Below are positions 1 to 64,000 of a stretch of 64,000 nt of DNA, piece by piece (the first letter of the stretch is position 1; every line of letters starts with the position of its first letter). Origin of the DNA: Leeuwenhoekiella sp. (GTDB lineage: Bacteria > Bacteroidota > Bacteroidia > Flavobacteriales > Flavobacteriaceae). The translations under genes were made by a program, and so were the position numbers. A model generated the notes under the pieces. It worked only from the letters and a program-made list of their open reading frames with translations, was not told where the DNA came from and searched no databases. The stretch is from positions 1-64,000 of the forward strand of contig PAPI01000009.1 in NCBI GenBank assembly GCA_002708845.1, given 5' to 3'.

Positions 1-608
1 ACCATTTGCATGGTTTTAATTGTAAATCGTTTTGCGTAAACAGATAGCCTGATAGAGCTGTTGATAAGCAATACTGCGATAAATGTAAAGACTCCGCTAA
101 TAATAAGTATCCAGAGGCTTATCTTTTTTATGTTGTCATTTAATAAAGAAATGAGCGGTTGATCATAAGAAACCTCTTCTACAAAGTCTTTGCTCGATAT
201 ATTGTCTGAAATATCTTTAACCTGCGTAGCGTCTACAAAGTCTGCTTTTAAATAAACGTCTATTGAATTTTGCAGCGGATTATACCCCAGAAAATCCATA
301 AAATTCTCACCGATCTCCTTACTGTGTTCTTCTGCAGCTTCCTCTTTAGAGACAAATTGGGTTGATTTGGTGTACTTGGCAAGTGTAAGGCTTTTTTCAA
401 GTTGTTTGATTTCAACCTCTTTGGCTTCGTCTTTCAGGTAAATGGTAAGTGCGATTTGTTCTTTAAAATGATCGGCTACTTTCTTGGAGTTGAGCACCAA
501 AAGTCCCAAAACTCCCAGTAAAAACAGCACTAATGCTATACTCAATATCACCGAAAAATAGGACGAGATCAATCTGCGACGCTGAAATTTTTCAAAAGAT
601 GATGCCAT
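1..608 (-). CDS. ftsX: Cell division protein FtsX, C-terminal part cut by window edge
   Basis: Reading the minus strand from an ATG at 606-608 gives a continuous frame that leaves the window at base 1 (about 202 codons seen). The product begins MASSFEKFQRRR, then a first transmembrane segment (about residues 18-42), an extracytoplasmic region of roughly 130 residues, and a second transmembrane segment (about 170-190). This is the topology of FtsX, the permease-like partner of the ATPase FtsE. FtsEX transmits a cell-division signal to peptidoglycan hydrolases. A TAnnTTTG box lies 34 bases upstream. Divergent from the small hypothetical gene and leuS. The missing end should hold the last two membrane helices. 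Identification rests on topology and sequence recognition. Confidence 0.85.
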   Translation of the reverse strand, partial: MASSFEKFQRRRLISSYFSVILSIALVLFLLGVLGLLVLNSKKVADHFKEQIALTIYLKDEAKEVEIKQLEKSLTLAKYTKSTQFVSKEEAAEEHSKEIGENFMDFLGYNPLQNSIDVYLKADFVDATQVKDISDNISSKDFVEEVSYDQPLISLLNDNIKKISLWILIISGVFTFIAVLLINSSIRLSVYAKRFTIKTMQM

Positions 609-641
609 ACTGCTGTTTACAATTTAAATACCACTAGTGGG

Positions 642-649
642 CAAAAATA
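642..649 (-). promoter_or_regulatory. Predicted -7 promoter element for ftsX
   Basis: The minus strand reads TATTTTTG, an exact match to the Bacteroidota -7 consensus TAnnTTTG, 34 bases upstream of the ftsX ATG. No convincing -33 TTG was found at ideal spacing. Confidence 0.5.
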
Positions 650-851
650 CTAAAGTTCGTGCTTCTTAAACGAAACCTTTAGGTTTTTTGTATGAAGACC
701 TTTAAGAATATAAAAACGTCGAAATCAATTCTGGTTACTATATCCAAGTCTAAGATTTTTAGAATTTCATTTATAACATATAATTACCAAGTTATTTCCT
801 AGAAATGAAAGGCATGTTTTTTGATACACTTATTTTATAAACTCTATATAA

Positions 852-1412
852 GTGAAAAACATTATCCTCATAGTTCTGATGATTTTTTGTTTGTATGCAT
901 TCTCTCAGAAAACTACAGATTCTCTGGAATTGTGGACCATGTTTACAATAGGGAATCTCGTGAATTCAAAAGCTCATGAATTTGCCGGTCAGGGTTTACC
1001 AATTGAAATCATCCACAAAACAGGCGATGTTTTTTGGGAGACCTACGACGAAGATGCTGAGTTTAAATCTGAAATCGAATACATAAAAGCACATAACGAT
1101 TCCGTTTGGACAGCATTAGAAAAGCAAGGTTTCAAATTTCCAGAAGAACGATACAATGAGAATTTTCAGATTGAACGGACTAATCTGGAACTGGCTCTTA
1201 AACTCTTCCATGAAAGTCCGTTGATTAAAACCTATCACGAGAATCGCCGCAGGAATAGATTTCCATATGCTGATGTTAAAAAGCTTGCAGCTGGTGTTTA
1301 TGAAATAGCGGTCGGGTCATTTGACGTTGAAAATCCGGAAAATACCTACAAGGATGAATTTCTAGGTAAAATTGATATCAAAACCAGACAAACCACCATT
1401 CAGAAACTTTAG
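852..1412 (+). CDS. Hypothetical secreted protein
   Basis: A 186-residue protein starting with GTG; no in-frame ATG lies nearby. Residues 1-18 form a hydrophobic signal peptide ending near FSQK. The rest is mixed and charged with no repeats, no cysteine-rich motif and no domain I recognise. An RRRNR basic patch lies around residues 131-135. The gene stands alone between divergent ftsX and leuS, whose promoter box begins 20 bases after this stop. It is probably exported to the periplasm or cell surface. Function unknown. The GTG start is supported only because it places the signal peptide at the N-terminus. Confidence 0.6.
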   Translation: MKNIILIVLMIFCLYAFSQKTTDSLELWTMFTIGNLVNSKAHEFAGQGLPIEIIHKTGDVFWETYDEDAEFKSEIEYIKAHNDSVWTALEKQGFKFPEERYNENFQIERTNLELALKLFHESPLIKTYHENRRRNRFPYADVKKLAAGVYEIAVGSFDVENPENTYKDEFLGKIDIKTRQTTIQKL

Positions 1413-1431
1413 CATAGGAGTTTAATAATCG

Positions 1432-1439
1432 TAAATTTG
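1432..1439 (+). promoter_or_regulatory. Predicted -7 promoter element for leuS
   Basis: TAAATTTG matches TAnnTTTG exactly and lies 42 bases before the leuS ATG at 1482. The possible upstream TTG start codon at 1437 falls inside this element, which argues for the ATG. Confidence 0.55.
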
Positions 1440-1481
1440 CCGCTCATTAAAAATGCGCCTGGCGCAAAGCAATACACGGTA

Positions 1482-4400
1482 ATGAATTACGATTTCAACG
1501 CGATAGAAAAGAAGTGGCAACAGTTTTGGAAAGAACACAAAACTTTTGAAGCCCAAAACAACAGCGATAAGCCTAAATATTATGTGCTTGATATGTTTCC
1601 CTATCCCTCGGGAGCGGGCTTGCACGTAGGGCATCCGCTAGGGTATATCGCCAGTGACATTTACGCGCGTTATAAGCGTCATCAAGGCTTTAATGTATTG
1701 CATCCGCAGGGATATGACTCGTTTGGACTTCCGGCCGAGCAGTATGCGATTCAAACCGGGCAACACCCGGCAATCACTACCGAAACCAATATTGCCCGTT
1801 ACCGTGAGCAACTGGATAAAATCGGTTTTTCATTTGACTGGAGTCGCGAGGTGCGCACGTCGAATCCTGAGTATTACAAGTGGACACAGTGGATTTTTAT
1901 TCAGCTTTTTGAAAGTTGGTATAACAACGACATCAACAAAGCGGAGCACATTGACACACTAATCGCCAAATTTGAAGCTGAAGGAAATGCTTCGGTAAAT
2001 GCCGTGTGCGATGAGGATGTAGAAGCTTTTACTGCTGAAGATTGGAAAAACGCTTCCGCGAAAGCGAAACAAGAAATACTACTAAAATACCGCTTAACCT
2101 ACCTGGCCGAAACCGAAGTGAACTGGTGTCCGGCTTTGGGTACCGTTTTGGCAAACGATGAGATTGTTAATGGCGTTTCAGAACGTGGCGGGCATCCCGT
2201 AGTGCGAAAAAAAATGACCCAGTGGAGTATGCGTATCAGCGCCTACGCACAGCGTTTATTAGACGGTTTGCAAAATATAGACTGGCCACAGCCGCTTAAA
2301 GATTCACAAACCAACTGGATTGGTAGAAGTAAAGGAGCGATGGTCAAATTCCCCCTAGCCCCCAAAGGGGGAACTCCAAGTAAGCCGGGATACAAGACCG
2401 GCGGAAATAATTCAGCTTTGTTGAATGAAAAAGCAAAAAAAATGCGATCTCAGCCTACTGAAGCAGAACAGCTGCTTTGGGAAGTTTTAAGTGGAAAAAA
2501 GCTGGATTCAAAATTTAGGAGACAACACGTTATTGATGAATATATCGTTGATTTTGTATGTCTTTCGAAGAAACTTATAATTGAAGTAGACGGTTCTGTT
2601 CACGATAATCAACAGGAAAAAGATCAGGCAAGAACAGAAGTACTAGAAGATTTAGGATATCAAGTTATTCGGTTTAAAAATGAAGAAGTTCTTCATAATT
2701 TGCAAAAGGTGATCGATCAGATCACAGCAAGTTTAGATGCGTTTGTTCCCCCTTTGGGGGTTAGGGGGATTGAAGTCTTCACCACCCGTCCCGACACCAT
2801 TTTTGGAGTGACCTTTATGACCCTGGCGCCGGAGTTGGACCTGGTACAGGAGATTACCACACCTGAGCAAAAAGCGGAGGTTGATGCGTATATAGAGGCG
2901 ACGGCTAAACGTAGCGAGCGCGAGCGTATGGCTGATGTCAAGACCATTTCGGGAGCATTTACCGGGGCTTATGCTGAGCATCCGTTTACTAAAGAGCCCA
3001 TCCCGATCTGGATAGGTGATTATGTACTGGCCGGTTATGGTACTGGTGCGGTGATGGCGGTGCCTTGCGGGGATCAGCGGGACTGGGATTTTGCAAAACA
3101 TTTCAATATCCCGATTAAGAATATTTTTGACGGAATTGATATCAGCGAGCAGGCTTACGCCGAAAAGGACAATACGCCACTTAAAGATTCTGACTTCTTA
3201 AACGGACTTTCATACAAGCAGGCGCTTCCTAAAGCGATTGAAGAATTGGAGAAAATTGATGCCGGTAAAGGAAAAGTCAATTACCGCCTGCGTGATGCGG
3301 TGTTTAGCCGTCAACGCTATTGGGGCGAACCCTTCCCGGTGTATTATGTGGACGGTATGCCGCAAATGATTGATGCGAAATACCTGCCATTAGAACTCCC
3401 CGAAGTAGAAAAATACTTACCCACCGAAGAAGGCGAACCACCGCTGGGCCGTGCTGATGTTTGGGCCTGGGATATCAACCAAAATAAGGTGGTAAGCAAC
3501 GAAAACCTCTCCCCCGTGGGGGGAGACCGAGAGGGGGACAACGGAGTTTACCCACTCGAACTGAACACGATGCCGGGTTGGGCAGGAAGCAGCTGGTATT
3601 TCTTCAGATATATGGAGAAAGCCTTGCGTGACGAAGCTTTTGCCTCAAAAGAAGCAATGGAGTACTGGCAGGATGTGGATTTATACATTGGCGGAAGCGA
3701 ACACGCAACCGGACACTTGTTATATAGCCGCTTCTGGGTGAAATTTTTAAAAGACCGCGGCTTTGCACCGGTGGAAGAACCTTTTAAAAAGCTGATCAAC
3801 CAGGGGATGATTTTGGGGACGAGTGCTTTTGTGTATAGACTTTCTCAGGTTGGAGGTTTTGATGGCAGCAGTTCTGATTTGGAAGATTTGGTCAAAAGTC
3901 ATCAGGTCATTATATCTGGAGTATTAAAAGATAAATTGGAAAAGGATGAAATAGAGAAAAGTGAGTTTGAGTCTGATTTGCTTTCAATCCTAAAAGGATA
4001 TTTTGGTTCCAAGGTTCTTACTGCAAAATATCGTCAGCCTCAATCTCTGCACGTTGATGTTTCATTAGTGAATAATTCGGATGAAATGGATATTGATGGT
4101 TTTAGAAATTGGAGACCTGAATTCAATGAAGCAATATTTTTAGGAGATAATGGCCGTCAGTTGATTGCGGGAAATAATGAAACGTTCACAGTAGGCCGCG
4201 AAGTCGAAAAAATGTCTAAATCCAAATACAACGTGGTGAATCCCGATGATATTTGTGAGGAATACGGGGCCGATACGCTGCGTATGTACGAGATGTTTTT
4301 AGGTCCGTTGGAGCAGGCAAAACCCTGGAATACGGCAGGGATCACCGGCGTACATAACTTCCTTAAAAAATTGTGGAAACTATACCATCAGGTGGACAAA

Positions 4401-4907
4401 GCAGGAAATCTGGGTGACTTTGAAGTTTCAGATGCGCCGGCTTCAAAAGAGGCGATGAAAGTGCTTCATAAAACTATCAAAAAGGTACAGGAAGATATTG
4501 AGAACTTCAGTTTTAATACTTCGGTATCTACGTTTATGATCGCGGTTAATGAACTTTCGGCGTTAAAATGCAACAGCCGTGAAGTGCTGGAACCTTTGGC
4601 GGTTTTAATTTCACCTTATGCACCACACATCGCAGAAGAGTTGTGGAGTTTATTGGGTAACGAAGGTTCGATTGCAACGGCGCCGTTTCCAGAGTTTGAC
4701 GCCAAGCATTTGGTAGAAAGTAGCAAAGAATACCCGATTTCATTTAACGGAAAAATGCGCTTTACGATGGAGCTTCCGCTGGATCTTTCTAAAGAAGAAA
4801 TCGAGAAAGCAGTACGTGCACACGAGAAAACTAAGGAATATTTGGGTGGTCGCGAACCTAAAAAAGTCATCGTCGTTCCCGGGAAGATCGTGAATTTTGT
4901 AGGCTGA
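1482..4907 (+). CDS. leuS: Leucyl-tRNA synthetase with in-frame DUF559 nuclease insertion
   Basis: Class I synthetase charging tRNA-Leu. From ATG 1482 it has 1141 residues, well above the usual 920-960 of flavobacterial LeuRS. Signature HVGH lies at residues 48-51 and KMSKS at 910-914. The editing (CP1) domain keeps TTRPDT (434-439), GTGAVMAVP and the GDQRDWDFA motif (about 519-540), so charging and proofreading look intact. Residues about 290-429 are foreign: a DUF559 domain bounded by inverted repeats, lying between GAMVKF and [10 protein letters not shown], which are normally joined by a short hairpin. A second insertion of about 11 residues ([11 protein letters not shown], about 676-686) is encoded by a GC-rich palindrome. 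Residues about 785-850, before KMSKS, are also poorly conserved. The stop overlaps the next gene's ATG. The ATG start is preferred over TTG 1437 because homologues begin there. Confidence 0.95.
2350..2374 (+). repeat. Left inverted repeat of the DUF559 element
   Basis: 25 nt containing its own hairpin: five C, AAA, five G (2359-2371), preceded by another run of five C and TAG. It is translated as FPLAPKGGT. It pairs with 2745-2769 with one mismatch (G at 2358 against the partner's A). Confidence 0.85.
2745..2769 (-). repeat. Right inverted repeat of the DUF559 element
   Basis: 25 nt, the inverse complement of 2350-2374 at 24 of 25 positions. It carries the same internal hairpin of five C, TTT, five G. 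Translated as VPPLGVRGI, after which normal LeuRS sequence (EVFTTRPDT) resumes at once. Confidence 0.85.
3506..3537 (-). repeat. Short GC-rich palindromic element in frame in leuS
   Basis: Read on the minus strand it is a C5 run, a short spacer, a second C run, a tiny loop and a G run. This is the same plan as each end of the DUF559 element. CTCCCC (3509-3514) can pair with GGGGAG (3520-3525), or CCTCT (3506-3510) with AGAGG (3530-3534). It adds about 11 residues ([11 protein letters not shown]) between KVVSNEN and [12 protein letters not shown], where LeuRS is normally contiguous. It looks like a nuclease-free relative of the larger element. Confidence 0.6.
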
Positions 4908-5182
4908 TGTTTGATTTCGATTTTATTGAAATATTGGGTCTTGTGGCCGCAGTACTGACCACTTCGGCATTTGCACCACAGGTATACCACACGTATAAGA
5001 CCAAAGATGTTAGCGGGCTCTCCCTGCCTATGTACTTTATCTTTTTAAGCGGTTTGCTGCTGTGGATTCTTTATGGCGTGCAAACCGGCAGTATTGCGGT
5101 GATTGCTGCCAACGTGGTTACCAGCGGACTGGTGATTGTTCTTATTGTTTTAAAGATCAAATACGGCAAAACCAGGTCCTGA
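4907..5182 (+). CDS. SemiSWEET family small sugar transporter
   Basis: A 91-residue membrane protein of three transmembrane helices (about residues 7-26, 39-57 and 62-84) with the PQ-loop signature FAPQVYHTYKTKDVSGLS. That is the half-size bacterial version of MtN3/SWEET sugar facilitators, which dimerise to form the pore. Its ATG overlaps the leuS stop by one base (TGATG), so it is translationally coupled to leuS, although no functional link is obvious. Substrate unknown; related proteins move mono- or disaccharides. Confidence 0.85.
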   Translation: MFDFDFIEILGLVAAVLTTSAFAPQVYHTYKTKDVSGLSLPMYFIFLSGLLLWILYGVQTGSIAVIAANVVTSGLVIVLIVLKIKYGKTRS

Positions 5183-5322
5183 CGAGACATTTTCTATAGT
5201 TATTTAGAGGCCTTTTTTGAGGATGTTAAATGAGACATTCGCAAAAGAGGCCTTGTGTTTTTAAGGAATTCTACCCGGCTCTCCTTTTAAGAACCTTTAA
5301 TTTTCTGCACAAAGCACAGATT

Positions 5323-6435
5323 ATGATTATAGGAGTTCCCAGGGAGATTAAAAACAATGAAAACCGGGTAGGGATAACGCCCGGTGGCGCTTTTGAATTG
5401 ACCAAACGCGGCCATACGGTGTACATTCAAAAAGATGCCGGAAACCACAGTGGTTTCACAGACGCCATTTATCAGGAAGCAGGCGCCCAGATTTTAGATA
5501 CGATTGAGGAGGTGTACGACATCGCCGAGATGATTGTAAAAGTCAAGGAGCCCATAGAGCCCGAATATCATCTGATCAGGGAGAATCAAATTGTATTCAC
5601 CTATTTTCATTTTGCCTCAAGTGAAGTGCTCACTCAGGCCATGCTTAAAAGTAAGAGTATCTGTATCGCTTACGAGACGGTCGAAGAACCAGATCGCAGT
5701 CTGCCCCTGTTAACCCCCATGAGTGAAGTCGCCGGCCGAATGGCGATACAGCAAGGCGCCCGGTATCTTGAAAAACCCGTCAAGGGTCGTGGTGTGTTGC
5801 TGGGTGGTGTACCCGGAGTAACACCCGGAAAGGTTTTGGTGCTAGGAGCCGGAGTAGTGGGAATTCAGGCCGCTAAAATGGCAGCAGGTCTCGGGGCTCA
5901 CGTGACTATATTAGATATAAGTATGAAACGTTTGCGTTATGTAAATGATATTATGCCCCCACACGTGGTGACGGAGTTTTCAAACGAATTCAATATACGC
6001 AGACATATAAAAACCCACGACCTGATTATAGGTGGGGTGCTCATTCCCGGTGCCAAAGCGCCTAAACTCATCACACGCGACATGCTTAAAGAGATGCGAC
6101 CAGGGACAGTGATAGTTGATGTTGCAGTAGATCAGGGAGGTTGTGTAGAAACCTCACGACCTACCACGCACGAAGATCCCGTATTTATTATAGATGATGT
6201 GGTGCATTATTGTGTGGCCAATATGCCGGGAGCCGTGCCTTACACGTCAACCGTAGCTTTGACTAATGTAACCTTGCCTTATGTGCTTAAAATTGCCGGG
6301 AAAGGCTGGGTAGAAGCTTGCAAAGCCCATGTTGATTTACAGAAAGGGCTTAATCTCATTAAAGGCGAAGTGGTATATCAGGAAATCTCAGAAGCCTTTG
6401 ATCTCCCATATAAACCGGTAGAATTCTTCATTTAA
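5323..6435 (+). CDS. ald: Alanine dehydrogenase
   Basis: NAD-dependent oxidative deamination of L-alanine to pyruvate and ammonia, or the reverse. With ATG at 5323 (MIIGVPREIK) the protein has 370 residues, the usual length. An upstream in-frame ATG at 5230 adds 31 unrelated residues and is rejected. Visible family features: the N-terminal IGVPREIKNNENRVG motif, the catalytic-histidine region VFTYFHFASSE (about residue 98), a Rossmann fold with VLVLGAGVVGIQAA (about 168-181), and a C-terminal half ending AFDLPYKP. It stands alone between the leuS operon and the zinc peptidase. Related pyridine nucleotide transhydrogenase subunits share the fold but not the length or C-terminus. Confidence 0.92.
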   Translation: MIIGVPREIKNNENRVGITPGGAFELTKRGHTVYIQKDAGNHSGFTDAIYQEAGAQILDTIEEVYDIAEMIVKVKEPIEPEYHLIRENQIVFTYFHFASSEVLTQAMLKSKSICIAYETVEEPDRSLPLLTPMSEVAGRMAIQQGARYLEKPVKGRGVLLGGVPGVTPGKVLVLGAGVVGIQAAKMAAGLGAHVTILDISMKRLRYVNDIMPPHVVTEFSNEFNIRRHIKTHDLIIGGVLIPGAKAPKLITRDMLKEMRPGTVIVDVAVDQGGCVETSRPTTHEDPVFIIDDVVHYCVANMPGAVPYTSTVALTNVTLPYVLKIAGKGWVEACKAHVDLQKGLNLIKGEVVYQEISEAFDLPYKPVEFFI

Positions 6436-6519
6436 AGCTACGCCAAAAAGGCAGATGTGATTTTCGGTGTATTTATTGCTGAATATTCTTTAGTTTTAAT
6501 ACACTAAAATTTAAAAATT

Positions 6520-7227
6520 ATGTTTGGAGGATATATGGGTTACTACATTCTGGTGGGTATTATCGCACTGGTAAGTTGGGCCGTAAGTAATAAATTAAAA
6601 AGCAAGTTTAAAGAATACTCGCAGATTCACTTGCAAAACGGGATGAGCGGTGCTGAGATTGCCCGCAAGATGCTTAGTGATAACGGGATCAATGACGTAA
6701 AAGTCATTTCAGTACAGGGCCAGTTGACCGACCATTACAATCCCGCCAATAAAACGGTAAACTTGAGTGAGCCGGTTTACAATCAGCGTAATGCCGCTGC
6801 GGCTGCAGTAGCAGCACACGAATGCGGGCATGCCGTGCAACATGCAAAAGCCTACAGTTGGTTAACCATGCGTTCTAAATTGGTACCTGTAGTTAGCGTA
6901 GCTTCGCGGATGTCTATGTTTGTGATTATTGGGGGTGTAGTGTTGATGTCAATCATTGGTTCTGGCCTTGGAATGACGGTGGCGCTTATCGGTTTAGGGC
7001 TTTTTGCAATGGGAACGATCTTCGCATTTATTACGCTTCCGGTAGAGTATGATGCCAGTAACCGTGCACTGGCCTGGTTAGAGTCTTCAAATATGTTGAC
7101 GCGTCAGGAACACGACGGTGCAAAAGACGCGCTTAAATGGGCGGCACGTACGTATGTGGTGGCTGCGATCGGTTCGCTGGCAACCTTATTGTACTTCGCG
7201 TTGCAGATTTTTGGCGGAAGAAGATAA
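6520..7227 (+). CDS. Membrane zinc metallopeptidase, YugP family
   Basis: A 235-residue membrane protein matching the neutral zinc metallopeptidase family (Pfam Zn_peptidase_2). It has an N-terminal helix (about 5-22), the zinc-binding motif HECGH (about residues 106-110, in AAHECGHAVQHA), then two or three hydrophobic helices (about 125-180) and a C-terminal one (about 208-228). The third zinc ligand is probably E184 in LPVEYDASNRA. Cellular substrate unknown. A near-consensus TAGTTTTA box lies about 22 bases upstream, and a strong terminator follows. The surplus ATG-rich start MFGGYMGYY allows either Met. Confidence 0.88.
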   Translation: MFGGYMGYYILVGIIALVSWAVSNKLKSKFKEYSQIHLQNGMSGAEIARKMLSDNGINDVKVISVQGQLTDHYNPANKTVNLSEPVYNQRNAAAAAVAAHECGHAVQHAKAYSWLTMRSKLVPVVSVASRMSMFVIIGGVVLMSIIGSGLGMTVALIGLGLFAMGTIFAFITLPVEYDASNRALAWLESSNMLTRQEHDGAKDALKWAARTYVVAAIGSLATLLYFALQIFGGRR

Positions 7228-7252
7228 TATTCCAGAATTTTATAAACTTAAT

Positions 7253-7288
7253 AACCCCTTCAATAAAATGCTGTTGAAGGGGTTTTTT
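7253..7288 (+). terminator. Rho-independent terminator after the zinc peptidase gene
   Basis: An 11-bp stem (AACCCCTTCAA at 7253-7263 with its complement at 7274-7284) closes a 10-nt loop and runs into a T tract to 7288. Confidence 0.85.
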
Positions 7289-7337
7289 GTCACAGGCGGG
7301 GTTTCTGTTCGTAATTATTTTGACCAATCAAAAAACT

Positions 7338-8099
7338 ATGATGCCTGTAAACGCCAATTGCTTCCTGCTTATTTTTTGCCTGGGATTTCTTGCTTTTAAT
7401 CTCAATGCTCAGGAAAATAGACTCTTAAAAGGAATCGTAACTATAAATGACGAAGTTGCTTCAGATGTAATTATTGAAAATTTGGCTAGCGGCCAGCGAA
7501 TAGTAACAGATGAAGAAGGCGCATTTGCAATTAACGGAAGCTTAGGTGATTCACTTTCTGTAGCGCACGCCGATAATAAGTTTTTTATTTTGGTTTTAAG
7601 CGAAAGTGACTTTGCAAGCGACCTGCTAAAAATTGATTTGAACCAGATGTCAATTGAATTAGATGATGTTATAGTTGAAGATTTTAGCCACATTAATGCA
7701 TATGATCTGGGAATAATAGATCATCCCGTAGAAATACCCACGCGATATGAAAGGCGCTTGTACACTACCGGAGATTTTAAAATGATACACTTACTCTCGA
7801 TTTTAGGAGGTTCCCTGCAACTGGATCCTATCATTAATAAAATTTCAGGGAGAACTAAAAGAATGAAACGCTATCTAAAAATTGAAAGGCTATCTGAAAA
7901 CTTAGATTTTCTTAAAGAACACTACAGTAGCTATATAAAGGCAAGTTTAGAAGTTGAAGATGCCGAATTAAACCGGTTTTTATATTACCTTATAGAAGAA
8001 ACTAACATTGCTGAATTGACAACCCAAAACCAGGATAACCAACTTAAATTTTTCATTCAGGATCATTGGATCAGGTATCAAGAACTTATAGCAGAATAG
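7338..8099 (+). CDS. Secreted protein with carboxypeptidase-regulatory-like domain, function unknown
   Basis: 253 residues from ATG 7338 (or 7341). The longer TTG reading from 7287 starts inside the preceding terminator and is rejected. Residues 1-25 are a signal peptide ending near LNAQE. The next 75 or so residues (LLKGIVTINDEVASDVIIENL...GQRIVTDEEGAFAI) look like the CarboxypepD_reg-like beta-sandwich common in Bacteroidota surface proteins. The remaining 150 residues are helical and charged with no recognised domain. It is a free-standing gene followed by a bidirectional terminator. Probably periplasmic. Confidence 0.75.
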   Translation: MMPVNANCFLLIFCLGFLAFNLNAQENRLLKGIVTINDEVASDVIIENLASGQRIVTDEEGAFAINGSLGDSLSVAHADNKFFILVLSESDFASDLLKIDLNQMSIELDDVIVEDFSHINAYDLGIIDHPVEIPTRYERRLYTTGDFKMIHLLSILGGSLQLDPIINKISGRTKRMKRYLKIERLSENLDFLKEHYSSYIKASLEVEDAELNRFLYYLIEETNIAELTTQNQDNQLKFFIQDHWIRYQELIAE

Positions 8100-8181
8100 T
8101 GACTACTTTTAACATTTTGTCATCTTTGACTTGCTTGTTCATCATACGCAATGCGAAACTGGCTTAAGCTGACAGGAAACA

Positions 8182-8220
8182 AAAAAAGCCTCAAACAGCG
8201 ATTCTATTTGAGGCTTTTTT
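8182..8220. terminator. Bidirectional terminator between the 7338 gene and tyrS
   Basis: A 14-bp stem (8182-8195 with 8207-8220) with an 11-nt loop, an A tract on the left and a T tract on the right. It can end transcription of the plus-strand gene ending at 8099 and of tyrS from the other side. Confidence 0.85.
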
Positions 8221-8237
8221 ATGTTGATGTATTTCAA

Positions 8238-9536
8238 TTAATCAAGAATTCTAATCACAAAGTAATTTTTCTTGCCGCGTTGTAATAATACAAAGCGGTT
8301 GTTGATGAGGTCTTCAGTAGTAACTGTGTAGCCATCTTCAACTTTTTCTTGGTTTACCGAAATGGAGTTTTGTTTCAGTGCACGTCTGGCTTCCCCGTTT
8401 GATTGCAAGAAACCGGTTTTTTCGGCTAATGCGGCTACAATATCCAGACCGGCTTCAATCTCGCCACGGCTTACTTCCGCTTGCGGTACGCCGTCAAAAA
8501 CATCTAAAAAGGTTTTTTCGTTAAGCGCTTTTAGGTTTGCGGCAGTAGACTTTCCGAAGAGAATTTCTGAAGCCTTAACTGCATTCTCATAATTTTCCAA
8601 ACCGTGTGTGCTTAGGGTCACTTCTTCGGCCAGGCGTTTTTGCAAGGCACGCTGATGTGGCGCTTCCTGATGCTCAGCGATAAGGCTTTCAATTTCCCCT
8701 TTACCTAAAAAGGTGAAGATTTTGATGTATTTAGCTGCATCTTCATCACTGGTATTCAGCCAGTACTGGTAAAATTTATAAGGCGAAGTGCGTTCTGCAT
8801 CTAACCAGATATTGCCACCGGCAGTCTTTCCAAATTTGGTTCCGTCTGCTTTGGTGATGAGTGGGCAGGTCATTGCATAGGCTTTTCCGCCGGCAATTCT
8901 GCGTACTAATTCGGTCCCGGTGGTGATGTTTCCCCACTGATCGCTTCCGCCCATTTGAAGCGTTAAATCTTTCTCGCGGTAAAGGTGTAAAAAGTCATAA
9001 CCCTGAACGAGTTGATAGGTAAACTCTGTAAAACTCATGCCTTCAGCAGATTCAGCTGATAGGCGTTTCTTAACCGAATCTTTCGCCATCATATAGTTTA
9101 CCGTGATGTGTTTCCCCACATCGCGTATAAAACTCAGAAAACTAAAGTCTTTCATCCAGTCGTAATTATTTACGAGCTGAGCCGCATTTGCTTCATCAGA
9201 TTCAAAGTCCAGAAAACGTGAAAGTTGTTCTTTAATGGCCTGTTGATTGTGGCGCAGAGTCTCCTCATCAAGCAGATTACGCTCATCCGATTTCCCGGAA
9301 GGATCACCAATCATACCCGTAGCGCCACCAACAAGAGCAATAGGTCTGTGGCCACTTGCCTGAAAATGTTTGAGCATCATAACGCCTACAAGGTGACCTA
9401 TATGAAGTGAGTCTGCAGTAGGGTCAATCCCTACATACGCAGAGCGCATTTGTTCCATCAGGTGTTCTTCGGTGCCCGGCATCACATCGTGAATCATACC
9501 GCGCCATTTAAGCTCTTCTACAAAATTGGTAATCAT
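8238..9536 (-). CDS. tyrS: Tyrosyl-tRNA synthetase
   Basis: Class I synthetase attaching tyrosine to tRNA-Tyr in the cytoplasm. 432 residues, normal for the bacterial TyrS type. Visible motifs: [18 protein letters not shown] with the HIGH signature (about residues 42-45), the tyrosine-binding [17 protein letters not shown], the GGSDQWGNI motif, and KFGKT as the KMSKS equivalent (about 234-238). An S4-type RNA-binding domain occupies the C-terminus from about 365. The ATG at 9534-9536 fits the family start. A leader of about 140 nt with dispersed-repeat sequence lies between the predicted promoter and the gene. Confidence 0.96.
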
Positions 9537-9566
9537 AAGTGCTGTTTTCTGCGTTTGTTTTTGATT

Positions 9567-9628
9567 GTCAGTCTGAGCCTGTCGAAGACTGTCTGGTTCT
9601 CAAAAACTTTGAACCCCGAAATATCAGG
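9567..9628. repeat. Dispersed repeat and hairpin in the tyrS upstream region
   Basis: Bases 9567-9590 carry the TGAGCCTGTCGAAGACT-type sequence that recurs in intergenic regions of many Bacteroidota genomes. Next to it a hairpin (CCCCGA with TCAGGG, about 9614-9628) can form. On the tyrS strand both would lie in the untranslated leader if the predicted promoter at 9684-9691 is used. Confidence 0.5.
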
Positions 9629-9683
9629 GCAGTTTGATAACTCAGAACTGCTTGCTAGACAATTCCTGCTTTTAATAAGCCTG

Positions 9684-9691
9684 CAAAGATA
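9684..9691 (-). promoter_or_regulatory. Predicted -7 promoter element for tyrS
   Basis: The minus strand reads TATCTTTG, an exact TAnnTTTG match. It would give tyrS a leader of about 140 nt. It overlaps the region just upstream of the divergent epimerase gene. Confidence 0.45.
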
Positions 9692-9748
9692 AATATAATG
9701 CCCAAAGCATCACCGCAAGAACGTAAGAATATCGTTAACTTAGCCGCT

Positions 9749-10753
9749 ATGATTTTAGTCACGGGAGGTACCGGTTTAGTGGGTTCGCATCTGTTGTATG
9801 CGTTGATTGCGCAAGGCGAAAAAAACATACGTGCCACCTACAGAACCCGTAAAAATATCGAGGCGGTAGCCGATTTGTTCCGCTGGAAAAATGAGCAACC
9901 TGATGCAACTCCTGCTACTTTTGAAACCATAAGTTGGGTCGAGACAGATGTGACCGATATTCCTGCCCTGACTGAAGCTTTTCGGGATGTGGAGTATGTG
10001 TATCATTGTGCAGCACTTATTTCTTTTAACCCAAAACGCTTTAACCGACTTCAAAAAATCAATGTAGAAGGCACGGCCAATATGGTCAATTTGAGCCTGG
10101 AGTTTGGAATTAAAAAATTCGGGTATGTAAGTTCAGTAGCTGCTTTGGGAGAAGCCAAAAAAGCAATTACCGAAGAAACACATTGGGAAGCCAATAAAGA
10201 TAACAGCGTTTACAGTATTTCAAAGTTTGCTTCAGAATTGGAAGTCTGGCGTGGAACCGAAGAAGGACTCGATGCAGTACTTGTAAATCCGGGAGTGATT
10301 TTAGGAGAAGGATTCTACAATTCTGGTAGTGGTACTTTTTTTAAACAGATCAAAAAAGGACTCCGCTATAATGTGCCGGGAGCAAGTGGATTTGTAGATG
10401 TACAGGATGTCGTTAGGGCTTTAATGCAATTAATGCAAAGCAGCATCAAAAATGAGCGTTACATTTTAGTGGGAGATAATTTGAAATTTAAAGATTTTTT
10501 TCAAAAAATCGCTGAAACATTTGGGGTGCAACCTCCTTCAAAAATGTTGAAGAAATGGCAACTCGAATTGGCCTGGCGACTGGATTGGCTGGCCGGTTTA
10601 TTTGGTAAAAAGCGGAAACTGTTTAGAAACACTGCACGATCTGCGTATTCAAAAAGCGTTTACAGTTCAGCAAAGCTGAAAGAAGAATTGAATTTTGAAT
10701 ACACACCACTTTCTGAAACATTAAATCGTGTAGCGCGTCATTTTAACCGCTAA
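9749..10753 (+). CDS. NAD-dependent epimerase/dehydratase family protein
   Basis: 334 residues from ATG 9749. The N-terminus is then MILVTGGTGLVGSHLLYAL, the glycine-rich NAD(P)-binding loop of extended short-chain dehydrogenases. The 17 residues upstream are unrelated. A YSISKFASE segment (about residues 154-162) supplies the YxxxK catalytic pair, with a serine in VSSVAALGE about 25 residues before. NAD-dependent epimerases act on nucleotide sugars or related carbonyls; the substrate is not predictable here. The 3' end overlaps the convergent DUF4296 gene by 11 bases. In flavobacteria this gene, pyrC and the glycosyltransferase tend to be neighbours. Confidence 0.85.
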   Translation: MILVTGGTGLVGSHLLYALIAQGEKNIRATYRTRKNIEAVADLFRWKNEQPDATPATFETISWVETDVTDIPALTEAFRDVEYVYHCAALISFNPKRFNRLQKINVEGTANMVNLSLEFGIKKFGYVSSVAALGEAKKAITEETHWEANKDNSVYSISKFASELEVWRGTEEGLDAVLVNPGVILGEGFYNSGSGTFFKQIKKGLRYNVPGASGFVDVQDVVRALMQLMQSSIKNERYILVGDNLKFKDFFQKIAETFGVQPPSKMLKKWQLELAWRLDWLAGLFGKKRKLFRNTARSAYSKSVYSSAKLKEELNFEYTPLSETLNRVARHFNR

Positions 10754-11219
10754 CAGGCTCAACCAGCGAATCATTTTTTTGAAGCGCTTTAGGTCTGTCC
10801 TTATTGGGTAAATCCCGTGATCTTAGAGAGTCAGGAATCGGTTTTGATTTAACCCGCTGTAAACTATCGCCTTTGGTGATCTCTTCTTCAACTTCTTCCT
10901 GTTTGGCTGCCAACCGTTCCCGTACTTTTTCCCACATTGCGGCATATTCATTAAAATCAACAGCATAATAGCTGATATTATCAGCAAGCTGGGTGCTGTC
11001 TATATCATATTTGTCATAGATATAGCTCTCAGGCCTGATGTCAAGGGTACGCATCTCATTGATGTTATAGGTCTTTAGTGAGCGTATGATGCTGACGTCA
11101 TAGAGAATATCAATCATTTTATCCTTGTCAATAAAAGCATCGGGCTTTTCGGGCCGTTCTACATTTTGGCAGGCCATAAAGGACAGGAATACAAGTATCA
11201 GGAGGCTTAGTTTACGCAT
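10743..11219 (-). CDS. DUF4296 domain lipoprotein
   Basis: 158 residues with a lipoprotein signal peptide (LVFLSFMAC, lipobox cysteine at about residue 17). The central domain matches the Bacteroidota DUF4296 pattern (IDKDKMIDILYDVSIIRSL ... YIYDKYDIDSTQLADNISYYA). The C-terminus is charged and low in complexity. Start overlaps the pyrC stop by one base, so it is translationally coupled in the glycosyltransferase-pyrC-DUF4296 operon. Probably an inner-face envelope lipoprotein of unknown role. Confidence 0.85.
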   Translation of the reverse strand: MRKLSLLILVFLSFMACQNVERPEKPDAFIDKDKMIDILYDVSIIRSLKTYNINEMRTLDIRPESYIYDKYDIDSTQLADNISYYAVDFNEYAAMWEKVRERLAAKQEEVEEEITKGDSLQRVKSKPIPDSLRSRDLPNKDRPKALQKNDSLVEPVSG

Positions 11220-12559
11220 TATCGGTCAAAGGTTAAACGCTGGCCGTATCGTTCATCGTATACCTTAAAGTTTTTGTAGGCCAGTTTTCCGTTTACAAAC
11301 GTGTGTGAAATGCGTGATTTAAAGGTGCTTCCTTCAAAAGGAGACCATTTGCACTTGTATAAAATGTTTTCTTTAGTCACCGTCCAGGGGTTGTTAAGGT
11401 CTACCAGAACCAAATCGGCGTAATAACCGGGCTTGATAAAACCGCGTTTCTCAACATCAAAAAGTATGGCCGGATTGTGGCACATTTTTTCTACTATTTT
11501 TTCAAGGCTTATTTTTTCTTCGTGATACATTTCTAACATAGCCGGAAGGGCGTGCTGTACGAGGGGTCCGCCGCTGGGTGCTTTGGTATACACATTTTGC
11601 TTTTCTTTAAGCGTATGGGGTGCGTGGTCTGTTGCAATCACATCCAGGCGGTTGTCTAATAATGCCTCCCAAAGCGCATCCTGATCGCTTTGTGTTTTAA
11701 CTGCAGGATTCCATTTAATTAATGTGCCTTTCTCATCATAATCAGCATCAGAAAACCAAAGATGGTGAATACAGACTTCAGCTGTAATTTTTTTGTCTTT
11801 GAGCGGAATTTTGTTAGTAAACAAATCCATTTCTTTCGCAGTGGAAAGGTGGAACACGTGCAAACGTGCGCCGGTTTCTTTAGCAAGGGCAATGGCTTTT
11901 GAAGAAGACAGGTAACAGGCTTCTTCACTGCGAATGATGGGGTGCATATTGATAGGAATATCATCACCGTAACGGCCGGTATAGATTTCCATATTCTTGC
12001 GTATGGTTTCTTCATCCTCACAATGCACAGAGATAACCATATCTGTGCTTTTGAAGATTTCGCGTAGCACATTTTCATTATCTACGAGCATATTTCCGGT
12101 AGAGCTTCCTAAAAATAACTTCAGGCCGGCACAGGCTTTCTTATCAAGCTTTTTAATTTCCTCAATATTGTCATTAGTGCCACCAAACATAAACGAGTAG
12201 TTAGCATACGAGCTTTTTGCCGCGATGGCGAACTTTTCTTCGAGCTTTTCTATAGTCGTGGTCTGTGGGTTGGTGTTGGGCATTTCAATAAAAGAGGTAA
12301 TGCCACCTGCCACCGCCGCTGCAGATTCTGAACCTATATCCGCTTTATGGGTAAGACCGGGTTCTCTAAAATGCACCTGGTCGTCAATAACACCGGGTAG
12401 TAAATGCCGTCCTTCAGCATCAAAAATGTGCACATCTGGTGATTTTACGCTGATGCTGCTGTTGATTTCTTTGATGATGCCATCTTCAATATATACATCT
12501 CCGTGAGTGATGCTTCCTTCATTTACGATATGCGCATCCTTTATTAAAACTTTTTCCAT
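11219..12559 (-). CDS. pyrC: Dihydroorotase
   Basis: Zinc amidohydrolase that interconverts carbamoyl-aspartate and dihydroorotate in pyrimidine synthesis. 446 residues, with the amidohydrolase barrel entered at LLPGVIDDQVHFREPGLTHK (about residues 55-74). Further ligand regions are VHCEDEE (about 178-184), LHVFHLSTA (about 236-244) and the catalytic ATDHAPHT (about 311-318). The first position of the usual HxH metal pair is Gln (QVH). I believe this variant is common in Bacteroidota dihydroorotases, but it was not checked. It lies 3 bases after the upstream glycosyltransferase stop and overlaps DUF4296 by one base. Confidence 0.9.
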   Translation of the reverse strand: MEKVLIKDAHIVNEGSITHGDVYIEDGIIKEINSSISVKSPDVHIFDAEGRHLLPGVIDDQVHFREPGLTHKADIGSESAAAVAGGITSFIEMPNTNPQTTTIEKLEEKFAIAAKSSYANYSFMFGGTNDNIEEIKKLDKKACAGLKLFLGSSTGNMLVDNENVLREIFKSTDMVISVHCEDEETIRKNMEIYTGRYGDDIPINMHPIIRSEEACYLSSSKAIALAKETGARLHVFHLSTAKEMDLFTNKIPLKDKKITAEVCIHHLWFSDADYDEKGTLIKWNPAVKTQSDQDALWEALLDNRLDVIATDHAPHTLKEKQNVYTKAPSGGPLVQHALPAMLEMYHEEKISLEKIVEKMCHNPAILFDVEKRGFIKPGYYADLVLVDLNNPWTVTKENILYKCKWSPFEGSTFKSRISHTFVNGKLAYKNFKVYDERYGQRLTFDR

Positions 12560-12562
12560 TTC

Positions 12563-13294
12563 TTAGATATCGTAACGTTTAAAAAGACTTTTCATTTTCA
12601 TAGTAATTACCCCAAAAACCGCTTCGCTAAAAATACTACTGCTCATTTTGCTCGTACCTTTGGTACGGTCTACAAAAATAACAGGAACTTCGGTAATCTT
12701 AAAACCCAGAAGATGGGCTTTGAATTTCATTTCAATCTGAAAAGCGTAACCCACAAATTTAATTTTATCCAGATTTATTTTTTCCAAAACGCTGCGTCTG
12801 TAACATATAAATCCTGCCGTTGTATCTGCTATATCCATCCCGGTGATAAACCGCACGTATTTAGACGCAATATAGGACATCAACACCCTTCCCATGGGCC
12901 AGTTAACCACATTTACCCCGGTTATATAACGTGAGCCTATAGCCAGGTCTGATCCACCCTTTGCGCAAGCATTATACAGGCGCACCAAATCGTTTGGAGC
13001 ATGTGAAAAATCAGCATCCATCTCAAAAATATAGGAGTAATCACGATTTAACGCCCATTTGAAACCGGCAATGTAAGCAGTGCCCAGGCCATTTTTACCG
13101 GGTCGCTCTAAAAGGTGTACACGCCCTTTAAATTCCTCCTGTAGATTTTTAACCAAAGCTGCTGTGCCATCTGGTGAGTTATCATCAACAACCAGCACCT
13201 CAAAAGCCCGTTGCTGCGCAAAAATATTACGCACCAGCTTTTCAATATTTTCTGCTTCGTTATAGGTGGGGATTATGACGAGCGAACTTGCCAT
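12563..13294 (-). CDS. Polyprenol monophosphomannose synthase (GT2 family)
   Basis: 243 residues of a family 2 glycosyltransferase of the Dpm1 type, which moves mannose from GDP-mannose to a lipid phosphate. It opens with SLVIIPTYNEAENIEKLV and has the metal-binding DDNSPDGT (about 37-44), the EMDADFSHAP acceptor motif (about 91-100) and SRYITG, a pattern typical of Dpm1-like enzymes. There is no C-terminal membrane domain, as in the soluble type. It is first gene of the operon with pyrC and DUF4296. A TACATTTG promoter box lies 18 bases upstream of the ATG. Confidence 0.88.
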   Translation of the reverse strand: MASSLVIIPTYNEAENIEKLVRNIFAQQRAFEVLVVDDNSPDGTAALVKNLQEEFKGRVHLLERPGKNGLGTAYIAGFKWALNRDYSYIFEMDADFSHAPNDLVRLYNACAKGGSDLAIGSRYITGVNVVNWPMGRVLMSYIASKYVRFITGMDIADTTAGFICYRRSVLEKINLDKIKFVGYAFQIEMKFKAHLLGFKITEVPVIFVDRTKGTSKMSSSIFSEAVFGVITMKMKSLFKRYDI

Positions 13295-13311
13295 CTCAAG
13301 TGATTTAAGCG

Positions 13312-13319
13312 CAAATGTA
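13312..13319 (-). promoter_or_regulatory. Predicted -7 promoter element for the glycosyltransferase-pyrC operon
   Basis: The minus strand reads TACATTTG, an exact TAnnTTTG match, 18 bases upstream of the operon's first ATG. Confidence 0.5.
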
Positions 13320-13399
13320 CTTATTTTGAATATTAATAATAGAGGTCAGAGGCCAAACTCTGCGTTTTATGCTAATTTTAACCTCTCAAAAAATTTGAC

Positions 13400-14065
13400 G
13401 TGCAGGCAATAGAGCGAAGCTTAGTAAGTAACGACTGGATAACCCTTGTGCTGGTGGGTTGCCTGGTGCTAATTGCTGTTGCCCGCGTAGCTTATGAATC
13501 AAAATTTGTTGATTTTAGCGAACTGCCCCTGAACGAAAAATACCTGCTTAAGTCAAGTAAAGACATTCAATTTGAGCATCCTTTTAACCTAATCTTATTT
13601 ACGGTACAGTTTTTATCTGTTTCTCTTTTTCTTTTTCTGGTTGCTCAAAAATATGAAACGCTTGCCAGTTTAACTCCGCTTGTTGGATACATACGGATAG
13701 CTTTGGTTTACGTGGTATTCGTATCACTTAAATTTTTTACAGAGCGTACTTTAGGTGTGCTTTTTAAGGGAGAGAATCACCTCAATGCGTATCAATTTTA
13801 TAAGCTGAGCTACCGCAGCTATTTTGCTCTTTTACTAATTCCCATTAATGCACTTTTTGTTTATGCGGTAAAGCCTTCTCTTTTGGTATTTCAGATTATC
13901 ATAGGTGTTTTTTTGTTACTTAACTTGATCAGTCTTTTCAATACCTTGCGCAGGTATGAAAAATTGATTTTGAATAATCTGTTTTATTTTATTTTGTACC
14001 TTTGCGCTCTCGAAATCGCACCCTACTTCATTTTATATAAGCTATTTAGTGAAGTGCTGCGCTAA
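13400..14065 (+). CDS. DUF4271 family membrane protein
   Basis: 221 residues beginning with GTG. About five or six hydrophobic segments are visible (about residues 15-33, 65-82, 92-112, 137-157, 160-178 and 192-212), matching the Bacteroidota DUF4271 membrane family by topology and by the TERTLGVLFKGENHLNAYQFYKLSY stretch around residues 115-139. Function unknown. It precedes hemD by 11 bases, a pairing usual in flavobacteria, so both are probably one operon. Confidence 0.8.
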   Translation: MQAIERSLVSNDWITLVLVGCLVLIAVARVAYESKFVDFSELPLNEKYLLKSSKDIQFEHPFNLILFTVQFLSVSLFLFLVAQKYETLASLTPLVGYIRIALVYVVFVSLKFFTERTLGVLFKGENHLNAYQFYKLSYRSYFALLLIPINALFVYAVKPSLLVFQIIIGVFLLLNLISLFNTLRRYEKLILNNLFYFILYLCALEIAPYFILYKLFSEVLR

Positions 14066-14076
14066 AAACAAGAAGA

Positions 14077-14832
14077 ATGTCTATGAAAGTGAAAACTATT
14101 TTGGTTTCACAACCAGAACCAAAGGTTGAAAATTCTCCCTACTTTGAGTTACAAGAAAAGAAAAAAGTAAAAGTTGATTTTATTCCTTTCATTCATGTCG
14201 AAGGGGTTTCAGGCAAAGAAGTTAGACATCAAAAAATAGACCTGAACAAGTACACGGCGATCATTCTTACCAGCCGTAATGCGGTTGATAATTTTTTCAG
14301 AATTGCAGAAGAAATGCGCTACAAAGTGCCCGATTCTTTGAAGTATTTCTGTCAAAGTGAAGCCGTGGCTTATTACCTGCAAAAGTATGTGGTCTATCGT
14401 AAACGTAAGATTTATGTAGGTAAACGTACTTTCACCGAACTTGGGCCTACGCTTAAAAAGTATAAGAATGAGAAGTTTTTACTGCCTTCTTCAGACTCTT
14501 TAAAACCCGAAGTGCCTAAGGTACTTGAAGAACTGAATCTTAACTGGGATCGTGGTATTTTTTACAAAACCGTAACTAGTGACCTGTCACACCTTAAAGA
14601 TGTGACTTACGATATTTTGGTTTTCTTTAGCCCTAGCGGAATCAAGTCTTTATTTGAAAATTTCCCGGACTTTAAGCAGAATGATACCCGTATCGCGGTT
14701 TTTGGAAACTCAACCGTACGCGCGGTAGAAGAGGCCGGTCTCAAGGTAAACATTATGGCGCCTACGCCAGAAACGCCTTCGATGACTATGGCTTTAGAGA
14801 AGTACATCGACGAGGTGAATAATAAAAAATAG
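14077..14832 (+). CDS. hemD: Uroporphyrinogen-III synthase
   Basis: 251 residues resembling the two-lobed HemD fold, which closes hydroxymethylbilane into uroporphyrinogen III for heme and siroheme. Supporting segments: TAIILTSRNAVDNFF (about 62-76), KFLLPSSDSLKPEVPKVL (about 130-147), DILVFFSPSGIKSLFENF (about 180-197) and RIAVFGNSTVRAVEEAG (about 205-221). These are the typical lobe-end strand-helix motifs. The ATG at 14077 is followed by a second in-frame ATG at 14083; either could be used. It follows DUF4271 and ends at a strong bidirectional terminator. Confidence 0.88.
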   Translation: MSMKVKTILVSQPEPKVENSPYFELQEKKKVKVDFIPFIHVEGVSGKEVRHQKIDLNKYTAIILTSRNAVDNFFRIAEEMRYKVPDSLKYFCQSEAVAYYLQKYVVYRKRKIYVGKRTFTELGPTLKKYKNEKFLLPSSDSLKPEVPKVLEELNLNWDRGIFYKTVTSDLSHLKDVTYDILVFFSPSGIKSLFENFPDFKQNDTRIAVFGNSTVRAVEEAGLKVNIMAPTPETPSMTMALEKYIDEVNNKK

Positions 14833-14853
14833 CATACCCACTTCTTAAAATAT

Positions 14854-14888
14854 AAAAAGACCGTTCAGCAATACTGAACGGTCTTTTT
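14854..14888. terminator. Bidirectional terminator between hemD and pckA
   Basis: A perfect 15-bp stem (14854-14868 with 14874-14888) around a 5-nt loop, with an A tract before and a T tract after. It serves the convergent genes hemD and pckA. Confidence 0.9.
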
Positions 14889-14906
14889 TTGTTAATTATA
14901 ATAGAT

Positions 14907-16517
14907 CTAGCCTAATGGCGGTTGCCCGGCCATAATCTCATCGCTGGCATAAGCTTCAAATTTTTTGAAATTTGTTTTAAAGGCTGCGGCAAGTTTATGA
15001 GCAGTTTTGTAATAACCTTCGTCATTATTCCATGTTTGTCTGGGGCTCAAAACGCTATCAGGTACTCCCGGACATTTGCGGGGTTGAGCTACACCAAATA
15101 CCGAATGAATGTGGTAATCTTCAGCATTTACTTCGCCCAAAGCGCCGCTTAACGCGGCATTGATCATGGCGCGGGTGTATTTTAAAGCCATACGCTTGCC
15201 TACTCCGTAAGGTCCGCCGGTCCATCCGGTATTGATGAGCCAGACATTCACTCCTGCTTCTTTCATCTTTTCGCTGAGCATTTCGGCATAAACGGTAGGA
15301 TGAAGTGGCATAAAGGGAGCTCCAAAACAGGCTGAAAATGAAGGTACAGGTTCGTTAACGCCCGCTTCAGTACCTGCTACTTTTGCGGTATAGCCACTTA
15401 TAAAATGATAAGCCGCCTGTCCCGGAGTAAGTTTAGAAATAGGAGGTAATACGCCAAAAGCATCTGCAGTAAGGAAAAAGATATTCTTTGGGTTTTTTCC
15501 GTTGGATGGAGTCTGAATGTTGCTAATGTGGTGAATGGGGTAACTCACACGGGTATTTTGTGTGATTGAAGTATTGGTGTAATCTACCTCCCCGTTATCA
15601 TCCATCACGACATTTTCAAGCAGTGCCCCTTCTTTAATAGCTTCAAAAATATCCGGTTCCTGTTCTTGCGAGAGATTGATCACTTTCGCGTAGCAACCGC
15701 CTTCAAAATTAAAAATGGTGTTATCTGGTGTCCAGCCATGTTCATCATCACCTATAAGTTTGCGGTTCGGGTCTGCACTCAGAGTTGTTTTACCGGTGCC
15801 TGAAAGTCCAAAAAACACAGCGGTTTCCCCGTTTTCGCCCACGTTAGCCGAGCAGTGCATAGGTAGGGTTTCCTGAGTTACCGGAAGCAGAAAGTTCAGT
15901 ACAGAAAAAATACTTTTCTTGATTTCACCGGTATAACCGGTACCACCAATTAAAACGGTTTTTTCTTCAAAACTGATGATGGCAAAATTCTCTTGGCGTG
16001 TACCGTCGAGCTCCGGATTTGCTTTAAATCCGGGGGCATTGAGGATAAGCCAGTCTTCTTTAAAATTGTCAAGTTCTGCTTCGCTGGGACGCAGAAACAT
16101 ATTATAAGCAAATAAATTAGACCAGGCGTTTTCGTTGATTACACGAATGCCTAAGCGGTAACGCTCATCTGCACTTGCAAAGGCATCACGCACAAAAAGT
16201 TTTCGGTCTGAAAGATAGGTTAGCATGCGGTTGCGCAACTGTTCAAATTTGGTTTTATCAAAAGGAATATTAATCGTTCCCCACCAAACCTGATCGCGGG
16301 TATGCTCATCAATTACAATAAAACGGTCTTTTGGGGACCTTCCGGTAAATGTACCGGTGTTGATGGCCAGCGCACCTGTAGAGGTGGTTGTTCCCTGACC
16401 CTTTTCTACACAGATGCTGTGCAGCTCTTCGGGGTCCAGTTGGTAGGCGATTTTTGCATTTTTGATTCCGTATTGTGATAACGAAATCGTTTTCGTAAAT
16501 AGGGCGGATAAAGCCAT
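14907..16517 (-). CDS. pckA: Phosphoenolpyruvate carboxykinase (ATP)
   Basis: Gluconeogenic enzyme making phosphoenolpyruvate from oxaloacetate with ATP. 536 residues, the normal length. Key segments: NTGTFTGRSPKDRF (about 52-65), the kinase-1a P-loop GLSGTGKTTLSADPNR (about 240-255), the metal-binding LIGDDEHGW (about 259-267), and NTRVSYPIHHI (about 326-336). An ATP-type PCK is indicated rather than the GTP type. It is monocistronic with an exact promoter box upstream and a terminator downstream. Confidence 0.96.
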   Translation of the reverse strand: MALSALFTKTISLSQYGIKNAKIAYQLDPEELHSICVEKGQGTTTSTGALAINTGTFTGRSPKDRFIVIDEHTRDQVWWGTINIPFDKTKFEQLRNRMLTYLSDRKLFVRDAFASADERYRLGIRVINENAWSNLFAYNMFLRPSEAELDNFKEDWLILNAPGFKANPELDGTRQENFAIISFEEKTVLIGGTGYTGEIKKSIFSVLNFLLPVTQETLPMHCSANVGENGETAVFFGLSGTGKTTLSADPNRKLIGDDEHGWTPDNTIFNFEGGCYAKVINLSQEQEPDIFEAIKEGALLENVVMDDNGEVDYTNTSITQNTRVSYPIHHISNIQTPSNGKNPKNIFFLTADAFGVLPPISKLTPGQAAYHFISGYTAKVAGTEAGVNEPVPSFSACFGAPFMPLHPTVYAEMLSEKMKEAGVNVWLINTGWTGGPYGVGKRMALKYTRAMINAALSGALGEVNAEDYHIHSVFGVAQPRKCPGVPDSVLSPRQTWNNDEGYYKTAHKLAAAFKTNFKKFEAYASDEIMAGQPPLG

Positions 16518-16544
16518 AAAATTGAATTTTTAATAAATACACCG

Positions 16545-16552
16545 CAAAACTA
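16545..16552 (-). promoter_or_regulatory. Predicted promoter of pckA
   Basis: The minus strand reads TAGTTTTG, an exact TAnnTTTG match, with a TTG 15 bases upstream as possible -33 element. It lies 28 bases before the ATG. Confidence 0.5.
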
Positions 16553-16588
16553 CGGCAATAATAAATTCAATTTTCTAATTTTAACTAA

Positions 16589-16975
16589 TTATTTTGTGAA
16601 TTTGATAAAATTGAAGATCAGTAACGCCCAGCCCGCAATCAGCAAAGCTCCGCCTATGGGAGTCACCCAGGCGACAACACTAATATCGATGCCGGTGAGG
16701 GGTTTTGTGGTGAGTAAATAGATCGATCCGCTAAAGAGAATCGTGCCGCTGAGCAAGAGGTAAAAAAGTGCTTTTAGTGCTTTTTCAGGGATCGAAAAGC
16801 TCGCAGCCGCCACAAGCATGAGAATGGCATGGTACATCTGGTAGCGCACACCGGTTTCAAAGGAGTTTAGTGCTTCGGGCGTAAGGCTTTCTTTTAAACC
16901 ATGTGCACCAAACGCGCCAAGGATGACGGCAAGAAGGCCTAAAAGTGAACCGGTAATGAGCATATTCTTTTTCAT
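16589..16975 (-). CDS. DUF423 family small membrane protein
   Basis: 128 residues from ATG 16975; a TTG nine bases upstream is rejected. Four transmembrane helices are evident (about 5-23, 45-62, 68-86 and 98-122). The family motif GAFGAHGLK lies at about residues 20-28 and the F-TGVRYQMYHAILML stretch follows; both are diagnostic of DUF423 (YgdD-like). Role unknown. Downstream neighbour pckA is on the same strand with a 71-base gap and its own promoter. Confidence 0.88.
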   Translation of the reverse strand: MKKNMLITGSLLGLLAVILGAFGAHGLKESLTPEALNSFETGVRYQMYHAILMLVAAASFSIPEKALKALFYLLLSGTILFSGSIYLLTTKPLTGIDISVVAWVTPIGGALLIAGWALLIFNFIKFTK

Positions 16976-17120
16976 CGTACGCAAAATGTTTAGTCAATTG
17001 CTCTGGTGCAATGTTTAGATTTATAAAACCTGATTCGTGGCATTTACAGAATGCTTAAAAACATCCATTTTATGCAGTGCAATTGTGTAAATTAAACTTT
17101 GGCAAAAATACTACATTCCT

Positions 17121-18485
17121 ATGCGAAAAATCTTAATAATTGGTGCCGGAAAGTCAACCGCCCAACTCATAAAATACCTTTGCAACAAATCACAGGATGA
17201 ACACCTGCAGCTGCTGGTGGCAGATCGTATTTTGGAGCAGGCGAATAAGGCCTGTGCTACGCACCCCAATACTCAAGCGGTGCAGCTGAGTATTGATGAT
17301 GCTGCCGCCCGTGAAAAATGTATTAACGAGGCTGATATTATTATTAGTATGCTGCCCGCTGCACTGCATATTGAAGTGGCGCGCGATTGTTTGAAGTTTG
17401 GCAAAAGCATGGTAACCGCGTCTTATATAAGTGATGCAATGCTGTCGCTTGATGACGAAGTGAAAGCTAAAGGTCTCGTTTTTATGAATGAAATAGGTCT
17501 TGATCCCGGCATTGATCATATGAGCGCGATGCAGGTTATAGACCGAATAGGTGATGCCGGCGGAAAGATGTTGCTTTTTGAGTCGTTTTGCGGGGGTCTG
17601 GTCGCTCCGCAAAGCGATACCAATTTATGGAACTATAAATTTACCTGGAATCCACGTAATGTAGTGCTTGCCGGGCAGGGTGGCGCTGCGGAATTTATTC
17701 AGGAAGGAACTTATAAGTATATCCCCTATCACCGTTTGTTTAGACGTACCGAATTTCTGGATGTGGAAGGTTACGGAAGATTTGAAGCTTACGCAAACCG
17801 AAACTCACTCAAATACCGAAGCATCTACGGACTTGACGATATTTTGACGTTATACCGGGGCACTATACGCAAGGTAGGTTTCTCCAGAGCCTGGAACCTT
17901 TTTGTTCAATTAGGAATGACTGATGATAGTTACACTTTGCAGGATACCGAAACGATGTCGTATCGGGAGTTTACAAACCTCTTTCTACCCTATTCTCCAA
18001 CCGATTCGGTGGAGCTGAAACTGCGACATGGTTTAAAAATAGATCAGGATGATTTGCTTTGGGATAAATTGCTGGAACTCGACCTGTTTAACGATCACAA
18101 ACAGCTAGGATTAAAAAATGCAAGTCCGGCGCAATGCCTGCAACGCATTCTTGAAGATCAATGGACGCTCGCTCCCGAGGATAAGGATATGATTGTGATG
18201 TATCATAAATTTGGGTATGAGCTGGACGGCGAGAAAAAACAGATAGACGCTACGATGGTGCTTGAAGGCGAAAATCAAACCTATACCGCCATGGCCAAAA
18301 CGGTTGGCTTGCCTGTAGGCATTGCGGCTCTTAAAATTTTAAATGGACAAATTACCAAACCCGGCGTGCAGTTGCCCATCGATCGGGAAGTTTATCAACC
18401 CATTCTTGACGAACTCACCGAATATGGAATTCGTTTTAAAGAATACGAAGTGCCTTATTTAGGTTACAATCCGCATCATCAATAG
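17121..18485 (+). CDS. Saccharopine dehydrogenase family protein
   Basis: 454 residues. The N-terminal Rossmann domain begins KILIIGAGKSTAQLI (about 3-17), and a long C-terminal catalytic domain follows with NEIGLDPGIDHMSAMQ (about 127-142) and ESFCGGLVAPQ. This is the saccharopine reductase type (lysine or saccharopine metabolism), glutamate-forming side. In Bacteroidota similar enzymes are annotated as saccharopine dehydrogenase, consistent with lysine catabolism, but the true substrate is not settled by sequence. An Lrp/AsnC regulator lies 87 bases downstream on the same strand and may respond to an amino acid handled here. Confidence 0.88.
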   Translation: MRKILIIGAGKSTAQLIKYLCNKSQDEHLQLLVADRILEQANKACATHPNTQAVQLSIDDAAAREKCINEADIIISMLPAALHIEVARDCLKFGKSMVTASYISDAMLSLDDEVKAKGLVFMNEIGLDPGIDHMSAMQVIDRIGDAGGKMLLFESFCGGLVAPQSDTNLWNYKFTWNPRNVVLAGQGGAAEFIQEGTYKYIPYHRLFRRTEFLDVEGYGRFEAYANRNSLKYRSIYGLDDILTLYRGTIRKVGFSRAWNLFVQLGMTDDSYTLQDTETMSYREFTNLFLPYSPTDSVELKLRHGLKIDQDDLLWDKLLELDLFNDHKQLGLKNASPAQCLQRILEDQWTLAPEDKDMIVMYHKFGYELDGEKKQIDATMVLEGENQTYTAMAKTVGLPVGIAALKILNGQITKPGVQLPIDREVYQPILDELTEYGIRFKEYEVPYLGYNPHHQ

Positions 18486-18572
18486 ACCTGTAACTTGATA
18501 GCTGAAGTGTTTCTGATGCTTGAAGTGTTATTTTTTTAGTTTATTGTCTATTTTAGTTTCAAATTTCAATTT

Positions 18573-19043
18573 ATGAAAATTGTAAACGAAGAAATTGCAA
18601 TAGATGGTATAGACAAAATCATCTTACGCGAGTTGATGAACGATGCGCGTAAACCCATTTTAGAAATCGCCCGTAAAGTAGGTATCTCGGGTGCTGCCAT
18701 TCACCAGCGTTTGCGAAAGCTTGAGAAAGCTAAACTCATCACTGGTTCGCGTTTTATCATAGACCCAAAAATTTTGGGTTACAACACGATGGCCTTTATT
18801 GGGATTTACTTGGATCGTGCAGTGAGCAACCCCAAGGCGGTAAAGCAACTTGAAGAAATACCGGAAGTTATAGAATGTCATTACACCACCGGAAACTGGT
18901 CTATTTTTATCAAAATCCTATGTAAAAACAACGAGCACTTGATGCATTTGCTTAACAAAAAGATTCAGGCAATTGACGGTGTTTCCCGTACAGAGACTTT
19001 TATTTCGCTGAATCAGCAGATAGAGAGACAGATACAGGTTTAG
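18573..19043 (+). CDS. Lrp/AsnC family transcriptional regulator
   Basis: 156 residues. The winged helix-turn-helix (about 14-60; DKIILRELMNDARKPILEIAR and GAAIHQRLRKLEKAKLI) is followed by the ligand-binding RAM/AsnC_trans_reg domain (about 75-150). Such proteins are amino-acid-sensing regulators. It lies just after the saccharopine dehydrogenase gene and is followed by a terminator, so it may control that gene, itself, or others. The direct target is inferred from position only. Confidence 0.9.
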   Translation: MKIVNEEIAIDGIDKIILRELMNDARKPILEIARKVGISGAAIHQRLRKLEKAKLITGSRFIIDPKILGYNTMAFIGIYLDRAVSNPKAVKQLEEIPEVIECHYTTGNWSIFIKILCKNNEHLMHLLNKKIQAIDGVSRTETFISLNQQIERQIQV

Positions 19044-19063
19044 TTAAAAAAGGAAAGCACTAA

Positions 19064-19101
19064 AAAACCCGGCACTTACTAACTACAAGTAACCGGGTTT
19101 T
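19064..19101 (+). terminator. Terminator after the Lrp regulator gene
   Basis: AAAACCCGG (19064-19072) pairs with CCGGGTTTT (19093-19101), with an inner ACTTACT/AAGTAA extension. The right arm ends in four T. Confidence 0.75.
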
Positions 19102-19182
19102 CCAACTTAACTAACCAACCAATTATGAACAGTTATTAAGTCGGTTATATCCTTTTTTACTTACACGATTCTATAAAAATTT

Positions 19183-20160
19183 TTACAATACCATCAGGTT
19201 GCAACCCCGCACGTCTGAAGCATCAAAACGGCCCAGGATTTCGAAGTGCTTTTCATCAATTTTTTTGCCTAAATCCTGTGTAGCGATAAAGGGACAGGAA
19301 TAGTGATTGGCGAGATCGATCACGTTGATTCCGCCTGTTTTTCCGGGTTCTACGAGTTGCAGGGCATCTTCGGTATCCCGCATATAAATCTGCATCCACG
19401 GGGGTAGTGTGAAAATTCCGTTTCCGGCAGAGTAGCCCTGAGAGAGCAGCTCAGTCATTCCGTACTCACTATGTATGGCATCAACGCCAAAACCTTCCTT
19501 CAAAATGGCATGCAGTTCTTCACGTATGAGTTCCTTCCGGCGACCTTTCATCCCTCCGGTTTCCATCACGATGGTGTGTTTCAGATTAAAATCATACTCC
19601 TCCACCAGATCAAGCAAAGCAAAAGAGACTCCTATCAGCAGAATCTTTTCGCCCGCGGCATCTAAAGCGATCAATTTTTCGCTCAAATCCTTATAGTTAT
19701 GCAGGTAAAACCCGCTATTTTCCTTACGGCTGTCTTTGATTAGTCGGTCAACCATATAAATGAGTGAAGAGCCGGTGCGCTCCAAATAGGCCGGCAGCAA
19801 GGCGAGAATGGTATAATTGGTCACATCACCATAATGCAGTTTAAAGCTTTTGCGAAAGCTTTTTTCGTATAAATCCAGATCAACAACATGATGTTTACTC
19901 GTGATGCTTCCGGTGGTGCCGCTGCTGCTAAAAACAGTTTGTACGGGTTTTTGCGAAGCGGTAATGGTAAATTCTTTAAAAAACTGAATGGGTAAAAAAG
20001 GAATGTCTTCAGGCCGGGTAATAGCTTCCGGTTTGATGTTGAGGTGCTCGCAAAATTGCCGGTAAACCGGGTTGTGCTCCCATTGATAGTGGAAGGATTC
20101 CAGCGCTGCCAGATTAAAATCGGCCGGAGTTTTAATGTCAAAAATGCGTTGGGGCAACAT
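19183..20160 (-). CDS. LuxE-like acyl-protein synthetase/acyl-transferase family protein
   Basis: 325 residues from ATG 20160; 14 upstream residues are rejected because a promoter box falls in that region. The sequence matches the LuxE acyl-protein synthetase family of adenylate-forming enzymes: an FSSSGTTGSITSKH motif (about 76-89) equals the AMP-binding SSGTTG loop. ERTGSSLIYMVDRLI, METGGMKGRR and the HSEYGMTELLSQGYS motif follow. Adenylation of a carboxylic acid is therefore likely. No luxC, luxD or luciferase genes are near, so this is not a bioluminescence operon. The natural substrate is unknown; solitary copies occur in Bacteroidota. Confidence 0.8.
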   Translation of the reverse strand: MLPQRIFDIKTPADFNLAALESFHYQWEHNPVYRQFCEHLNIKPEAITRPEDIPFLPIQFFKEFTITASQKPVQTVFSSSGTTGSITSKHHVVDLDLYEKSFRKSFKLHYGDVTNYTILALLPAYLERTGSSLIYMVDRLIKDSRKENSGFYLHNYKDLSEKLIALDAAGEKILLIGVSFALLDLVEEYDFNLKHTIVMETGGMKGRRKELIREELHAILKEGFGVDAIHSEYGMTELLSQGYSAGNGIFTLPPWMQIYMRDTEDALQLVEPGKTGGINVIDLANHYSCPFIATQDLGKKIDEKHFEILGRFDASDVRGCNLMVL

Positions 20161-20177
20161 AGAATAAAATAGGACAG

Positions 20178-20185
20178 CAAAGGTA
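20178..20185 (-). promoter_or_regulatory. Predicted -7 promoter element of the LuxE-like gene
   Basis: The minus strand reads TACCTTTG, an exact TAnnTTTG match 18 bases before the ATG at 20160. It supports that start over the longer reading. Confidence 0.5.
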
Positions 20186-20321
20186 TTTAAATTGAAAACC
20201 AATCGAACATTTATTATTTTTAAACAAACTGTTATTTTATTTTAATGTTACTAATCTTAACAAGCCGCGCGCAGCCCGATTTAAAACTTATCTTTACGAC
20301 TACATTAAATCTTTTAGACTT

Positions 20322-21005
20322 ATGAAGAAAAAAGAGATAAAGATTTTGCTCGTTGATGATGAACCGGATATTCTGGAGATCATAGGCTACAACCTGAGCA
20401 ACGAGGGCTATCAGGTGCTCACTGCTTCAAACGGCAAAGAAGGGGTGAAGATGACCAAGAAGCACAATCCGCATCTTATCATTCTTGACGTGATGATGCC
20501 CGAAATGGATGGGATTGAGGCTTGTGAGCAAATACGCAAGCTACCAGGCCAGGAGGAGACCATTATCACCTTTCTAACGGCCCGCGGCGAAGACTATTCA
20601 CAGGTGGCCGGATATGATGCAGGTGCCGATGATTATATTACCAAACCGATTAAGCCTAAGGTCTTAGTGAGTAAGGTAAAAGCATTACTGCGCAGACTTA
20701 AGGAAGAAGAAGAGACTAACGCTTCTTTGAAAATTGGAGATCTCATCATCAATCGCGAAGAATATAAAATCATCAAAGACAAGAAAGAGATGATTTTACC
20801 TCGCAAAGAGTTTGAATTGCTTTCCCTGTTGGCTTCAAAACCCGGTAAAGTTTTTAAACGTGAGGATATACTCGATAAAGTCTGGGGCAATGAAGTTGTG
20901 GTAGGTGGCCGCACTATTGACGTTCACATACGTAAGCTGCGCGAAAAAATAGGCAATAAGAAGTTTAAAACCATTAAAGGAGTAGGCTATAAATTTGTAG
21001 TGTAA
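20322..21005 (+). CDS. PhoB/OmpR-type response regulator
   Basis: 227 residues. The receiver domain (about 5-120) has the acidic pair in LVDDEPD (about 10-16), the phospho-acceptor aspartate near residue 56 in IILDVMMPEMDG, the switch threonine in FLTARGED and the lysine in YITKPIKPK (about 109). A winged-helix OmpR DNA-binding domain follows (about 135-227). It is followed at zero distance by the cognate kinase (21006). The ligand is not predictable. It resembles the PhoB/RprY group, widespread in Bacteroidota. Confidence 0.92.
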   Translation: MKKKEIKILLVDDEPDILEIIGYNLSNEGYQVLTASNGKEGVKMTKKHNPHLIILDVMMPEMDGIEACEQIRKLPGQEETIITFLTARGEDYSQVAGYDAGADDYITKPIKPKVLVSKVKALLRRLKEEEETNASLKIGDLIINREEYKIIKDKKEMILPRKEFELLSLLASKPGKVFKREDILDKVWGNEVVVGGRTIDVHIRKLREKIGNKKFKTIKGVGYKFVV

Positions 21006-22091
21006 ATGGCAGCCAGTTTTAAAAAATCATACCGTTTTGCGATCTTCTCATCGATGTATATAACGGTCTGTCTAACGCTCTTTGTGAGCGTTTTTTTCTA
21101 TATAAAAAATGCATTTGACTGGGTTTTCCTGCTTTGTTTTATACCCGTATGTTTTGTCTTATCTGTTTTTCTGATTCAGGTTCGGGTTGAACGCTTTATT
21201 TACAAGCGCGTTAAAAAGATTTACGATGACGTTTCCCTGCTTGATGTGACCACGCTTAAACGTGGACAGATCACTACAGATATGTCTACGCTTACCAAAG
21301 AGGTCGAACGTTTTGCTGCCAGTAAAAAGCTGGAAATTGAATCTTTGAAAATTCGCGAAGAGTACCGAAAGGAATTTATGGGTAATGTGGCTCACGAGCT
21401 CAAAACGCCATTATTTACCACACAGGGCTACATTCTCACCTTGCTTGACGGAGCGATGAAAGACAAGACCATTTTAAAAAAGTACCTGAAGCGTGCTGCT
21501 GCGGCTGTAGAACGACTGGTTTACTTGGTAAGCGACCTCGATATGATTGCTAAGCTTGAGGTAGGCGATCTCAACCTGCGTTATGAGTATTTTGATATGG
21601 TAGAGCTGGTACAGCATACTTTTGAGCTGCTCGAAATGAAAGCGTCCAAAAAAAATATCACGCTCACCTTTGAACGAACAGACAACAAACCCGTGATGGT
21701 AAATGCAGATCGGGAGCGCATACAACAGCTGCTTACCAACCTCATCGTAAATTCAATCAAATACGGAAAGCAGGACGGTACCACTGAAGTCACCATTGAA
21801 AACCTAATTCAGAATAAAGTAATCGTTCGGGTTACAGACAATGGCGAGGGTATTGCTTCGGAACATATTCCAAGGCTTTTTGAACGTTTTTACCGTGTAG
21901 ATAAGAGTGGTTCAAGACGTGAAGGTGGGTCAGGACTCGGGCTTTCTATCGTCAAACATATTATTGAAGCCCATGACGAAAAGATTTATGTTGAAAGCGA
22001 CTTTGGAGTGGGATCTGAGTTTTCGTTCACCCTTGAAAAGGCTGAAGAGCTCTCTAGAAAGCCCGTTGTCGACACGGTAGTCGGAGAGTAG
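21006..22091 (+). CDS. Sensor histidine kinase (PhoR-like)
   Basis: 361 residues: two transmembrane helices (about 15-31 and 37-57) with a very short extracytoplasmic loop, a cytoplasmic linker, the HisKA domain with H-box AHELKTPL (phosphorylated His at residue 130), then HATPase_c with N-box LTNLIVNSIKYG, DNGEGI, the FERFYRVD F-box and GGSGLGLSI (G2). A large sensor domain is missing, so it senses a membrane or intracellular cue. The start ATG immediately follows the regulator's stop. The last 54 codons overlap the convergent glycosyltransferase gene by 162 bp in antisense. Confidence 0.92.
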   Translation: MAASFKKSYRFAIFSSMYITVCLTLFVSVFFYIKNAFDWVFLLCFIPVCFVLSVFLIQVRVERFIYKRVKKIYDDVSLLDVTTLKRGQITTDMSTLTKEVERFAASKKLEIESLKIREEYRKEFMGNVAHELKTPLFTTQGYILTLLDGAMKDKTILKKYLKRAAAAVERLVYLVSDLDMIAKLEVGDLNLRYEYFDMVELVQHTFELLEMKASKKNITLTFERTDNKPVMVNADRERIQQLLTNLIVNSIKYGKQDGTTEVTIENLIQNKVIVRVTDNGEGIASEHIPRLFERFYRVDKSGSRREGGSGLGLSIVKHIIEAHDEKIYVESDFGVGSEFSFTLEKAEELSRKPVVDTVVGE

Positions 22092-23099
22092 AGTCCCAAA
22101 ACCTGAATACAGTTTAACCTTACTTAAGTCTTTAAGGCTGAAACGTTCCTGTGCGGCAAAAGGAATGATGCCTTTAGCCTCTAGTCTTCGCGCCAGATAT
22201 TCCTGTTCGGTCTGCCCGGGTGTGGGTATAAAAAGAGCTTTTTTACCTAGTTTAAGCAAATCCATTATTGTGGTGTAGCCAGAGCGGCTTATGATGATAT
22301 CACTGGCACAAATGGCTTTTTGCAAATCCTGAGTTTCCATAAAATTTACAAGCTTGATCTGTCCCTGACGCTTGATGTGTTGTTCAGCTTCAACCACACC
22401 ACGTATAAAAAGAACCTGCCCGTTGTAATGTTTCAGTTCGTGAAGTAAGATTTCTTCAAGTTCGCTCCGTTGGGGTTCGGGCCCACTAAGCAGCACCATA
22501 ACATCGTATGAAGGAGCTACCTCTTTTTTTTCAAGGCGGGATAAAGCACCAATGTATTTTACCGGAATATCAAACTTTTTAGGATGTCCCAATTTTCCGC
22601 TTAAATTGATTTTTCCATCAAAATCGGGCACCCAGCATTCATCAAATTTACGGATGTAATTGCGGTGTAAGGCAGAGGTGATGCGGGTTGTTTTTCCACT
22701 TAATACCTGAAGCTGATGGGTCATAAAAACCGTGGGGATGTCTGCATGATATAATCCCAAACGATTGTCTGATAAAACTCCGTCAATTTCGTTCTTCCTG
22801 ACAAGGGTTTTGAGGAGGTCGCGCTCCTTGCGAATGGCCTTTAAAACTTTAGGGCTGCGCAAAAGCATTTTCCATTTAAAGCTCTTGCCGTTTTTAGCGT
22901 ATTTGATATCGTAAGAAGGTAACTCAATGCTTTTTAGCTGCGGAAATTCTTTTTGCAATAATTTTAAAGCCGCCCCGTCGCTGCCCAAAATAACATTAAA
23001 ACCCTCTTCAAACAGGGCATAGATCAGCGGGATGCAACGCGTGGCGTGACCCAGTCCCCAATTAAGCGGTGCAACAAGTATGTTTTTTTGAGTATTCAC
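21930..23099 (-). CDS. MurG/family-28-like glycosyltransferase
   Basis: 389 residues with a GT-B-like layout. The N-terminal lobe has the LNWGLGHATRCIPLIYAL glycine-histidine motif (about 13-30), and the C-terminal lobe contains ISRSGYTTIMDLL (about 274-286) and FIPTPGQTEQEYLARRLEAKG (about 294-314), a UDP-sugar-binding-type pattern. It probably transfers a sugar to a lipid or surface glycan; exact donor and acceptor unknown. The gene reads 54 codons into the 3' end of the convergent histidine kinase. The final 30 or so residues (after LFSLFKGER) look like an extended tail read through the kinase's ATPase region in antisense. Confidence 0.82.
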   Translation of the reverse strand: MNTQKNILVAPLNWGLGHATRCIPLIYALFEEGFNVILGSDGAALKLLQKEFPQLKSIELPSYDIKYAKNGKSFKWKMLLRSPKVLKAIRKERDLLKTLVRKNEIDGVLSDNRLGLYHADIPTVFMTHQLQVLSGKTTRITSALHRNYIRKFDECWVPDFDGKINLSGKLGHPKKFDIPVKYIGALSRLEKKEVAPSYDVMVLLSGPEPQRSELEEILLHELKHYNGQVLFIRGVVEAEQHIKRQGQIKLVNFMETQDLQKAICASDIIISRSGYTTIMDLLKLGKKALFIPTPGQTEQEYLARRLEAKGIIPFAAQERFSLKDLSKVKLYSGFGTLLSDYRVDNGLSRELFSLFKGERKLRSHSKVAFNINLFVMGFNNMFDDRKPES

Positions 23100-23304
23100 G
23101 GATGCAAAAATGGAACTTCACTGATACTTAAATGTTTCCTATAGATTATCAAACTATTAAAATATAGGGATATTTTAAACAGAATTCTGACTTTTAGTTA
23201 GTTAAACCACATTTTAGCCAAAGATTTTTCAGCTCAAAAAAGGTGTTAACTGAATATCCCGGAGATTAGTTTTAGCTTGATAACGGCATTTGGAGGAGTA
23301 CCCG

Positions 23305-23312
23305 TATATTTG
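23305..23312 (+). promoter_or_regulatory. Predicted -7 promoter element of trmB
   Basis: TATATTTG, an exact TAnnTTTG match, lies 24 bases before the TTG start of trmB. It limits the transcript start to a point close to that codon. Confidence 0.5.
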
Positions 23313-23335
23313 AAGCCGTTTTTAATACTTATACT

Positions 23336-24010
23336 TTGGGAAGCAAAAATAAACTGAAGCGTTTCAGGGAAAATGAGACGTTTAGCAATGTAGTTCAGCC
23401 CACCCGTGAGGAGATCACCGGCGGAAACTTTCAACTTAAAGGCAACTGGAATCGCGATTTCTTTAAAAGTGATAAACCTCTGGTGCTCGAGTTGGGTTGT
23501 GGTAAGGGCGAGTACACGGTAGGTTTGGCGCAGCGTTTCCCCGATAAAAACTTTTTGGGTATTGATATTAAAGGCGCTCGTTTTTGGCGAGGTGCGAAAA
23601 CGGCACTGGAAGAAAATATTCCTAACGCCGGCTTTTTGCGTACACAAATTGAACTGGTAGATCAGGCTTTTGCGGCCAATGAAGTTTCAGAAATCTGGAT
23701 CACTTTTCCTGACCCGCAAATTAAATACAAGCGCACCAAACACCGCATGACCAATCCTGAATTTCTGGAGCGCTACAAGACTATTTTAAAGCCAGACGGA
23801 CTTATGCATCTTAAAACCGATTCAGAGTTTATGCACGGGTATACCTTGGGCTTGCTTCATGGTTTAGGTCACGAGGTGCTTTATGCGCATCATGATATTT
23901 ACAGCAACCATATGGCTCCAAAAGAAGTGGTTGATATCAAGACTTTTTATGAAAAACAGTATCTTGATCAGGATAAAGCGATTACCTATATCAAGTTTAA
24001 GATCAATTAA
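23336..24010 (+). CDS. trmB: tRNA (guanine-N7)-methyltransferase
   Basis: 224 residues of the TrmB family, methylating G46 of tRNA with S-adenosylmethionine. Start is TTG at 23336, since the family's conserved GSKNKLKRFRENETF begins right there; no ATG fits. SAM-binding LELGCGKGEYTVGLA (about 52-66), a GIDIKGARFWRG segment (about 77-88), and the family motif WITFPDPQIKYKRTKHR (about 122-138) are all visible. First of a short operon with a LysE-type exporter and an alkyltransferase-like gene. Confidence 0.93.
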   Translation: MGSKNKLKRFRENETFSNVVQPTREEITGGNFQLKGNWNRDFFKSDKPLVLELGCGKGEYTVGLAQRFPDKNFLGIDIKGARFWRGAKTALEENIPNAGFLRTQIELVDQAFAANEVSEIWITFPDPQIKYKRTKHRMTNPEFLERYKTILKPDGLMHLKTDSEFMHGYTLGLLHGLGHEVLYAHHDIYSNHMAPKEVVDIKTFYEKQYLDQDKAITYIKFKIN

Positions 24011-24016
24011 CCGCCT

Positions 24017-24634
24017 TTGGAAATAACCAAGCTCTTCTTTATAACCTATTTTGCTGCACTTCTGGGAGTATTGCCTCCGGGACTGGTAAATATGTCTGTG
24101 GCAAAAACCTGCGTGCATCGTGGGATGCGCAATGGGGTTTTGGTTGCAATAGGAGCTTCGGTTGTGGTAATGCTTCAGGCTTTTTTTGCAGTGCTTCTGG
24201 CGCGTTATATCTTTAGTAATGAGACTGTGCGCAATACGCTATTTCGCACCGGGATTGTAATTTTTGGAATCCTGGCGGTGTATTTCTTCATCAAAGCAAA
24301 AAAGAATAAGGTCAAAGAAGTTGAAATCCCCAAACATAGCGGTAGACGTAGTTTTTGGAAAGGCGTTTTTGTAGCGACCATCAATGTGTTGCCGCTTCCG
24401 TATTTTTGTGCTTTAAGTGCGGCTTTACATATTACCAGTAAAGGCCAGGAGGGTATTCTTGAGGTTGGTTTGTTTGTGCTGGCCGCCGCCGCCGGCACCT
24501 TTACCTCACTTTATGTCTATGTAGTAGGTTTTAACCGCATACAGCACGAGCCTCGTAACTTTGCCAAATACTCCAATTATTTTATGGCGGTACTTATGAT
24601 TGTACTGGTGCTCATCACTTTATTCAGAATGTAG
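24017..24634 (+). CDS. LysE family transporter
   Basis: 205 residues, beginning with TTG six bases after the trmB stop. Hydrophobic segments at about 7-27, 38-60, 70-88, 110-130, 145-165 and 180-204 suggest six helices. The loop after helix 1 contains the family's PPGLVNMSVAKTCVHRG stretch, characteristic of LysE/RhtB-type amino-acid exporters. Substrate unknown. Both genes of this pair use TTG starts. Confidence 0.82.
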   Translation: MEITKLFFITYFAALLGVLPPGLVNMSVAKTCVHRGMRNGVLVAIGASVVVMLQAFFAVLLARYIFSNETVRNTLFRTGIVIFGILAVYFFIKAKKNKVKEVEIPKHSGRRSFWKGVFVATINVLPLPYFCALSAALHITSKGQEGILEVGLFVLAAAAGTFTSLYVYVVGFNRIQHEPRNFAKYSNYFMAVLMIVLVLITLFRM

Positions 24635-24635
24635 A

Positions 24636-24980
24636 ATGCCAAAGCCTGAAACACTTAACTTTTTTAACCGGGTTTATGAGGTGACCAGGCGTATTCCGCA
24701 CGGCAGAGTGACTTCGTATGGAGCTATTGCCCGGTATCTAGGGGCTGCTGGCAGTGCCCGTATGGTGGGTTATGCGCTTAATGGTTCGGTAAACCGCGAA
24801 GATGTACCGGCACACCGGGTACTTAACCGCAACGGCTTGCTCACAGGCAAACATCATTTTCCCGGAACCAACCTGATGCAGCAACTGCTGGAGAGTGAAG
24901 GCCACGAGGTTGAAGAAGATAAATTGCAAGACTTTGATGAGAAGTTTTGGGACCCTGTAACTGAGCTGGGTTTCTCCTAG
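24636..24980 (+). CDS. Alkyltransferase-like protein (MGMT family, no active cysteine)
   Basis: 114 residues from ATG 24636, right after the LysE stop (gap of one base). It has the O6-alkylguanine-DNA alkyltransferase C-terminal fold with PHGRVTSYGAIARYLGAAGSAR (about 17-38) and VPAHRVLNRNG (about 56-66). The reactive Cys of PCHR is Ala, so it cannot be a self-methylating repair enzyme. Alkyltransferase-like proteins with this change bind alkylated DNA and flag it for nucleotide excision repair. Length is also that of ATL proteins. Confidence 0.88.
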   Translation: MPKPETLNFFNRVYEVTRRIPHGRVTSYGAIARYLGAAGSARMVGYALNGSVNREDVPAHRVLNRNGLLTGKHHFPGTNLMQQLLESEGHEVEEDKLQDFDEKFWDPVTELGFS

Positions 24981-25057
24981 AATTTATACCGTTTCCGCGC
25001 TTATTTAATGTCCGCAGCAAAGGCCAATAAGTCTTTTAGTTTCTGAAGTTTTCGGCC

Positions 25058-25065
25058 TATATTTG
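25058..25065 (+). promoter_or_regulatory. Predicted -7 promoter element of the mrp operon
   Basis: TATATTTG, an exact TAnnTTTG match, lies 30 bases before the GTG start of mrp. Confidence 0.5.
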
Positions 25066-25094
25066 CATTTTAGAATTAATCTAATTAAGAAGTT

Positions 25095-26228
25095 GTGAAA
25101 TTAGAAAAACAAGCCCTTTTAGAAGCTTTAAAAACCATCAGCGTACCCGGCGAAGGTGAAGATATGGTAAGTAGTGGTGCCGTGACTAACGTAGTTACTT
25201 TTGGCGATGAGGTCATCGTAGATGTAACCATAAAAAACCCAAGTCTTCAGGCCAAGAAAAAAACCGAAGTTGAGATTATGAAAGCCATTCACGCAGAAGT
25301 GCATCAGAAGGCTAAAGTAAAAGTAAACGTCAAGGTTGACGCTCCTGAAAAGCAACAGAAAAACGAAATCAAAGGGAAACCTATTCCCGGAATTCAAAAT
25401 ATTATCGCAGTAGCCTCCGGTAAAGGAGGTGTAGGTAAGTCTACCATCACCGCAAACCTTGCTGTGAGCCTTCAACAGATGGGCTTCAAGGTGGGGATAT
25501 TGGATGCTGATATTTACGGACCATCAATCCCGATGATGTTTGACGTGCAGGAAGAAAAACCCCTTTCTGTAAAAGTAGACGGCAAGCAAAAGATGAAACC
25601 TGTAGAGAGTTATGGAGTAAAAGTGCTTTCAATAGGCTTTTTTACCCGTCCTGATCAGGCGGTGGTATGGCGTGGGCCTATGGCTTCAAAAGCGCTTAAC
25701 CAGATGATTTTTGATGCAGCCTGGGGAGAGCTTGATTTTCTTTTGGTTGATTTGCCTCCGGGTACCGGCGATATTCACCTGAGCATTGTGCAGGCGATGC
25801 CGATTACCGGTGCTGTCGTGGTGAGTACTCCACAAAATGTAGCCTTAGCAGATGCCAAAAAAGGCGTGGCGATGTTTCAGCAGGAAAGTATAAACGTTCC
25901 GGTTCTTGGAATCGTAGAAAATATGGCCTGGTTTACACCTGAAGAATTGCCTGATAATAAGTACTTCATTTTCGGAAAAGAAGGAGCACGCAATCTGGCC
26001 GAAGACTTGAACGTTCCACTTTTGGCTCAGATTCCTTTGGTACAAAGCATTCGGGAAGCTGGTGATGTGGGAAGACCTGCTGCATTACAGGAAAATACTA
26101 TATTAGCTGAAGCTTTTGAAGAAATGACTCGTAACAGTGTAGAGCAGCTTGTTAAACGCAATACCGATTTACCTCCTACCGAGGCGGTTAAAATTACGAC
26201 AATGGCCGGCTGTGCCGCAGTAAAATAA
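25095..26228 (+). CDS. mrp: Mrp/NBP35-type iron-sulfur carrier ATPase
   Basis: 377 residues starting with GTG. The N-terminal MIP18/DUF59 domain (about 5-80; ISVPGEGEDMVSSGAV) is followed by the P-loop ATPase with deviant Walker A ASGKGGVGKST (107-117), the ADIYGPSIPMMF motif and VDLPPGTGD (about 219-227). ApbC/Mrp proteins carry [4Fe-4S] clusters to target enzymes. The usual CxxC pair near the C-terminal third is absent; I see ENMAWFTPEELPDNKYFIFG where other families have CPHC. The nifU gene follows with no gap, so cluster transfer may run between the two. Confidence 0.9.
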   Translation: MKLEKQALLEALKTISVPGEGEDMVSSGAVTNVVTFGDEVIVDVTIKNPSLQAKKKTEVEIMKAIHAEVHQKAKVKVNVKVDAPEKQQKNEIKGKPIPGIQNIIAVASGKGGVGKSTITANLAVSLQQMGFKVGILDADIYGPSIPMMFDVQEEKPLSVKVDGKQKMKPVESYGVKVLSIGFFTRPDQAVVWRGPMASKALNQMIFDAAWGELDFLLVDLPPGTGDIHLSIVQAMPITGAVVVSTPQNVALADAKKGVAMFQQESINVPVLGIVENMAWFTPEELPDNKYFIFGKEGARNLAEDLNVPLLAQIPLVQSIREAGDVGRPAALQENTILAEAFEEMTRNSVEQLVKRNTDLPPTEAVKITTMAGCAAVK

Positions 26229-26477
26229 ATGTATATGACAGATTTAGAACTAAGAGGCAAGGTAGAAGAGGCACTGCAGGAAATACGTCCTTTCTTACAG
26301 AGTGACGGCGGCGATATTGCTTTGCTGTCTATTGAAGACGGGCGCACCGTTAAAGTACAACTTGAAGGAGCTTGTGTAGGTTGTAGTGTTAACCAAATGA
26401 CTCTGAAAAGCGGCGTCGAAATGACCATCAAGAAACATGCGCCACAAATCGAAGAGGTGATTAATATTACCGCTTAG
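26229..26477 (+). CDS. NifU-like C-terminal domain protein
   Basis: 82 residues, essentially only the NifU C-terminal (Nfu) domain: LRPFLQSDGGDIALL-type opening (here IRPFLQSDGGDIALLSIEDG, about 20-39) and the cluster-binding CVGCSVNQMTLKSGVE (CxxC at about 53-56). Nfu proteins receive and deliver [4Fe-4S] clusters. ATG directly follows the mrp TAA, so the two are co-translated. A second ATG (26235) would shorten it by two residues. Confidence 0.93.
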   Translation: MYMTDLELRGKVEEALQEIRPFLQSDGGDIALLSIEDGRTVKVQLEGACVGCSVNQMTLKSGVEMTIKKHAPQIEEVINITA

Positions 26478-26500
26478 ACCCAATATTCAACCATTTATTG

Positions 26501-26532
26501 AACTGTCCGGCAATAGCCCGGGCAGTTTTTTT
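26501..26532 (+). terminator. Terminator of the mrp-nifU operon
   Basis: AACTGTCCGG (26501-26510) pairs with CCGGGCAGTT (26518-26527) with one G-U pair, followed by a T run to 26532. Confidence 0.85.
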
Positions 26533-26595
26533 ATGTCCTATTTTAAACTTAATACGAACATTTAATAATATATTTAGAGGTTTAAAATCTGGATT

Positions 26596-27504
26596 ATGGG
26601 TCATTCTAAAGGAAGACGTACTGCCTTAAAAAATATAGCATTGGCAACATCGGGCGCAAGTTTGGGGCTTTCAGCGCTAAGTTGTAATAATGAAAAAAAG
26701 GAACAAGCACAGGAAAACTTAGGCGAGGAGCAAACAGCTTTAAAAGGGAATATCAATCACGCGGCCTGTTATTGGTGCTACGGAGATATGCCTTTAGATA
26801 ATTTTGCCCAGGGAGCCGCTGAATTAGGACTAAAAGGTATTGACTTGCTTAGGCCTGAAGAGTGGGAGGTCGCTGAGAATCACGGTTTAAAATGTTCAGT
26901 GGCTACAGATACCTTTGCCAATATTGAAAATGGTTTTAATGATCCTGCGAATCACGCAGACCTGCAGGCTCAATATGCTAAACTTATTGATAAGGCAGCA
27001 GCCAAAGGAATAAAAAACGTCATTGTATTTTCAGGGAACAGGCGAGATTTATCTGATGAAGAAGGAATCGCTAATTGTGCTGAAGGTCTTCAGCCTCTTG
27101 TAAAGCAAGCCGAAGAAAATGACGTTGTCTTAATTATGGAATTACTAAACAGCAAGGTTGACCATAAAGATTATCAATGTGATCATACCGCATGGGGCGC
27201 TCAATTGTGTGAGCGTATAGGTTCAGATAATTTTAAACTACTCTACGACATTTACCATATGCAAATTATGGAAGGCGATGTGATACATACCATACGGGAT
27301 TATAACCAGTATATCGCGCATTATCATACGGGTGGTGTTCCGGGTAGAAATGAAATTAATGCCAGCCAGGAATTGAATTATCCGGCAATTATGAAAGCTA
27401 TTCTGGAGACGGGTTATGACGGCTACGTAGCGCAGGAATTTATCCCAACTTATGAAGATAAGCTTGCCGCTTTACAGGAAGGCGTGCGCATTTGCGATGT
27501 ATAA
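26596..27504 (+). CDS. Hydroxypyruvate isomerase/sugar isomerase-like Tat lipoprotein
   Basis: 302 residues. The N-terminus carries a twin-arginine pattern (GRRTALKN) and ends in a lipobox (LSALSC, cysteine about 29), suggesting Tat export and lipid anchoring. The remainder is a TIM-barrel AP-endonuclease-2 fold: metal-ligand glutamates and histidines in LIMELLNSK (about 175-183), LLYDIYHMQIMEGD (about 215-228), the AHYHTGGVPGRNEI stretch (about 241-254) and YVAQEFIPT. This is the pattern of hydroxypyruvate isomerase (Hyi/Gip). An exported isomerase is unusual versus cytosolic Hyi, but exported members are common in Bacteroidota. Substrate not certain. Confidence 0.82.
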   Translation: MGHSKGRRTALKNIALATSGASLGLSALSCNNEKKEQAQENLGEEQTALKGNINHAACYWCYGDMPLDNFAQGAAELGLKGIDLLRPEEWEVAENHGLKCSVATDTFANIENGFNDPANHADLQAQYAKLIDKAAAKGIKNVIVFSGNRRDLSDEEGIANCAEGLQPLVKQAEENDVVLIMELLNSKVDHKDYQCDHTAWGAQLCERIGSDNFKLLYDIYHMQIMEGDVIHTIRDYNQYIAHYHTGGVPGRNEINASQELNYPAIMKAILETGYDGYVAQEFIPTYEDKLAALQEGVRICDV

Positions 27505-27559
27505 TATCAAATCCTATTAAATCACTAGACTTTAAAAGGGCTTAATCCGTACTTTTTCT

Positions 27560-27567
27560 TAATTTTG
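27560..27567 (+). promoter_or_regulatory. Predicted -7 promoter element for the ferredoxin gene
   Basis: TAATTTTG, an exact TAnnTTTG match, lies 64 bases upstream of the ATG at 27632. Confidence 0.4.
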
Positions 27568-27631
27568 CGCTCTGAAATGACTTACCTTATGTGAGTCTCA
27601 TAAATCGCCTTAAGGCATAATCGTATTTGTC

Positions 27632-27952
27632 ATGCAAGACATCACAATCACCGTAATTGATCGGGAAGGAGTCGCTCACGCGCTTGAAGCTCCAACAGAT
27701 ATGAATCTAAACCTAATGGAAGTATGTAAAATGTACGAACTTCCGGTTGAAGGAACCTGTGGTGGTATGGCGATGTGCGCTTCCTGCCAGTGTTATGTGC
27801 TTTCCGATCATAAGCTGAATGAAATGGGTTACGATGAGGAGGCTATGCTTTCGGAAGCTTTTCACGTAGAAGACAACAGCCGTCTGGGCTGCCAGATTCC
27901 AATTACTCCAGACCTTAACGGACTTGAAGTCAAGCTGGCTCCGGAGAGTTAA
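27632..27952 (+). CDS. [2Fe-2S] ferredoxin, adrenodoxin type
   Basis: 106 residues. Cluster ligands are seen in CGGMAMCASCQCYV (three cysteines with C-x5-C-x2-C spacing, about 43-52) and LGCQIP (fourth cysteine about 89), the plant/adrenodoxin-type beta-grasp arrangement. Such ferredoxins feed electrons to iron-sulfur cluster assembly or to oxygenases. No partner reductase is nearby. The convergent lipoprotein gene ends 23 bases downstream. Confidence 0.92.
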   Translation: MQDITITVIDREGVAHALEAPTDMNLNLMEVCKMYELPVEGTCGGMAMCASCQCYVLSDHKLNEMGYDEEAMLSEAFHVEDNSRLGCQIPITPDLNGLEVKLAPES

Positions 27953-27975
27953 ACTGAAACTTTCAGAAATCCGGT

Positions 27976-28737
27976 TTAATTCGTTTTAAGAATTTCCACA
28001 GCAATTGGAAGCAGGCGTTCTACAAATTGTGCATAAGCTTTCTTGGAGGGATGAAGTCCGTCAGAAGCAACAAGTTCTGGATCATCGAGGCCTTTTCGGG
28101 TAATATCGGTAATAGTTAAAAAGCTTACGTCAGAAGAAGTAGTAATCTCTTCAGCTGCTTTGTTAAACGCATCAATTTCGGTAGATATTTGTTCCGGATT
28201 GCTGGTGCTTTGTCCAAACGGCGTAAAAGCATAATCGGGAATTGAAATCACAACCACCCGATCCCGGTCGCCTTTAGCCAGCTTTACTGCTGTTCCCAAT
28301 AAATCTTTAAACTCTGTTTTATAGATTTCAAGGCTTCCCCCCTGATATTGATTGTTGACCCCTATTAGTAAGGTGACCAAATCCTGATTTTGTCCTGGGT
28401 TTTCAGCTTTGATGGCCTGTATTAAACTTTCGGTACGCCAGCCGGTACGGGCAATAATTTTAGTTTCCAGTTGTGTTTCAGTTTCGGCTTCAAAAGCTGC
28501 TTTGAGCTGCATCGGGTAATTACAGGTCTCGCATACGCTTTCCCCTATGGTATAACTATCTCCCAGAGCCAGGTAATTATAGGTTCCGCTTAATTCACCA
28601 TCAGCTGGATTGGATTCCGGATTTTGAGAAGGGGTTTCAGATTCAGATTCCCGAAAAGCAACAGGGTCATCTGCCGCTCCACAGCTCAATAATAATAATG
28701 TAAATGTAAATGACAAGTAATATACTATAGCTTTCAT
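27976..28737 (-). CDS. SGNH/GDSL hydrolase lipoprotein
   Basis: 253 residues. It has a lipoprotein signal peptide (TLLLLSC, cysteine about 19), a Ser/Glu/Pro-rich linker, then an SGNH hydrolase domain: block I YLALGDSYTIGES (catalytic Ser about 61), an LIGVNNQY block III (about 125-132), and the block V DGLHPSKKAY (catalytic Asp/His about 228-231). These esterases cut acyl groups from lipids or sugars. It is anchored in the outer membrane or periplasm. The gene is 22 bases downstream of the metallophosphoesterase gene on the same strand. Confidence 0.88.
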   Translation of the reverse strand: MKAIVYYLSFTFTLLLLSCGAADDPVAFRESESETPSQNPESNPADGELSGTYNYLALGDSYTIGESVCETCNYPMQLKAAFEAETETQLETKIIARTGWRTESLIQAIKAENPGQNQDLVTLLIGVNNQYQGGSLEIYKTEFKDLLGTAVKLAKGDRDRVVVISIPDYAFTPFGQSTSNPEQISTEIDAFNKAAEEITTSSDVSFLTITDITRKGLDDPELVASDGLHPSKKAYAQFVERLLPIAVEILKTN

Positions 28738-28759
28738 ACTAAATCTACGAGATATAAGC

Positions 28760-29656
28760 TCAATCAGTTTTATAATCGATAATCTTTTGAGGGCCTTCCA
28801 GTAAAATGCGAACGATTTTTAGCACCCCGTCATCAGTAGTGGCTATTTGCCATTTGATGAGTGAAATAAATCCGTTCTCAAGCTCTAGGCCCGTAATGCT
28901 TCGGGGGTGTACACAGCTACCGTCATTAAAGTAGGCGATATCTCCCGGCTCGGGAAAACGCGGGCGGTGCGTGTGACCGGTTATGGTAAACTGGTTGTTG
29001 CGCTCTACAATCCATTTTTTAGTGCGTCGTTCTACCTTAATCAGTTCCAAATAGTTCTTGGCTGGACTCGTAGGGTCTGAAATGCCGGCACCTTGTAGGG
29101 GTCGCCACAGCACCCTTACCATAAAACGATTAAAACGCCAGCCTATATAATTCATCCAGTCTGCCTGATGGCCGTGGCATAAAAAAAGTTCCTGCCCGGT
29201 TTGTTCGTGCTTTAAAATAATGGCTTCGTGAACTTTTACCCCTGGGAACAGGGGTTTATCTTCCCCGGTTCTTCGGTCAAAATGGGAGTGCAAATTTTTC
29301 TTGACCTGAGACGGATTTTTATAAATCATATCATGATTACCCCAAATCAGATGCAGGCGGTTTTCCAGATAAAATTTATGCATCAGCTCGTAGACATTCC
29401 TATGCGATTCATAAAGCGTAGAAAAGTTCAGGTTTTCCCAAAGCTCGTCTCCATCTCCCAGCTCGCAATAGGTAAATCCGTTTTTATAGTATTGCTGCAG
29501 GGCGTGAAAGTAAATGTTGCGGTTGTTTGCAAAATCATCGGCCCCGCTGTTATCGCCGCGATGACAATCGCTAAAAAGGATAAACTTATCCGTATTGTTA
29601 AACGGAATTACTTTGGCATTTTTAAATGCCCGGTCAAAACGGCTTCTTGAAGACAT
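28760..29656 (-). CDS. Calcineurin-like metallophosphoesterase
   Basis: 298 residues. Metal-ligand segments: LFSDCHRGDN (D-x-H, about 28-37), CELGDGDELWENL (GDxxE, about 59-71), LIWGNHD (GNHD, about 98-104), LCHGHQADW (about 158-166) and TGHTHRP (GHxH, about 225-231). All five blocks of the calcineurin-like fold are present. The FLCHGHQ block recalls UDP-2,3-diacylglucosamine hydrolase (LpxH), but length and the C-terminus differ, so the substrate is not assigned. Cytoplasmic, no signal peptide. Confidence 0.85.
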   Translation of the reverse strand: MSSRSRFDRAFKNAKVIPFNNTDKFILFSDCHRGDNSGADDFANNRNIYFHALQQYYKNGFTYCELGDGDELWENLNFSTLYESHRNVYELMHKFYLENRLHLIWGNHDMIYKNPSQVKKNLHSHFDRRTGEDKPLFPGVKVHEAIILKHEQTGQELFLCHGHQADWMNYIGWRFNRFMVRVLWRPLQGAGISDPTSPAKNYLELIKVERRTKKWIVERNNQFTITGHTHRPRFPEPGDIAYFNDGSCVHPRSITGLELENGFISLIKWQIATTDDGVLKIVRILLEGPQKIIDYKTD

Positions 29657-29697
29657 CTGCTATCGTATACAATACTTTAAATATACGATATGCGTAT

Positions 29698-30474
29698 TTA
29701 TGCAGTTACTTTAGTGTTGATTTCCTTCTCTATACCATTCCATAAAATGATACGCTTTTTAAGTGCGGTAACCGCTGTTTGACGGGCTTCTTCCCACTTC
29801 ATCATGTCTGTACCGCAAAGCTCTTCAATCATTTTTAGAGCCATAGGCCCGTGCTCGTCACCGTCAAGCTCAATGTGGCGGTCAAAATAGTATTTAAATA
29901 AAGTAAGATCTTCTTTTGGGAAGTTCTTCATGATGTTCCCTATGATTTGGGTAAACATGTCGGGGATGAGGTCTTCCCGGCCGAAGGTGAAAGCAGCAGC
30001 GATTTTATGCGGTTTTCCTTCAGAAATGGTTTCAAATGTAAAGCGTAAAAACTCTTTAACGCTATCGGGGATTTCACTTACGGCAATAACCAGGAAAATA
30101 TCAGTCCCGTGGGTAATGTGACTCAGGAAGGAGTTGATCTGTTCCAGAGAAGCTTCTGATTTTTGCATAGCATCCAGATACATCTCAAAATGACTTTGGC
30201 GCTTTCCTTCTAAATTGATGTCTGTCTCTTCGGCCAGAACAATCTCGTTGATAAGGTAGCGTACTTCCGGATTTCCCAGCGGATACCAGGGCGTTGAAAC
30301 TTTGGTCAAATCGTATTGCAAGGATTTAAGCAGAGACATAAAATCCCATACAGCAAAGACGTGATGCTGCATAAATGTTTTTAAATCGGCAGGAGTTTTC
30401 AGTTTTTTATAGAGACTGTGATTAAGAAGCTCTTCCTGAAAAGGTGCAATCGCTTTTTCTATATCCTGTATCAT
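29698..30474 (-). CDS. DUF3050 (heme-oxygenase-like fold) protein
   Basis: 258 residues. It matches DUF3050: LYKKLKTPADLKTFMQHHVFAVWDFMSLLKSLQ near residue 25-57, the EETDINLEG stretch (about 76-84) and FKYYFDRHIELDGDEHGPMALKMI (about 191-214). This is an all-helical fold related to heme oxygenase and TenA-like proteins, with histidine and acidic residues suited to an iron centre. Function unknown. It has its own promoter box 17 bases upstream of the ATG. Confidence 0.85.
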   Translation of the reverse strand: MIQDIEKAIAPFQEELLNHSLYKKLKTPADLKTFMQHHVFAVWDFMSLLKSLQYDLTKVSTPWYPLGNPEVRYLINEIVLAEETDINLEGKRQSHFEMYLDAMQKSEASLEQINSFLSHITHGTDIFLVIAVSEIPDSVKEFLRFTFETISEGKPHKIAAAFTFGREDLIPDMFTQIIGNIMKNFPKEDLTLFKYYFDRHIELDGDEHGPMALKMIEELCGTDMMKWEEARQTAVTALKKRIILWNGIEKEINTKVTA

Positions 30475-30490
30475 CGCAATTAATTTTTTG

Positions 30491-30498
30491 CAAAATTA
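30491..30498 (-). promoter_or_regulatory. Predicted -7 promoter element of the DUF3050 gene
   Basis: The minus strand reads TAATTTTG, an exact TAnnTTTG match, 17 bases before the ATG at 30474. Confidence 0.45.
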
Positions 30499-30552
30499 AT
30501 AAACGTCAGCAATACACCTGTACATTTCGATTAGATAATATCTATCATGCAA

Positions 30553-31731
30553 TTACTTAAAAGCATTCAGGCCGGTAATGTCGAGCCCTGTAATCAACAG
30601 GTGGATGTCATGCGTACCCTCGTAGGTTACCACACTTTCCAGATTCATCATATGACGCATAATGCTGTATTCTCCGGTAATGCCCATTCCGCCAAGGATT
30701 TGACGGGCATCGCGTGCAATTTTTAAGGCCATATCTACATTGTTGCGCTTAGCCATAGAGATTTGAGCCGAAGTAGCTTTGCCTTCATTACGTAAGTTCC
30801 CCAGGCGCCAGGCGAGAAGTTGGGCTTTGGTGATTTCGGTGATCATTTCTGCCAGTTTTTTCTGCTGCAGCTGAAAAGCACCAATAGGTTTACCAAATTG
30901 TTTACGTTCTTTCGCGTAGCGCAAAGCGGTATCGTAGCAATCCATTGCAGCACCAATGGCACCCCAGGCGATGCCAAAACGAGCGGAATCTAAACACATT
31001 AAAGGTGCACCTAATCCTGATTTATTAGGTAACAAATTTTCTTTGGGCACTTTTACATTGTCAAAAATGAGTTCGCCGGTAGCGCTGGCACGCAAAGACC
31101 ATTTGTTATGGGTCTCAGGGGTCGAAAAGCCTTCCATCCCACGCTCAACGATGAGTCCGTGAATGCGGCCTTCTTCACTTTTTGCCCATACCACAGCGAT
31201 GTCGGCAAATGGCGAATTGGAAATCCACATTTTAGCACCGTTTAAAATATAGTGATCGCCTGCATCTTTAAAGTTTGTGACCATCCCTCCGGGATTTGAG
31301 CCGTGGTCGGGTTCAGTTAGGCCAAAACAGCCCATAAACTCACCGCTTGCGAGTTTGGGTAAGTATTTTTTGCGCTGTTCTTCAGAACCAAATTTATAAA
31401 TAGGATACATCACCAGCGACGACTGTACCGAAGCTGTAGAGCGCACCCCGCTGTCTCCGCGTTCAATCTCCTGCATAATGAGTCCGTAGCTTATTTGATC
31501 AAGACCCGCGCCGCCGTATTCTTCGGGGATGTAGGGGCCAAAAGCACCAATTTCAGCGAGACCGCCAATGATTTGTTTGGGAAATTCTGCTTTTTGAGCC
31601 GCTTCTTCTATAATAGGCGAAACTTCACGCTTAACCCAGTCGCGTGCTGCGCTGCGCACGAGTTTGTGTTCGTCGGTTAAGAGGTCATCAATATTATAGT
31701 AATCGGGTGATTCAAAAAGATCAGGTTTCAT
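30553..31731 (-). CDS. Acyl-CoA dehydrogenase, glutaryl-CoA dehydrogenase type
   Basis: 392 residues of the FAD acyl-CoA dehydrogenase superfamily. GVRSTASVQSSLVMYPIYKFGSEEQRKKYLP (split over about 95-125) and the C-terminal VVTYEGTHDIHLLI with catalytic Glu (about 374) are the pattern of glutaryl-CoA dehydrogenase (GcdH), which oxidises and decarboxylates glutaryl-CoA to crotonyl-CoA in lysine and tryptophan breakdown. A saccharopine dehydrogenase gene 13 kb away would fit a lysine pathway, but this is not a local cluster. General acyl-CoA dehydrogenase activity is the alternative. Confidence 0.82.
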   Translation of the reverse strand: MKPDLFESPDYYNIDDLLTDEHKLVRSAARDWVKREVSPIIEEAAQKAEFPKQIIGGLAEIGAFGPYIPEEYGGAGLDQISYGLIMQEIERGDSGVRSTASVQSSLVMYPIYKFGSEEQRKKYLPKLASGEFMGCFGLTEPDHGSNPGGMVTNFKDAGDHYILNGAKMWISNSPFADIAVVWAKSEEGRIHGLIVERGMEGFSTPETHNKWSLRASATGELIFDNVKVPKENLLPNKSGLGAPLMCLDSARFGIAWGAIGAAMDCYDTALRYAKERKQFGKPIGAFQLQQKKLAEMITEITKAQLLAWRLGNLRNEGKATSAQISMAKRNNVDMALKIARDARQILGGMGITGEYSIMRHMMNLESVVTYEGTHDIHLLITGLDITGLNAFK

Positions 31732-31869
31732 AAGCGCTGTTATTAATCTTTAAAGTTTTGCAAGCTTTCACTAAAAATGATGTAAAGAAAGCTGTATTAA
31801 TTCTGCTAAATTTAGAAAAATGCTAAAACTTGTGCTACTCAAAATTGAAATTTCAGCAGGATAGTTTCG

Positions 31870-32595
31870 CTACATTTTAAGATAAAAATCCTTAACCAGG
31901 TTTTGATAGGCATCTGTGTACTGATGCCGCCCTGTTTCGATAATGAGGGTCTCTTTTTGTACGGAAGCTTTGGAGTTTCGGGAGAAGGAGATGAGCGAAC
32001 GCTTTGCGGGTACTTCAGGATTTCCCTGAACATTAGTAATCTGAAGCGGATACAGGTTTGCTTTCGCCGCCAGGCTAATAAATTCTTCTTCCCGCACCCG
32101 CGGAATGATCACACAAAATATACCTGTTTCCTCCAAAAGCTGGTTTACTGAAGCAACCAGCAATTCAAAGGGCATGGCATCTTCAAAACGGGCCTGCTCA
32201 CGGGCAGAGCCTTGCTGTTCTTCGAGCTGTGTGCTTCCTTCAAAATACGGCGGATTACACACAATGAGATCGTAGGTATCTTCAATCTCAGTAGCAAACT
32301 CATAGAGATGCGCGTGATAGCAAAACAGACGGTCTCCCCAGGGCGAGGCCTCAAAATTGTCAACAGCCTGCTCGTAGGCGTCTTCGTCAAGCTCCAGGGC
32401 GTCAATCACTTCGGCATTATAACGCTGTGCGAGCATCAGCGCGATAACGCCTGTTCCCGTACCAATATCTAATACTGCAAATGGGTTTTGATCTACGGGA
32501 GTCCACGCACCAAGCAAAACTCCGTCTGTGCCTATTTTCATCGCACAGCGATCCTGATTAACGGTAAATTGCTTGAATTTAAAGGGTTTAGACAC
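31870..32595 (-). CDS. trmN6: tRNA1(Val) adenine(37)-N6-methyltransferase
   Basis: 241 residues, starting with GTG. SAM-binding motif LDIGTGTGVIALML (about 43-56), ALELDEDAYEQA (motif II), and the N6-adenine methylase motif CNPPYFEGS (about 108-116) identify the YfiC/TrmN6 family, which methylates A37 in tRNA1-Val. The N-terminus FKFKQFTVNQDRCAMKIGTDGVLLGAW is the family's typical start. Catalytic residues are intact. Confidence 0.88.
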   Translation of the reverse strand: MSKPFKFKQFTVNQDRCAMKIGTDGVLLGAWTPVDQNPFAVLDIGTGTGVIALMLAQRYNAEVIDALELDEDAYEQAVDNFEASPWGDRLFCYHAHLYEFATEIEDTYDLIVCNPPYFEGSTQLEEQQGSAREQARFEDAMPFELLVASVNQLLEETGIFCVIIPRVREEEFISLAAKANLYPLQITNVQGNPEVPAKRSLISFSRNSKASVQKETLIIETGRHQYTDAYQNLVKDFYLKM

Positions 32596-32628
32596 AGATG
32601 ATGATTTAAAATGGAAATTGCTTTTTTG

Positions 32629-32716
32629 GACGTGACCCTTTGGGTCGGGCTTTCCGCTATAAGTCCTCGTCCCGATTTTTCGGGACTGTGGGCTTTACGC
32701 TGCTATCCCTTACGCA
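32629..32716. repeat. REP-like intergenic palindromic repeat of Flavobacteria
   Basis: Between trmN6 and rimM. Two hairpins: GACCC/GGGTC (32634-32638 with 32642-32646) and GTCCCGA/TCGGGAC (32669-32675 with 32680-32686), separated by GGGCTTTCCGCTAT, then GGGCTTTACGCTGCTATCCCTTACG-type sequence split over 32690-32714. Closely similar stretches recur in intergenic spots in many flavobacterial genomes. It is GC-rich against an AT-rich background. No coding capacity. Confidence 0.65.
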
Positions 32717-32732
32717 AGACCATCTGGTACTA

Positions 32733-33257
32733 TTATAAATAAATAGCAATCAATCCTTCAGGAGTGTCTAGGGTAATGGTTTTGGTACTGCGGTCAACCT
32801 TCTTAATAAAGTCATCGTTTATGGGAATAAGTACCTCTTTTCCCTTGTGATCAATTTCAAACAGTGCCTGTGCGGTGTTGTCGTTGATACCGGTAATGGT
32901 GCCCACTTGGCCGAAGTAAACATCTTTAACGGTAAACCCAATAACCTCGTGGTAGTAAAATTGATTGCCTTCGAGTTTGGGTAACATAGAAAGCGGCAGG
33001 TAGAGTTCTGCATTGATCAGATCGTCTGCATCTTCTTCGGTATTTACATCTTCAAAATCAATGCGGAGCAGGGTAGATTTATGCAGTTGGGCACTACGAA
33101 TAAAAAAAGGAACCAGATTGCCGTTAAATTCGACAAAAACTGATTCCAATTCTTCGTAAACCTCAGGTTCGTCTGTATCTAGCTTAGCTAGCAACTCACC
33201 TTTAAAGCTGAATTTTCGCACGATTTTGCCCAGATAGAAACATTCTTCTTTGCGCAT
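32733..33257 (-). CDS. rimM: 16S rRNA processing protein RimM
   Basis: 174 residues. The N-terminal RimM domain starts FYLGKIVRKFSFKGELLAKLDTDEP (split, about 7-31), and the C-terminal PRC-barrel domain contains FYYHEVIGFTVKD (about 100-112) and VLIPINDDFIKKVD (about 140-153). It helps assemble the 30S head and binds ribosomal protein S19. It is second in the rpsP-rimM operon, 12 bases after rpsP. ATG at 33257 fits the family. Confidence 0.93.
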   Translation of the reverse strand: MRKEECFYLGKIVRKFSFKGELLAKLDTDEPEVYEELESVFVEFNGNLVPFFIRSAQLHKSTLLRIDFEDVNTEEDADDLINAELYLPLSMLPKLEGNQFYYHEVIGFTVKDVYFGQVGTITGINDNTAQALFEIDHKGKEVLIPINDDFIKKVDRSTKTITLDTPEGLIAIYL

Positions 33258-33269
33258 CGTGAGCGATTA

Positions 33270-33815
33270 TTACTTAGCTTCTTCTTCGTTGTTCTCTTCA
33301 GCAGCAGGAGCTTCTTCATCGGCAGCTTCGGCTTCTGGGGCCTCTTCTACTACTTCTTCTTCCGGCTCAGGCTGATTTGCAGCGATACGAGCTTCATTTG
33401 CTGCTTTTTCAGCTGCTAATGCCTCTTTACGTGCTTTTTCGTCTGCTTTAGAAAGGTTTTCTTTTTTAGCATCAATTTTAGATGCTTTTTCTTCTACCCA
33501 TGCATTGAATTTTTCTTCAGCCTGCTCTTCGGTTAATGCGCCTTTACGCACACCACCAGCAAGGTGATTTTTAAGCAATACCCCAGTGTAAGAAAGTAAA
33601 CGTTTTGCAGTTTCGGTAGGCTGAGCCCCGTTCTGCAACCATTTTACAGATGAATCTACGTCCAGGTCAATAGTCGCAGGATTGGTGTTTGGATTGTAAG
33701 TTCCTAGTTTTTCTAAGAATTTACCATCACGTTTAGCACGCGTGTCTGCGGCTACTACCCAGTAAAAAGGTTTTCCTTTTTTACCGTGTCTTTGTAATCT
33801 GATTTTTACTGGCAT
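33270..33815 (-). CDS. rpsP: 30S ribosomal protein S16 with long acidic tail
   Basis: 181 residues. The first 80 or so are standard S16 (PVKIRLQRHGKKGKPFYWVVAADTRAKRDG, KFLEKLGTYNP and the NGAQPTETAKRLL motif). The last 75 or so residues are an Ala/Glu-rich low-complexity extension (EEKFNAWVEEKASKIDAKK to EEAPAAEENNEEEAK). Such tails are a Bacteroidota trait. The gene sits upstream of rimM, the usual arrangement. Promoter box and -33-like TTG are visible upstream. Confidence 0.95.
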   Translation of the reverse strand: MPVKIRLQRHGKKGKPFYWVVAADTRAKRDGKFLEKLGTYNPNTNPATIDLDVDSSVKWLQNGAQPTETAKRLLSYTGVLLKNHLAGGVRKGALTEEQAEEKFNAWVEEKASKIDAKKENLSKADEKARKEALAAEKAANEARIAANQPEPEEEVVEEAPEAEAADEEAPAAEENNEEEAK

Positions 33816-33908
33816 AAAAATTAATTTTTGGGGTACCCGACCCCGGTTATAATTTAAAAATAAGCCCTCTGCTTAACGCTAAGCAGATTGCAGTTTTTAT
33901 TGAGGGCG

Positions 33909-33937
33909 CAAATATACTACAATTTTCTGTTTATCAA
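33909..33937 (-). promoter_or_regulatory. Promoter of the rpsP-rimM operon
   Basis: The minus strand has TATATTTG (exact -7 match, 33909-33916) preceded by TTG with an 18-base spacer (33935-33937), the best -33/-7 pair in the window. It lies 94 bases upstream of the rpsP ATG. Confidence 0.65.
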
Positions 33938-33981
33938 CGCGTTTAAAGCTTGTAAAATTAGTAATTTGCAGCCCTTTAATT

Positions 33982-34815
33982 ATGCAGTTAATGATCAGAC
34001 CTTTTCTTTTTGCTATTTTGAGTCTGTTGCTGGTGTCTTGTGCAGACGAAGTCACCTTCAATACTCCTGCATTTCAAGCTATTAAAGACACGCTTTTTTT
34101 TAAGGCTGCAGGCACCCGAGCTCAATTAACCGATGCCAATGAGGTGATCATCACAGGCAGTCTTAATGGAGAACGCGTAGATCTTAAATTACCCGCTTAC
34201 GGCACGGGTGTTTTTGATCTTAATGCAAATTCTCAAGCAATAGCCGATTTCTACGAGGTAGATGGTAAGCAATACAGCACGCGTTTTGATGGAGAAGGGG
34301 AGGTTGTTGTTGAACAGGTTGATGACAGCTTATATACCGGGTCGTTTCGGTTTAGGGCAGTAGCACCGGCAGATACTACCGAGGTATATTTTACACGAGG
34401 CTATTTTTATGAGGTGCCTTTCTTTAAAGAGCCACCGCCACCTGTAATCATACCAGTTGTCGAGAGCGCTTTTGGCTGCAAAATTCAAGGAAACACCTTT
34501 AGTCCTGAGGTTAGCTATGCTTCTGAGGGGAATGGCATTTTAACCGGAGTGGGTAGTACTACCTCCGTAATTATACGTTTGCGTTTTCCGCGTAATATAC
34601 AGCCCGGTGTTTATGATCTTACCGATTTTAATGTGAGCAGCCCCTATCAGGCGTCTTATATTTCAGGAGCATTTAATCCTCAGGTGCAGTCTGGCACGGT
34701 TACAATCATTTCAAATAATAGAAGTCAAAAATCGGTAGGTGGCACTTTTGAGTTTACCGCTCAAGGAGCAGGAACTATACAGGTAACCGAAGGTTTCTTT
34801 GGTTTTAATTATTAA
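33982..34815 (+). CDS. DUF6252-like lipoprotein
   Basis: 277 residues. Lipoprotein signal peptide (ILSLLLVSCADE, cysteine about 20). Two similar halves can be made out: about 30-150 and about 160-277 (VIIPVVESAFGCKIQGNTFSP... and the GTIQVTEGFFGFNY end), each rich in beta-strand patterns and a GxFxF-type motif, as in DUF6252 lipoproteins of Bacteroidota. Role unknown. An alternative ATG at 33991 is also possible. Confidence 0.7.
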   Translation: MQLMIRPFLFAILSLLLVSCADEVTFNTPAFQAIKDTLFFKAAGTRAQLTDANEVIITGSLNGERVDLKLPAYGTGVFDLNANSQAIADFYEVDGKQYSTRFDGEGEVVVEQVDDSLYTGSFRFRAVAPADTTEVYFTRGYFYEVPFFKEPPPPVIIPVVESAFGCKIQGNTFSPEVSYASEGNGILTGVGSTTSVIIRLRFPRNIQPGVYDLTDFNVSSPYQASYISGAFNPQVQSGTVTIISNNRSQKSVGGTFEFTAQGAGTIQVTEGFFGFNY

Positions 34816-34930
34816 AACCTGCGGATTTCGTTTTTTACAAATTCAATATCCTAAATAACACTTCTTTATCAGTCTTTTGTATTCGGGTTGAGTAGTTTAG
34901 CTTTTTAATTGCATTACACCCAACAATCAC

Positions 34931-35731
34931 TTGAATACAAAATTTCTATTTTACGCCCGGGCAGGTCTTTTTGCTAAAGCCGTTCTTTTTTTGGCTATTG
35001 GAGTCCTTACCACCATGGCCGCATTTAATTTGGGCGGTTTTAAAGCCGGAAGTTTTACTCTTATGAATTTTTTAGCTGAAAATGCCCTGGGAAGAGCTCT
35101 GTTGATTGTGTGGGCTGCAGCCTTGTCGGGTTATGTGTTTTGGCGCGTCTTTGAAAGTATTGCCGACCGGCGAGGATATGGAAACGATTTAGCCGGAATC
35201 GCTGAACGCATCGGTTTTGGTTTTGGAGGCCTGGTTTATGCCTTTTTGGCTGTGAGTGCAATGCTGGTAGCGCTAAATCCGCAAACCTCTTCGTGGTTGA
35301 AGGAGACCGATGTGCAACACCTCATTCAATCTGATTTGGGTAAGTTTACGGTTATGGCTATCGCAGTAGGTATGCTGGGCGCCACACTAAATGAGTTTTA
35401 TATAGCTATTTCCCGAAAGTTTGCCAGGACCATCAACATTGAAAGCGTAAAACCATTTTACAGGAAACTCATTTTAAGCTGCGGAATGATAGGGTATGCC
35501 TCACGTGGTATTACGCTGGGCATCGCTTCCTTTTTACTGTGGGACTCGGCTTTTACGAGGCGGGATCTTGAGGATACCAATAAAGAGGCAGCCTTTTCGG
35601 TAATGGAATATTTATTTGGCAACTGGACTCTAGGTTTTATCGCTATTGGTTTTATCATCTACTCCTTCTACGTTTTTGTGGAGGTACGCTACCGAAAGCT
35701 GGTGCCCTTTAAAAGCGATCCCGAACACTAA
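34931..35731 (+). CDS. DUF1206 family membrane protein
   Basis: 266 residues starting with TTG. Six hydrophobic helices in three repeats of two (about 15-31 with 53-72; 96-114 with 137-157; 178-200 with 228-250), each repeat opening with a small-residue motif (GLFAKAVLFLAIG, GFGGLVYAFLAV, GYASRGITLGIAS). This is the DUF1206 family. Function unknown. Convergent with the S9 peptidase gene, 19 bases apart. Confidence 0.82.
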   Translation: MNTKFLFYARAGLFAKAVLFLAIGVLTTMAAFNLGGFKAGSFTLMNFLAENALGRALLIVWAAALSGYVFWRVFESIADRRGYGNDLAGIAERIGFGFGGLVYAFLAVSAMLVALNPQTSSWLKETDVQHLIQSDLGKFTVMAIAVGMLGATLNEFYIAISRKFARTINIESVKPFYRKLILSCGMIGYASRGITLGIASFLLWDSAFTRRDLEDTNKEAAFSVMEYLFGNWTLGFIAIGFIIYSFYVFVEVRYRKLVPFKSDPEH

Positions 35732-35750
35732 TCCTTGGGTTTTCAGGTAT

Positions 35751-38129
35751 CTATTCTTTGTTCAAAAGACTTTCGTTAAAAAGCTTTAGAATACGCTTAT
35801 ACTCATCGGTCCAACTGCTGGGCTCCACAAAACTGTGGTCTTCTACCGGATACACCGCAAGTTCCCAATTGTTTTTACCCAGTTCGATCAATCTTTGGGT
35901 TAATCTTACCACATCCTGAAAATGTACGTTGGTATCTACCATCCCGTGCTCTATTAGTAAATCACCTTTTAAGCCTTCGGCGAAATAAATAGGCGAGGAG
36001 CGCTTGTACGCAATGGGGTCCTGTGCAGGTTCGTTAAGAATATTTGATGTATACCCGTGATTGTAATGCGCCCAGTCTGTTACCGATCGCAAAGCAGCAC
36101 CGGCTTTAAACGTATCGGCTTCGGTAAATAAGGCCATAAGCGTGATAAAACCGCCGTAGCTTCCGCCGTAAATCCCTACTTTATCAGGATCGATATCGTA
36201 GTTTTCTATAAGGTAATTTACTCCATCAACATGATCAGACAAATCCTTTCCGCCCATATGGCGGTAAATACCGGTTCTCCAGTCGCGACCATAACCCGAG
36301 CTGGCACGGTAATCAATATCAATTACGGTGTAGCCTAAATCGGTAAGCATATTATTAAACATATACTCTCTAAAATAAGTTGACCACCATTTGTGTGCGT
36401 TTTGTAAATAGCCGGCACCATGAACAAACACCACGGCAGCGTTGTTTTTAACCGAAGCATCCGGAACATAAAGCCGTGCAGGTACCATCGCGCCATCTGC
36501 AGCCTCAAAACTGATGTTTTGCGGTACGCGCCAGTTGTAAGCTTTAAAAGCTTCGGACTGTCCTGAAGTAAGTTGTTTTGCTTCGGATTTTGAACCGGTT
36601 TTCTTTAGGTATAATTCCCAGGGTTTATTGCTGTAAGAATGACGAATCGCCATATACTTTTCATCAGGAGACAGGCTCACTTCATTATTGCCGGGCATGC
36701 TGGTGAGTTTTTCCATTTTTCCACCCATAACCGGCATTTTATAAAAATGACGTTCTCCAGGATTTACTTCTGAAGTGGTTAAAAACCAGGATTTTTTGTT
36801 GTTAGACAAAAACGGATCAAAAACCTCAAATTCCCCTTCGGTTAGGGCTTTTTTGCTTCCGGTGGTAACGTCTAGCAGGTAGAGGTGCGAATAACCGCTT
36901 TCTTCAGATTGAAAATAGATATGCCTGTTGTCTGGTAACCAGCCCAGCGTTCCACCACCAAAGGACCAACCGATTCCCGGCCCGGCAATCCAGGCTTCAT
37001 CGCGCTGGCGATCTAAAGTTTTGAGGCTTCCATCTTCAAGATTGAGCAAAGCAATCCACCGGTCTTTGTTGTCTTTAGATCTGATATTTACAATGGCTTT
37101 GCTACCATCATCAGAGAACATAGCTTGTGAGATAATAACCCCACGTTCCTGTTCTTCCCATTCTTTTTCCGGGTAGTCTTTAGTATAATCAGGGAGATCT
37201 TTGATGCCCGGTAGTTTTGACGTATCTACGCTGTAAACCGTGTCTTTTTTAATGTTATAGACGGCGAGGGAATTTTCGGTGTTATCGTCGCCCACTTTGC
37301 TGCGTGCCCGTAAATCCTGGGTATAGCCGCTGGCATCTACATAATTGGGGACGTTAGTGCTTTCGCCCCGATCCCTTTTCATCAGCATAATTGTTACAAA
37401 ATCGGCTTTGGGGCTCACCTGTAAACCGCTTATAGATTCATCACCTGCATAAAAAGTATAGGGCTCGTCATCTGCGGTCATTTCCCGGTAGGCTTTAGAA
37501 ATCGAATCTTGTTCTTCACGCTCGCGTACGATTTGTAAAAGACTTAAGTTCTCATCTTTCAACCACTGGTCTTTTTCCGATAGTTTCTTCTCTTTCTGCT
37601 CAGGAGCTTTACCTTCACGGATGTTTGTTATTTTACTTAGCGTCCCTGCTTTGGTATCTAAAACATAGGCATTATTATCGTATTCAAAAGCGATTTCATT
37701 TTCATCGGCTAAAAACGTATAACTACCCAGACGGCTTCCCAGATCAATAAATTCTTTGGAGCTGTCGTTGTTGAGGTCGTAAAGCCAAAGCGCTCCGTTT
37801 TCGGTATACAATTTTTTAGTGTGGTCGGCATTCCAGCTCCCGTATCGGCTAGGCATCGCCTTACGCTCGGCCAGACTTACTTTTTGAATCTTATCCAGAT
37901 TATTAAGACTTATTTTGTAGAGGCTGTCAGCAGGGTTGCCCTCGGGATTGTAGTCAAAATAGATGGTTTTGCTTTGGGTGTCCCAGTTTACATTTTCGGG
38001 GAAAGTGCCCATCCATTTAGGATCTTGCATGATTTTTTCTACGGAAAGGGACGAGGTTTGAGCAGAAAGCGTTGCATATATTCCAATAAAGGCAACTAAG
38101 AGTATTTGAAGACGGAACTTTTGAATCAT
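35751..38129 (-). CDS. Secreted S9 family serine peptidase (prolyl oligopeptidase type)
   Basis: 792 residues: signal peptide (about 1-24), an N-terminal beta-propeller (about 40-510), then an alpha/beta-hydrolase domain. The catalytic triad is visible: Ser in GIYGGSYGGF (about 657), Asp in GMVDTNVHFQD (about 734) and His in EDHSF (about 766). These enzymes cleave after proline or alanine in short peptides in the periplasm. Dipeptidyl-peptidase-type activity is possible; the exact specificity is unknown. It is monocistronic. Confidence 0.9.
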   Translation of the reverse strand: MIQKFRLQILLVAFIGIYATLSAQTSSLSVEKIMQDPKWMGTFPENVNWDTQSKTIYFDYNPEGNPADSLYKISLNNLDKIQKVSLAERKAMPSRYGSWNADHTKKLYTENGALWLYDLNNDSSKEFIDLGSRLGSYTFLADENEIAFEYDNNAYVLDTKAGTLSKITNIREGKAPEQKEKKLSEKDQWLKDENLSLLQIVREREEQDSISKAYREMTADDEPYTFYAGDESISGLQVSPKADFVTIMLMKRDRGESTNVPNYVDASGYTQDLRARSKVGDDNTENSLAVYNIKKDTVYSVDTSKLPGIKDLPDYTKDYPEKEWEEQERGVIISQAMFSDDGSKAIVNIRSKDNKDRWIALLNLEDGSLKTLDRQRDEAWIAGPGIGWSFGGGTLGWLPDNRHIYFQSEESGYSHLYLLDVTTGSKKALTEGEFEVFDPFLSNNKKSWFLTTSEVNPGERHFYKMPVMGGKMEKLTSMPGNNEVSLSPDEKYMAIRHSYSNKPWELYLKKTGSKSEAKQLTSGQSEAFKAYNWRVPQNISFEAADGAMVPARLYVPDASVKNNAAVVFVHGAGYLQNAHKWWSTYFREYMFNNMLTDLGYTVIDIDYRASSGYGRDWRTGIYRHMGGKDLSDHVDGVNYLIENYDIDPDKVGIYGGSYGGFITLMALFTEADTFKAGAALRSVTDWAHYNHGYTSNILNEPAQDPIAYKRSSPIYFAEGLKGDLLIEHGMVDTNVHFQDVVRLTQRLIELGKNNWELAVYPVEDHSFVEPSSWTDEYKRILKLFNESLLNKE

Positions 38130-38323
38130 AATATTCTGAAACTAAATTTGAAGTCTGGAAGTTAATGAATATTCAAAAGTTGGAATCTTAAGAGAGCAGG
38201 AAGATTTAAAATTTTAATTGGAATAAACGCTAAGTTGAGATTGACTTCTTCAAAGTAAGCTTCAAAAAATGTTTATTTTTAGCACGCATTCCTTTTTTGA
38301 AAATCTAAACCAAACTAAAGAAA

Positions 38324-39325
38324 ATGAATATCCTCAAAAAATATACGCCATCAGAACAACGCTATGACACTATGCAATACCGCCGCTGCGGAGTAAGTGG
38401 AATCAAGCTTCCTATGATTTCGTTAGGGTTATGGCACAACTTTGGGGATTCGGCAGATTTAACCAACGCAAGATCTATTTTAAGGACTGCCTTTGACAAG
38501 GGCATCACCCATTTTGATCTGGCTAACAATTACGGACCTCCTTATGGAACTGCAGAAACCAATTTTGGGCGTATTTATAAAGAAGATTTTCAACCCTATA
38601 GGGACGAACTGATTATTTCTTCAAAAGCGGGTTACGATATGTGGCCGGGACCCTACGGGGATTGGGGTTCCCGAAAGTATTTAATCTCAAGCTGTGACCA
38701 GTCTTTAAAACGTATGGGGCTTGATTATGTAGATGTTTTTTACCACCATCGCCCGGATCCTGAAACACCATTGGAAGAGACCATGGGTGCACTTGATCAA
38801 ATCGTAAGATCGGGTAAAGCGCTGTATGCCGGTATTTCTAATTATGGGGCAGAACGTACCCGTGAGGCTGCTGAAATTCTAAAAAAAATGGGAACGCCTT
38901 TTCTGGTGCATCAGCCGCGATACAATATGTTTGACCGTTGGGTAGAAGACGGTTTACTTGATGCTCTGGAAGATACCGGTTTGGGTAGTGTGGTGTTTTC
39001 ACCGCTGCAGCAGGGCCTGCTTACCGATAAATACCTAAAAGGAATCCCTGAAGATTCGCGTGCGGCAAACTCCATTTACCTTTCTAAAGATCGAATCACT
39101 CCCGAGCTTTTGGATAAAGTTAAAAAACTAAACGCTTTGGCTCAGGATCGCAATCAAAGTCTGGCTCAAATGGCCATTAGCTGGCTGCTGAAAGATACCC
39201 GGGTAACTTCGGTTTTGGTAGGTGTAAGCAAAGTAGAACAGTTGCAAAATAACCTGGATGCACTTAATAATCTAGCATTTTCTGAAACTGAGTTAAAACA
39301 CATAGAAGAAATTTTAGGGTCCTAA
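38324..39325 (+). CDS. Aldo/keto reductase, L-glyceraldehyde-3-phosphate reductase type
   Basis: 333 residues of the AKR superfamily. The barrel has HFDLANNYGPPYG (catalytic Asp and Tyr, about 56-68), IISSKAGYDMWPGPYGDWGSRKYL (Lys, split over about 92-115), and the DVFYHHRPDPETPLEE histidine loop (about 138-153). The combination recalls YghZ/Gpr, which reduces L-glyceraldehyde 3-phosphate and methylglyoxal. NADPH-binding residues appear in the C-terminal quarter (VLVGVSKVEQLQNNL). Lone gene. Confidence 0.85.
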   Translation: MNILKKYTPSEQRYDTMQYRRCGVSGIKLPMISLGLWHNFGDSADLTNARSILRTAFDKGITHFDLANNYGPPYGTAETNFGRIYKEDFQPYRDELIISSKAGYDMWPGPYGDWGSRKYLISSCDQSLKRMGLDYVDVFYHHRPDPETPLEETMGALDQIVRSGKALYAGISNYGAERTREAAEILKKMGTPFLVHQPRYNMFDRWVEDGLLDALEDTGLGSVVFSPLQQGLLTDKYLKGIPEDSRAANSIYLSKDRITPELLDKVKKLNALAQDRNQSLAQMAISWLLKDTRVTSVLVGVSKVEQLQNNLDALNNLAFSETELKHIEEILGS

Positions 39326-39328
39326 AAC

Positions 39329-39362
39329 AAAAAAGCCTCTCCGCCTAAGGTGGAAAAGCTTC
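39329..39362 (-). terminator. Probable minus-strand terminator
   Basis: AAGC...CCGCC (39333-39345) pairs with GG...AAGCTT (39350-39362) with two mismatches and one G-U. On the minus strand the hairpin runs into a T tract, so it could end transcripts of the 39506 gene and the operon upstream of it. Confidence 0.55.
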
Positions 39363-39386
39363 TCAAAGGTTTCACTACAAAACCAA

Positions 39387-39404
39387 TCTTCCGTTACCGG
39401 AAGA
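39387..39404. other. Perfect hairpin without T tract
   Basis: TCTTCCG (39387-39393) pairs with CGGAAGA (39398-39404) around TTAC. It may stabilise the 3' end of transcripts; no other role is visible. Confidence 0.4.
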
Positions 39405-39505
39405 CAACACAACATTTTTATAACGATCGGCAAGGCCGAAATGTTTTCTGAATGAAGCACAAAAATAGCATTACTTTTTTGATTTTTATGCTGTAATCTC
39501 CATTT

Positions 39506-40342
39506 TTAGGGTTGAATTTCTACTAAAGTATAAACCGGTAAATGGTCTGAAGCGTAATGCAAATTTTTCGAATCACTTAGTGTGGCGTGCTTCAATACTT
39601 TAACCGGACTCGTTTTTCCCGTAAATATATAGTCGATTCTGCGGGTGACCGGTTCGTCAAAATGAAAGCCATTAAACGTTCCTTCCGGGCCAAACGAACC
39701 ACTTAAACTTATTTTTGCAGTATCATTCAATTCGTTTTCTAAAACAGCAATAGGTTCAGAATCGGGTTCCAGATTAAAGTCGCCGGTTACAAATACCGGG
39801 TAATTTAAGGTGTTTAATGCTTTGATTTTATCAAGAATAAGCTGCGCACTGTATTTACGCGCTTCAACCCCAACGTGATCAAAATGGGTATTAAAAACCC
39901 AAAACCGGGTTTTAGTCTCTTTATCCTGAAATAAGGCATAGGTGCAAATACGCGGCAATGCAGCATCCCAGCCGGTAGAGATTTTTTCGGGCGTAGTGGA
40001 AAGCCAAAAGGTATCACTTTCAAGCACCTCAAGTTTTTCGGCATTGTAAAATAAAGCAGAAAACTCGCCTTTGTTTTCACCTTCACGGCCTATGCCCACG
40101 TGTTTATATCCGGTAAGGTTTTCATCCAAATACGCCATTTGCTCCGGTAATGCTTCCTGTACACCCATCACATCCGGGGCGTAAAAAAGCACCTGACTCG
40201 TTAAAAATTCTTTGCGTTTACTCCAGGCGTTGTCACCGTCAGATTCGGTAGCTAATCTAATATTATAAGACATTAAGCTTATTTCCTGCGCGGGTAACAG
40301 GTGTAGAGTAAAAAGCAAAATAAAAAGAAGCGGGAATTTCAT
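39506..40342 (-). CDS. Secreted endonuclease/exonuclease/phosphatase family enzyme
   Basis: 278 residues with a signal peptide (about 1-18, ending LPAQE). The EEP fold motifs are all visible: MSYNIR (Asn, about 24-29), VQEALPEQ (Glu, about 62), FNTHFDHVG (His, about 150), FVTGDFNLEP (Asp/Asn, about 186-195), RRIDYIF (about 235-241) and YASDHLPV (about 263-270). Members include nucleases, sphingomyelinases and inositol-phosphate phosphatases. As an exported enzyme downstream of a polysaccharide locus it may act on a phosphodiester or phosphate decoration; this is inference. Confidence 0.85.
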   Translation of the reverse strand: MKFPLLFILLFTLHLLPAQEISLMSYNIRLATESDGDNAWSKRKEFLTSQVLFYAPDVMGVQEALPEQMAYLDENLTGYKHVGIGREGENKGEFSALFYNAEKLEVLESDTFWLSTTPEKISTGWDAALPRICTYALFQDKETKTRFWVFNTHFDHVGVEARKYSAQLILDKIKALNTLNYPVFVTGDFNLEPDSEPIAVLENELNDTAKISLSGSFGPEGTFNGFHFDEPVTRRIDYIFTGKTSPVKVLKHATLSDSKNLHYASDHLPVYTLVEIQP

Positions 40343-40419
40343 AAGTATACTTTTAAAAATCGAAAATTAAGACAATGGCTTAAAAATACAATCTATACCA
40401 GGGTTACCCTAGTGTTAAG

Positions 40420-42063
40420 CTATTGCATTGGGGTGCCTCGCAAGCGCTCAAAGTTTTTATAGGCCTGATCAACCTGTTTTTTAGGAGCTTGTTCAAATTC
40501 TTTTTCAGTAACGCCATAAGCTTCCTGAATTGAGTCCAGCTTTTTATGCAGGTCCGCAATGATATCGGTATAGGCAGGGTCGTCAATTTTATTCTGAATT
40601 TCCTGGGGATCGCTTTCCAAATCGTAAAACTCCCAGGTATCAATATCGTCATAAAAATGCATCAGTTTATAACGTCTGGTGCTTACACCATAGTGTTTTT
40701 TGACCATATGAAAAGCCGGGAAATCGTAATAATGGTAGTAGAGTACATCCCTAAAATCGGTATCGGCTATTTGTTGCTCGAGAACTGGTCTTAACGATTG
40801 CCCCTGCATATCAATCGCCAGAGAATCTCCTTCAGCATAATCTAAAAAGGTTTGTGCAAAATCAAGGTTTTGCACCAAAGCGTCGCTTTGACTTCCGGCT
40901 TTGATGGCTTTTGGGTATTGAATCAGAAGTGGCGTGCGGTACGACTCTTCATACATAAAACGCTTGTCAAAAAAGCCTTTTTCACCCAGATAAAAGCCCT
41001 GATCCGAGGTGTAAACCACTATGGTATTTTCATCCAGATTGTGAGCTTCCAGATAATCAAGAATCTGGCCTACGCCTTCATCTACGGCAGCAATAGTCGC
41101 CATATAGTCGCGTAGGTAGCGCTGGCCCTTCCATTCATCAAGGGCTCTACCGTGTAGGTCAGCTTTATGAAAAGCATCATTTTTAGGTTGGTAGGCTTTA
41201 TCCCAGGCTTCGCGTTGCGCAGGAGTCATTCGGTCAAAATCAGTAGTCCAAGGATTATGCGCCAGTTCCGGGCTCCCTAATTTTTTGGTCATTTTCAGAT
41301 CGTGCCCCTCATACATATCTTTATAAACCGTTTGCAATTGCTCTTTGGAAGCAAGTGAACCGGCGTGATCTGTAAAATAGGTGTCCGGCAAAGGGAACGT
41401 GACCGAGTCGTATTTTGTCGTATGTCGTAAAGCCGGCATCCAGTTGCGATGCGGTGCTTTGTGATGAACCATCATAAAAAAGGGTTTGCTCGTGTCGCGT
41501 TGCTTACTCAGCCACTGCAATGCATCTTCGGTAATGATATCTGTCGCATAGCCCTCTATCCGGGTAGTGTCCCCTTCTTTAATAAAATCGGGATTGTAGT
41601 AATTGCCCTGATCTTTAATAATGTTCCAGTAATCAAAACCTTGTGGATAGCCGTGTAAATGCCATTTCCCCAGCATTGCTGTGGTGTAACCCAATTCTTT
41701 CAGTTTTTTAGGAAGTGTAGGTTGATCGCCATCAAACCGATCGCCATTTTGCCGAAAACCGTTGATGTGGCTGTGCTTACCGGTTAAGATCACCGCCCGG
41801 CTGGGACCGCAAATGGAGTTGGTTACGTACGCCCGATCCATACGCATACCCTGATCTGCGATACGATCAATGTTAGGGGTAGGAGCCAACTGACTTACCG
41901 GATGATTATATGCACTTATTGCCTGAAATGCATGATCATCAGACATGATAAAGATAATGTTGGGCTTTTTGGGTTGAGCTTCGGCAACCTCTTGCTTTTT
42001 ATTTTGCTCTTTACAGGATAGCAGTGTAAGCAACAGAAGTAAAGTGGAAAAAGCGGTTTTCAT
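40420..42063 (-). CDS. Secreted sulfatase (arylsulfatase superfamily)
   Basis: 547 residues, with lipoprotein-type signal (LLLTLLSC, cysteine about 17). The metal-binding IIFIMSDDHAF (about 38-48) and the sulfatase signature CGPSRAVILTGKH (about 84-96) are present; its cysteine is the formylglycine precursor. Downstream residues KGQRYLRDYMATIAAVDEG and the TSDQGFYLGEKGFFDKR motif fit the family's C-terminal region. It resembles heparan N-sulfatase or alginate-type families but the substrate is unassigned. It is last in the SusC operon apart from the 39506 gene, 3 bases after the esterase. A maturase is not seen nearby. Confidence 0.9.
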   Translation of the reverse strand: MKTAFSTLLLLLTLLSCKEQNKKQEVAEAQPKKPNIIFIMSDDHAFQAISAYNHPVSQLAPTPNIDRIADQGMRMDRAYVTNSICGPSRAVILTGKHSHINGFRQNGDRFDGDQPTLPKKLKELGYTTAMLGKWHLHGYPQGFDYWNIIKDQGNYYNPDFIKEGDTTRIEGYATDIITEDALQWLSKQRDTSKPFFMMVHHKAPHRNWMPALRHTTKYDSVTFPLPDTYFTDHAGSLASKEQLQTVYKDMYEGHDLKMTKKLGSPELAHNPWTTDFDRMTPAQREAWDKAYQPKNDAFHKADLHGRALDEWKGQRYLRDYMATIAAVDEGVGQILDYLEAHNLDENTIVVYTSDQGFYLGEKGFFDKRFMYEESYRTPLLIQYPKAIKAGSQSDALVQNLDFAQTFLDYAEGDSLAIDMQGQSLRPVLEQQIADTDFRDVLYYHYYDFPAFHMVKKHYGVSTRRYKLMHFYDDIDTWEFYDLESDPQEIQNKIDDPAYTDIIADLHKKLDSIQEAYGVTEKEFEQAPKKQVDQAYKNFERLRGTPMQ

Positions 42064-42066
42064 GGA

Positions 42067-42972
42067 TTAAATTTTCGCGAGGTTTTCTTCATTTTGAATC
42101 AGTTGATTCTGGTTGACCACAGCATTTATAAAAGCTGCGATCTCATCGGTGTACTTATAACCAAAACCGGCCCAGTCGTGATTGCCGCCGGGTGCGGTAA
42201 GTAGGCTATAGGAAGCGTCTAGCTCTTTCAGCTTTTCTGCAACAAAAGCATCACCGTCCAGCGGTAAAAAACCAGCTTTCAAATACGGACAAAAATGATG
42301 CGGAGCGCTCGAATAGGGAACCAAATTATCAGCATCTCCATGAATAAAAAAACCGGGAACCGCATTATCTGAAGTGATGTAGCGGGCATCAACCACAGCT
42401 CCTGCAAACGAGATTACTGCAGCAATTTTTGGGTAATCACCCAGATTTTTAAAATCAGGATGTTGCGACATATAGGCGGTGTTTAAAATTCCTTCGGCAC
42501 CGGCGCTGCTACCTGCTAAAATGATCTTGTTGTGATCAAAACTGAAATCCGAATTGGACTTCAGGTAACGTATCGCATCAAGAATATCTGCGGTGGTTTG
42601 TTTAAAAGTCTCCATTTTTTCGGAAGCGGGGCAATCACAACCAAAACCGGTTGGTTTACCTTTTCGCGTAAGATGATAGCTTATAGAAGCTACAGCATAA
42701 CCCTTGGAAGTCATAGTTTCCGAGAACTTTGTTTCTTGTGGGTTATCTCGTTTCCCTCCTGAAAATCCACCACCGTGAACCAGCAAGATTAACGGTCGCG
42801 TGCTGTCATCTTTATTATGAGCTGCTGTGTAAAAATCCAGCTTCAGCGTGTCTGTATAGGTGTGCGTGGATTTTACCAAATCTGCATAGACCTGACCTCT
42901 ATATTTTTGCTGTGCTCCCAGGGAAAAGACCGAAAAAACAAGAGTCGCGAATATGCAGATTTGACGTATCAT
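42067..42972 (-). CDS. Secreted alpha/beta hydrolase (esterase)
   Basis: 301 residues. Signal peptide about 1-20 (ending LGAQQ). The alpha/beta-hydrolase oxyanion motif LLVHGGGFSGGKRD (about 62-75) and the nucleophile elbow AGSSAGAEGIL (Ser about 155) are seen, with Asp in FIHGDADNLVP and His in PGGNHDW. Feruloyl/acetyl-xylan-esterase-like carboxylesterase is the best class. In the polysaccharide operon it probably removes acyl groups from the glycan or from sugars. Confidence 0.82.
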   Translation of the reverse strand: MIRQICIFATLVFSVFSLGAQQKYRGQVYADLVKSTHTYTDTLKLDFYTAAHNKDDSTRPLILLVHGGGFSGGKRDNPQETKFSETMTSKGYAVASISYHLTRKGKPTGFGCDCPASEKMETFKQTTADILDAIRYLKSNSDFSFDHNKIILAGSSAGAEGILNTAYMSQHPDFKNLGDYPKIAAVISFAGAVVDARYITSDNAVPGFFIHGDADNLVPYSSAPHHFCPYLKAGFLPLDGDAFVAEKLKELDASYSLLTAPGGNHDWAGFGYKYTDEIAAFINAVVNQNQLIQNEENLAKI

Positions 42973-42983
42973 CCTGGCTAATT

Positions 42984-45260
42984 TTAGTTTAAAGTAAAAG
43001 TATCTTTTAGGGAAGCATTGCTGTTTCCGCCTACAAAGATTTCAAATTCACCCGGTTCGGCAACAAAATCGAGCGCCCCATTGTAGAATTTGAGATCGTC
43101 TGCTTCTAAAGTTAGGGTAACTGTTTTAGTTTCCCCTTTCTTTAAAAACACTTTTTCAAATCCTTTCAGTGTGCGCACCGGCGGGGTAAGACTACGTACT
43201 TTATCGTGCAGGTATAACTGCACTACTTCTTCGCCGTCTCGGTCACCGGTATTGGTCACGTCAACCTGTATTTCCAGAGATTCATCCTGGTTAATTTCTT
43301 TTTTGGCTAATGAAAGATTTTTATACTCAAATGAAGTATAGCTTAGTCCGTAACCAAACGGAAGCAAAGGCGCATTAGGGGAGTCCAGATATTGGGATTT
43401 GAATTTTTCAAACTCAGGACCCGGAGCGGGACGTCCCGTATTCTTCATACTGTGATATACCGGAATCTGCCCTACGTTACGTGGCCAGCTGGCTGTTAAC
43501 TTTCCGGATGGATTGTAATCTCCAAAAACCACATCAGCAACTGCATTGCCGGCTTCAATACCGGGATGCCAAACCTGTAAAATGCTTACCGGCAAATCCA
43601 TTTCTTCAGTGATGACAAGTGGGCGGCCACTCATCAAAACAAGTACTACCGGTTTTCCGGTTTTTACGAGTTCGCGTATCAAATGCTTTTGACTTTCCGG
43701 GATTGTGATATCGGTACGGCTTCCGGCTTCACCACTCATTTCGGTGGCTTCACCTACCACAGCAACAACTATATCAGCATTTTTTGCAGCAAGAAGTGCT
43801 TCTGCTAAAAGACCTTCCGGACTTTCCTCTGAGATTTCAATTCGCGGACCAAAGACGTTTACTTTTTTCGCGAAAGCGGAATCATTAGAGATATTAGCAC
43901 CTTTAGCGTAAGTGATTTGAGCATCTGGAGCTCCATTTTTTAGTCCTTCTAAAATAGGAATTGAAAGTTGTGGATTTCCGGTTGGTGCCCAGGTGCCCAG
44001 CATATTGTTTTTGCTATTTGCAAGCGGACCAACCAATGCGATTTTAGCATTTTTAGCGAGCGGAAGCGTATTGTTTTCATTTTTAAGTAAAACGAAAGAT
44101 TTACGCGCTGCCTCGCGGGCAACGACCTTGTTTGCATCGGTTAGAATATCGCGCTGAGGTCGTTTAGAATCTGAATATTTATAAGGATCTTCAAATAGGC
44201 CCAGTCTGTATTTAGCCTCCAAAATGCGGCGGCAGGCATTTGTAATGGTTTCTTCGGTGACTTTACCTTCTTCAACCGATTTTTTAAGGGTGGTTAGAAA
44301 GCCTTCACCTACCATATCCATATCGAGACCTGCATTTATGGAAAGCGCAGAAACCGCCTGTAGATCACCCATTCCGTGCGCGATCATCTCATTAACAGAG
44401 GTGTAATCCGAAACCACAAAGCCGTCAAAGCCCCAACGGTCACGCAATAGCGTAGTCAATAACCATTTGTTACCACTCGCAGGAACACCATCTACGTCGT
44501 TAAATGAACTCATAACACTCTCGGCACCGGCATCAATCGCGGCTTTGTAGGGAGGTAAGTATTCATTGAACATTTTTACGCGGCTCATATCGGTGGTGTT
44601 GTAATCGCGACCCCCTTCTGCAGCACCATAAAGCGCAAAATGCTTTACGGTCGCAATCATGGTATTTTCGGCAGCAAGATCATCTTGCTGGTAGCCTTCT
44701 ACCATAGCCTTGGCAATTTGAGAACCCAGATACGGGTCTTCACCCGCGCCTTCAGCAATACGGCCCCAGCGAGGATCGCGTGCTATGTCTACCATGGGTG
44801 AAAAATTCCAGTTTATCCCATCTGCAGTAGATTCCTGAGCAGCAATCCGGGCGGTTTTTTCAATCAATTCCATATCCCAACTGCTTGAAAGTCCCAGCGG
44901 GATTGGGAAAGTAGTTTTGTACCCGTGAATCACATCAGATCCAATAAGCAGCGGAATGCCTAAGCGCGTGTTTTTAACAGCGATTTCCTGTGCCTGTCTG
45001 ATTTTATCAGGACCGGAAACTCCAAAAAGACCGCCTACATTTCCGGCTTTAATCTTTTCTTCTACATTTTTACTAACCACAGAGCCGGTAGCGACACCAC
45101 CACCGGGAGTAAGCAAATTGAGCTGCCCTATTTTTTCTTCAAGGGTCATTTTTTTTAATAAAGCCTCTACTTCAGGAATCGCCTGTCTTTTCTGACCAAT
45201 CGCATGTACTGAAATACAGAGGAGTACTATTAAAATGTATCGGGAATGTATTGTCTTCAT
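42984..45260 (-). CDS. bglX: GH3 beta-glucosidase
   Basis: 758 residues from ATG 45260; a TTG start eight codons upstream is rejected. Signal peptide ends near IGQKR. The (alpha/beta)8 domain has IPLLIGSDVIHGYKTTFPIPLG (split over about 105-126), the nucleophile in GFVVSDYTSVNEM (about 286-298), and the KHFALYGAAEGGRDYN lysine-histidine loop (about 206-221). The C-terminal beta-sandwich with a fibronectin-like end completes the fold. BglX-type enzymes release glucose from beta-linked oligosaccharides. The GH144 neighbours suggest beta-1,2-linked substrates, by analogy to a Bacteroides GH3 acting on sophoro-oligosaccharides. Confidence 0.9.
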   Translation of the reverse strand: MKTIHSRYILIVLLCISVHAIGQKRQAIPEVEALLKKMTLEEKIGQLNLLTPGGGVATGSVVSKNVEEKIKAGNVGGLFGVSGPDKIRQAQEIAVKNTRLGIPLLIGSDVIHGYKTTFPIPLGLSSSWDMELIEKTARIAAQESTADGINWNFSPMVDIARDPRWGRIAEGAGEDPYLGSQIAKAMVEGYQQDDLAAENTMIATVKHFALYGAAEGGRDYNTTDMSRVKMFNEYLPPYKAAIDAGAESVMSSFNDVDGVPASGNKWLLTTLLRDRWGFDGFVVSDYTSVNEMIAHGMGDLQAVSALSINAGLDMDMVGEGFLTTLKKSVEEGKVTEETITNACRRILEAKYRLGLFEDPYKYSDSKRPQRDILTDANKVVAREAARKSFVLLKNENNTLPLAKNAKIALVGPLANSKNNMLGTWAPTGNPQLSIPILEGLKNGAPDAQITYAKGANISNDSAFAKKVNVFGPRIEISEESPEGLLAEALLAAKNADIVVAVVGEATEMSGEAGSRTDITIPESQKHLIRELVKTGKPVVLVLMSGRPLVITEEMDLPVSILQVWHPGIEAGNAVADVVFGDYNPSGKLTASWPRNVGQIPVYHSMKNTGRPAPGPEFEKFKSQYLDSPNAPLLPFGYGLSYTSFEYKNLSLAKKEINQDESLEIQVDVTNTGDRDGEEVVQLYLHDKVRSLTPPVRTLKGFEKVFLKKGETKTVTLTLEADDLKFYNGALDFVAEPGEFEIFVGGNSNASLKDTFTLN

Positions 45261-45287
45261 TTTCAATTTTTTTTGGACTTTCAATTT

Positions 45288-46061
45288 TTATTTGGTGTGA
45301 CTAAAAAGCCACAAAAGGAAATCGGGCTCAGCAAAGGCCGGGTCCCAACTGTTGTGATTGGCGTTTTCGTAAACAGTAACTCTCGGTTTTGCACCTGCTT
45401 CGAGCATGGCTTCTGCCATTTGCAGACTGTAGGTGGGTTTTACCACATTGTCGTCTGCGCCGTGAATGACCCAAAACGGAGTGTTTAAAGCGTAGTTTGG
45501 TACTTCGCTAGTGCTTCCGGCACCACAAATGGCAATCGCAGCTGCAAAAGTTTCCGGGTTGCGCTGCACCATTTCATAAGTACCCATTCCGCCCATTGAG
45601 AGCCCCGCGATGTACACTCTTGAAGTGTCAACCTTTCCCTCTTTTATAAAAGAATTGACCAGGTCTGCAGCCATCTGTAAATGGGGTGTGGGTTTTTTAT
45701 CGGGGTGAAAGGTGATACCGATGGGATAGGTACTTCGGTCTACATCAACATTGGCCCAATAGGAGTCTTTAGGACATTGCGGAAAAATCACGATTGCGGG
45801 AAATGCATTGCGATTACCGGTATTCGTAAACACCTGAGCTCCATGTGTAAGTTGAGTTTCATTGTCAGAACCACGTTCTCCGGCACCGTGTAAAAACAAA
45901 ACCAGCGGATATTGCTTAGTCTCGTCGTAGTTTAACGGATATTGAATTCGATATTGTAAACTATCACTATCGCTGTGATAGACGGCACGTTCAAAGCTAT
46001 CCTGAGCCAGCATAACAGTCGAAGCCAGTAATGCTATAATTAATGTAATTTGGTTTTTCAT
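45288..46061 (-). CDS. Secreted esterase, prolyl-oligopeptidase-like alpha/beta hydrolase
   Basis: 257 residues with a signal peptide (about 1-19). The core has VLFLHGAGERGSDN (about 52-65) and IAGLSMGGMGTYEM (Ser about 153), with Asp in VIHGADDNVV and His in ANHNSWDP. The pattern is that of feruloyl-esterase-type or PHB-depolymerase-like carboxylesterases in polysaccharide loci. It probably deacylates the target glycan. It sits 6 bases after the GH144-type gene on the upstream side. Confidence 0.85.
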   Translation of the reverse strand: MKNQITLIIALLASTVMLAQDSFERAVYHSDSDSLQYRIQYPLNYDETKQYPLVLFLHGAGERGSDNETQLTHGAQVFTNTGNRNAFPAIVIFPQCPKDSYWANVDVDRSTYPIGITFHPDKKPTPHLQMAADLVNSFIKEGKVDTSRVYIAGLSMGGMGTYEMVQRNPETFAAAIAICGAGSTSEVPNYALNTPFWVIHGADDNVVKPTYSLQMAEAMLEAGAKPRVTVYENANHNSWDPAFAEPDFLLWLFSHTK

Positions 46062-46067
46062 TGAATT

Positions 46068-47468
46068 TTATTGAGGTACGGTATAGGTGAAATTTAGTTT
46101 ATCAAGACCAGCCTGTACACGTTCGTTTTGCATAAACAACCTCCAGAGCAGACCGCTTCGATGATTTTCGATCATAACCAAAATTGGGCCCTGGTCAATG
46201 GCCAGGTAGGCTTCGGCCACTTCATAATTTTGAGCCGGACTGAACGCATCGTAAAATCCGGCGGGCCCAAGCAGAATATTCTCCAATTCGTAAAACCTGC
46301 GCAAAGCAGCCATTGATTTTTCAGGCGTATACGGAAATGAACTTAGCGCTGCAGTTGGCGTGATTACCCCTGTGTCATTACCCGGACTGTGGGCGGTATA
46401 CCCCAGACTTCCATCGGTATTGATGGTATAGCTGGCAGTTAGGCCCCAAAGATTAGAACCATATCCCGGCCAGTTTTTTGGGTTTTCGACGCAATAGGCA
46501 TAATTGCTTAAAGTGTGATTTACTGTAGCGGTCTCATAATTTACATAAGCATCTGATAAACCAAAAGGATTTAGACCCAAATAGGAATAATGCGCCCAAA
46601 AAAGAGGACCTCCGGTTTGCTCTGCTCCGGCGTGTTTCACTTCAAGTGGATAACCGTAAGCTACAGCTGAAGATTTGATACCTCCGTTTTGTGCCCAGCC
46701 CTGATTGTAGACTTCAGGCGCAATGGAAAAATCTTTGGAAGCAGCTGCCATTACATAAGTAATTAGGGTCTCATTATAGCCTTGTAACCTAAGATTTATA
46801 GCAAACTCATTATCAGGGCTCCAGTGCCAATACAGCACGTTTTCGCCTTGTGTAAACCAATTCCATTCAATGCCGTCTATCAATTCAAAGGCTTTTTGAG
46901 CCAGATCCTGTTCTTCGGAAGAACCATTTTTGAAATATTCCCCAACAGTTATTAATCCCTGAGCAACAAAAGAAGTCTCTACTAAATCTGCACCGTCATC
47001 TAAAGTGCTAAAGGGAATCACAGCTCCCGTAGTACCGTTGATCCAATGCGGCCAGGCACCGTGGAAACGGTCTGCTCCTTCAAGAAAATTAATGATTTTT
47101 GAAAGTCGGTTAAAACCTTCAGTTCTTGAAATAAAATTACGTTCAATCCCCACCAGAATTCCCATTAGTCCAAACCCGGTGCCACCTGAAGCAACTATTT
47201 GCTGGTCCCGGGTAGGATTTGCAGGAATGTAGCGTTCTTTCGCTGCACCCGATTCGGCATTGGCATAATCCCAGAAATACTTGAAGGTTTCGCTTTGCGC
47301 AAGATCCAGTAGTTCAGCATCGGTAAGTTGGTCATCTGGAGGAGAATTTTCCCCACCATTTTCTCCGCCGGGTTCCTCAATTGGAGGTTCGGGTATGGGG
47401 TCTGAGCTGTCACTAGAGCAGCCCAGCATACCTAAAATGCTTAGTACTAAAATCGTTAGCTTAATCAT
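46068..47468 (-). CDS. Glucoamylase-like (GH144-type) lipoprotein, copy 2
   Basis: 466 residues. Lipobox LGMLGC (cysteine about 17), then a Pro/Glu/Gly-rich linker (about 20-50) and an (alpha/alpha)6 glucoamylase-like domain (Pfam PF10091). Conserved pieces: SETFKYFWDYANAESG, GGTGFGLMGILVGIERNFI, ADRFHGAWPHWINGTTG, DDGADLVETSFVAQGL, YWHWSPDN and YLGLNPFGLSD. Family GH144 contains endo-beta-1,2-glucanases and related enzymes; that activity is therefore the leading guess. Overlaps its paralogue by one base. The lipid anchor suggests surface exposure. Confidence 0.85.
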   Translation of the reverse strand: MIKLTILVLSILGMLGCSSDSSDPIPEPPIEEPGGENGGENSPPDDQLTDAELLDLAQSETFKYFWDYANAESGAAKERYIPANPTRDQQIVASGGTGFGLMGILVGIERNFISRTEGFNRLSKIINFLEGADRFHGAWPHWINGTTGAVIPFSTLDDGADLVETSFVAQGLITVGEYFKNGSSEEQDLAQKAFELIDGIEWNWFTQGENVLYWHWSPDNEFAINLRLQGYNETLITYVMAAASKDFSIAPEVYNQGWAQNGGIKSSAVAYGYPLEVKHAGAEQTGGPLFWAHYSYLGLNPFGLSDAYVNYETATVNHTLSNYAYCVENPKNWPGYGSNLWGLTASYTINTDGSLGYTAHSPGNDTGVITPTAALSSFPYTPEKSMAALRRFYELENILLGPAGFYDAFSPAQNYEVAEAYLAIDQGPILVMIENHRSGLLWRLFMQNERVQAGLDKLNFTYTVPQ

Positions 47469-48832
47469 TATTCTTTTTCTAAGTACGGGCTTTTAAATCC
47501 GAGTTTTTTGAGTCCGTTAAGGACATCTTCATTCTTCATAAATAAATCCCAGAGTAAACCGCTTCGATAGTTTTCGATCATCACAGGGATAGGGCCCTGA
47601 TCGATAGCCAAGTACCTAGGTAAATACCAATCATCCTGAAGGCTAAAGGCATCATAAGGGCCATAAACTCCAATAAACTGAGGTAAATCAGTATAGAGGT
47701 GTCTTAAAAACGCCTGACTTTCTTTAGGGGTGTAAGGCATTGACGATAAGGCTGCGGTTGGTGAAATAACACCAAGATCTACGCCGGGGCGATGACCTGC
47801 GTAGCCGTTGATAGAATAGCTGGAAGTTAAGCCCCATAGATCAGGGCCATAGCCCTTGTAGTTTTCGGGGTTTTCTACAGCATATTCATATTGAATTTTC
47901 GCGTGGTTTACATTGAGCTTCCAGTAATCTGCGTATTGATCGGTTAGACCTTTAGGGTCTAAGCCTAAATACGAATAATGTGCCCAAAACAGCGGACCAA
48001 CTATGGCCTTGTCATTATGCTGGTAGTGATTGAGTATGGTACGAATGCCATACATAGAGGTGTCTTTTGCAATCCCTCCATCAAGCGCCCAGCCTTTTTC
48101 ATAAACGCTTTTAGAAATAGGATGCGTAGGCGAAGCTGCTGCTAAAACATACATCACCAAAGCCTCATTATAACCTCCCACAGGGAAATTCATTTTCCAG
48201 CCTACATTAGGAGACCAGTGCCAGTACAACACGTCTTTACCTTGCGTGTACCAGTCCCATTCTACTTCTTCCCACATTTTATCAATTTGAGAGGATAGTG
48301 CTTTTTCGGTTTCATTACCGTCCCGGTAATATTCGGCTACGGCTAACATACCCTGTACTAAAAATGCAGTTTCTACCAGGTCACCCCCATCATCATTTTT
48401 GCTGAAGGGTTTTACCTTACCTGTTGTGCCGTCTAGCCAATGCGGCCAGGCGCCGTGAAAACGGTCTGCTTTCTCCAGAAAATTGACCATTTTTTGAAAA
48501 CGTACAAAGGCTGAGTCTTTAGGAATAAAACCACGCTCCACACCAGCCAAAATAGCCATCAGGCCAAAACCGGTACCGCCTATGGTAACCACATTTTTAT
48601 CATTTGATGGGTAAATGCCATCCATATGAATACGTTCGGGAGCAAGACCTGAATCTGCATTGGCGCCATCCCAAAAATAATTGATGGTCTGTTTTTGTAC
48701 CGAGTCTAACAATGCTTCATCAGAAACCGAATCGGAAGTCGTTGTAGCGACTTCCTGATTCTGATTTTCTGTTTTAGATTCTTTACATCCTGGCAGGGAT
48801 AAAAGAACCAATCCAATTAAAAAAAATCTCAT
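47468..48832 (-). CDS. Glucoamylase-like (GH144-type) lipoprotein, copy 1
   Basis: 454 residues with a lipobox (LLSLPGC, cysteine about 16). It shares the whole (alpha/alpha)6 domain with the downstream paralogue (QKQTINYFWDGANADSG, GGTGFGLMAILAGVERGFI, ADRFHGAWPHWLDGTTG, DDGGDLVETAFLVQGM, YWHWSPNVGW). The N-terminal linker is shorter and differs. The two copies probably split endo- and exo-cleavage, or different chain lengths. It follows susD by 19 bases. Confidence 0.86.
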   Translation of the reverse strand: MRFFLIGLVLLSLPGCKESKTENQNQEVATTTSDSVSDEALLDSVQKQTINYFWDGANADSGLAPERIHMDGIYPSNDKNVVTIGGTGFGLMAILAGVERGFIPKDSAFVRFQKMVNFLEKADRFHGAWPHWLDGTTGKVKPFSKNDDGGDLVETAFLVQGMLAVAEYYRDGNETEKALSSQIDKMWEEVEWDWYTQGKDVLYWHWSPNVGWKMNFPVGGYNEALVMYVLAAASPTHPISKSVYEKGWALDGGIAKDTSMYGIRTILNHYQHNDKAIVGPLFWAHYSYLGLDPKGLTDQYADYWKLNVNHAKIQYEYAVENPENYKGYGPDLWGLTSSYSINGYAGHRPGVDLGVISPTAALSSMPYTPKESQAFLRHLYTDLPQFIGVYGPYDAFSLQDDWYLPRYLAIDQGPIPVMIENYRSGLLWDLFMKNEDVLNGLKKLGFKSPYLEKE

Positions 48833-48851
48833 ATACTTTTTTTGAGGACTA

Positions 48852-50273
48852 TTACCAGCCCGGGTTTTGAGTCATTTCAGGTGTTTGTAATAATTGCTCG
48901 TTAGGGATCGGGAAAAGTGTCATACGTTCTTCAAACGTCTTACCATCTGCTGCCATAGCTTCTGCCGCCTGACCGGTACGAATAAGATCAAACCAGCGAT
49001 CATGTTCCATAGCAAGTTCCAGGCGTCTTTCTTTCCAGATAGCGCGTCTCAATTGCCCCTGATCTGTAGTAGTAACGGCTGGTAAATTCACGCGACTGCG
49101 TACCCGGTTTAATGGGGTTAAAGCAGCCGAGGATTGCCCCAATTCATTTAAAGCTTCGGCACGTATCAAGAGAATTTCTGCAAAACGCAGTACGCGGATG
49201 TTCTTATCACCATCGCTTTGACCTGCATTCGCCGAGGAGTAGGCTTTCTCATTGTAACGCGGATTAGCAGCTGCAGGATTAACCTGTCTACCATCCCAAA
49301 GGGTCTCTCCGGCAAAAATGATGGTAGCATCCCTTCTGATTACATCTCCTTCTGCATTAAATGCATCTTCCAGATTTTTAGATGGTGTGTTGAAACCCCA
49401 TCCCCAGCCTTCCGCTCCACGAGCACCCTGTACCTGAGAATATTGATTGACACCGTGAGCAGGTTGATCTCCACGCGCCTGAATTTCAAAAATAGATTCT
49501 GGGCCGTTTTCTGTAGATTCTCTCCAAACGGTAGCATAATCAGGCTCCAGATCATATTGTCCTGAAGTCATCACGGTATTAGCCATATCAGCGGCCTCTT
49601 GCCATTTTTCCTGATACAAATACACTTTCGCCAAAAGTCCCTGTGCAGAACCTTTAGTTGCTCTCCCTATATCCTGACTTGAGTAAGCGCTTTTAATTGG
49701 TAGTGCTTGAATTGCATCGTTAAGATCCTGCTCAATCAAGGCGTAAACTTCTTCTACCGGCGCACGTTCTACAAGGTCCTGACTCTGAATTGGCACAGGC
49801 CCAAAAGCACGTACCAGCCAGAAATAATTAAGTGCACGTAAAAATTTTGCTTCTCCTATTAGACGTTCTTTGGGTGCAGAACTTTGTCCTTCATAGAGTT
49901 GAGTGAATTCAATAGCCTGAGAAGCGCGACCAATAGTTTTATACCACTGGGTCCACATATCCCGGATAGATGGTGCTGTAGAAGTATACGTTAAACCATC
50001 CAGAAGGTTTTTGTCTGCACCAGTATCTCCGGGAGAACTTCCTTTGTCTGAGTTATCAGATATCATATCTGTAATGCCCAGATAGGGAAATGCATAAACA
50101 AAATCGGTATGCATCCCGTAAATCCCGGTTACAAAGTCTGTAGGTTCAAAGTTTTCTTCACTGTCTTCAGCGATTTCATCAACTATTTCTACATCCTGAA
50201 CAAAATCATCGCAACTGATAAGGCAACAGACCAATACGGCTTGAAATATACCTAGTTTTAATTTACTATTCAT
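48852..50273 (-). CDS. SusD/RagB family outer-membrane glycan-binding lipoprotein
   Basis: 473 residues. Lipoprotein signal (CCLISCDDF; cysteine about 21), a tetratricopeptide-like helical SusD fold with RLIGEAKFLRALNYFWLVRAFGPVPI (split over about 138-163) and a C-terminal RagB-type end (ILLIRAEALNELGQ, NRVRSRVNLP, WKERRLELAMEHDRWFDLIRTG, FPIPNEQLLQTPEMTQNPGW). It caps the SusC channel and binds the imported oligosaccharide. Directly downstream of susC (18-base gap). Confidence 0.95.
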   Translation of the reverse strand: MNSKLKLGIFQAVLVCCLISCDDFVQDVEIVDEIAEDSEENFEPTDFVTGIYGMHTDFVYAFPYLGITDMISDNSDKGSSPGDTGADKNLLDGLTYTSTAPSIRDMWTQWYKTIGRASQAIEFTQLYEGQSSAPKERLIGEAKFLRALNYFWLVRAFGPVPIQSQDLVERAPVEEVYALIEQDLNDAIQALPIKSAYSSQDIGRATKGSAQGLLAKVYLYQEKWQEAADMANTVMTSGQYDLEPDYATVWRESTENGPESIFEIQARGDQPAHGVNQYSQVQGARGAEGWGWGFNTPSKNLEDAFNAEGDVIRRDATIIFAGETLWDGRQVNPAAANPRYNEKAYSSANAGQSDGDKNIRVLRFAEILLIRAEALNELGQSSAALTPLNRVRSRVNLPAVTTTDQGQLRRAIWKERRLELAMEHDRWFDLIRTGQAAEAMAADGKTFEERMTLFPIPNEQLLQTPEMTQNPGW

Positions 50274-50291
50274 AGTTCTTATTTTTTGATA

Positions 50292-53200
50292 TTATAATTT
50301 AAAGCTTGCTCCAACAATAAAGGAACGGGTTGTGGGGTATGCTGAGAGTTCTATACCAGTAGTACCTGTAGGATCACCATCTTGATTTAATTCTGGAGTA
50401 AAGCCAGAATATTGGGTGAACATAAACGGATTCTGGAGTGTAACATACAGTCTCGCATTATTGATTATTGAAATCTCAGGAAGAGTATATCCCAGAGTAA
50501 GGTTGTTTATTCTGAAATAGTCACCTTTTTCCAGATAGAATGTAGATGCTTCATTATCTCTATTTGCCCCAGGTATAGTGTTTCCGCCGTTCTCGGGTGT
50601 CCAGCGATTTTCAAACATACTCTGTGGAATATTGTTACCAATATTGTAGACGCTGTTCAAACCATTATAGACGTAATTGCCGCCCACTCCAAAACCAGTT
50701 ATACTAAGGTCAAAACTCTTATAGTTTACGCCTAAATTGATACCGTAATTAAATGTGGGAATATAGGACCCTTGATAGGTCTTATCTCTGTCATCTATCA
50801 AGCCATCGTCATTCTGATCTACATAACGCAGATGTCCAGGTTCAGCAGTACCTAAAGAAGCGTTGTTGTCAATTTCGTCCTGCGATTGCCAAATACCGTC
50901 TGTTTCATACATCCACCAGGCAAATACAGGTTCACCCTCTTTAAGACGCTTTGTAATAATACCATTATTCAAACTACCGCCGATTGCACCATCATAAGCC
51001 GCCTTAACATTTTGAACCTCGTTTTTATTTGTTGAGAAGTTCAAGCCGATGTTGTAGCTAAAGTCGGAACCAATATTATCCTGCCAGTTGACAAGAAATT
51101 CAAAACCAGAGTTTGAAATTTCTGCCGCTTCATCAAAAAAGTTATTTAAAAATTCAGAATTTCTTACCGGTCTAACATTAAGAATAGCATTGGTATTTAA
51201 ACGATTATAATAGTCGATGGTACCGCTCAAACGCCTATTAAGTAAAGCAAAATCAAAACCTACTTCCCATTCTTCGGTAACCTCCCAGGAGATCGGTCTG
51301 GCTGGTGAGCCCAATGCAGCACCAACGATAAGACTTTGGGCAGGGCCAAATACATAATTGGTATTTCGACTTCCTGATCCGGAATTTATTTGTTGAATAT
51401 TAAACGGTACAGACTGATTTCCTAATTGTCCCCAACCAGCAAAAAGCTTTAGATTGTCCAGAAAATCCGTGTTATCCATAAAGCCTTCATTAGTCAAGGT
51501 CCAACCTACACTAACTGCCGGGAAAATACCAAACTGATTGTTGTCACCTGTGAAAAAATCGCTGGTGCCATCTCTTCTAACAACACCACGTACGTAGTAA
51601 CGCTGATCATAATTATACTCAAAGCGACCAAAATAGGACTGTAGGTTAGTACTTTGAAAAGTGTCTCCATCTGCGATATCCTGAAAAAGCTGCGAAGTTT
51701 GATCACCCAAATTACGAAGGTTGCGTTGTGGGCGTACATCATAAGCCTGAGCATAGGTAAATTCACCTCCCTGATAGTTCTCTCGGCTCAAACCAACTGT
51801 AGCACTTATATTATGCTTATTAAATTCTTTGGTGTAGGTTAAGAAGCCTTCAACGTTCCAACGATAAGATTCCGTTCTTCGTATTGCATAGGAATTGTTT
51901 GCAAATTCGGTTGATACAATCCCGTCTCCATCTGGGTCGGTACGCTGCAAATCAAAAAATTCTTCTGTTCTACGCGGATCTGCATTAAGCCATTGGTCTC
52001 TAATATCATTAAAACTTCTATTAGTAGCGTAAGATTTGGTGGCACCAAATCGCGTTGTAAGCATTAAGTCATCTGTAATATCAAACTCTGCTGCAATCTG
52101 ACCCTGCAGAGTAGTAGTATTGATTTGTTGATCAGCATAAAAAACGTCGTTTACGGGGTTCCCTGCGTTATTGAGTACCTGTACCGACTCACCAGGAGCG
52201 GCCTCAAAGGTCACAATACCTGTAGTCGTGTTTACATATGGACGACCGAAACGTCCATTGTCATAGCGTACGGGAACAAGTGGGATCTGACCGTAGGCAC
52301 GATTGAAAGCACCAAAAGGCTTTGGAGTTTCATTAGTATACGCAATGTTCAGATTTTGAATAATACGTACTCTATCATCAAAGAGGTGATAGGTGTTGTT
52401 ATTTCGAATGGTACCACGTTGAAATTTCTGACCTTCTAAAATCCCCTGTTCTTCAAAGAGATTATAGCTTAAAAAGTAGTCTATGTTGTCAGAAGCCCCG
52501 GATACTGAAAAACTATTATTTGTAATAAGTCCTGTTTGCAATAATTCATCGTACCAGTCTGTATTAAATTCCTGATTGGGCTGTAATAAAAATGAACCAA
52601 TAGAAGTTTGCCCTTCGTTGAAATATGTAATAAAATCATCAGCCCCTGCCATTTCAACTCTATTAAGAATAGTTTTGGCACCATAATACGATTCAAAAGA
52701 AAATACCGGTTTCCCTTTCTTACCTTTTTTGGTAGTAATTAAAATAACCCCATTTGCTGCACGTATACCATATATGTTGGCATAAGAAGCACCTTTTAAA
52801 AAGTCAATAGACTCAATATCATTTGGATTTATGCTTCTGATATCTGTTAAAGGCTGCCCATCTACAACATAGAATGGTGATCGACCACCTTCAGCAGTAC
52901 CCAGACCACGCATTAAAACGGTAGGAGTAGCGCCGGGAGCGTCATTAGCGATAATATTTACACCTGCCACTTTACCCTGTACGGACTGAATAGCGTTGTT
53001 AGCAGGTTGTTTAGTAATCTCTTCACTATCAACAGATACAATAGCACCTGTGATGTCAGAACGTTTTTGATTACCATAACCTACGACAACAACTTCATCA
53101 AGTTCGCTAGCCTGATCTTGCAACACTAAAGTATAAGTGTCGTCATTAGTCACAGAAAACGTTTGCGTCTGAAAGCCTAAATACGTAATTCGTATTTGAT

Positions 53201-53402
53201 CTCCAACCGCCACATTAAGTGAAAAGTTGCCATCAAAATCTGTAGTCGTATAATTTTCTTTATCAACTACTTTTAATTCGGCACCTGGTAAAGGCACATC
53301 TCGGGTGTCAGTTACGGTACCCGTAATGGTTTTAGTTTCCTGGGCAGTCAAGGAGAATGTAAACAGACTCAGGAAAAGCAAAAAGCTAATTTTACATTTC
53401 AT
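50292..53402 (-). CDS. SusC/RagA family TonB-dependent outer-membrane transporter
   Basis: 1036 residues: signal peptide (about 1-20), a CarboxypepD_reg-like domain (about 24-95; ITGTVTDTRDVPLPGAELKVV), the SusC signature DEVVVVGYGNQKRSDITGAI (about 102-121), a plug domain (about 115-230; VLMRGLGTAEGGRSPFYVVDGQPL) and a 22-strand beta-barrel ending ...SFIVGASFKL. It imports oligosaccharides with TonB energy. First gene of the polysaccharide operon. The 226 bases upstream contain no gene; its promoter is probably the target of the adjacent regulator. Confidence 0.95.
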   Translation of the reverse strand: MKCKISFLLFLSLFTFSLTAQETKTITGTVTDTRDVPLPGAELKVVDKENYTTTDFDGNFSLNVAVGDQIRITYLGFQTQTFSVTNDDTYTLVLQDQASELDEVVVVGYGNQKRSDITGAIVSVDSEEITKQPANNAIQSVQGKVAGVNIIANDAPGATPTVLMRGLGTAEGGRSPFYVVDGQPLTDIRSINPNDIESIDFLKGASYANIYGIRAANGVILITTKKGKKGKPVFSFESYYGAKTILNRVEMAGADDFITYFNEGQTSIGSFLLQPNQEFNTDWYDELLQTGLITNNSFSVSGASDNIDYFLSYNLFEEQGILEGQKFQRGTIRNNNTYHLFDDRVRIIQNLNIAYTNETPKPFGAFNRAYGQIPLVPVRYDNGRFGRPYVNTTTGIVTFEAAPGESVQVLNNAGNPVNDVFYADQQINTTTLQGQIAAEFDITDDLMLTTRFGATKSYATNRSFNDIRDQWLNADPRRTEEFFDLQRTDPDGDGIVSTEFANNSYAIRRTESYRWNVEGFLTYTKEFNKHNISATVGLSRENYQGGEFTYAQAYDVRPQRNLRNLGDQTSQLFQDIADGDTFQSTNLQSYFGRFEYNYDQRYYVRGVVRRDGTSDFFTGDNNQFGIFPAVSVGWTLTNEGFMDNTDFLDNLKLFAGWGQLGNQSVPFNIQQINSGSGSRNTNYVFGPAQSLIVGAALGSPARPISWEVTEEWEVGFDFALLNRRLSGTIDYYNRLNTNAILNVRPVRNSEFLNNFFDEAAEISNSGFEFLVNWQDNIGSDFSYNIGLNFSTNKNEVQNVKAAYDGAIGGSLNNGIITKRLKEGEPVFAWWMYETDGIWQSQDEIDNNASLGTAEPGHLRYVDQNDDGLIDDRDKTYQGSYIPTFNYGINLGVNYKSFDLSITGFGVGGNYVYNGLNSVYNIGNNIPQSMFENRWTPENGGNTIPGANRDNEASTFYLEKGDYFRINNLTLGYTLPEISIINNARLYVTLQNPFMFTQYSGFTPELNQDGDPTGTTGIELSAYPTTRSFIVGASFKL

Positions 53403-53628
53403 ATACTTTACGTTTTGAATTGGTTTTTAGAAATTCTGGGGTGAATATAGGGGACTAAAAATCCAAAAGAACTACATAACAAATACATCAAACTGTTAAT
53501 TCAAATTAAAAATCTGATTTACAGTTGATTAATATATAAAAAGTAAAATTTACAACGTTTGCGAAATAGGTTTGATGTAGTATTGAGAAAGTCTAAAATG
53601 CAAAAATGAGCTATTGATGTATGAGAAT
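53403..53628. promoter_or_regulatory. AT-rich control region between the regulator gene and susC
   Basis: 226 bases, AT-rich, with no gene of its own. Both flanking genes are on the minus strand, so this is the region after the regulator's stop and before the susC ATG. It should hold the susC promoter and operator. No exact TAnnTTTG box was found at a convincing position. Confidence 0.4.
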
Positions 53629-56376
53629 TTAATAATTTTTGATTAGGAATTTTGACAAATTCTTACCGCTTTTAAGACCCAGCTTTTTGCGTAATCGGTA
53701 GCGGTGAATTTCTACTCCCCGAACCGAAATAGCCATTAAAGGAGCAATTTCTTTAGTGGCCAGATTCATTTTTAAATAGGCACAGAGTTTCAAATCTTTT
53801 GAACTCAAAGCGGGATGATCTTCCAATAGTTTTTGAAAGAATTCATCATTAATTTCCTTAAATGTTGTTTCAAAAACCTTCCAGTTGTCTTTGGCATCTA
53901 TGATGTGATTGATTTTGTTTTGAATGTTTGATACTTTTTTGGGATTACCACCTTTTTCTTTAACTTCTTCCAACTCGTTTTTAATATCAATAAGACTGCT
54001 GTTTCTTTTAGCTGCCAGATAGGTTGTGTTGGCAAGTTCTTTACGCTTTGCGTTAATTTCCTGTAAGAGTTTATTGCGCTCTGCGATCTGATTTCTACGG
54101 TCTTGTTCTTTAATGAGTTTAAGCTCAAGTTCTCTGCGATGTTTATTCAGTTTTTGTCTGTTTATATAAGCAATGAGTACAACAACGCCCAAAAGCAGAA
54201 TCACATAGATTACCAGCATAAGATTTGCCAGATACCACGGTCTTTGTACTGTGAAGTTTAAAGTAAGGGGTTGATCACTTCGCGCCCCTTTATCATAAGA
54301 CCAAATGCTTAAGATATAATCGCCAGTAGTTAGATTTTGAAAAGATAAGACTTTGCTAAACTGGCCTTTCATACCGTTAGATAATTCATAGTAAAAGCTA
54401 GGATCCTGCAAAGCCGGTGCAGCAACGAGTACACTTAAGTTGGCAGCTTCTTTATAGGGAATATCAAATGTTGTTGATGTTACCTCTCGTATATCTCCTC
54501 CTGTTTTAAGTCCCGTAAGTAACGGAGGCTGTACACTACCCGAATTATGATCTGCTTTGAGCCGCGCCAGATTAATACGACCATAACCTTCGTTTAATGT
54601 GACGTAAAAGATACTATCGTTCTGCTGTATAATATTCTCGTAGTTTTTTACGATGCGACTCTCCAGTAAGGGCTCTACCATAAATAAACTGTCTTGTTTA
54701 AAGTTGGTGTAAACGAGGCCATTGCCTTTTCGGTTTTTAAACCAGTAGAAATTATTTTGTTTACTAATGAGAGCATAAGAATTGTAGCTTTGTAGCTCTT
54801 CAAAGCTTTCGAGGGTGTCATTTATACTGTTGTAGCGATACCAATCACCTGCATTATAAAAAGCAATTTGACCTTTTATTTGATGAATATGGGTTTTATA
54901 AGCCGATAGTTCACCAAGATTATCATAAGTTTCTGCAATAGTTGTTTTTTGCCTGGCCAAATCAAGTTCTGCTCGGTAAAAACCTTTATAGGGATGAGCA
55001 GCCCAAAAATTTGTACTGTTTTCAAAGAGTACCCTTTCTACGGGTCCTGGTTTGGGGTCGTTAAGAGGTAAGATTTCTAATTGTTTTTGCTCAAAATGAA
55101 ATCTGCGAAGACCGTTGTAGGTGTAATTTAGGTATTGGCTGGTTTGCGGGATTTGGATGAGCCCATAACTTCCTGAGCTACCCGTTATCAACTCAAGCTT
55201 ATCATTTTTTAGCTCAAATAAACCCAGATTGTGATTGATAAAAAGTCTGTCGTCAATCGTAGTGAAACTCCAGACCTGGCCCTGGGAGCCCGGTATAAAA
55301 CTGATGCTGTCATCGGTGATTTTATGAACCCCAGTATTGGTCCCGGCGTAGGTGGCTCCATTGAAGAATGCCAGATCATAAACCGCTCCCAACTCACCTG
55401 AGTTGTCTAGAAAGTATTGTACTGCAGTATCAGGAAGGACCAGATCAATACCATTATCAAGACCTATCCAGATTTTAGAGCCGGCTTTATGAAGCGAAAG
55501 CACGGTATTATTTTGCAGTCCGTTTTGTCTATAATGATTTTTTAAACTCCCGGTGCGGGTGTTGTAATAGGCGATACCTCCTTTTACAGTTCCCAAAATC
55601 AGGAGTTCGTCATTGACCGGTTGTATTTTATTGAGCTCATTGGTTTCAAGAAATTGAGTCAAAGCAGCATTACCCAAGGACTTAAGGCTGTTATTTTCAT
55701 ATACAAAAAGACCGTTTCTACGGGTGCCAGCTAGAATTTTTCCGTTAAAACTGCTGAGTTCAATAATGGCGCTCTGGTTGGAGGTCGCCGTGGTAAGCGT
55801 ATCAATTTTGTCAGATTTGTAGCTGTAGATTTTTCCATCATTAGCACCCAGGTATAATTCCTCATTTTGCTGGGTCATCGCAGTGATGACAAATCCCGGT
55901 TCGTGAGCCTGAATTTTTTCATCCAGATAAGTATAAAACTTGCCAAAAGACCGAAAGTAAATCGTCTCTCTAACAGCCCCAATTTGCCAAAACTCTTCAT
56001 TTTGAAAGGTGGTGTTGATGAGATGTGTGAGAGAGGTGTACTTCAAATCACCCGTATTTGTGGTAGTCCAGTAACCAAATTCCTCATAGGAACCGGTGTA
56101 GATGCGGTCGCCCTGGCAAAAAACCGAACGTATAGTAGTATGGTTGGGTAGGGTAAAGACTTCCCAGCGTTGACCGTCAAAACGCAGCAAACCTTCATTG
56201 TTAGCTACAAATAACACACCATCTCTATTGGTGCTTAGGCCCCAATTTTGACTTGCCGCGTTGTAATCTCGCGTGCTGTAATTTGCTACTGGCGGAAAGA
56301 AATTCTGACCATAACTCAGCGAGGTGAAGATTATAAGAAAAAAGCAAACCCGGTGTAGTTTATATTTTGACAGCAT
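53629..56376 (-). CDS. Transmembrane propeller/Y_Y_Y regulator with LuxR-type DNA-binding domain
   Basis: 915 residues in one chain. A signal peptide (about 1-23) leads to a periplasmic beta-propeller (about 25-600) with two-component-propeller-type repeats (GLSTNRDGVLFVANNEGLLRFDG). A Y_Y_Y-type beta-sandwich (about 640-706) is followed by a transmembrane helix (about 713-737; LANLMLVIYVILLLGVVVLI). A long coiled coil (about 738-810) then leads to a LuxR-type helix-turn-helix at the end (MAISVRGVEIHRYRLRKKLGL, about 878-898). There is no kinase or receiver domain, so it is SusR-like rather than a hybrid two-component system. It probably senses an oligosaccharide and activates the susC operon. 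Confidence 0.88.
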   Translation of the reverse strand: MLSKYKLHRVCFFLIIFTSLSYGQNFFPPVANYSTRDYNAASQNWGLSTNRDGVLFVANNEGLLRFDGQRWEVFTLPNHTTIRSVFCQGDRIYTGSYEEFGYWTTTNTGDLKYTSLTHLINTTFQNEEFWQIGAVRETIYFRSFGKFYTYLDEKIQAHEPGFVITAMTQQNEELYLGANDGKIYSYKSDKIDTLTTATSNQSAIIELSSFNGKILAGTRRNGLFVYENNSLKSLGNAALTQFLETNELNKIQPVNDELLILGTVKGGIAYYNTRTGSLKNHYRQNGLQNNTVLSLHKAGSKIWIGLDNGIDLVLPDTAVQYFLDNSGELGAVYDLAFFNGATYAGTNTGVHKITDDSISFIPGSQGQVWSFTTIDDRLFINHNLGLFELKNDKLELITGSSGSYGLIQIPQTSQYLNYTYNGLRRFHFEQKQLEILPLNDPKPGPVERVLFENSTNFWAAHPYKGFYRAELDLARQKTTIAETYDNLGELSAYKTHIHQIKGQIAFYNAGDWYRYNSINDTLESFEELQSYNSYALISKQNNFYWFKNRKGNGLVYTNFKQDSLFMVEPLLESRIVKNYENIIQQNDSIFYVTLNEGYGRINLARLKADHNSGSVQPPLLTGLKTGGDIREVTSTTFDIPYKEAANLSVLVAAPALQDPSFYYELSNGMKGQFSKVLSFQNLTTGDYILSIWSYDKGARSDQPLTLNFTVQRPWYLANLMLVIYVILLLGVVVLIAYINRQKLNKHRRELELKLIKEQDRRNQIAERNKLLQEINAKRKELANTTYLAAKRNSSLIDIKNELEEVKEKGGNPKKVSNIQNKINHIIDAKDNWKVFETTFKEINDEFFQKLLEDHPALSSKDLKLCAYLKMNLATKEIAPLMAISVRGVEIHRYRLRKKLGLKSGKNLSKFLIKNY

Positions 56377-56530
56377 ATCGTAAGGTAATTAATGCTTCAA
56401 CACATTACAATGGTAAAATTAATTGAAAGAGTACAGTATGTCTAGCTTTTCGGCTTAACTCCCTAAAAAATGATATAATTCCCTTAAATTGGGATATTTG
56501 CATTTGTTCTTCTTAAAGAGTATTTCCACT

Positions 56531-59500
56531 ATGAAGTTTTTTGGCATCGCTTTCTGTTTTTTTGTTCTGCTTTCGTGTTCAAACGAGCAGGAAGTAGATT
56601 ACCGTTTTAAAAATCTTACTTCGGCCGAAAGTGGAATTCACTTTAAAAACACCCTTACTAATACACCGGAATGGAATGCGCTTAACTACCTGTACTTCTA
56701 TACCGGTTCTGGCGTTGCTGCAGGAGATTTTAACAACGATGGCTTTGATGATCTCTATTTCGTGAGCAATCAGGAAAACGATCACCTTTACCTTAATAAC
56801 GGAGATTTACATTTTGAGAATGTTTCAGAGGCTTCTGGTATTACAGCTCCTGAGGGCTGGTCTACCGGCGTGACTACTGTTGATATTAATGCCGATGGAC
56901 TTCTGGATATTTATGTGTCCCGATTGGGAAAACATATGCGTATGCGTGGTACCAATCTGCTTTATGTAAATCAGGGAGTTGATGAATCTGGTATTCCAAA
57001 ATTCAAAGAACAGGCAGCAGATTACGGTCTCGATCTGGTTGGGTTTAATCATCAGGCCGCTTTTTTTGATTACGATCTGGATGGAGATTTAGACATGTAT
57101 ATGCTGCAATACTCGGTTGACCCGGCCAGTATTTACGTGGACTCTAAAAAGCGGTTGGAGCGCGACAGCCTGGCTGGCGGACGTTTATACCGCAATGACG
57201 AGATGCACTTTGTAGATGTAAGCGAAAGCGCTGGCATTTACAGCAGTGAAATTGGTTTTGGGCTGGGTGTCGCTGTTAGCGATGTAAACGATGACGGATG
57301 GCCCGATATATACGTGAGCAATGATTTTTTCGAAAACGATTACTTCTACATCAATCAGCAGGACGGTACGTTTATAGATTATTTTCAGACCCATCCGGAA
57401 GCTTTCCCGCATACCTCAAATTTTTCGATGGGGAATGATATTGCTGATCTTAATAACGATCTCAATCTCGATATTTTAACGCTTGACATGTTGCCCGATG
57501 ATTTAGAAACCCGCATCACTTCGGAGAGTGACATTGGTTACCGGCAGTATAAATCCTTTCTGGAGATGAAATACCATCCCCAATTTATCAGAAACGGGCT
57601 GCACTATAATGATGGGGATATGCATTTTAAAGACCTGTCGTTTATGGCCGGTGTTGCTGCGACCGACTGGTCCTGGGCGGGACTGATTGCTGATCTGGAT
57701 AACGACGGACTCAAAGATATTTTTATCACCAGTGGGATTTATGGCGCGACCAATGATAAGGATTTTGTGAATTTTCTGAATTCTGATATGAAACCCGGTA
57801 TCATTTCAGATAGTATGCGCACTGAAGATTTAAAGTTTACAGAGCGTCTTCCGCAAAAACGCACACCAAATTACATCTATAAAAACAAAGATGGATTGGT
57901 TTTTCAGGAAATGTCAGGAGACTGGTATAAAAAAGAAAATTCGTTTAGCAACGGTGCTATTTATAACGATCTGGATAATGATGGGGATCTCGATTTAGTA
58001 ATCAATAATGTGAATGAACCGGCTCAGATTATGGTGAACACCCATTCAGCAGACGGCATGCACTATTTGAAAATAAAATTCAAAGGAAGCGATAGTAACA
58101 CACAGGCAATTGGCGCTAAAGTTTTCGCCTACGCGAAAAATTTCCAACTGCGACAGGAGCAGAATCTGAGTAGAGGTTATATTTCTGCGGTGGCTCCCGG
58201 TTTACATCTGGGCCTGGGTGCTCAAGTGCAGTTAGACTCGCTTCTTGTTGTATACCCTGATAAAAGCTACCAAATCTTAAAAGATGTCGCAGCAGATCAA
58301 ACGTTGATGCTCGACCAGCAGGAGGCTTCCGGAAATTTCTACGAACGAAAAGTTTCTAATAAACCAGGTTTGCTAGTCAATGCCGCAACTTCTATTGATT
58401 TTAAACACCGTGAAAATTGGTTCAACGCATTCGATTTTGAACCGCTTATTCCTTTTATGCTTACCAATCAGGGGCCTAAAATGGCTAAAGCCGACTTAAA
58501 TGCTAACGGTCTCGAAGATCTCGTGATAGCCGGAGGAAAGGGACAGGGTACCAAAGTGTTTTTACAGCAAAAGGACGGAAGTTTTATTCAGGATAAACAG
58601 CCCGGTCTCGAAGGCTTTTCGAGCCTTGAGGGGATTGTACCCGTACTCACCGATACAGACGGGGATGGAGATGCTGATCTTTTTGTGGGATATGGCGGCA
58701 ATGAAGCCGACGCCTACAGCATTTCGCGACCTCTGCTGTATTTTAGAAATGATGAAGGTGAGTTTACCCGGGATACACAAAACTTTAAAGGAATAAATCT
58801 AAATGCTTCAGCGATCGCGGCAGCAGATTACGACAACGACGGGGATACCGACCTTTTTGTAGCAGCTTCTTCGGTACCGGGTAAATTTGGCTTTATGCCA
58901 AAACATTACCTGTTTAAAAATGATGGGGCAGGTAATTTTGAGGAAGCGGAAGAATTGCAATTTTTACAAAATGCCGGTCAAATTATGGATGCGAAATGGG
59001 CCGATATCAATGGGGATGGTAAACTCGATTTAATTACTGCCGGCTACTGGACGGGATTACAGATTTATTTAAACAAACCGGAAGGATTTCACCTTTTGGA
59101 AGATGAGGTGCTGACGGACAGTACCGGTTTTTGGAATTGTCTGGAAGTTGTAGATATTAATAACGACGGTCGCCTGGATATTGTTGCCGGAAACTGGGGC
59201 TTAAATTCCCTTTGGCAGGCCGATGAACAAAATCCCATTACCCTGTATTTAAATGACTTTAATGGCAATGCTGCTGTTGAGCCCGTTGTGACCTACTATC
59301 ACAACGGTGTTGAGACCCCTTTTAACAGCAAAAACGAACTCGTAAAACAAATCCCACAGATCAATAAGAAATACCTCTCATTTAAGGATTTTGCACAAGC
59401 CTCGGTTTCAGAACTTTTTGGGCAGGAAAAATTAAATTCAGCTCAGAAACTGCAGGTAAACACATTGGCTAGTTGTTATTTTTTAAATACTGAAGAGGGC

Positions 59501-59821
59501 TTTGTTAAATATGAGCTTCCGCCCGAGGCTCAGGCGTCAAGCATTCACGCCATTGCAGTAACTGATGTGAATCAGGATAACTACCCAGACCTCATTACCG
59601 GTGGTAATATCTACCAGCTCAATTTACGATTGGGACGATTGGACGCATCTACCGGAAACCTGCTCGTTAATACCAAAGACAATCACTTTAAAAACAAACC
59701 AATCAAGGCTAAGGTATACGGCGAGGTTCGGGATTTGATAACTCTAAAAAGCTCAGAGGGTTTAAAACATTATCTTTTTAGTGTTAACAACGACAGCTTA
59801 ACGGTTTGGCAAAAACCATAG
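56531..59821 (+). CDS. Large FG-GAP/VCBS repeat lipoprotein with ASPIC/UnbV domain
   Basis: 1096 residues from ATG 56531; an earlier in-frame ATG at 56489 adds 14 residues before the signal and is rejected. Lipobox FVLLSC (cysteine about 15). At least twelve D-x-N-x-D-G-type calcium loops (for example DFNNDGFDDLYF, DINADGLLDIYV, DLDNDGLKDIFI, DYDNDGDTDLFV, DINNDGRLDIVA) mark FG-GAP/VCBS propeller blades. A UnbV/ASPIC domain lies in the middle (about 505-600; IGAKVFAYAKNFQLRQEQNLSRGY). Such proteins are common beside Bacteroidota polysaccharide loci and may bind glycans at the surface. It is divergent from the locus regulator; function unproved. Confidence 0.87.
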   Translation: MKFFGIAFCFFVLLSCSNEQEVDYRFKNLTSAESGIHFKNTLTNTPEWNALNYLYFYTGSGVAAGDFNNDGFDDLYFVSNQENDHLYLNNGDLHFENVSEASGITAPEGWSTGVTTVDINADGLLDIYVSRLGKHMRMRGTNLLYVNQGVDESGIPKFKEQAADYGLDLVGFNHQAAFFDYDLDGDLDMYMLQYSVDPASIYVDSKKRLERDSLAGGRLYRNDEMHFVDVSESAGIYSSEIGFGLGVAVSDVNDDGWPDIYVSNDFFENDYFYINQQDGTFIDYFQTHPEAFPHTSNFSMGNDIADLNNDLNLDILTLDMLPDDLETRITSESDIGYRQYKSFLEMKYHPQFIRNGLHYNDGDMHFKDLSFMAGVAATDWSWAGLIADLDNDGLKDIFITSGIYGATNDKDFVNFLNSDMKPGIISDSMRTEDLKFTERLPQKRTPNYIYKNKDGLVFQEMSGDWYKKENSFSNGAIYNDLDNDGDLDLVINNVNEPAQIMVNTHSADGMHYLKIKFKGSDSNTQAIGAKVFAYAKNFQLRQEQNLSRGYISAVAPGLHLGLGAQVQLDSLLVVYPDKSYQILKDVAADQTLMLDQQEASGNFYERKVSNKPGLLVNAATSIDFKHRENWFNAFDFEPLIPFMLTNQGPKMAKADLNANGLEDLVIAGGKGQGTKVFLQQKDGSFIQDKQPGLEGFSSLEGIVPVLTDTDGDGDADLFVGYGGNEADAYSISRPLLYFRNDEGEFTRDTQNFKGINLNASAIAAADYDNDGDTDLFVAASSVPGKFGFMPKHYLFKNDGAGNFEEAEELQFLQNAGQIMDAKWADINGDGKLDLITAGYWTGLQIYLNKPEGFHLLEDEVLTDSTGFWNCLEVVDINNDGRLDIVAGNWGLNSLWQADEQNPITLYLNDFNGNAAVEPVVTYYHNGVETPFNSKNELVKQIPQINKKYLSFKDFAQASVSELFGQEKLNSAQKLQVNTLASCYFLNTEEGFVKYELPPEAQASSIHAIAVTDVNQDNYPDLITGGNIYQLNLRLGRLDASTGNLLVNTKDNHFKNKPIKAKVYGEVRDLITLKSSEGLKHYLFSVNNDSLTVWQKP

Positions 59822-59822
59822 G

Positions 59823-61040
59823 TTAGGCTTCTGCAGTCTTTTTCGGGATTTTTCTCAAGCGTTGCGCATTCAACGTAGCCAGAACTACTACCCCGAAAAG
59901 AACCAGAATCAGATAGGGAAAGGCCACACCCTGATCGATGAGATAACCAATGAGCAAGGGCGCCAATGCTGTACTTAAAATCATAGACATCGAGAACAGG
60001 CTGTTTACCGCTCCTAATTTTTCGGTACCATATACTTCAGCCAAAACAGCAGATTTTACGGTGCCTGCCAGGCCGGTGGTGATGCCGGTTAGAATGAGAA
60101 AAATGAGGGCTCCGCCAATACTGTCCATAAATGCAAAAGGAAGTAAACCCAACGCCTGCGGAATCAAAAAATAGCGATACAATCGTTTGGCCGTAAACCG
60201 GTCAACCCAGAGTCCGCCTACGATAGACATCAAAAACCGGGTCACCGCATACCCCGTGAAAAATGCGGCATAGAGTGAAACCGACCAGCCCTTTTCTTCT
60301 ACAAATACATATTGGTAAAAGAATATAGCAGTAGAAGTAAATGCTAAGGCAAAGGTTGAAGGCATCAGGACAATAAAACGTTTGTCTTTAATAATTCCAC
60401 CAAAATCTTTAGCCAGAACTTTAAAGGATGGTCGTTTAGCGACCTGCTCTTTTTCATCAAAATAACTAAGATCTTTAAAAGACAACGAAATAAGGTAGAC
60501 GAGCAAAATTCCGGCACTGGCTAGCGCAGCAACCTCAAAACCAAAGGCCAGAATAATTGAAGTTATCAGTATTGGGAAAATAGCTTCGCCCATCGGAAAA
60601 CCCAGAGCAGCGACACTCAAGGCCTTACCCCGGTTCTCTCCAAAATACCGTGACATCACGGTCTGGCTTATATGGCTCATCATTCCCTGCCCGGTAAGCC
60701 GCAAACCAATCATCGCCAGAATGAGAAGGCTGATGTGAACAGGCGAAAAACTTAGCAGCAGGCAGGATACGATAAGGCCGACGATATTAAAGAAAACGAC
60801 CTTTTTAACCGGTTTGTGATCAATAGTATGCCCAACGGTGATTAGAATGACCGAAGCGATTACCGTTCCCAATGCATAAATACTACCAAAAGTTCCTTCA
60901 GAAATTTGAAAAGTTTCTATGATTGCCGGTACGTATAGCGAGATTAAAAAGGTTTGCCCAAAGCTCGAAAGAAAGGTAAGTATCCAGCCAAAACCGGCTG
61001 AATTAAAATGATTTCTAAAAAACTGGAGTAAGTTCTTCAC
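59823..61040 (-). CDS. Major facilitator superfamily transporter
   Basis: 405 residues from GTG 61040 (VKNLLQFFRNHFNSAGFGW). An open reading extends 41 codons upstream but that part is hydrophilic and unlike the family. Twelve hydrophobic helices are recognisable, with the cytoplasmic loop carrying GHTIDHKPVKK between helices 2 and 3 (motif A region) and a long central loop before helix 7. Substrate not evident; sugar uptake or drug efflux are both possible. It ends one base after the VCBS gene, in convergent orientation. Confidence 0.85.
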   Translation of the reverse strand: MKNLLQFFRNHFNSAGFGWILTFLSSFGQTFLISLYVPAIIETFQISEGTFGSIYALGTVIASVILITVGHTIDHKPVKKVVFFNIVGLIVSCLLLSFSPVHISLLILAMIGLRLTGQGMMSHISQTVMSRYFGENRGKALSVAALGFPMGEAIFPILITSIILAFGFEVAALASAGILLVYLISLSFKDLSYFDEKEQVAKRPSFKVLAKDFGGIIKDKRFIVLMPSTFALAFTSTAIFFYQYVFVEEKGWSVSLYAAFFTGYAVTRFLMSIVGGLWVDRFTAKRLYRYFLIPQALGLLPFAFMDSIGGALIFLILTGITTGLAGTVKSAVLAEVYGTEKLGAVNSLFSMSMILSTALAPLLIGYLIDQGVAFPYLILVLFGVVVLATLNAQRLRKIPKKTAEA

Positions 61041-61305
61041 GAGAGCTTTGCTTGAATTGGCAAAAGTACTAAACCTATAGCTCCCAGAGTTAAGCTGCCG
61101 GATGAGGTTTGATATTATTAGGAATACTCGAAAATTCTTTTGCCTACACCATTTAATTTTCAATTATTACCGCAATTAGATGCAGAACTCCAAAAGATAT
61201 AGGATTGCGGTCTAACATTTGCACCGTTTTAAGAGTTCTTAAAGCCGGAGTTGCGAACTTTGAATGACGTTACAGTCCTTTCGCCTTCGCGAAAAAATTA
61301 CAGCT

Positions 61306-62166
61306 ATGAAAACACTAAAATATCCCATTCGATTTCTTTTTATACTACTCGGACTGTTTAGCCTTTTCAGCTTTTGTAAGATGAAGTCTGAAGAGTTCAA
61401 GAAAAACAAGCCATACCGGGTCATCAAAACCTGGGAATTACCTGATGAGCTGGATGAGATCTCGGGAATATCCTGGTTAGGAGCAAATCAGGTAGCGGCA
61501 ATTGAAGATGAAAACGGACTTATTTTTATTTACGACTTAAAGCAGTCTGAAGTTGTAAGCACTTTGGAGTTCGCCGATGATGGCGATTACGAGGGAGTGG
61601 CAGTTGTAGAAAACACTGCCTATGTAATGCGCAGCGATGGATTGCTTTTTGAAATAACCAACTATACCAGCGATAATCCTGAAGTTAAAACCTATCAAAC
61701 TCCACTGGATGACGACAATAATGTAGAATCACTCACCTATGATGGGGCTCACAAACGCTTGCTTTTTATGGCAAAAGATGAAGGAAAGGATTCTGAAACT
61801 GAAAAAGAGATTTACGCCTTTGATGTAGTTGCTAAAAAGCTTTTGCCTTTTTCTAAGCTCAAACTGGATATGGAAGATAAAGCGCTCAAAGACTTTGAGA
61901 AGAAAAAAGAAAAGCGCACCTTCCGGCCTTCAGATATTGCTGTAAACCCAAAAACCGGAGCGATTTACATTTTGGAAGGAGCCGATCCCAAATTGCTGAT
62001 TATGGATAAAAGCGGAGCTGTCAAAACCGTTTTTGAACTCGATAAAGATGATTTTCCGCAACCTGAAGGGATAACCTTTACTCCCGAAGGCAGACTGTTT
62101 ATCTCCAACGAAGGCCACGGCGAACCGGCAACTATTGTTGAGGTAGCACTTAAAAACTCATTTTAA
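61306..62166 (+). CDS. SdiA-regulated-domain lipoprotein
   Basis: 286 residues from ATG 61306 (earlier ATG at 61264 gives 14 unlikely residues). Signal peptide with cysteine near residue 23 (LFSFC, lipobox-like). The rest is a propeller-like domain: ELPDELDEISGISWLGANQVAAIEDENG (split over about 40-67), YEGVAVVENTAYVMRSDG, NPKTGAIYILEGADPKLL and PEGITFTPEGRLFISNEGHG. This pattern matches the SdiA-regulated family (Pfam PF06977). Proposed roles are phytase-like or lactonase-like propellers; function unknown. It precedes the phosphodiesterase gene by 36 bases. Confidence 0.8.
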   Translation: MKTLKYPIRFLFILLGLFSLFSFCKMKSEEFKKNKPYRVIKTWELPDELDEISGISWLGANQVAAIEDENGLIFIYDLKQSEVVSTLEFADDGDYEGVAVVENTAYVMRSDGLLFEITNYTSDNPEVKTYQTPLDDDNNVESLTYDGAHKRLLFMAKDEGKDSETEKEIYAFDVVAKKLLPFSKLKLDMEDKALKDFEKKKEKRTFRPSDIAVNPKTGAIYILEGADPKLLIMDKSGAVKTVFELDKDDFPQPEGITFTPEGRLFISNEGHGEPATIVEVALKNSF

Positions 62167-62202
62167 GATTAAACAGTTAAGGGACAATGCGTATTTTTAA
62201 AT

Positions 62203-63114
62203 ATGTACAAGTTCACGTTTAAAACACTGTTTTTGCTAGCTTTAATTATTACAGCCTGTAAAGAGAAAAAGACAACAACTACCGCGATGAAAAACAAACC
62301 GCAAATTCAGGTACAGGGCCATCGCGGGGAGCGGGGCAACCTGCCCGAAAATTCCATTCCTGCCTTTTTGGGAGCTCTTCGCAAAGGAGTTGATGTGTTG
62401 GAGCTCGATGTGGTGATATCTAAAGATAAGCAGGTTGTGGTAAGTCACGAGCCGGTGATGTTACCCCTGTATATGTTGACGCCAGAAGGAGATTCTATTC
62501 CTAAGGAAGACGAAAAAAAGTACAATTTGTACCAAATGGATTATGCTGAAATCAAGCAATTTGACGGCGGTTCAAAAGGAAATACGCGTTTTCCACAGCA
62601 ACAGAAGATAAAGACCTATAAACCTTTATTAAGTGAGGTTTTTGATACGGTAGCAGCTACGATTAAAGCTGAAAATTTAAAACCGGTAAAATTCAATATT
62701 GAGATCAAGTCGGTTCCTGAAGAATACGGTTTCTATCAACCGGAACCCAGAGAATTTGTAGATTTAGTAATGCAGGTTATTCAGGAAAGTAAAGCTGAAA
62801 ATTTGGTGAATATTCAGTCGTTTGACCCCCAGATTCTTGAGGTGATGCATAACCAGTATCCCGATATCGAACTGGCGTATTTGGTTGAGGATGGAAAATT
62901 TCGAGACAACTTAGATATACTTTCTTTTAAACCACAGATTTACAGTCCGTATTTCAAACAGCTTGATTCGGCTGAGGTTAATAAAATTCACGAAGCAGGT
63001 TTAAAAGTCATCCCGTGGACGGTCAACGAACCGGAAGATATTGATGCCATAATTGCATTAAACGTTGACGGTATTATTACTGATTATCCAGAGCGGGTGA
63101 TTGAGAAGTTGTAA
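62203..63114 (+). CDS. Glycerophosphodiester phosphodiesterase lipoprotein
   Basis: 303 residues. Lipoprotein signal (LALIITAC; cysteine about 19). The GDPD barrel has VQGHRGERGNLPENSIPAF (catalytic His, about 37-55), the metal-ligand ELDVVISKD (about 67-75) and VVSHEPV (second His, about 78-84), IEIKSVPEE and the TVNEPEDIDAII end. It releases glycerol 3-phosphate from glycerophosphodiesters outside the cytoplasm. Likely co-transcribed with the SdiA-regulated gene. Confidence 0.92.
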   Translation: MYKFTFKTLFLLALIITACKEKKTTTTAMKNKPQIQVQGHRGERGNLPENSIPAFLGALRKGVDVLELDVVISKDKQVVVSHEPVMLPLYMLTPEGDSIPKEDEKKYNLYQMDYAEIKQFDGGSKGNTRFPQQQKIKTYKPLLSEVFDTVAATIKAENLKPVKFNIEIKSVPEEYGFYQPEPREFVDLVMQVIQESKAENLVNIQSFDPQILEVMHNQYPDIELAYLVEDGKFRDNLDILSFKPQIYSPYFKQLDSAEVNKIHEAGLKVIPWTVNEPEDIDAIIALNVDGIITDYPERVIEKL

Positions 63115-63149
63115 GATTTAGTATATTACCCCTACTTTTATAAATATTA

Positions 63150-64000
63150 ATGAAGCAAGTCTTTCTCTTATTTCTTTTACTTTTTCAAACCCATGATACC
63201 TTCTCTCAAGAAGTTCTTTCTCCTGTAAAAAGCCAGTCATTTGGTTTAAGCCATCATACCAATAGAGATATTTCATCTTTTACGATTTCGGATAGATCAG
63301 GAGATATATATAATATTGGGACTACTGAGAATGATTCTACTTTTACAGATATTTTAATTACCAAGTTTGATGATCTTTTAAATTTTAAGTGGCAAAAAAC
63401 ATACTCACTACCCACACCCCTATCTTACGATGTGCCACTAGAATATTATTTAGACTCTAATCAGAATCTCATTTTAATTTGTAGGAGCTTATTTGATGGA
63501 TCTCCTTCTAGTGGGATAATTTTTGTTTTGAAATTCAATTCAACTGGTGAATTATTGTGGTCTCAGACTATTGGAGATATAGAAGATCCAGAATATATAA
63601 ATTACAGACATTTATATACGTTCTTTGAAAATGACAACCTCGGCATTCTATATAATCCCGAATATATAGAGTATTCTACTCAGGATGGTATTTCGGATGT
63701 CGTGTATCTTTCAATAGACCCTGAAGGTAAACTGCATCAAAATTTTTCAAAAACAATAAAAAATGATGCGCTTCAATCAATATATAGAGATGGGAAGTTC
63801 TATATACTGGTTCGACAAGACAGTGATAATGGAGACACAGAATATTATCTTGATATTATTTTTAGCGATAATCACCTCCATAAAAAGTTAAATCAACAAG
63901 AAAAATTTATTGTTGATGCATTTAATCAGAACTTAAGTGAATTTGAATTATTTATTGATGAGAATGACAATTTATATATAGTAAAGCCACAAATTGAAGG
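63150..64000 (+). CDS. Secreted protein, C-terminus cut by window edge
   Basis: Starts at ATG 63150 and is open to the window end (283 codons seen). A signal peptide (MKQVFLLFLLLFQTHDTFSQ, about 1-20) leads to beta-rich sequence with pieces like ITKFDDLLNFKWQKTYSLP and LKFNSTGELLWSQTIGD, which resemble the repeating blades of SBBP or delta-60-type propellers. Bacteroidota proteins of this kind usually carry a C-terminal secretion signal; that part is beyond the window. Locally more AT-rich than the neighbours. Confidence 0.7.
   Translation, partial: MKQVFLLFLLLFQTHDTFSQEVLSPVKSQSFGLSHHTNRDISSFTISDRSGDIYNIGTTENDSTFTDILITKFDDLLNFKWQKTYSLPTPLSYDVPLEYYLDSNQNLILICRSLFDGSPSSGIIFVLKFNSTGELLWSQTIGDIEDPEYINYRHLYTFFENDNLGILYNPEYIEYSTQDGISDVVYLSIDPEGKLHQNFSKTIKNDALQSIYRDGKFYILVRQDSDNGDTEYYLDIIFSDNHLHKKLNQQEKFIVDAFNQNLSEFELFIDENDNLYIVKPQIE

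Follow-up and report, generated by a model that had tools for sequence, protein, structure and literature searches.

The window analysed here is a 64-kb stretch of the genome of Leeuwenhoekiella sp. (referred to as G000), and its forward strand carries the gene for leucyl-tRNA synthetase (LeuRS), leuS (1479..4907), with an in-frame insert. The protein has 1142 aa when counted from the putative start codon, ATG at 1479; a single open frame, beginning with TTG at 1437 and running to 4907, contains the whole insert, and its translation includes the signature motifs HVGH and KMSKS. The insert measures 420 bp, i.e., 140 codons, between the outer ends of two inverted repeats. Its left palindromic end, TCCCCCTAGCCCCCAAAGGGGGAAC (2350..2374, + strand, as are all features below), was found by inverted-repeat search and could fold alone as a hairpin in RNA folding. 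It is followed by a linker (2375..2423) with the motif GYxTG...LL, by eye similar to the region preceding DUF559 in many in-frame copies, and by a DUF559 (PF04480) nuclease domain with the conserved residues DF...ExDG..H (2424..2735; Pfam and profile search of the genome). The right palindromic end, GTTCCCCCTTTGGGGGTTAGGGGGA (2745..2769; inverted-repeat search), is an inverted copy of the left one, and directly 3′ of the element the conserved editing-site segment begins with EVFTTRPDT (2772..2798 in the sequence). Pfam applied to 1479-4904 returned LeuRS domains together with DUF559 (E 4.8e-37, residues 316-419), the latter scoring 126.6 bits in the leuS frame vs a curated cut-off of 20.6. The first-pass annotation had described a 420-bp, 140-codon in-frame segment bounded by inverted repeats, had placed it in the LeuRS editing domain directly before EVFTTRPDT and had stated that the LeuRS signature motifs are kept, all of which holds; its assignment of DUF559 is correct as well, except that the domain fills 2424-2735 and not all 420 bp. 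The editing region of leuS gave one match in G000 and no second one, and the gene looks single-copy. A 161-aa segment beginning at EVFTTRPDT was matched in 30 of 31 family genomes.

The two arms (2350-2374 and 2745-2769) are 25 nt long, 370 nt apart and 96% complementary (24/25), and they form the longest inverted pair reported within 1500-4800. Their inverted-repeat score of 22 exceeds chance: the highest value was 11 among 40 control windows taken from this stretch, and 40 shuffles reached at most 9. In RNA folding, each arm formed a hairpin alone, and in a 431-nt fold both arms paired together. A pattern search of the 64 kb for C-run/G-run hairpins returned four places, and leuS holds three of these. 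The third one in leuS extends the earlier reading: it is a further in-frame palindrome, CTCTCCCCCGTGGGGGGAGACCGAGAGGGGG (3507..3537; sequence and hairpin pattern scan), which lacks DUF559, and the same place holds DUF559 in four other loci (L226, L134, L137, L145). The 21-nt core of the repeat, allowing up to three mismatches, occurs at 10 places in the genome, eight of them outside the leuS pair; with just these 10 places, a dominant genome-wide repeat family was rejected. In the IleRS gene of G000 (named by motif), a DUF559-less pair of the same palindromes lies in frame directly before FLAWTTTPWTLPSN, a place which, judged by motif, appears to match that of the LeuRS insert.

Insert-free LeuRS has a short turn at the insertion point. 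Among 28 family loci that were read (29 were newly fetched, and L270 could not be parsed), 26 have 23-48 residues between the WIG(R/K)S motif and TTRPDT, and the other two, L268 (DUF559) and L264 (a relic), have an insert-sized segment. An AlphaFold model built with 42 aligned rows (mean pLDDT 79, pTM 0.50) predicted both the insert, with ten-residue blocks of 73-92 over piece residues 131-240, and the editing domain to be folded. The top PDB matches of the model were LeuRS structures, and its editing part matched the editing domain of S. pneumoniae (4k47) with an rmsd of 1.2 over 171 columns. Low pLDDT at both junctions is consistent with flexible linkers; the position of the insert relative to the editing domain is uncertain in the model, given the pTM of 0.50.

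Thirteen genomes of the genus were read for LeuRS, and each gave one match. Eight of them carry DUF559 at exactly this leuS site, in four diverged types: type A in G000 and G144, type B in G302, G306, G303 and G299, type C in G308, and type D in G309, where paired palindromes flank the nuclease on each side. Because of 9% contamination in G308 and a completeness of 81% in G309, no conclusion rests on either alone. The other five genomes have no DUF559 at the site, so that close relatives are not all occupied: the site is a plain turn in G301, holds a different palindrome, TGTCACTTCGAGCGCAGTCGAGAAGT, in G300 and is taken up by AATTC-type repeats in G304, G305 and G307. Since other palindromic repeats occupy the same LeuRS turn, tolerance of the turn alone could concentrate insertions at one place. 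Judged by silent codons of leuS, two carriers, G000 and G303, have an empty genome as their closest relative (G300 and G305, respectively). Each of the 13 genomes has one or more DUF559 matches somewhere in its sequence. Over the bases compared, G302 is identical to L215, Leeuwenhoekiella marinoflava DSM 3653 (1400 bases), and G309 to L216, another Leeuwenhoekiella (1000 bases).

For all seven pairs of genomes with the same insert type, Fisher tests set the silent-codon identity of the insert (identical codons among positions that share the amino acid) against that of leuS. The excess in the insert was clear in four pairs: G306/G299 (143/146 silent-identical codons in the insert vs 501/708 in leuS, p 4.6e-16), G303/G299 (110/138 vs 382/697, p 1.6e-8), G306/G303 (110/137 vs 402/701, p 1.5e-7) and G000/G144 (118/133 vs 510/718, p 4.6e-6). 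It was marginal in G302/G299 (92/135 vs 442/742, p 0.036) and not significant in G302/G306 (93/134 vs 426/690, p 0.056) and G302/G303 (81/130 vs 430/705, p 0.43). Within the genus, host flanks are up to 0.95 identical while type A and type B inserts share 0.54. The six type A and B genomes form one clade with a support of 98 in the host tree of 45 carriers, and in the insert tree they are split between two different starred sets. In a topology test on 43 rows (omitting L200 and L241 with their long branches), the insert data rejected the host topology (AU, p 1.2e-53) and the host data rejected the insert topology (p 4e-9). Computationally, the insert thus spreads laterally, decoupled from its host gene. 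With one-clade AU tests on the short insert, a single origin could be rejected neither for the six type A and B carriers (p 0.128) nor for the pair L030/L166 (p 0.252), and these tests were dropped as proof of separate origins. A signature of co-conversion, with identity falling on both sides of the insert, was unconvincing, being suggestive on one side in one pair only. A further carrier is L200, a LeuRS recorded as Candidatus Paceibacterota with an insert at the same site, where insert identity to a Bacteroidota copy reaches 0.58 and the LeuRS flanks of the same pair share 0.46; its host assignment is the depositor's, because the record is a metagenome bin, and the L200 LeuRS itself lies far from the other LeuRS in the host tree. 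The cassette also decays. An in-frame, dead DUF559 relic (56.6 bits to the DUF559 profile) occupies this LeuRS turn in G002 (L264); the D of its ExDG..H motif is replaced by E and the H is lost within an eight-residue gap. Invasion, decay and reinvasion are the pattern expected for a homing element.

The nuclease is under constraint. The copies examined came mostly from the top of score-ranked, capped lists (E 1e-10 or better), a choice biased towards intact nucleases. Over 186 non-identical copies, the D of DF was retained in 186, the E of ExD in 185, its D in 184 and the H in 185; in the 80 named loci described below, this conservation is partly by construction, because the search pattern required ExDG..H. 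Among 110 copies fetched without a motif filter, DF...ExD is kept in 107, and in 80 of the 81 that lie in frames >200 aa. Searched against the PDB, the insert matched 3hrl (E 3.4e-19) and 3r3p, a “Mobile intron protein” (E 2.9e-4 with the single sequence, 2.6e-7 with a profile), which we take to be the I-Bth0305I domain. I-Bth0305I is the type enzyme of the EDxHD family of homing endonucleases. In a cyanobacterial study (PMC9403480), a gene with DUF559 is placed in this family, in the section that deals with inteins. DUF559-like matches were also present in six phage records, two of them from Vibrio phages and annotated as “hint domain protein” and “hedgehog/hint domain protein” (E 1e-6); the other four were annotated as “coil containing protein” and “HNH endonuclease” or were unannotated (two records). 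There were 39 plasmid records with a match, and the 15 listed were annotated as DUF559, as “endonuclease domain-containing protein” or not at all. In the leuS frame itself, no splicing (Hint) or intein domain was detected by Pfam (E 0.001), and no intron RNA by Rfam up to E 0.5 in window positions 1-8000; with the open frame running through, an intron or intein was rejected.

Similar cassettes exist in many other genes. DUF559 was found at E 1e-10 or better in 110 of 299 family genomes, and in a hand count 48 of the 150 places listed, out of at least 150 in these genomes, lay in open frames >200 aa. The fetched family copies include 18 genomes (G000 among them) with DUF559 at the LeuRS site, and others have it in MetH, RecG and IleRS, at the end of HisD or at the start of HemD. 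At the level of the phylum, 84 of 198 genomes have DUF559. A search that favoured close kin gave a best 80 of named loci, in which 76 of 81 DUF559 frames exceed 200 aa, a proportion that by this selection is not an unbiased rate; “fused” here means a stop-to-stop frame >200 aa, a crude definition under which frames without a recognised host, L149 for instance, also count. Hosts supported by Pfam comprise the synthetases LeuRS, ValRS, an IleRS-type class I synthetase and MetRS; the DNA-related proteins RecG, RecJ, a UvrD-type helicase, HsdR and N6-methylases; and MetH, MazG, DegT aminotransferase, family III CoA transferase, saccharopine dehydrogenase, glycosyl hydrolase 31, methylmalonyl-CoA mutase, guanylate kinase, IspF (YgbB), histidinol dehydrogenase, coproporphyrinogen oxidase and HemD. 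In all, close relatives of the leuS element sit in this manner in more than 20 other kinds of gene; the hosts are spread across Bacteroidota, with the one Paceibacterota LeuRS in addition. A match in two stretches places the cassette inside a host domain in DegT, CoA transferase, glycosyl hydrolase 31, the mutase and MetRS; it sits at one end in HemD, histidinol dehydrogenase, guanylate kinase, IspF, coproporphyrinogen oxidase and saccharopine dehydrogenase. In many copies the downstream border adjoins, by eye, a conserved segment: TTRPDT in LeuRS, ATTRPETIMGD in ValRS, KGDVHDIGKN in MetH, TATPIPRTL in RecG, FPADFIAEG in IleRS and the P-loop of guanylate kinase. From these motifs, the insertion sites in LeuRS and ValRS look homologous.

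Clear inverted ends are a feature of a minority of DUF559 copies, though of more than expected by chance. The best inverted pair scored ≥14 around 30 of 104 copies vs 9 of 2583 control windows from the same loci, and in the named-locus set ≥16 around 29 of 76 copies vs 2 of 2777 control windows (six of 110 copies and five of 81 named copies, near an end or with N, were omitted from scoring). Long inverted ends include those of L127 (42 nt, 100%), L223 (53 nt, 92%) and L190 (44 nt, 93%). Many copies have no clear pair, and the ends therefore appear to be lost or unnecessary for upkeep.

We propose, with a probability of roughly 70%, that the 420 bp form a mobile cassette of the homing-endonuclease kind, in frame, palindrome-ended and non-splicing, in which a DUF559 (Vsr-like) endonuclease domain is placed between two inverted, hairpin-forming palindromic ends. 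Because it is kept in frame, the cassette would be translated as an extra domain of LeuRS, so that synthesis of LeuRS (or of a different host enzyme) would also supply the nuclease. The nuclease would then nick or cut insert-free alleles near the conserved segment 3′ of the insertion point, and repair templated by the occupied allele would copy the cassette in. The element may escape counter-selection by sitting in a turn of a fused host protein that tolerates it and still works, rather than by splicing. Occasionally it would enter new genes, at similar places beside conserved segments, and the palindromic ends probably serve this rarer step or mark the boundaries of the element; DUF559-less palindromes at the same turns may be non-autonomous or leftover forms. 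The first-pass annotation had suggested a self-contained, nuclease-coding palindromic mobile element that keeps the reading frame. Such mobility is strongly supported, because the insert spreads laterally and similar cassettes exist in many other genes, and none of the observations that the annotation had named as speaking against it was made; that the nuclease moves the element, and that the fused protein works, is what we infer. In the tree of copies, clustering tends to follow host gene and site (HemD, MetH, RecG and most LeuRS). The LeuRS copies are not one group: the G000 type stands apart and one copy joins the second LeuRS site, with weak support for either placement. Lineages specialised to a site, with occasional jumps, are what homing gives, and vertical descent within a host gene also clusters copies; descent alone is disfavoured because of the silent-codon excess and the patchiness, not because of the clustering.

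An unlikely account, though the best of the competing ones, is transposon-like: DUF559 would mobilise REP-like palindromes by excision and insertion at many places, and the LeuRS turn would merely be tolerant. RAYT is the mobilising enzyme of GTAG REPs. A Y1_Tnp/RAYT-type transposase (PF01797) had no match in G000, for which reason RAYT was rejected as the mobiliser there (PF01797 was matched in seven of 13 genus genomes); this result favours the transposon-like account. The same account would accommodate the inverted palindromic ends around DUF559, which also surround stand-alone copies (score ≥14 in nine of 26), the many host genes and the DUF559-less paired palindromes in frame in the IleRS of G000. 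It fits poorly with the tendency of copies to cluster by host gene and site, unlike random insertion (several deeper branches of the copy tree are weakly supported), and with occupied and empty sites in the genus, on which no target-site duplication was seen by inspection.

Very improbable, in our view, is a domesticated domain with a benefit to the host, by which DUF559 would give LeuRS, MetH, RecG and others a useful function such as DNA or tRNA contact or regulation. The retained catalytic residues would agree with it, and so would the constraint seen between G302 and G306, whose inserts have 90% amino-acid identity with 68% of the conserved codons silent-identical. Against it stand the patchy occupancy in one genus, where the nearest relatives of two carriers are empty, as well as lateral acquisition, the unrelated hosts and the dead relic. 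We give equally little credence to passive spread, in which insert-bearing leuS alleles would move between species by ordinary homologous recombination with the nuclease uninvolved. Silent identity does vary along leuS in a mosaic-like manner, nuclease-less repeats occupy the same LeuRS turn and two of the seven same-type pairs have no significant insert excess; in the clear pairs, however, the excess similarity is confined to the insert and absent from its flanks, and conservation of the nuclease residues extends over the phylum. An assembly or annotation artefact, conceivable for a window from a draft assembly of 39 contigs, is refuted by same-site fusions in independent assemblies of named isolates, L. 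marinoflava DSM 3653 (L215) and two Gillisia strains (L164, L165).

In the accepted view, it is a self-splicing intron or an intein that helps homing endonucleases to enter conserved essential genes (PMC3943268). In the homing cassette of leuS, the nuclease appears to invade by being tolerated as a permanent extra domain, without splicing, and matching places in several class I tRNA synthetases as well as many other enzymes appear to be occupied in this way. DUF559, a domain of unknown function, thereby gains a hypothesis for its function and a link to palindromic repeats, the search of G000 having turned up no mobiliser for them, and a homing cassette would explain DUF559 fusions of core enzymes. 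If true, translation of many essential enzymes in bacteria would yield fusions that include a working selfish nuclease. On balance we favour regarding these elements as a previously undescribed selfish-element class, namely homing cassettes with palindromic ends that do not splice and persist as additional domains within essential enzymes. Its lineages would each be specialised to one turn beside an active-site segment (in LeuRS, ValRS, MetH, RecG, HemD and more), would cross genera and phyla, would decay and re-invade, and would have the DUF559-less palindromes as non-autonomous derivatives. The spread across genes suggests a selfish element living as a spare part of host enzymes. In literature titles and abstract openings, a coverage outside which most subscription journals fall, no report of DUF559 inside synthetases or with palindromic ends was found.

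Among known systems, the first-pass annotation had likened the insert to Rickettsia palindromic elements, which are in-frame palindromic inserts in protein genes. The likeness stands in so far as the palindromic insert in leuS also keeps the reading frame. To our knowledge, the Rickettsia elements carry no enzyme, and they are not known to return to one site in relatives; unlike them, the leuS cassette encodes a nuclease and recurs at the same site, both of which point to an element resembling a homing endonuclease, and the homing model is the better one. Stand-alone DUF559 proteins of the VsrA type in Caulobacter are assigned to the PD-(D/E)XK superfamily and linked to DNA damage (PMC12907096); they share the Pfam domain of the leuS insert, but are described as free proteins and not inside another enzyme. 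REPs inside genes, including tRNA synthetases, are reported (PMC3733652). In REPtrons of REPs and RAYT, short hairpin palindromes lie in inverted orientation on the two sides of a gene and are found singly as well, and palindromes likewise flank the leuS nuclease; unlike in these, the enzyme is a DUF559 nuclease and not an HUH tyrosine transposase, and by reading neither 25-nt arm contains GTAG or CGTC, the REPtron tags. Closest are the EDxHD (Vsr-like) homing endonucleases, with which the cassette shares a related nuclease domain (3r3p), residence in conserved genes and empty alleles in relatives (five of 13 genus genomes and 26 of 28 family loci read). Known homing endonucleases are either carried by group I introns or inteins or free-standing (PMC3943268). 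By contrast, no splicing unit was found in the leuS cassette, which is read through in the host protein and has palindromic ends; because it is neither in an intron or intein nor free-standing, we class it as working like the EDxHD family and not as a plain member of it. On the reading proposed here, a homing endonuclease gene has taken up a new setting, one in which no splicing unit was found and which combines palindromic ends with in-frame residence in essential enzymes.

The LeuRS turn just before TTRPDT, in the editing domain, where leuS of the window carries its DUF559 cassette, is occupied by various short in-frame repeats in relatives (loci L083, L084, L088, L091, L244, L253 and L255), and most of these repeats are palindromic. 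As several different repeats are found at one turn, the turn is therefore a hot or tolerant site for inserts in general. The same site holds a DUF559 relic in leuS of genome G002 (L264), which is still in frame and has a broken active-site motif; no palindromic ends were seen by eye at this relic. The LeuRS insert was also found at the identical site in a record that is assigned to another phylum, Candidatus Paceibacterota (contig JAGVGK010000018.1, L200). The LeuRS of the window has an additional long segment (3832-4185), between GMILG and KMSKS; a long segment at this position is common in Bacteroidota.

Besides leuS, the only DUF559 match in the window's genome (G000) lies at G000:C4:186101-186415 (L002, L049), fused to the start of HemD. 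Palindrome-like peptides follow DUF559 in this fusion, and one more is located within HemD. A palindrome of the same type stands in frame at the start of a gene at G000:C31:30293-30384 (L008), presumably hemW as judged by a motif, with an inverted partner close by. Two DUF559 copies per protein, at two different places, were observed in the MetH of L044 and of L188.

Outside the window, G000 encodes an IleRS, named by motif, with paired inverted palindromes that are in frame and lack DUF559 (G000:C36:93472-93557; L011, L012). The pair is situated directly upstream of FLAWTTTPWTLPSN, a position that, judged by motif, would be the counterpart of the LeuRS site.
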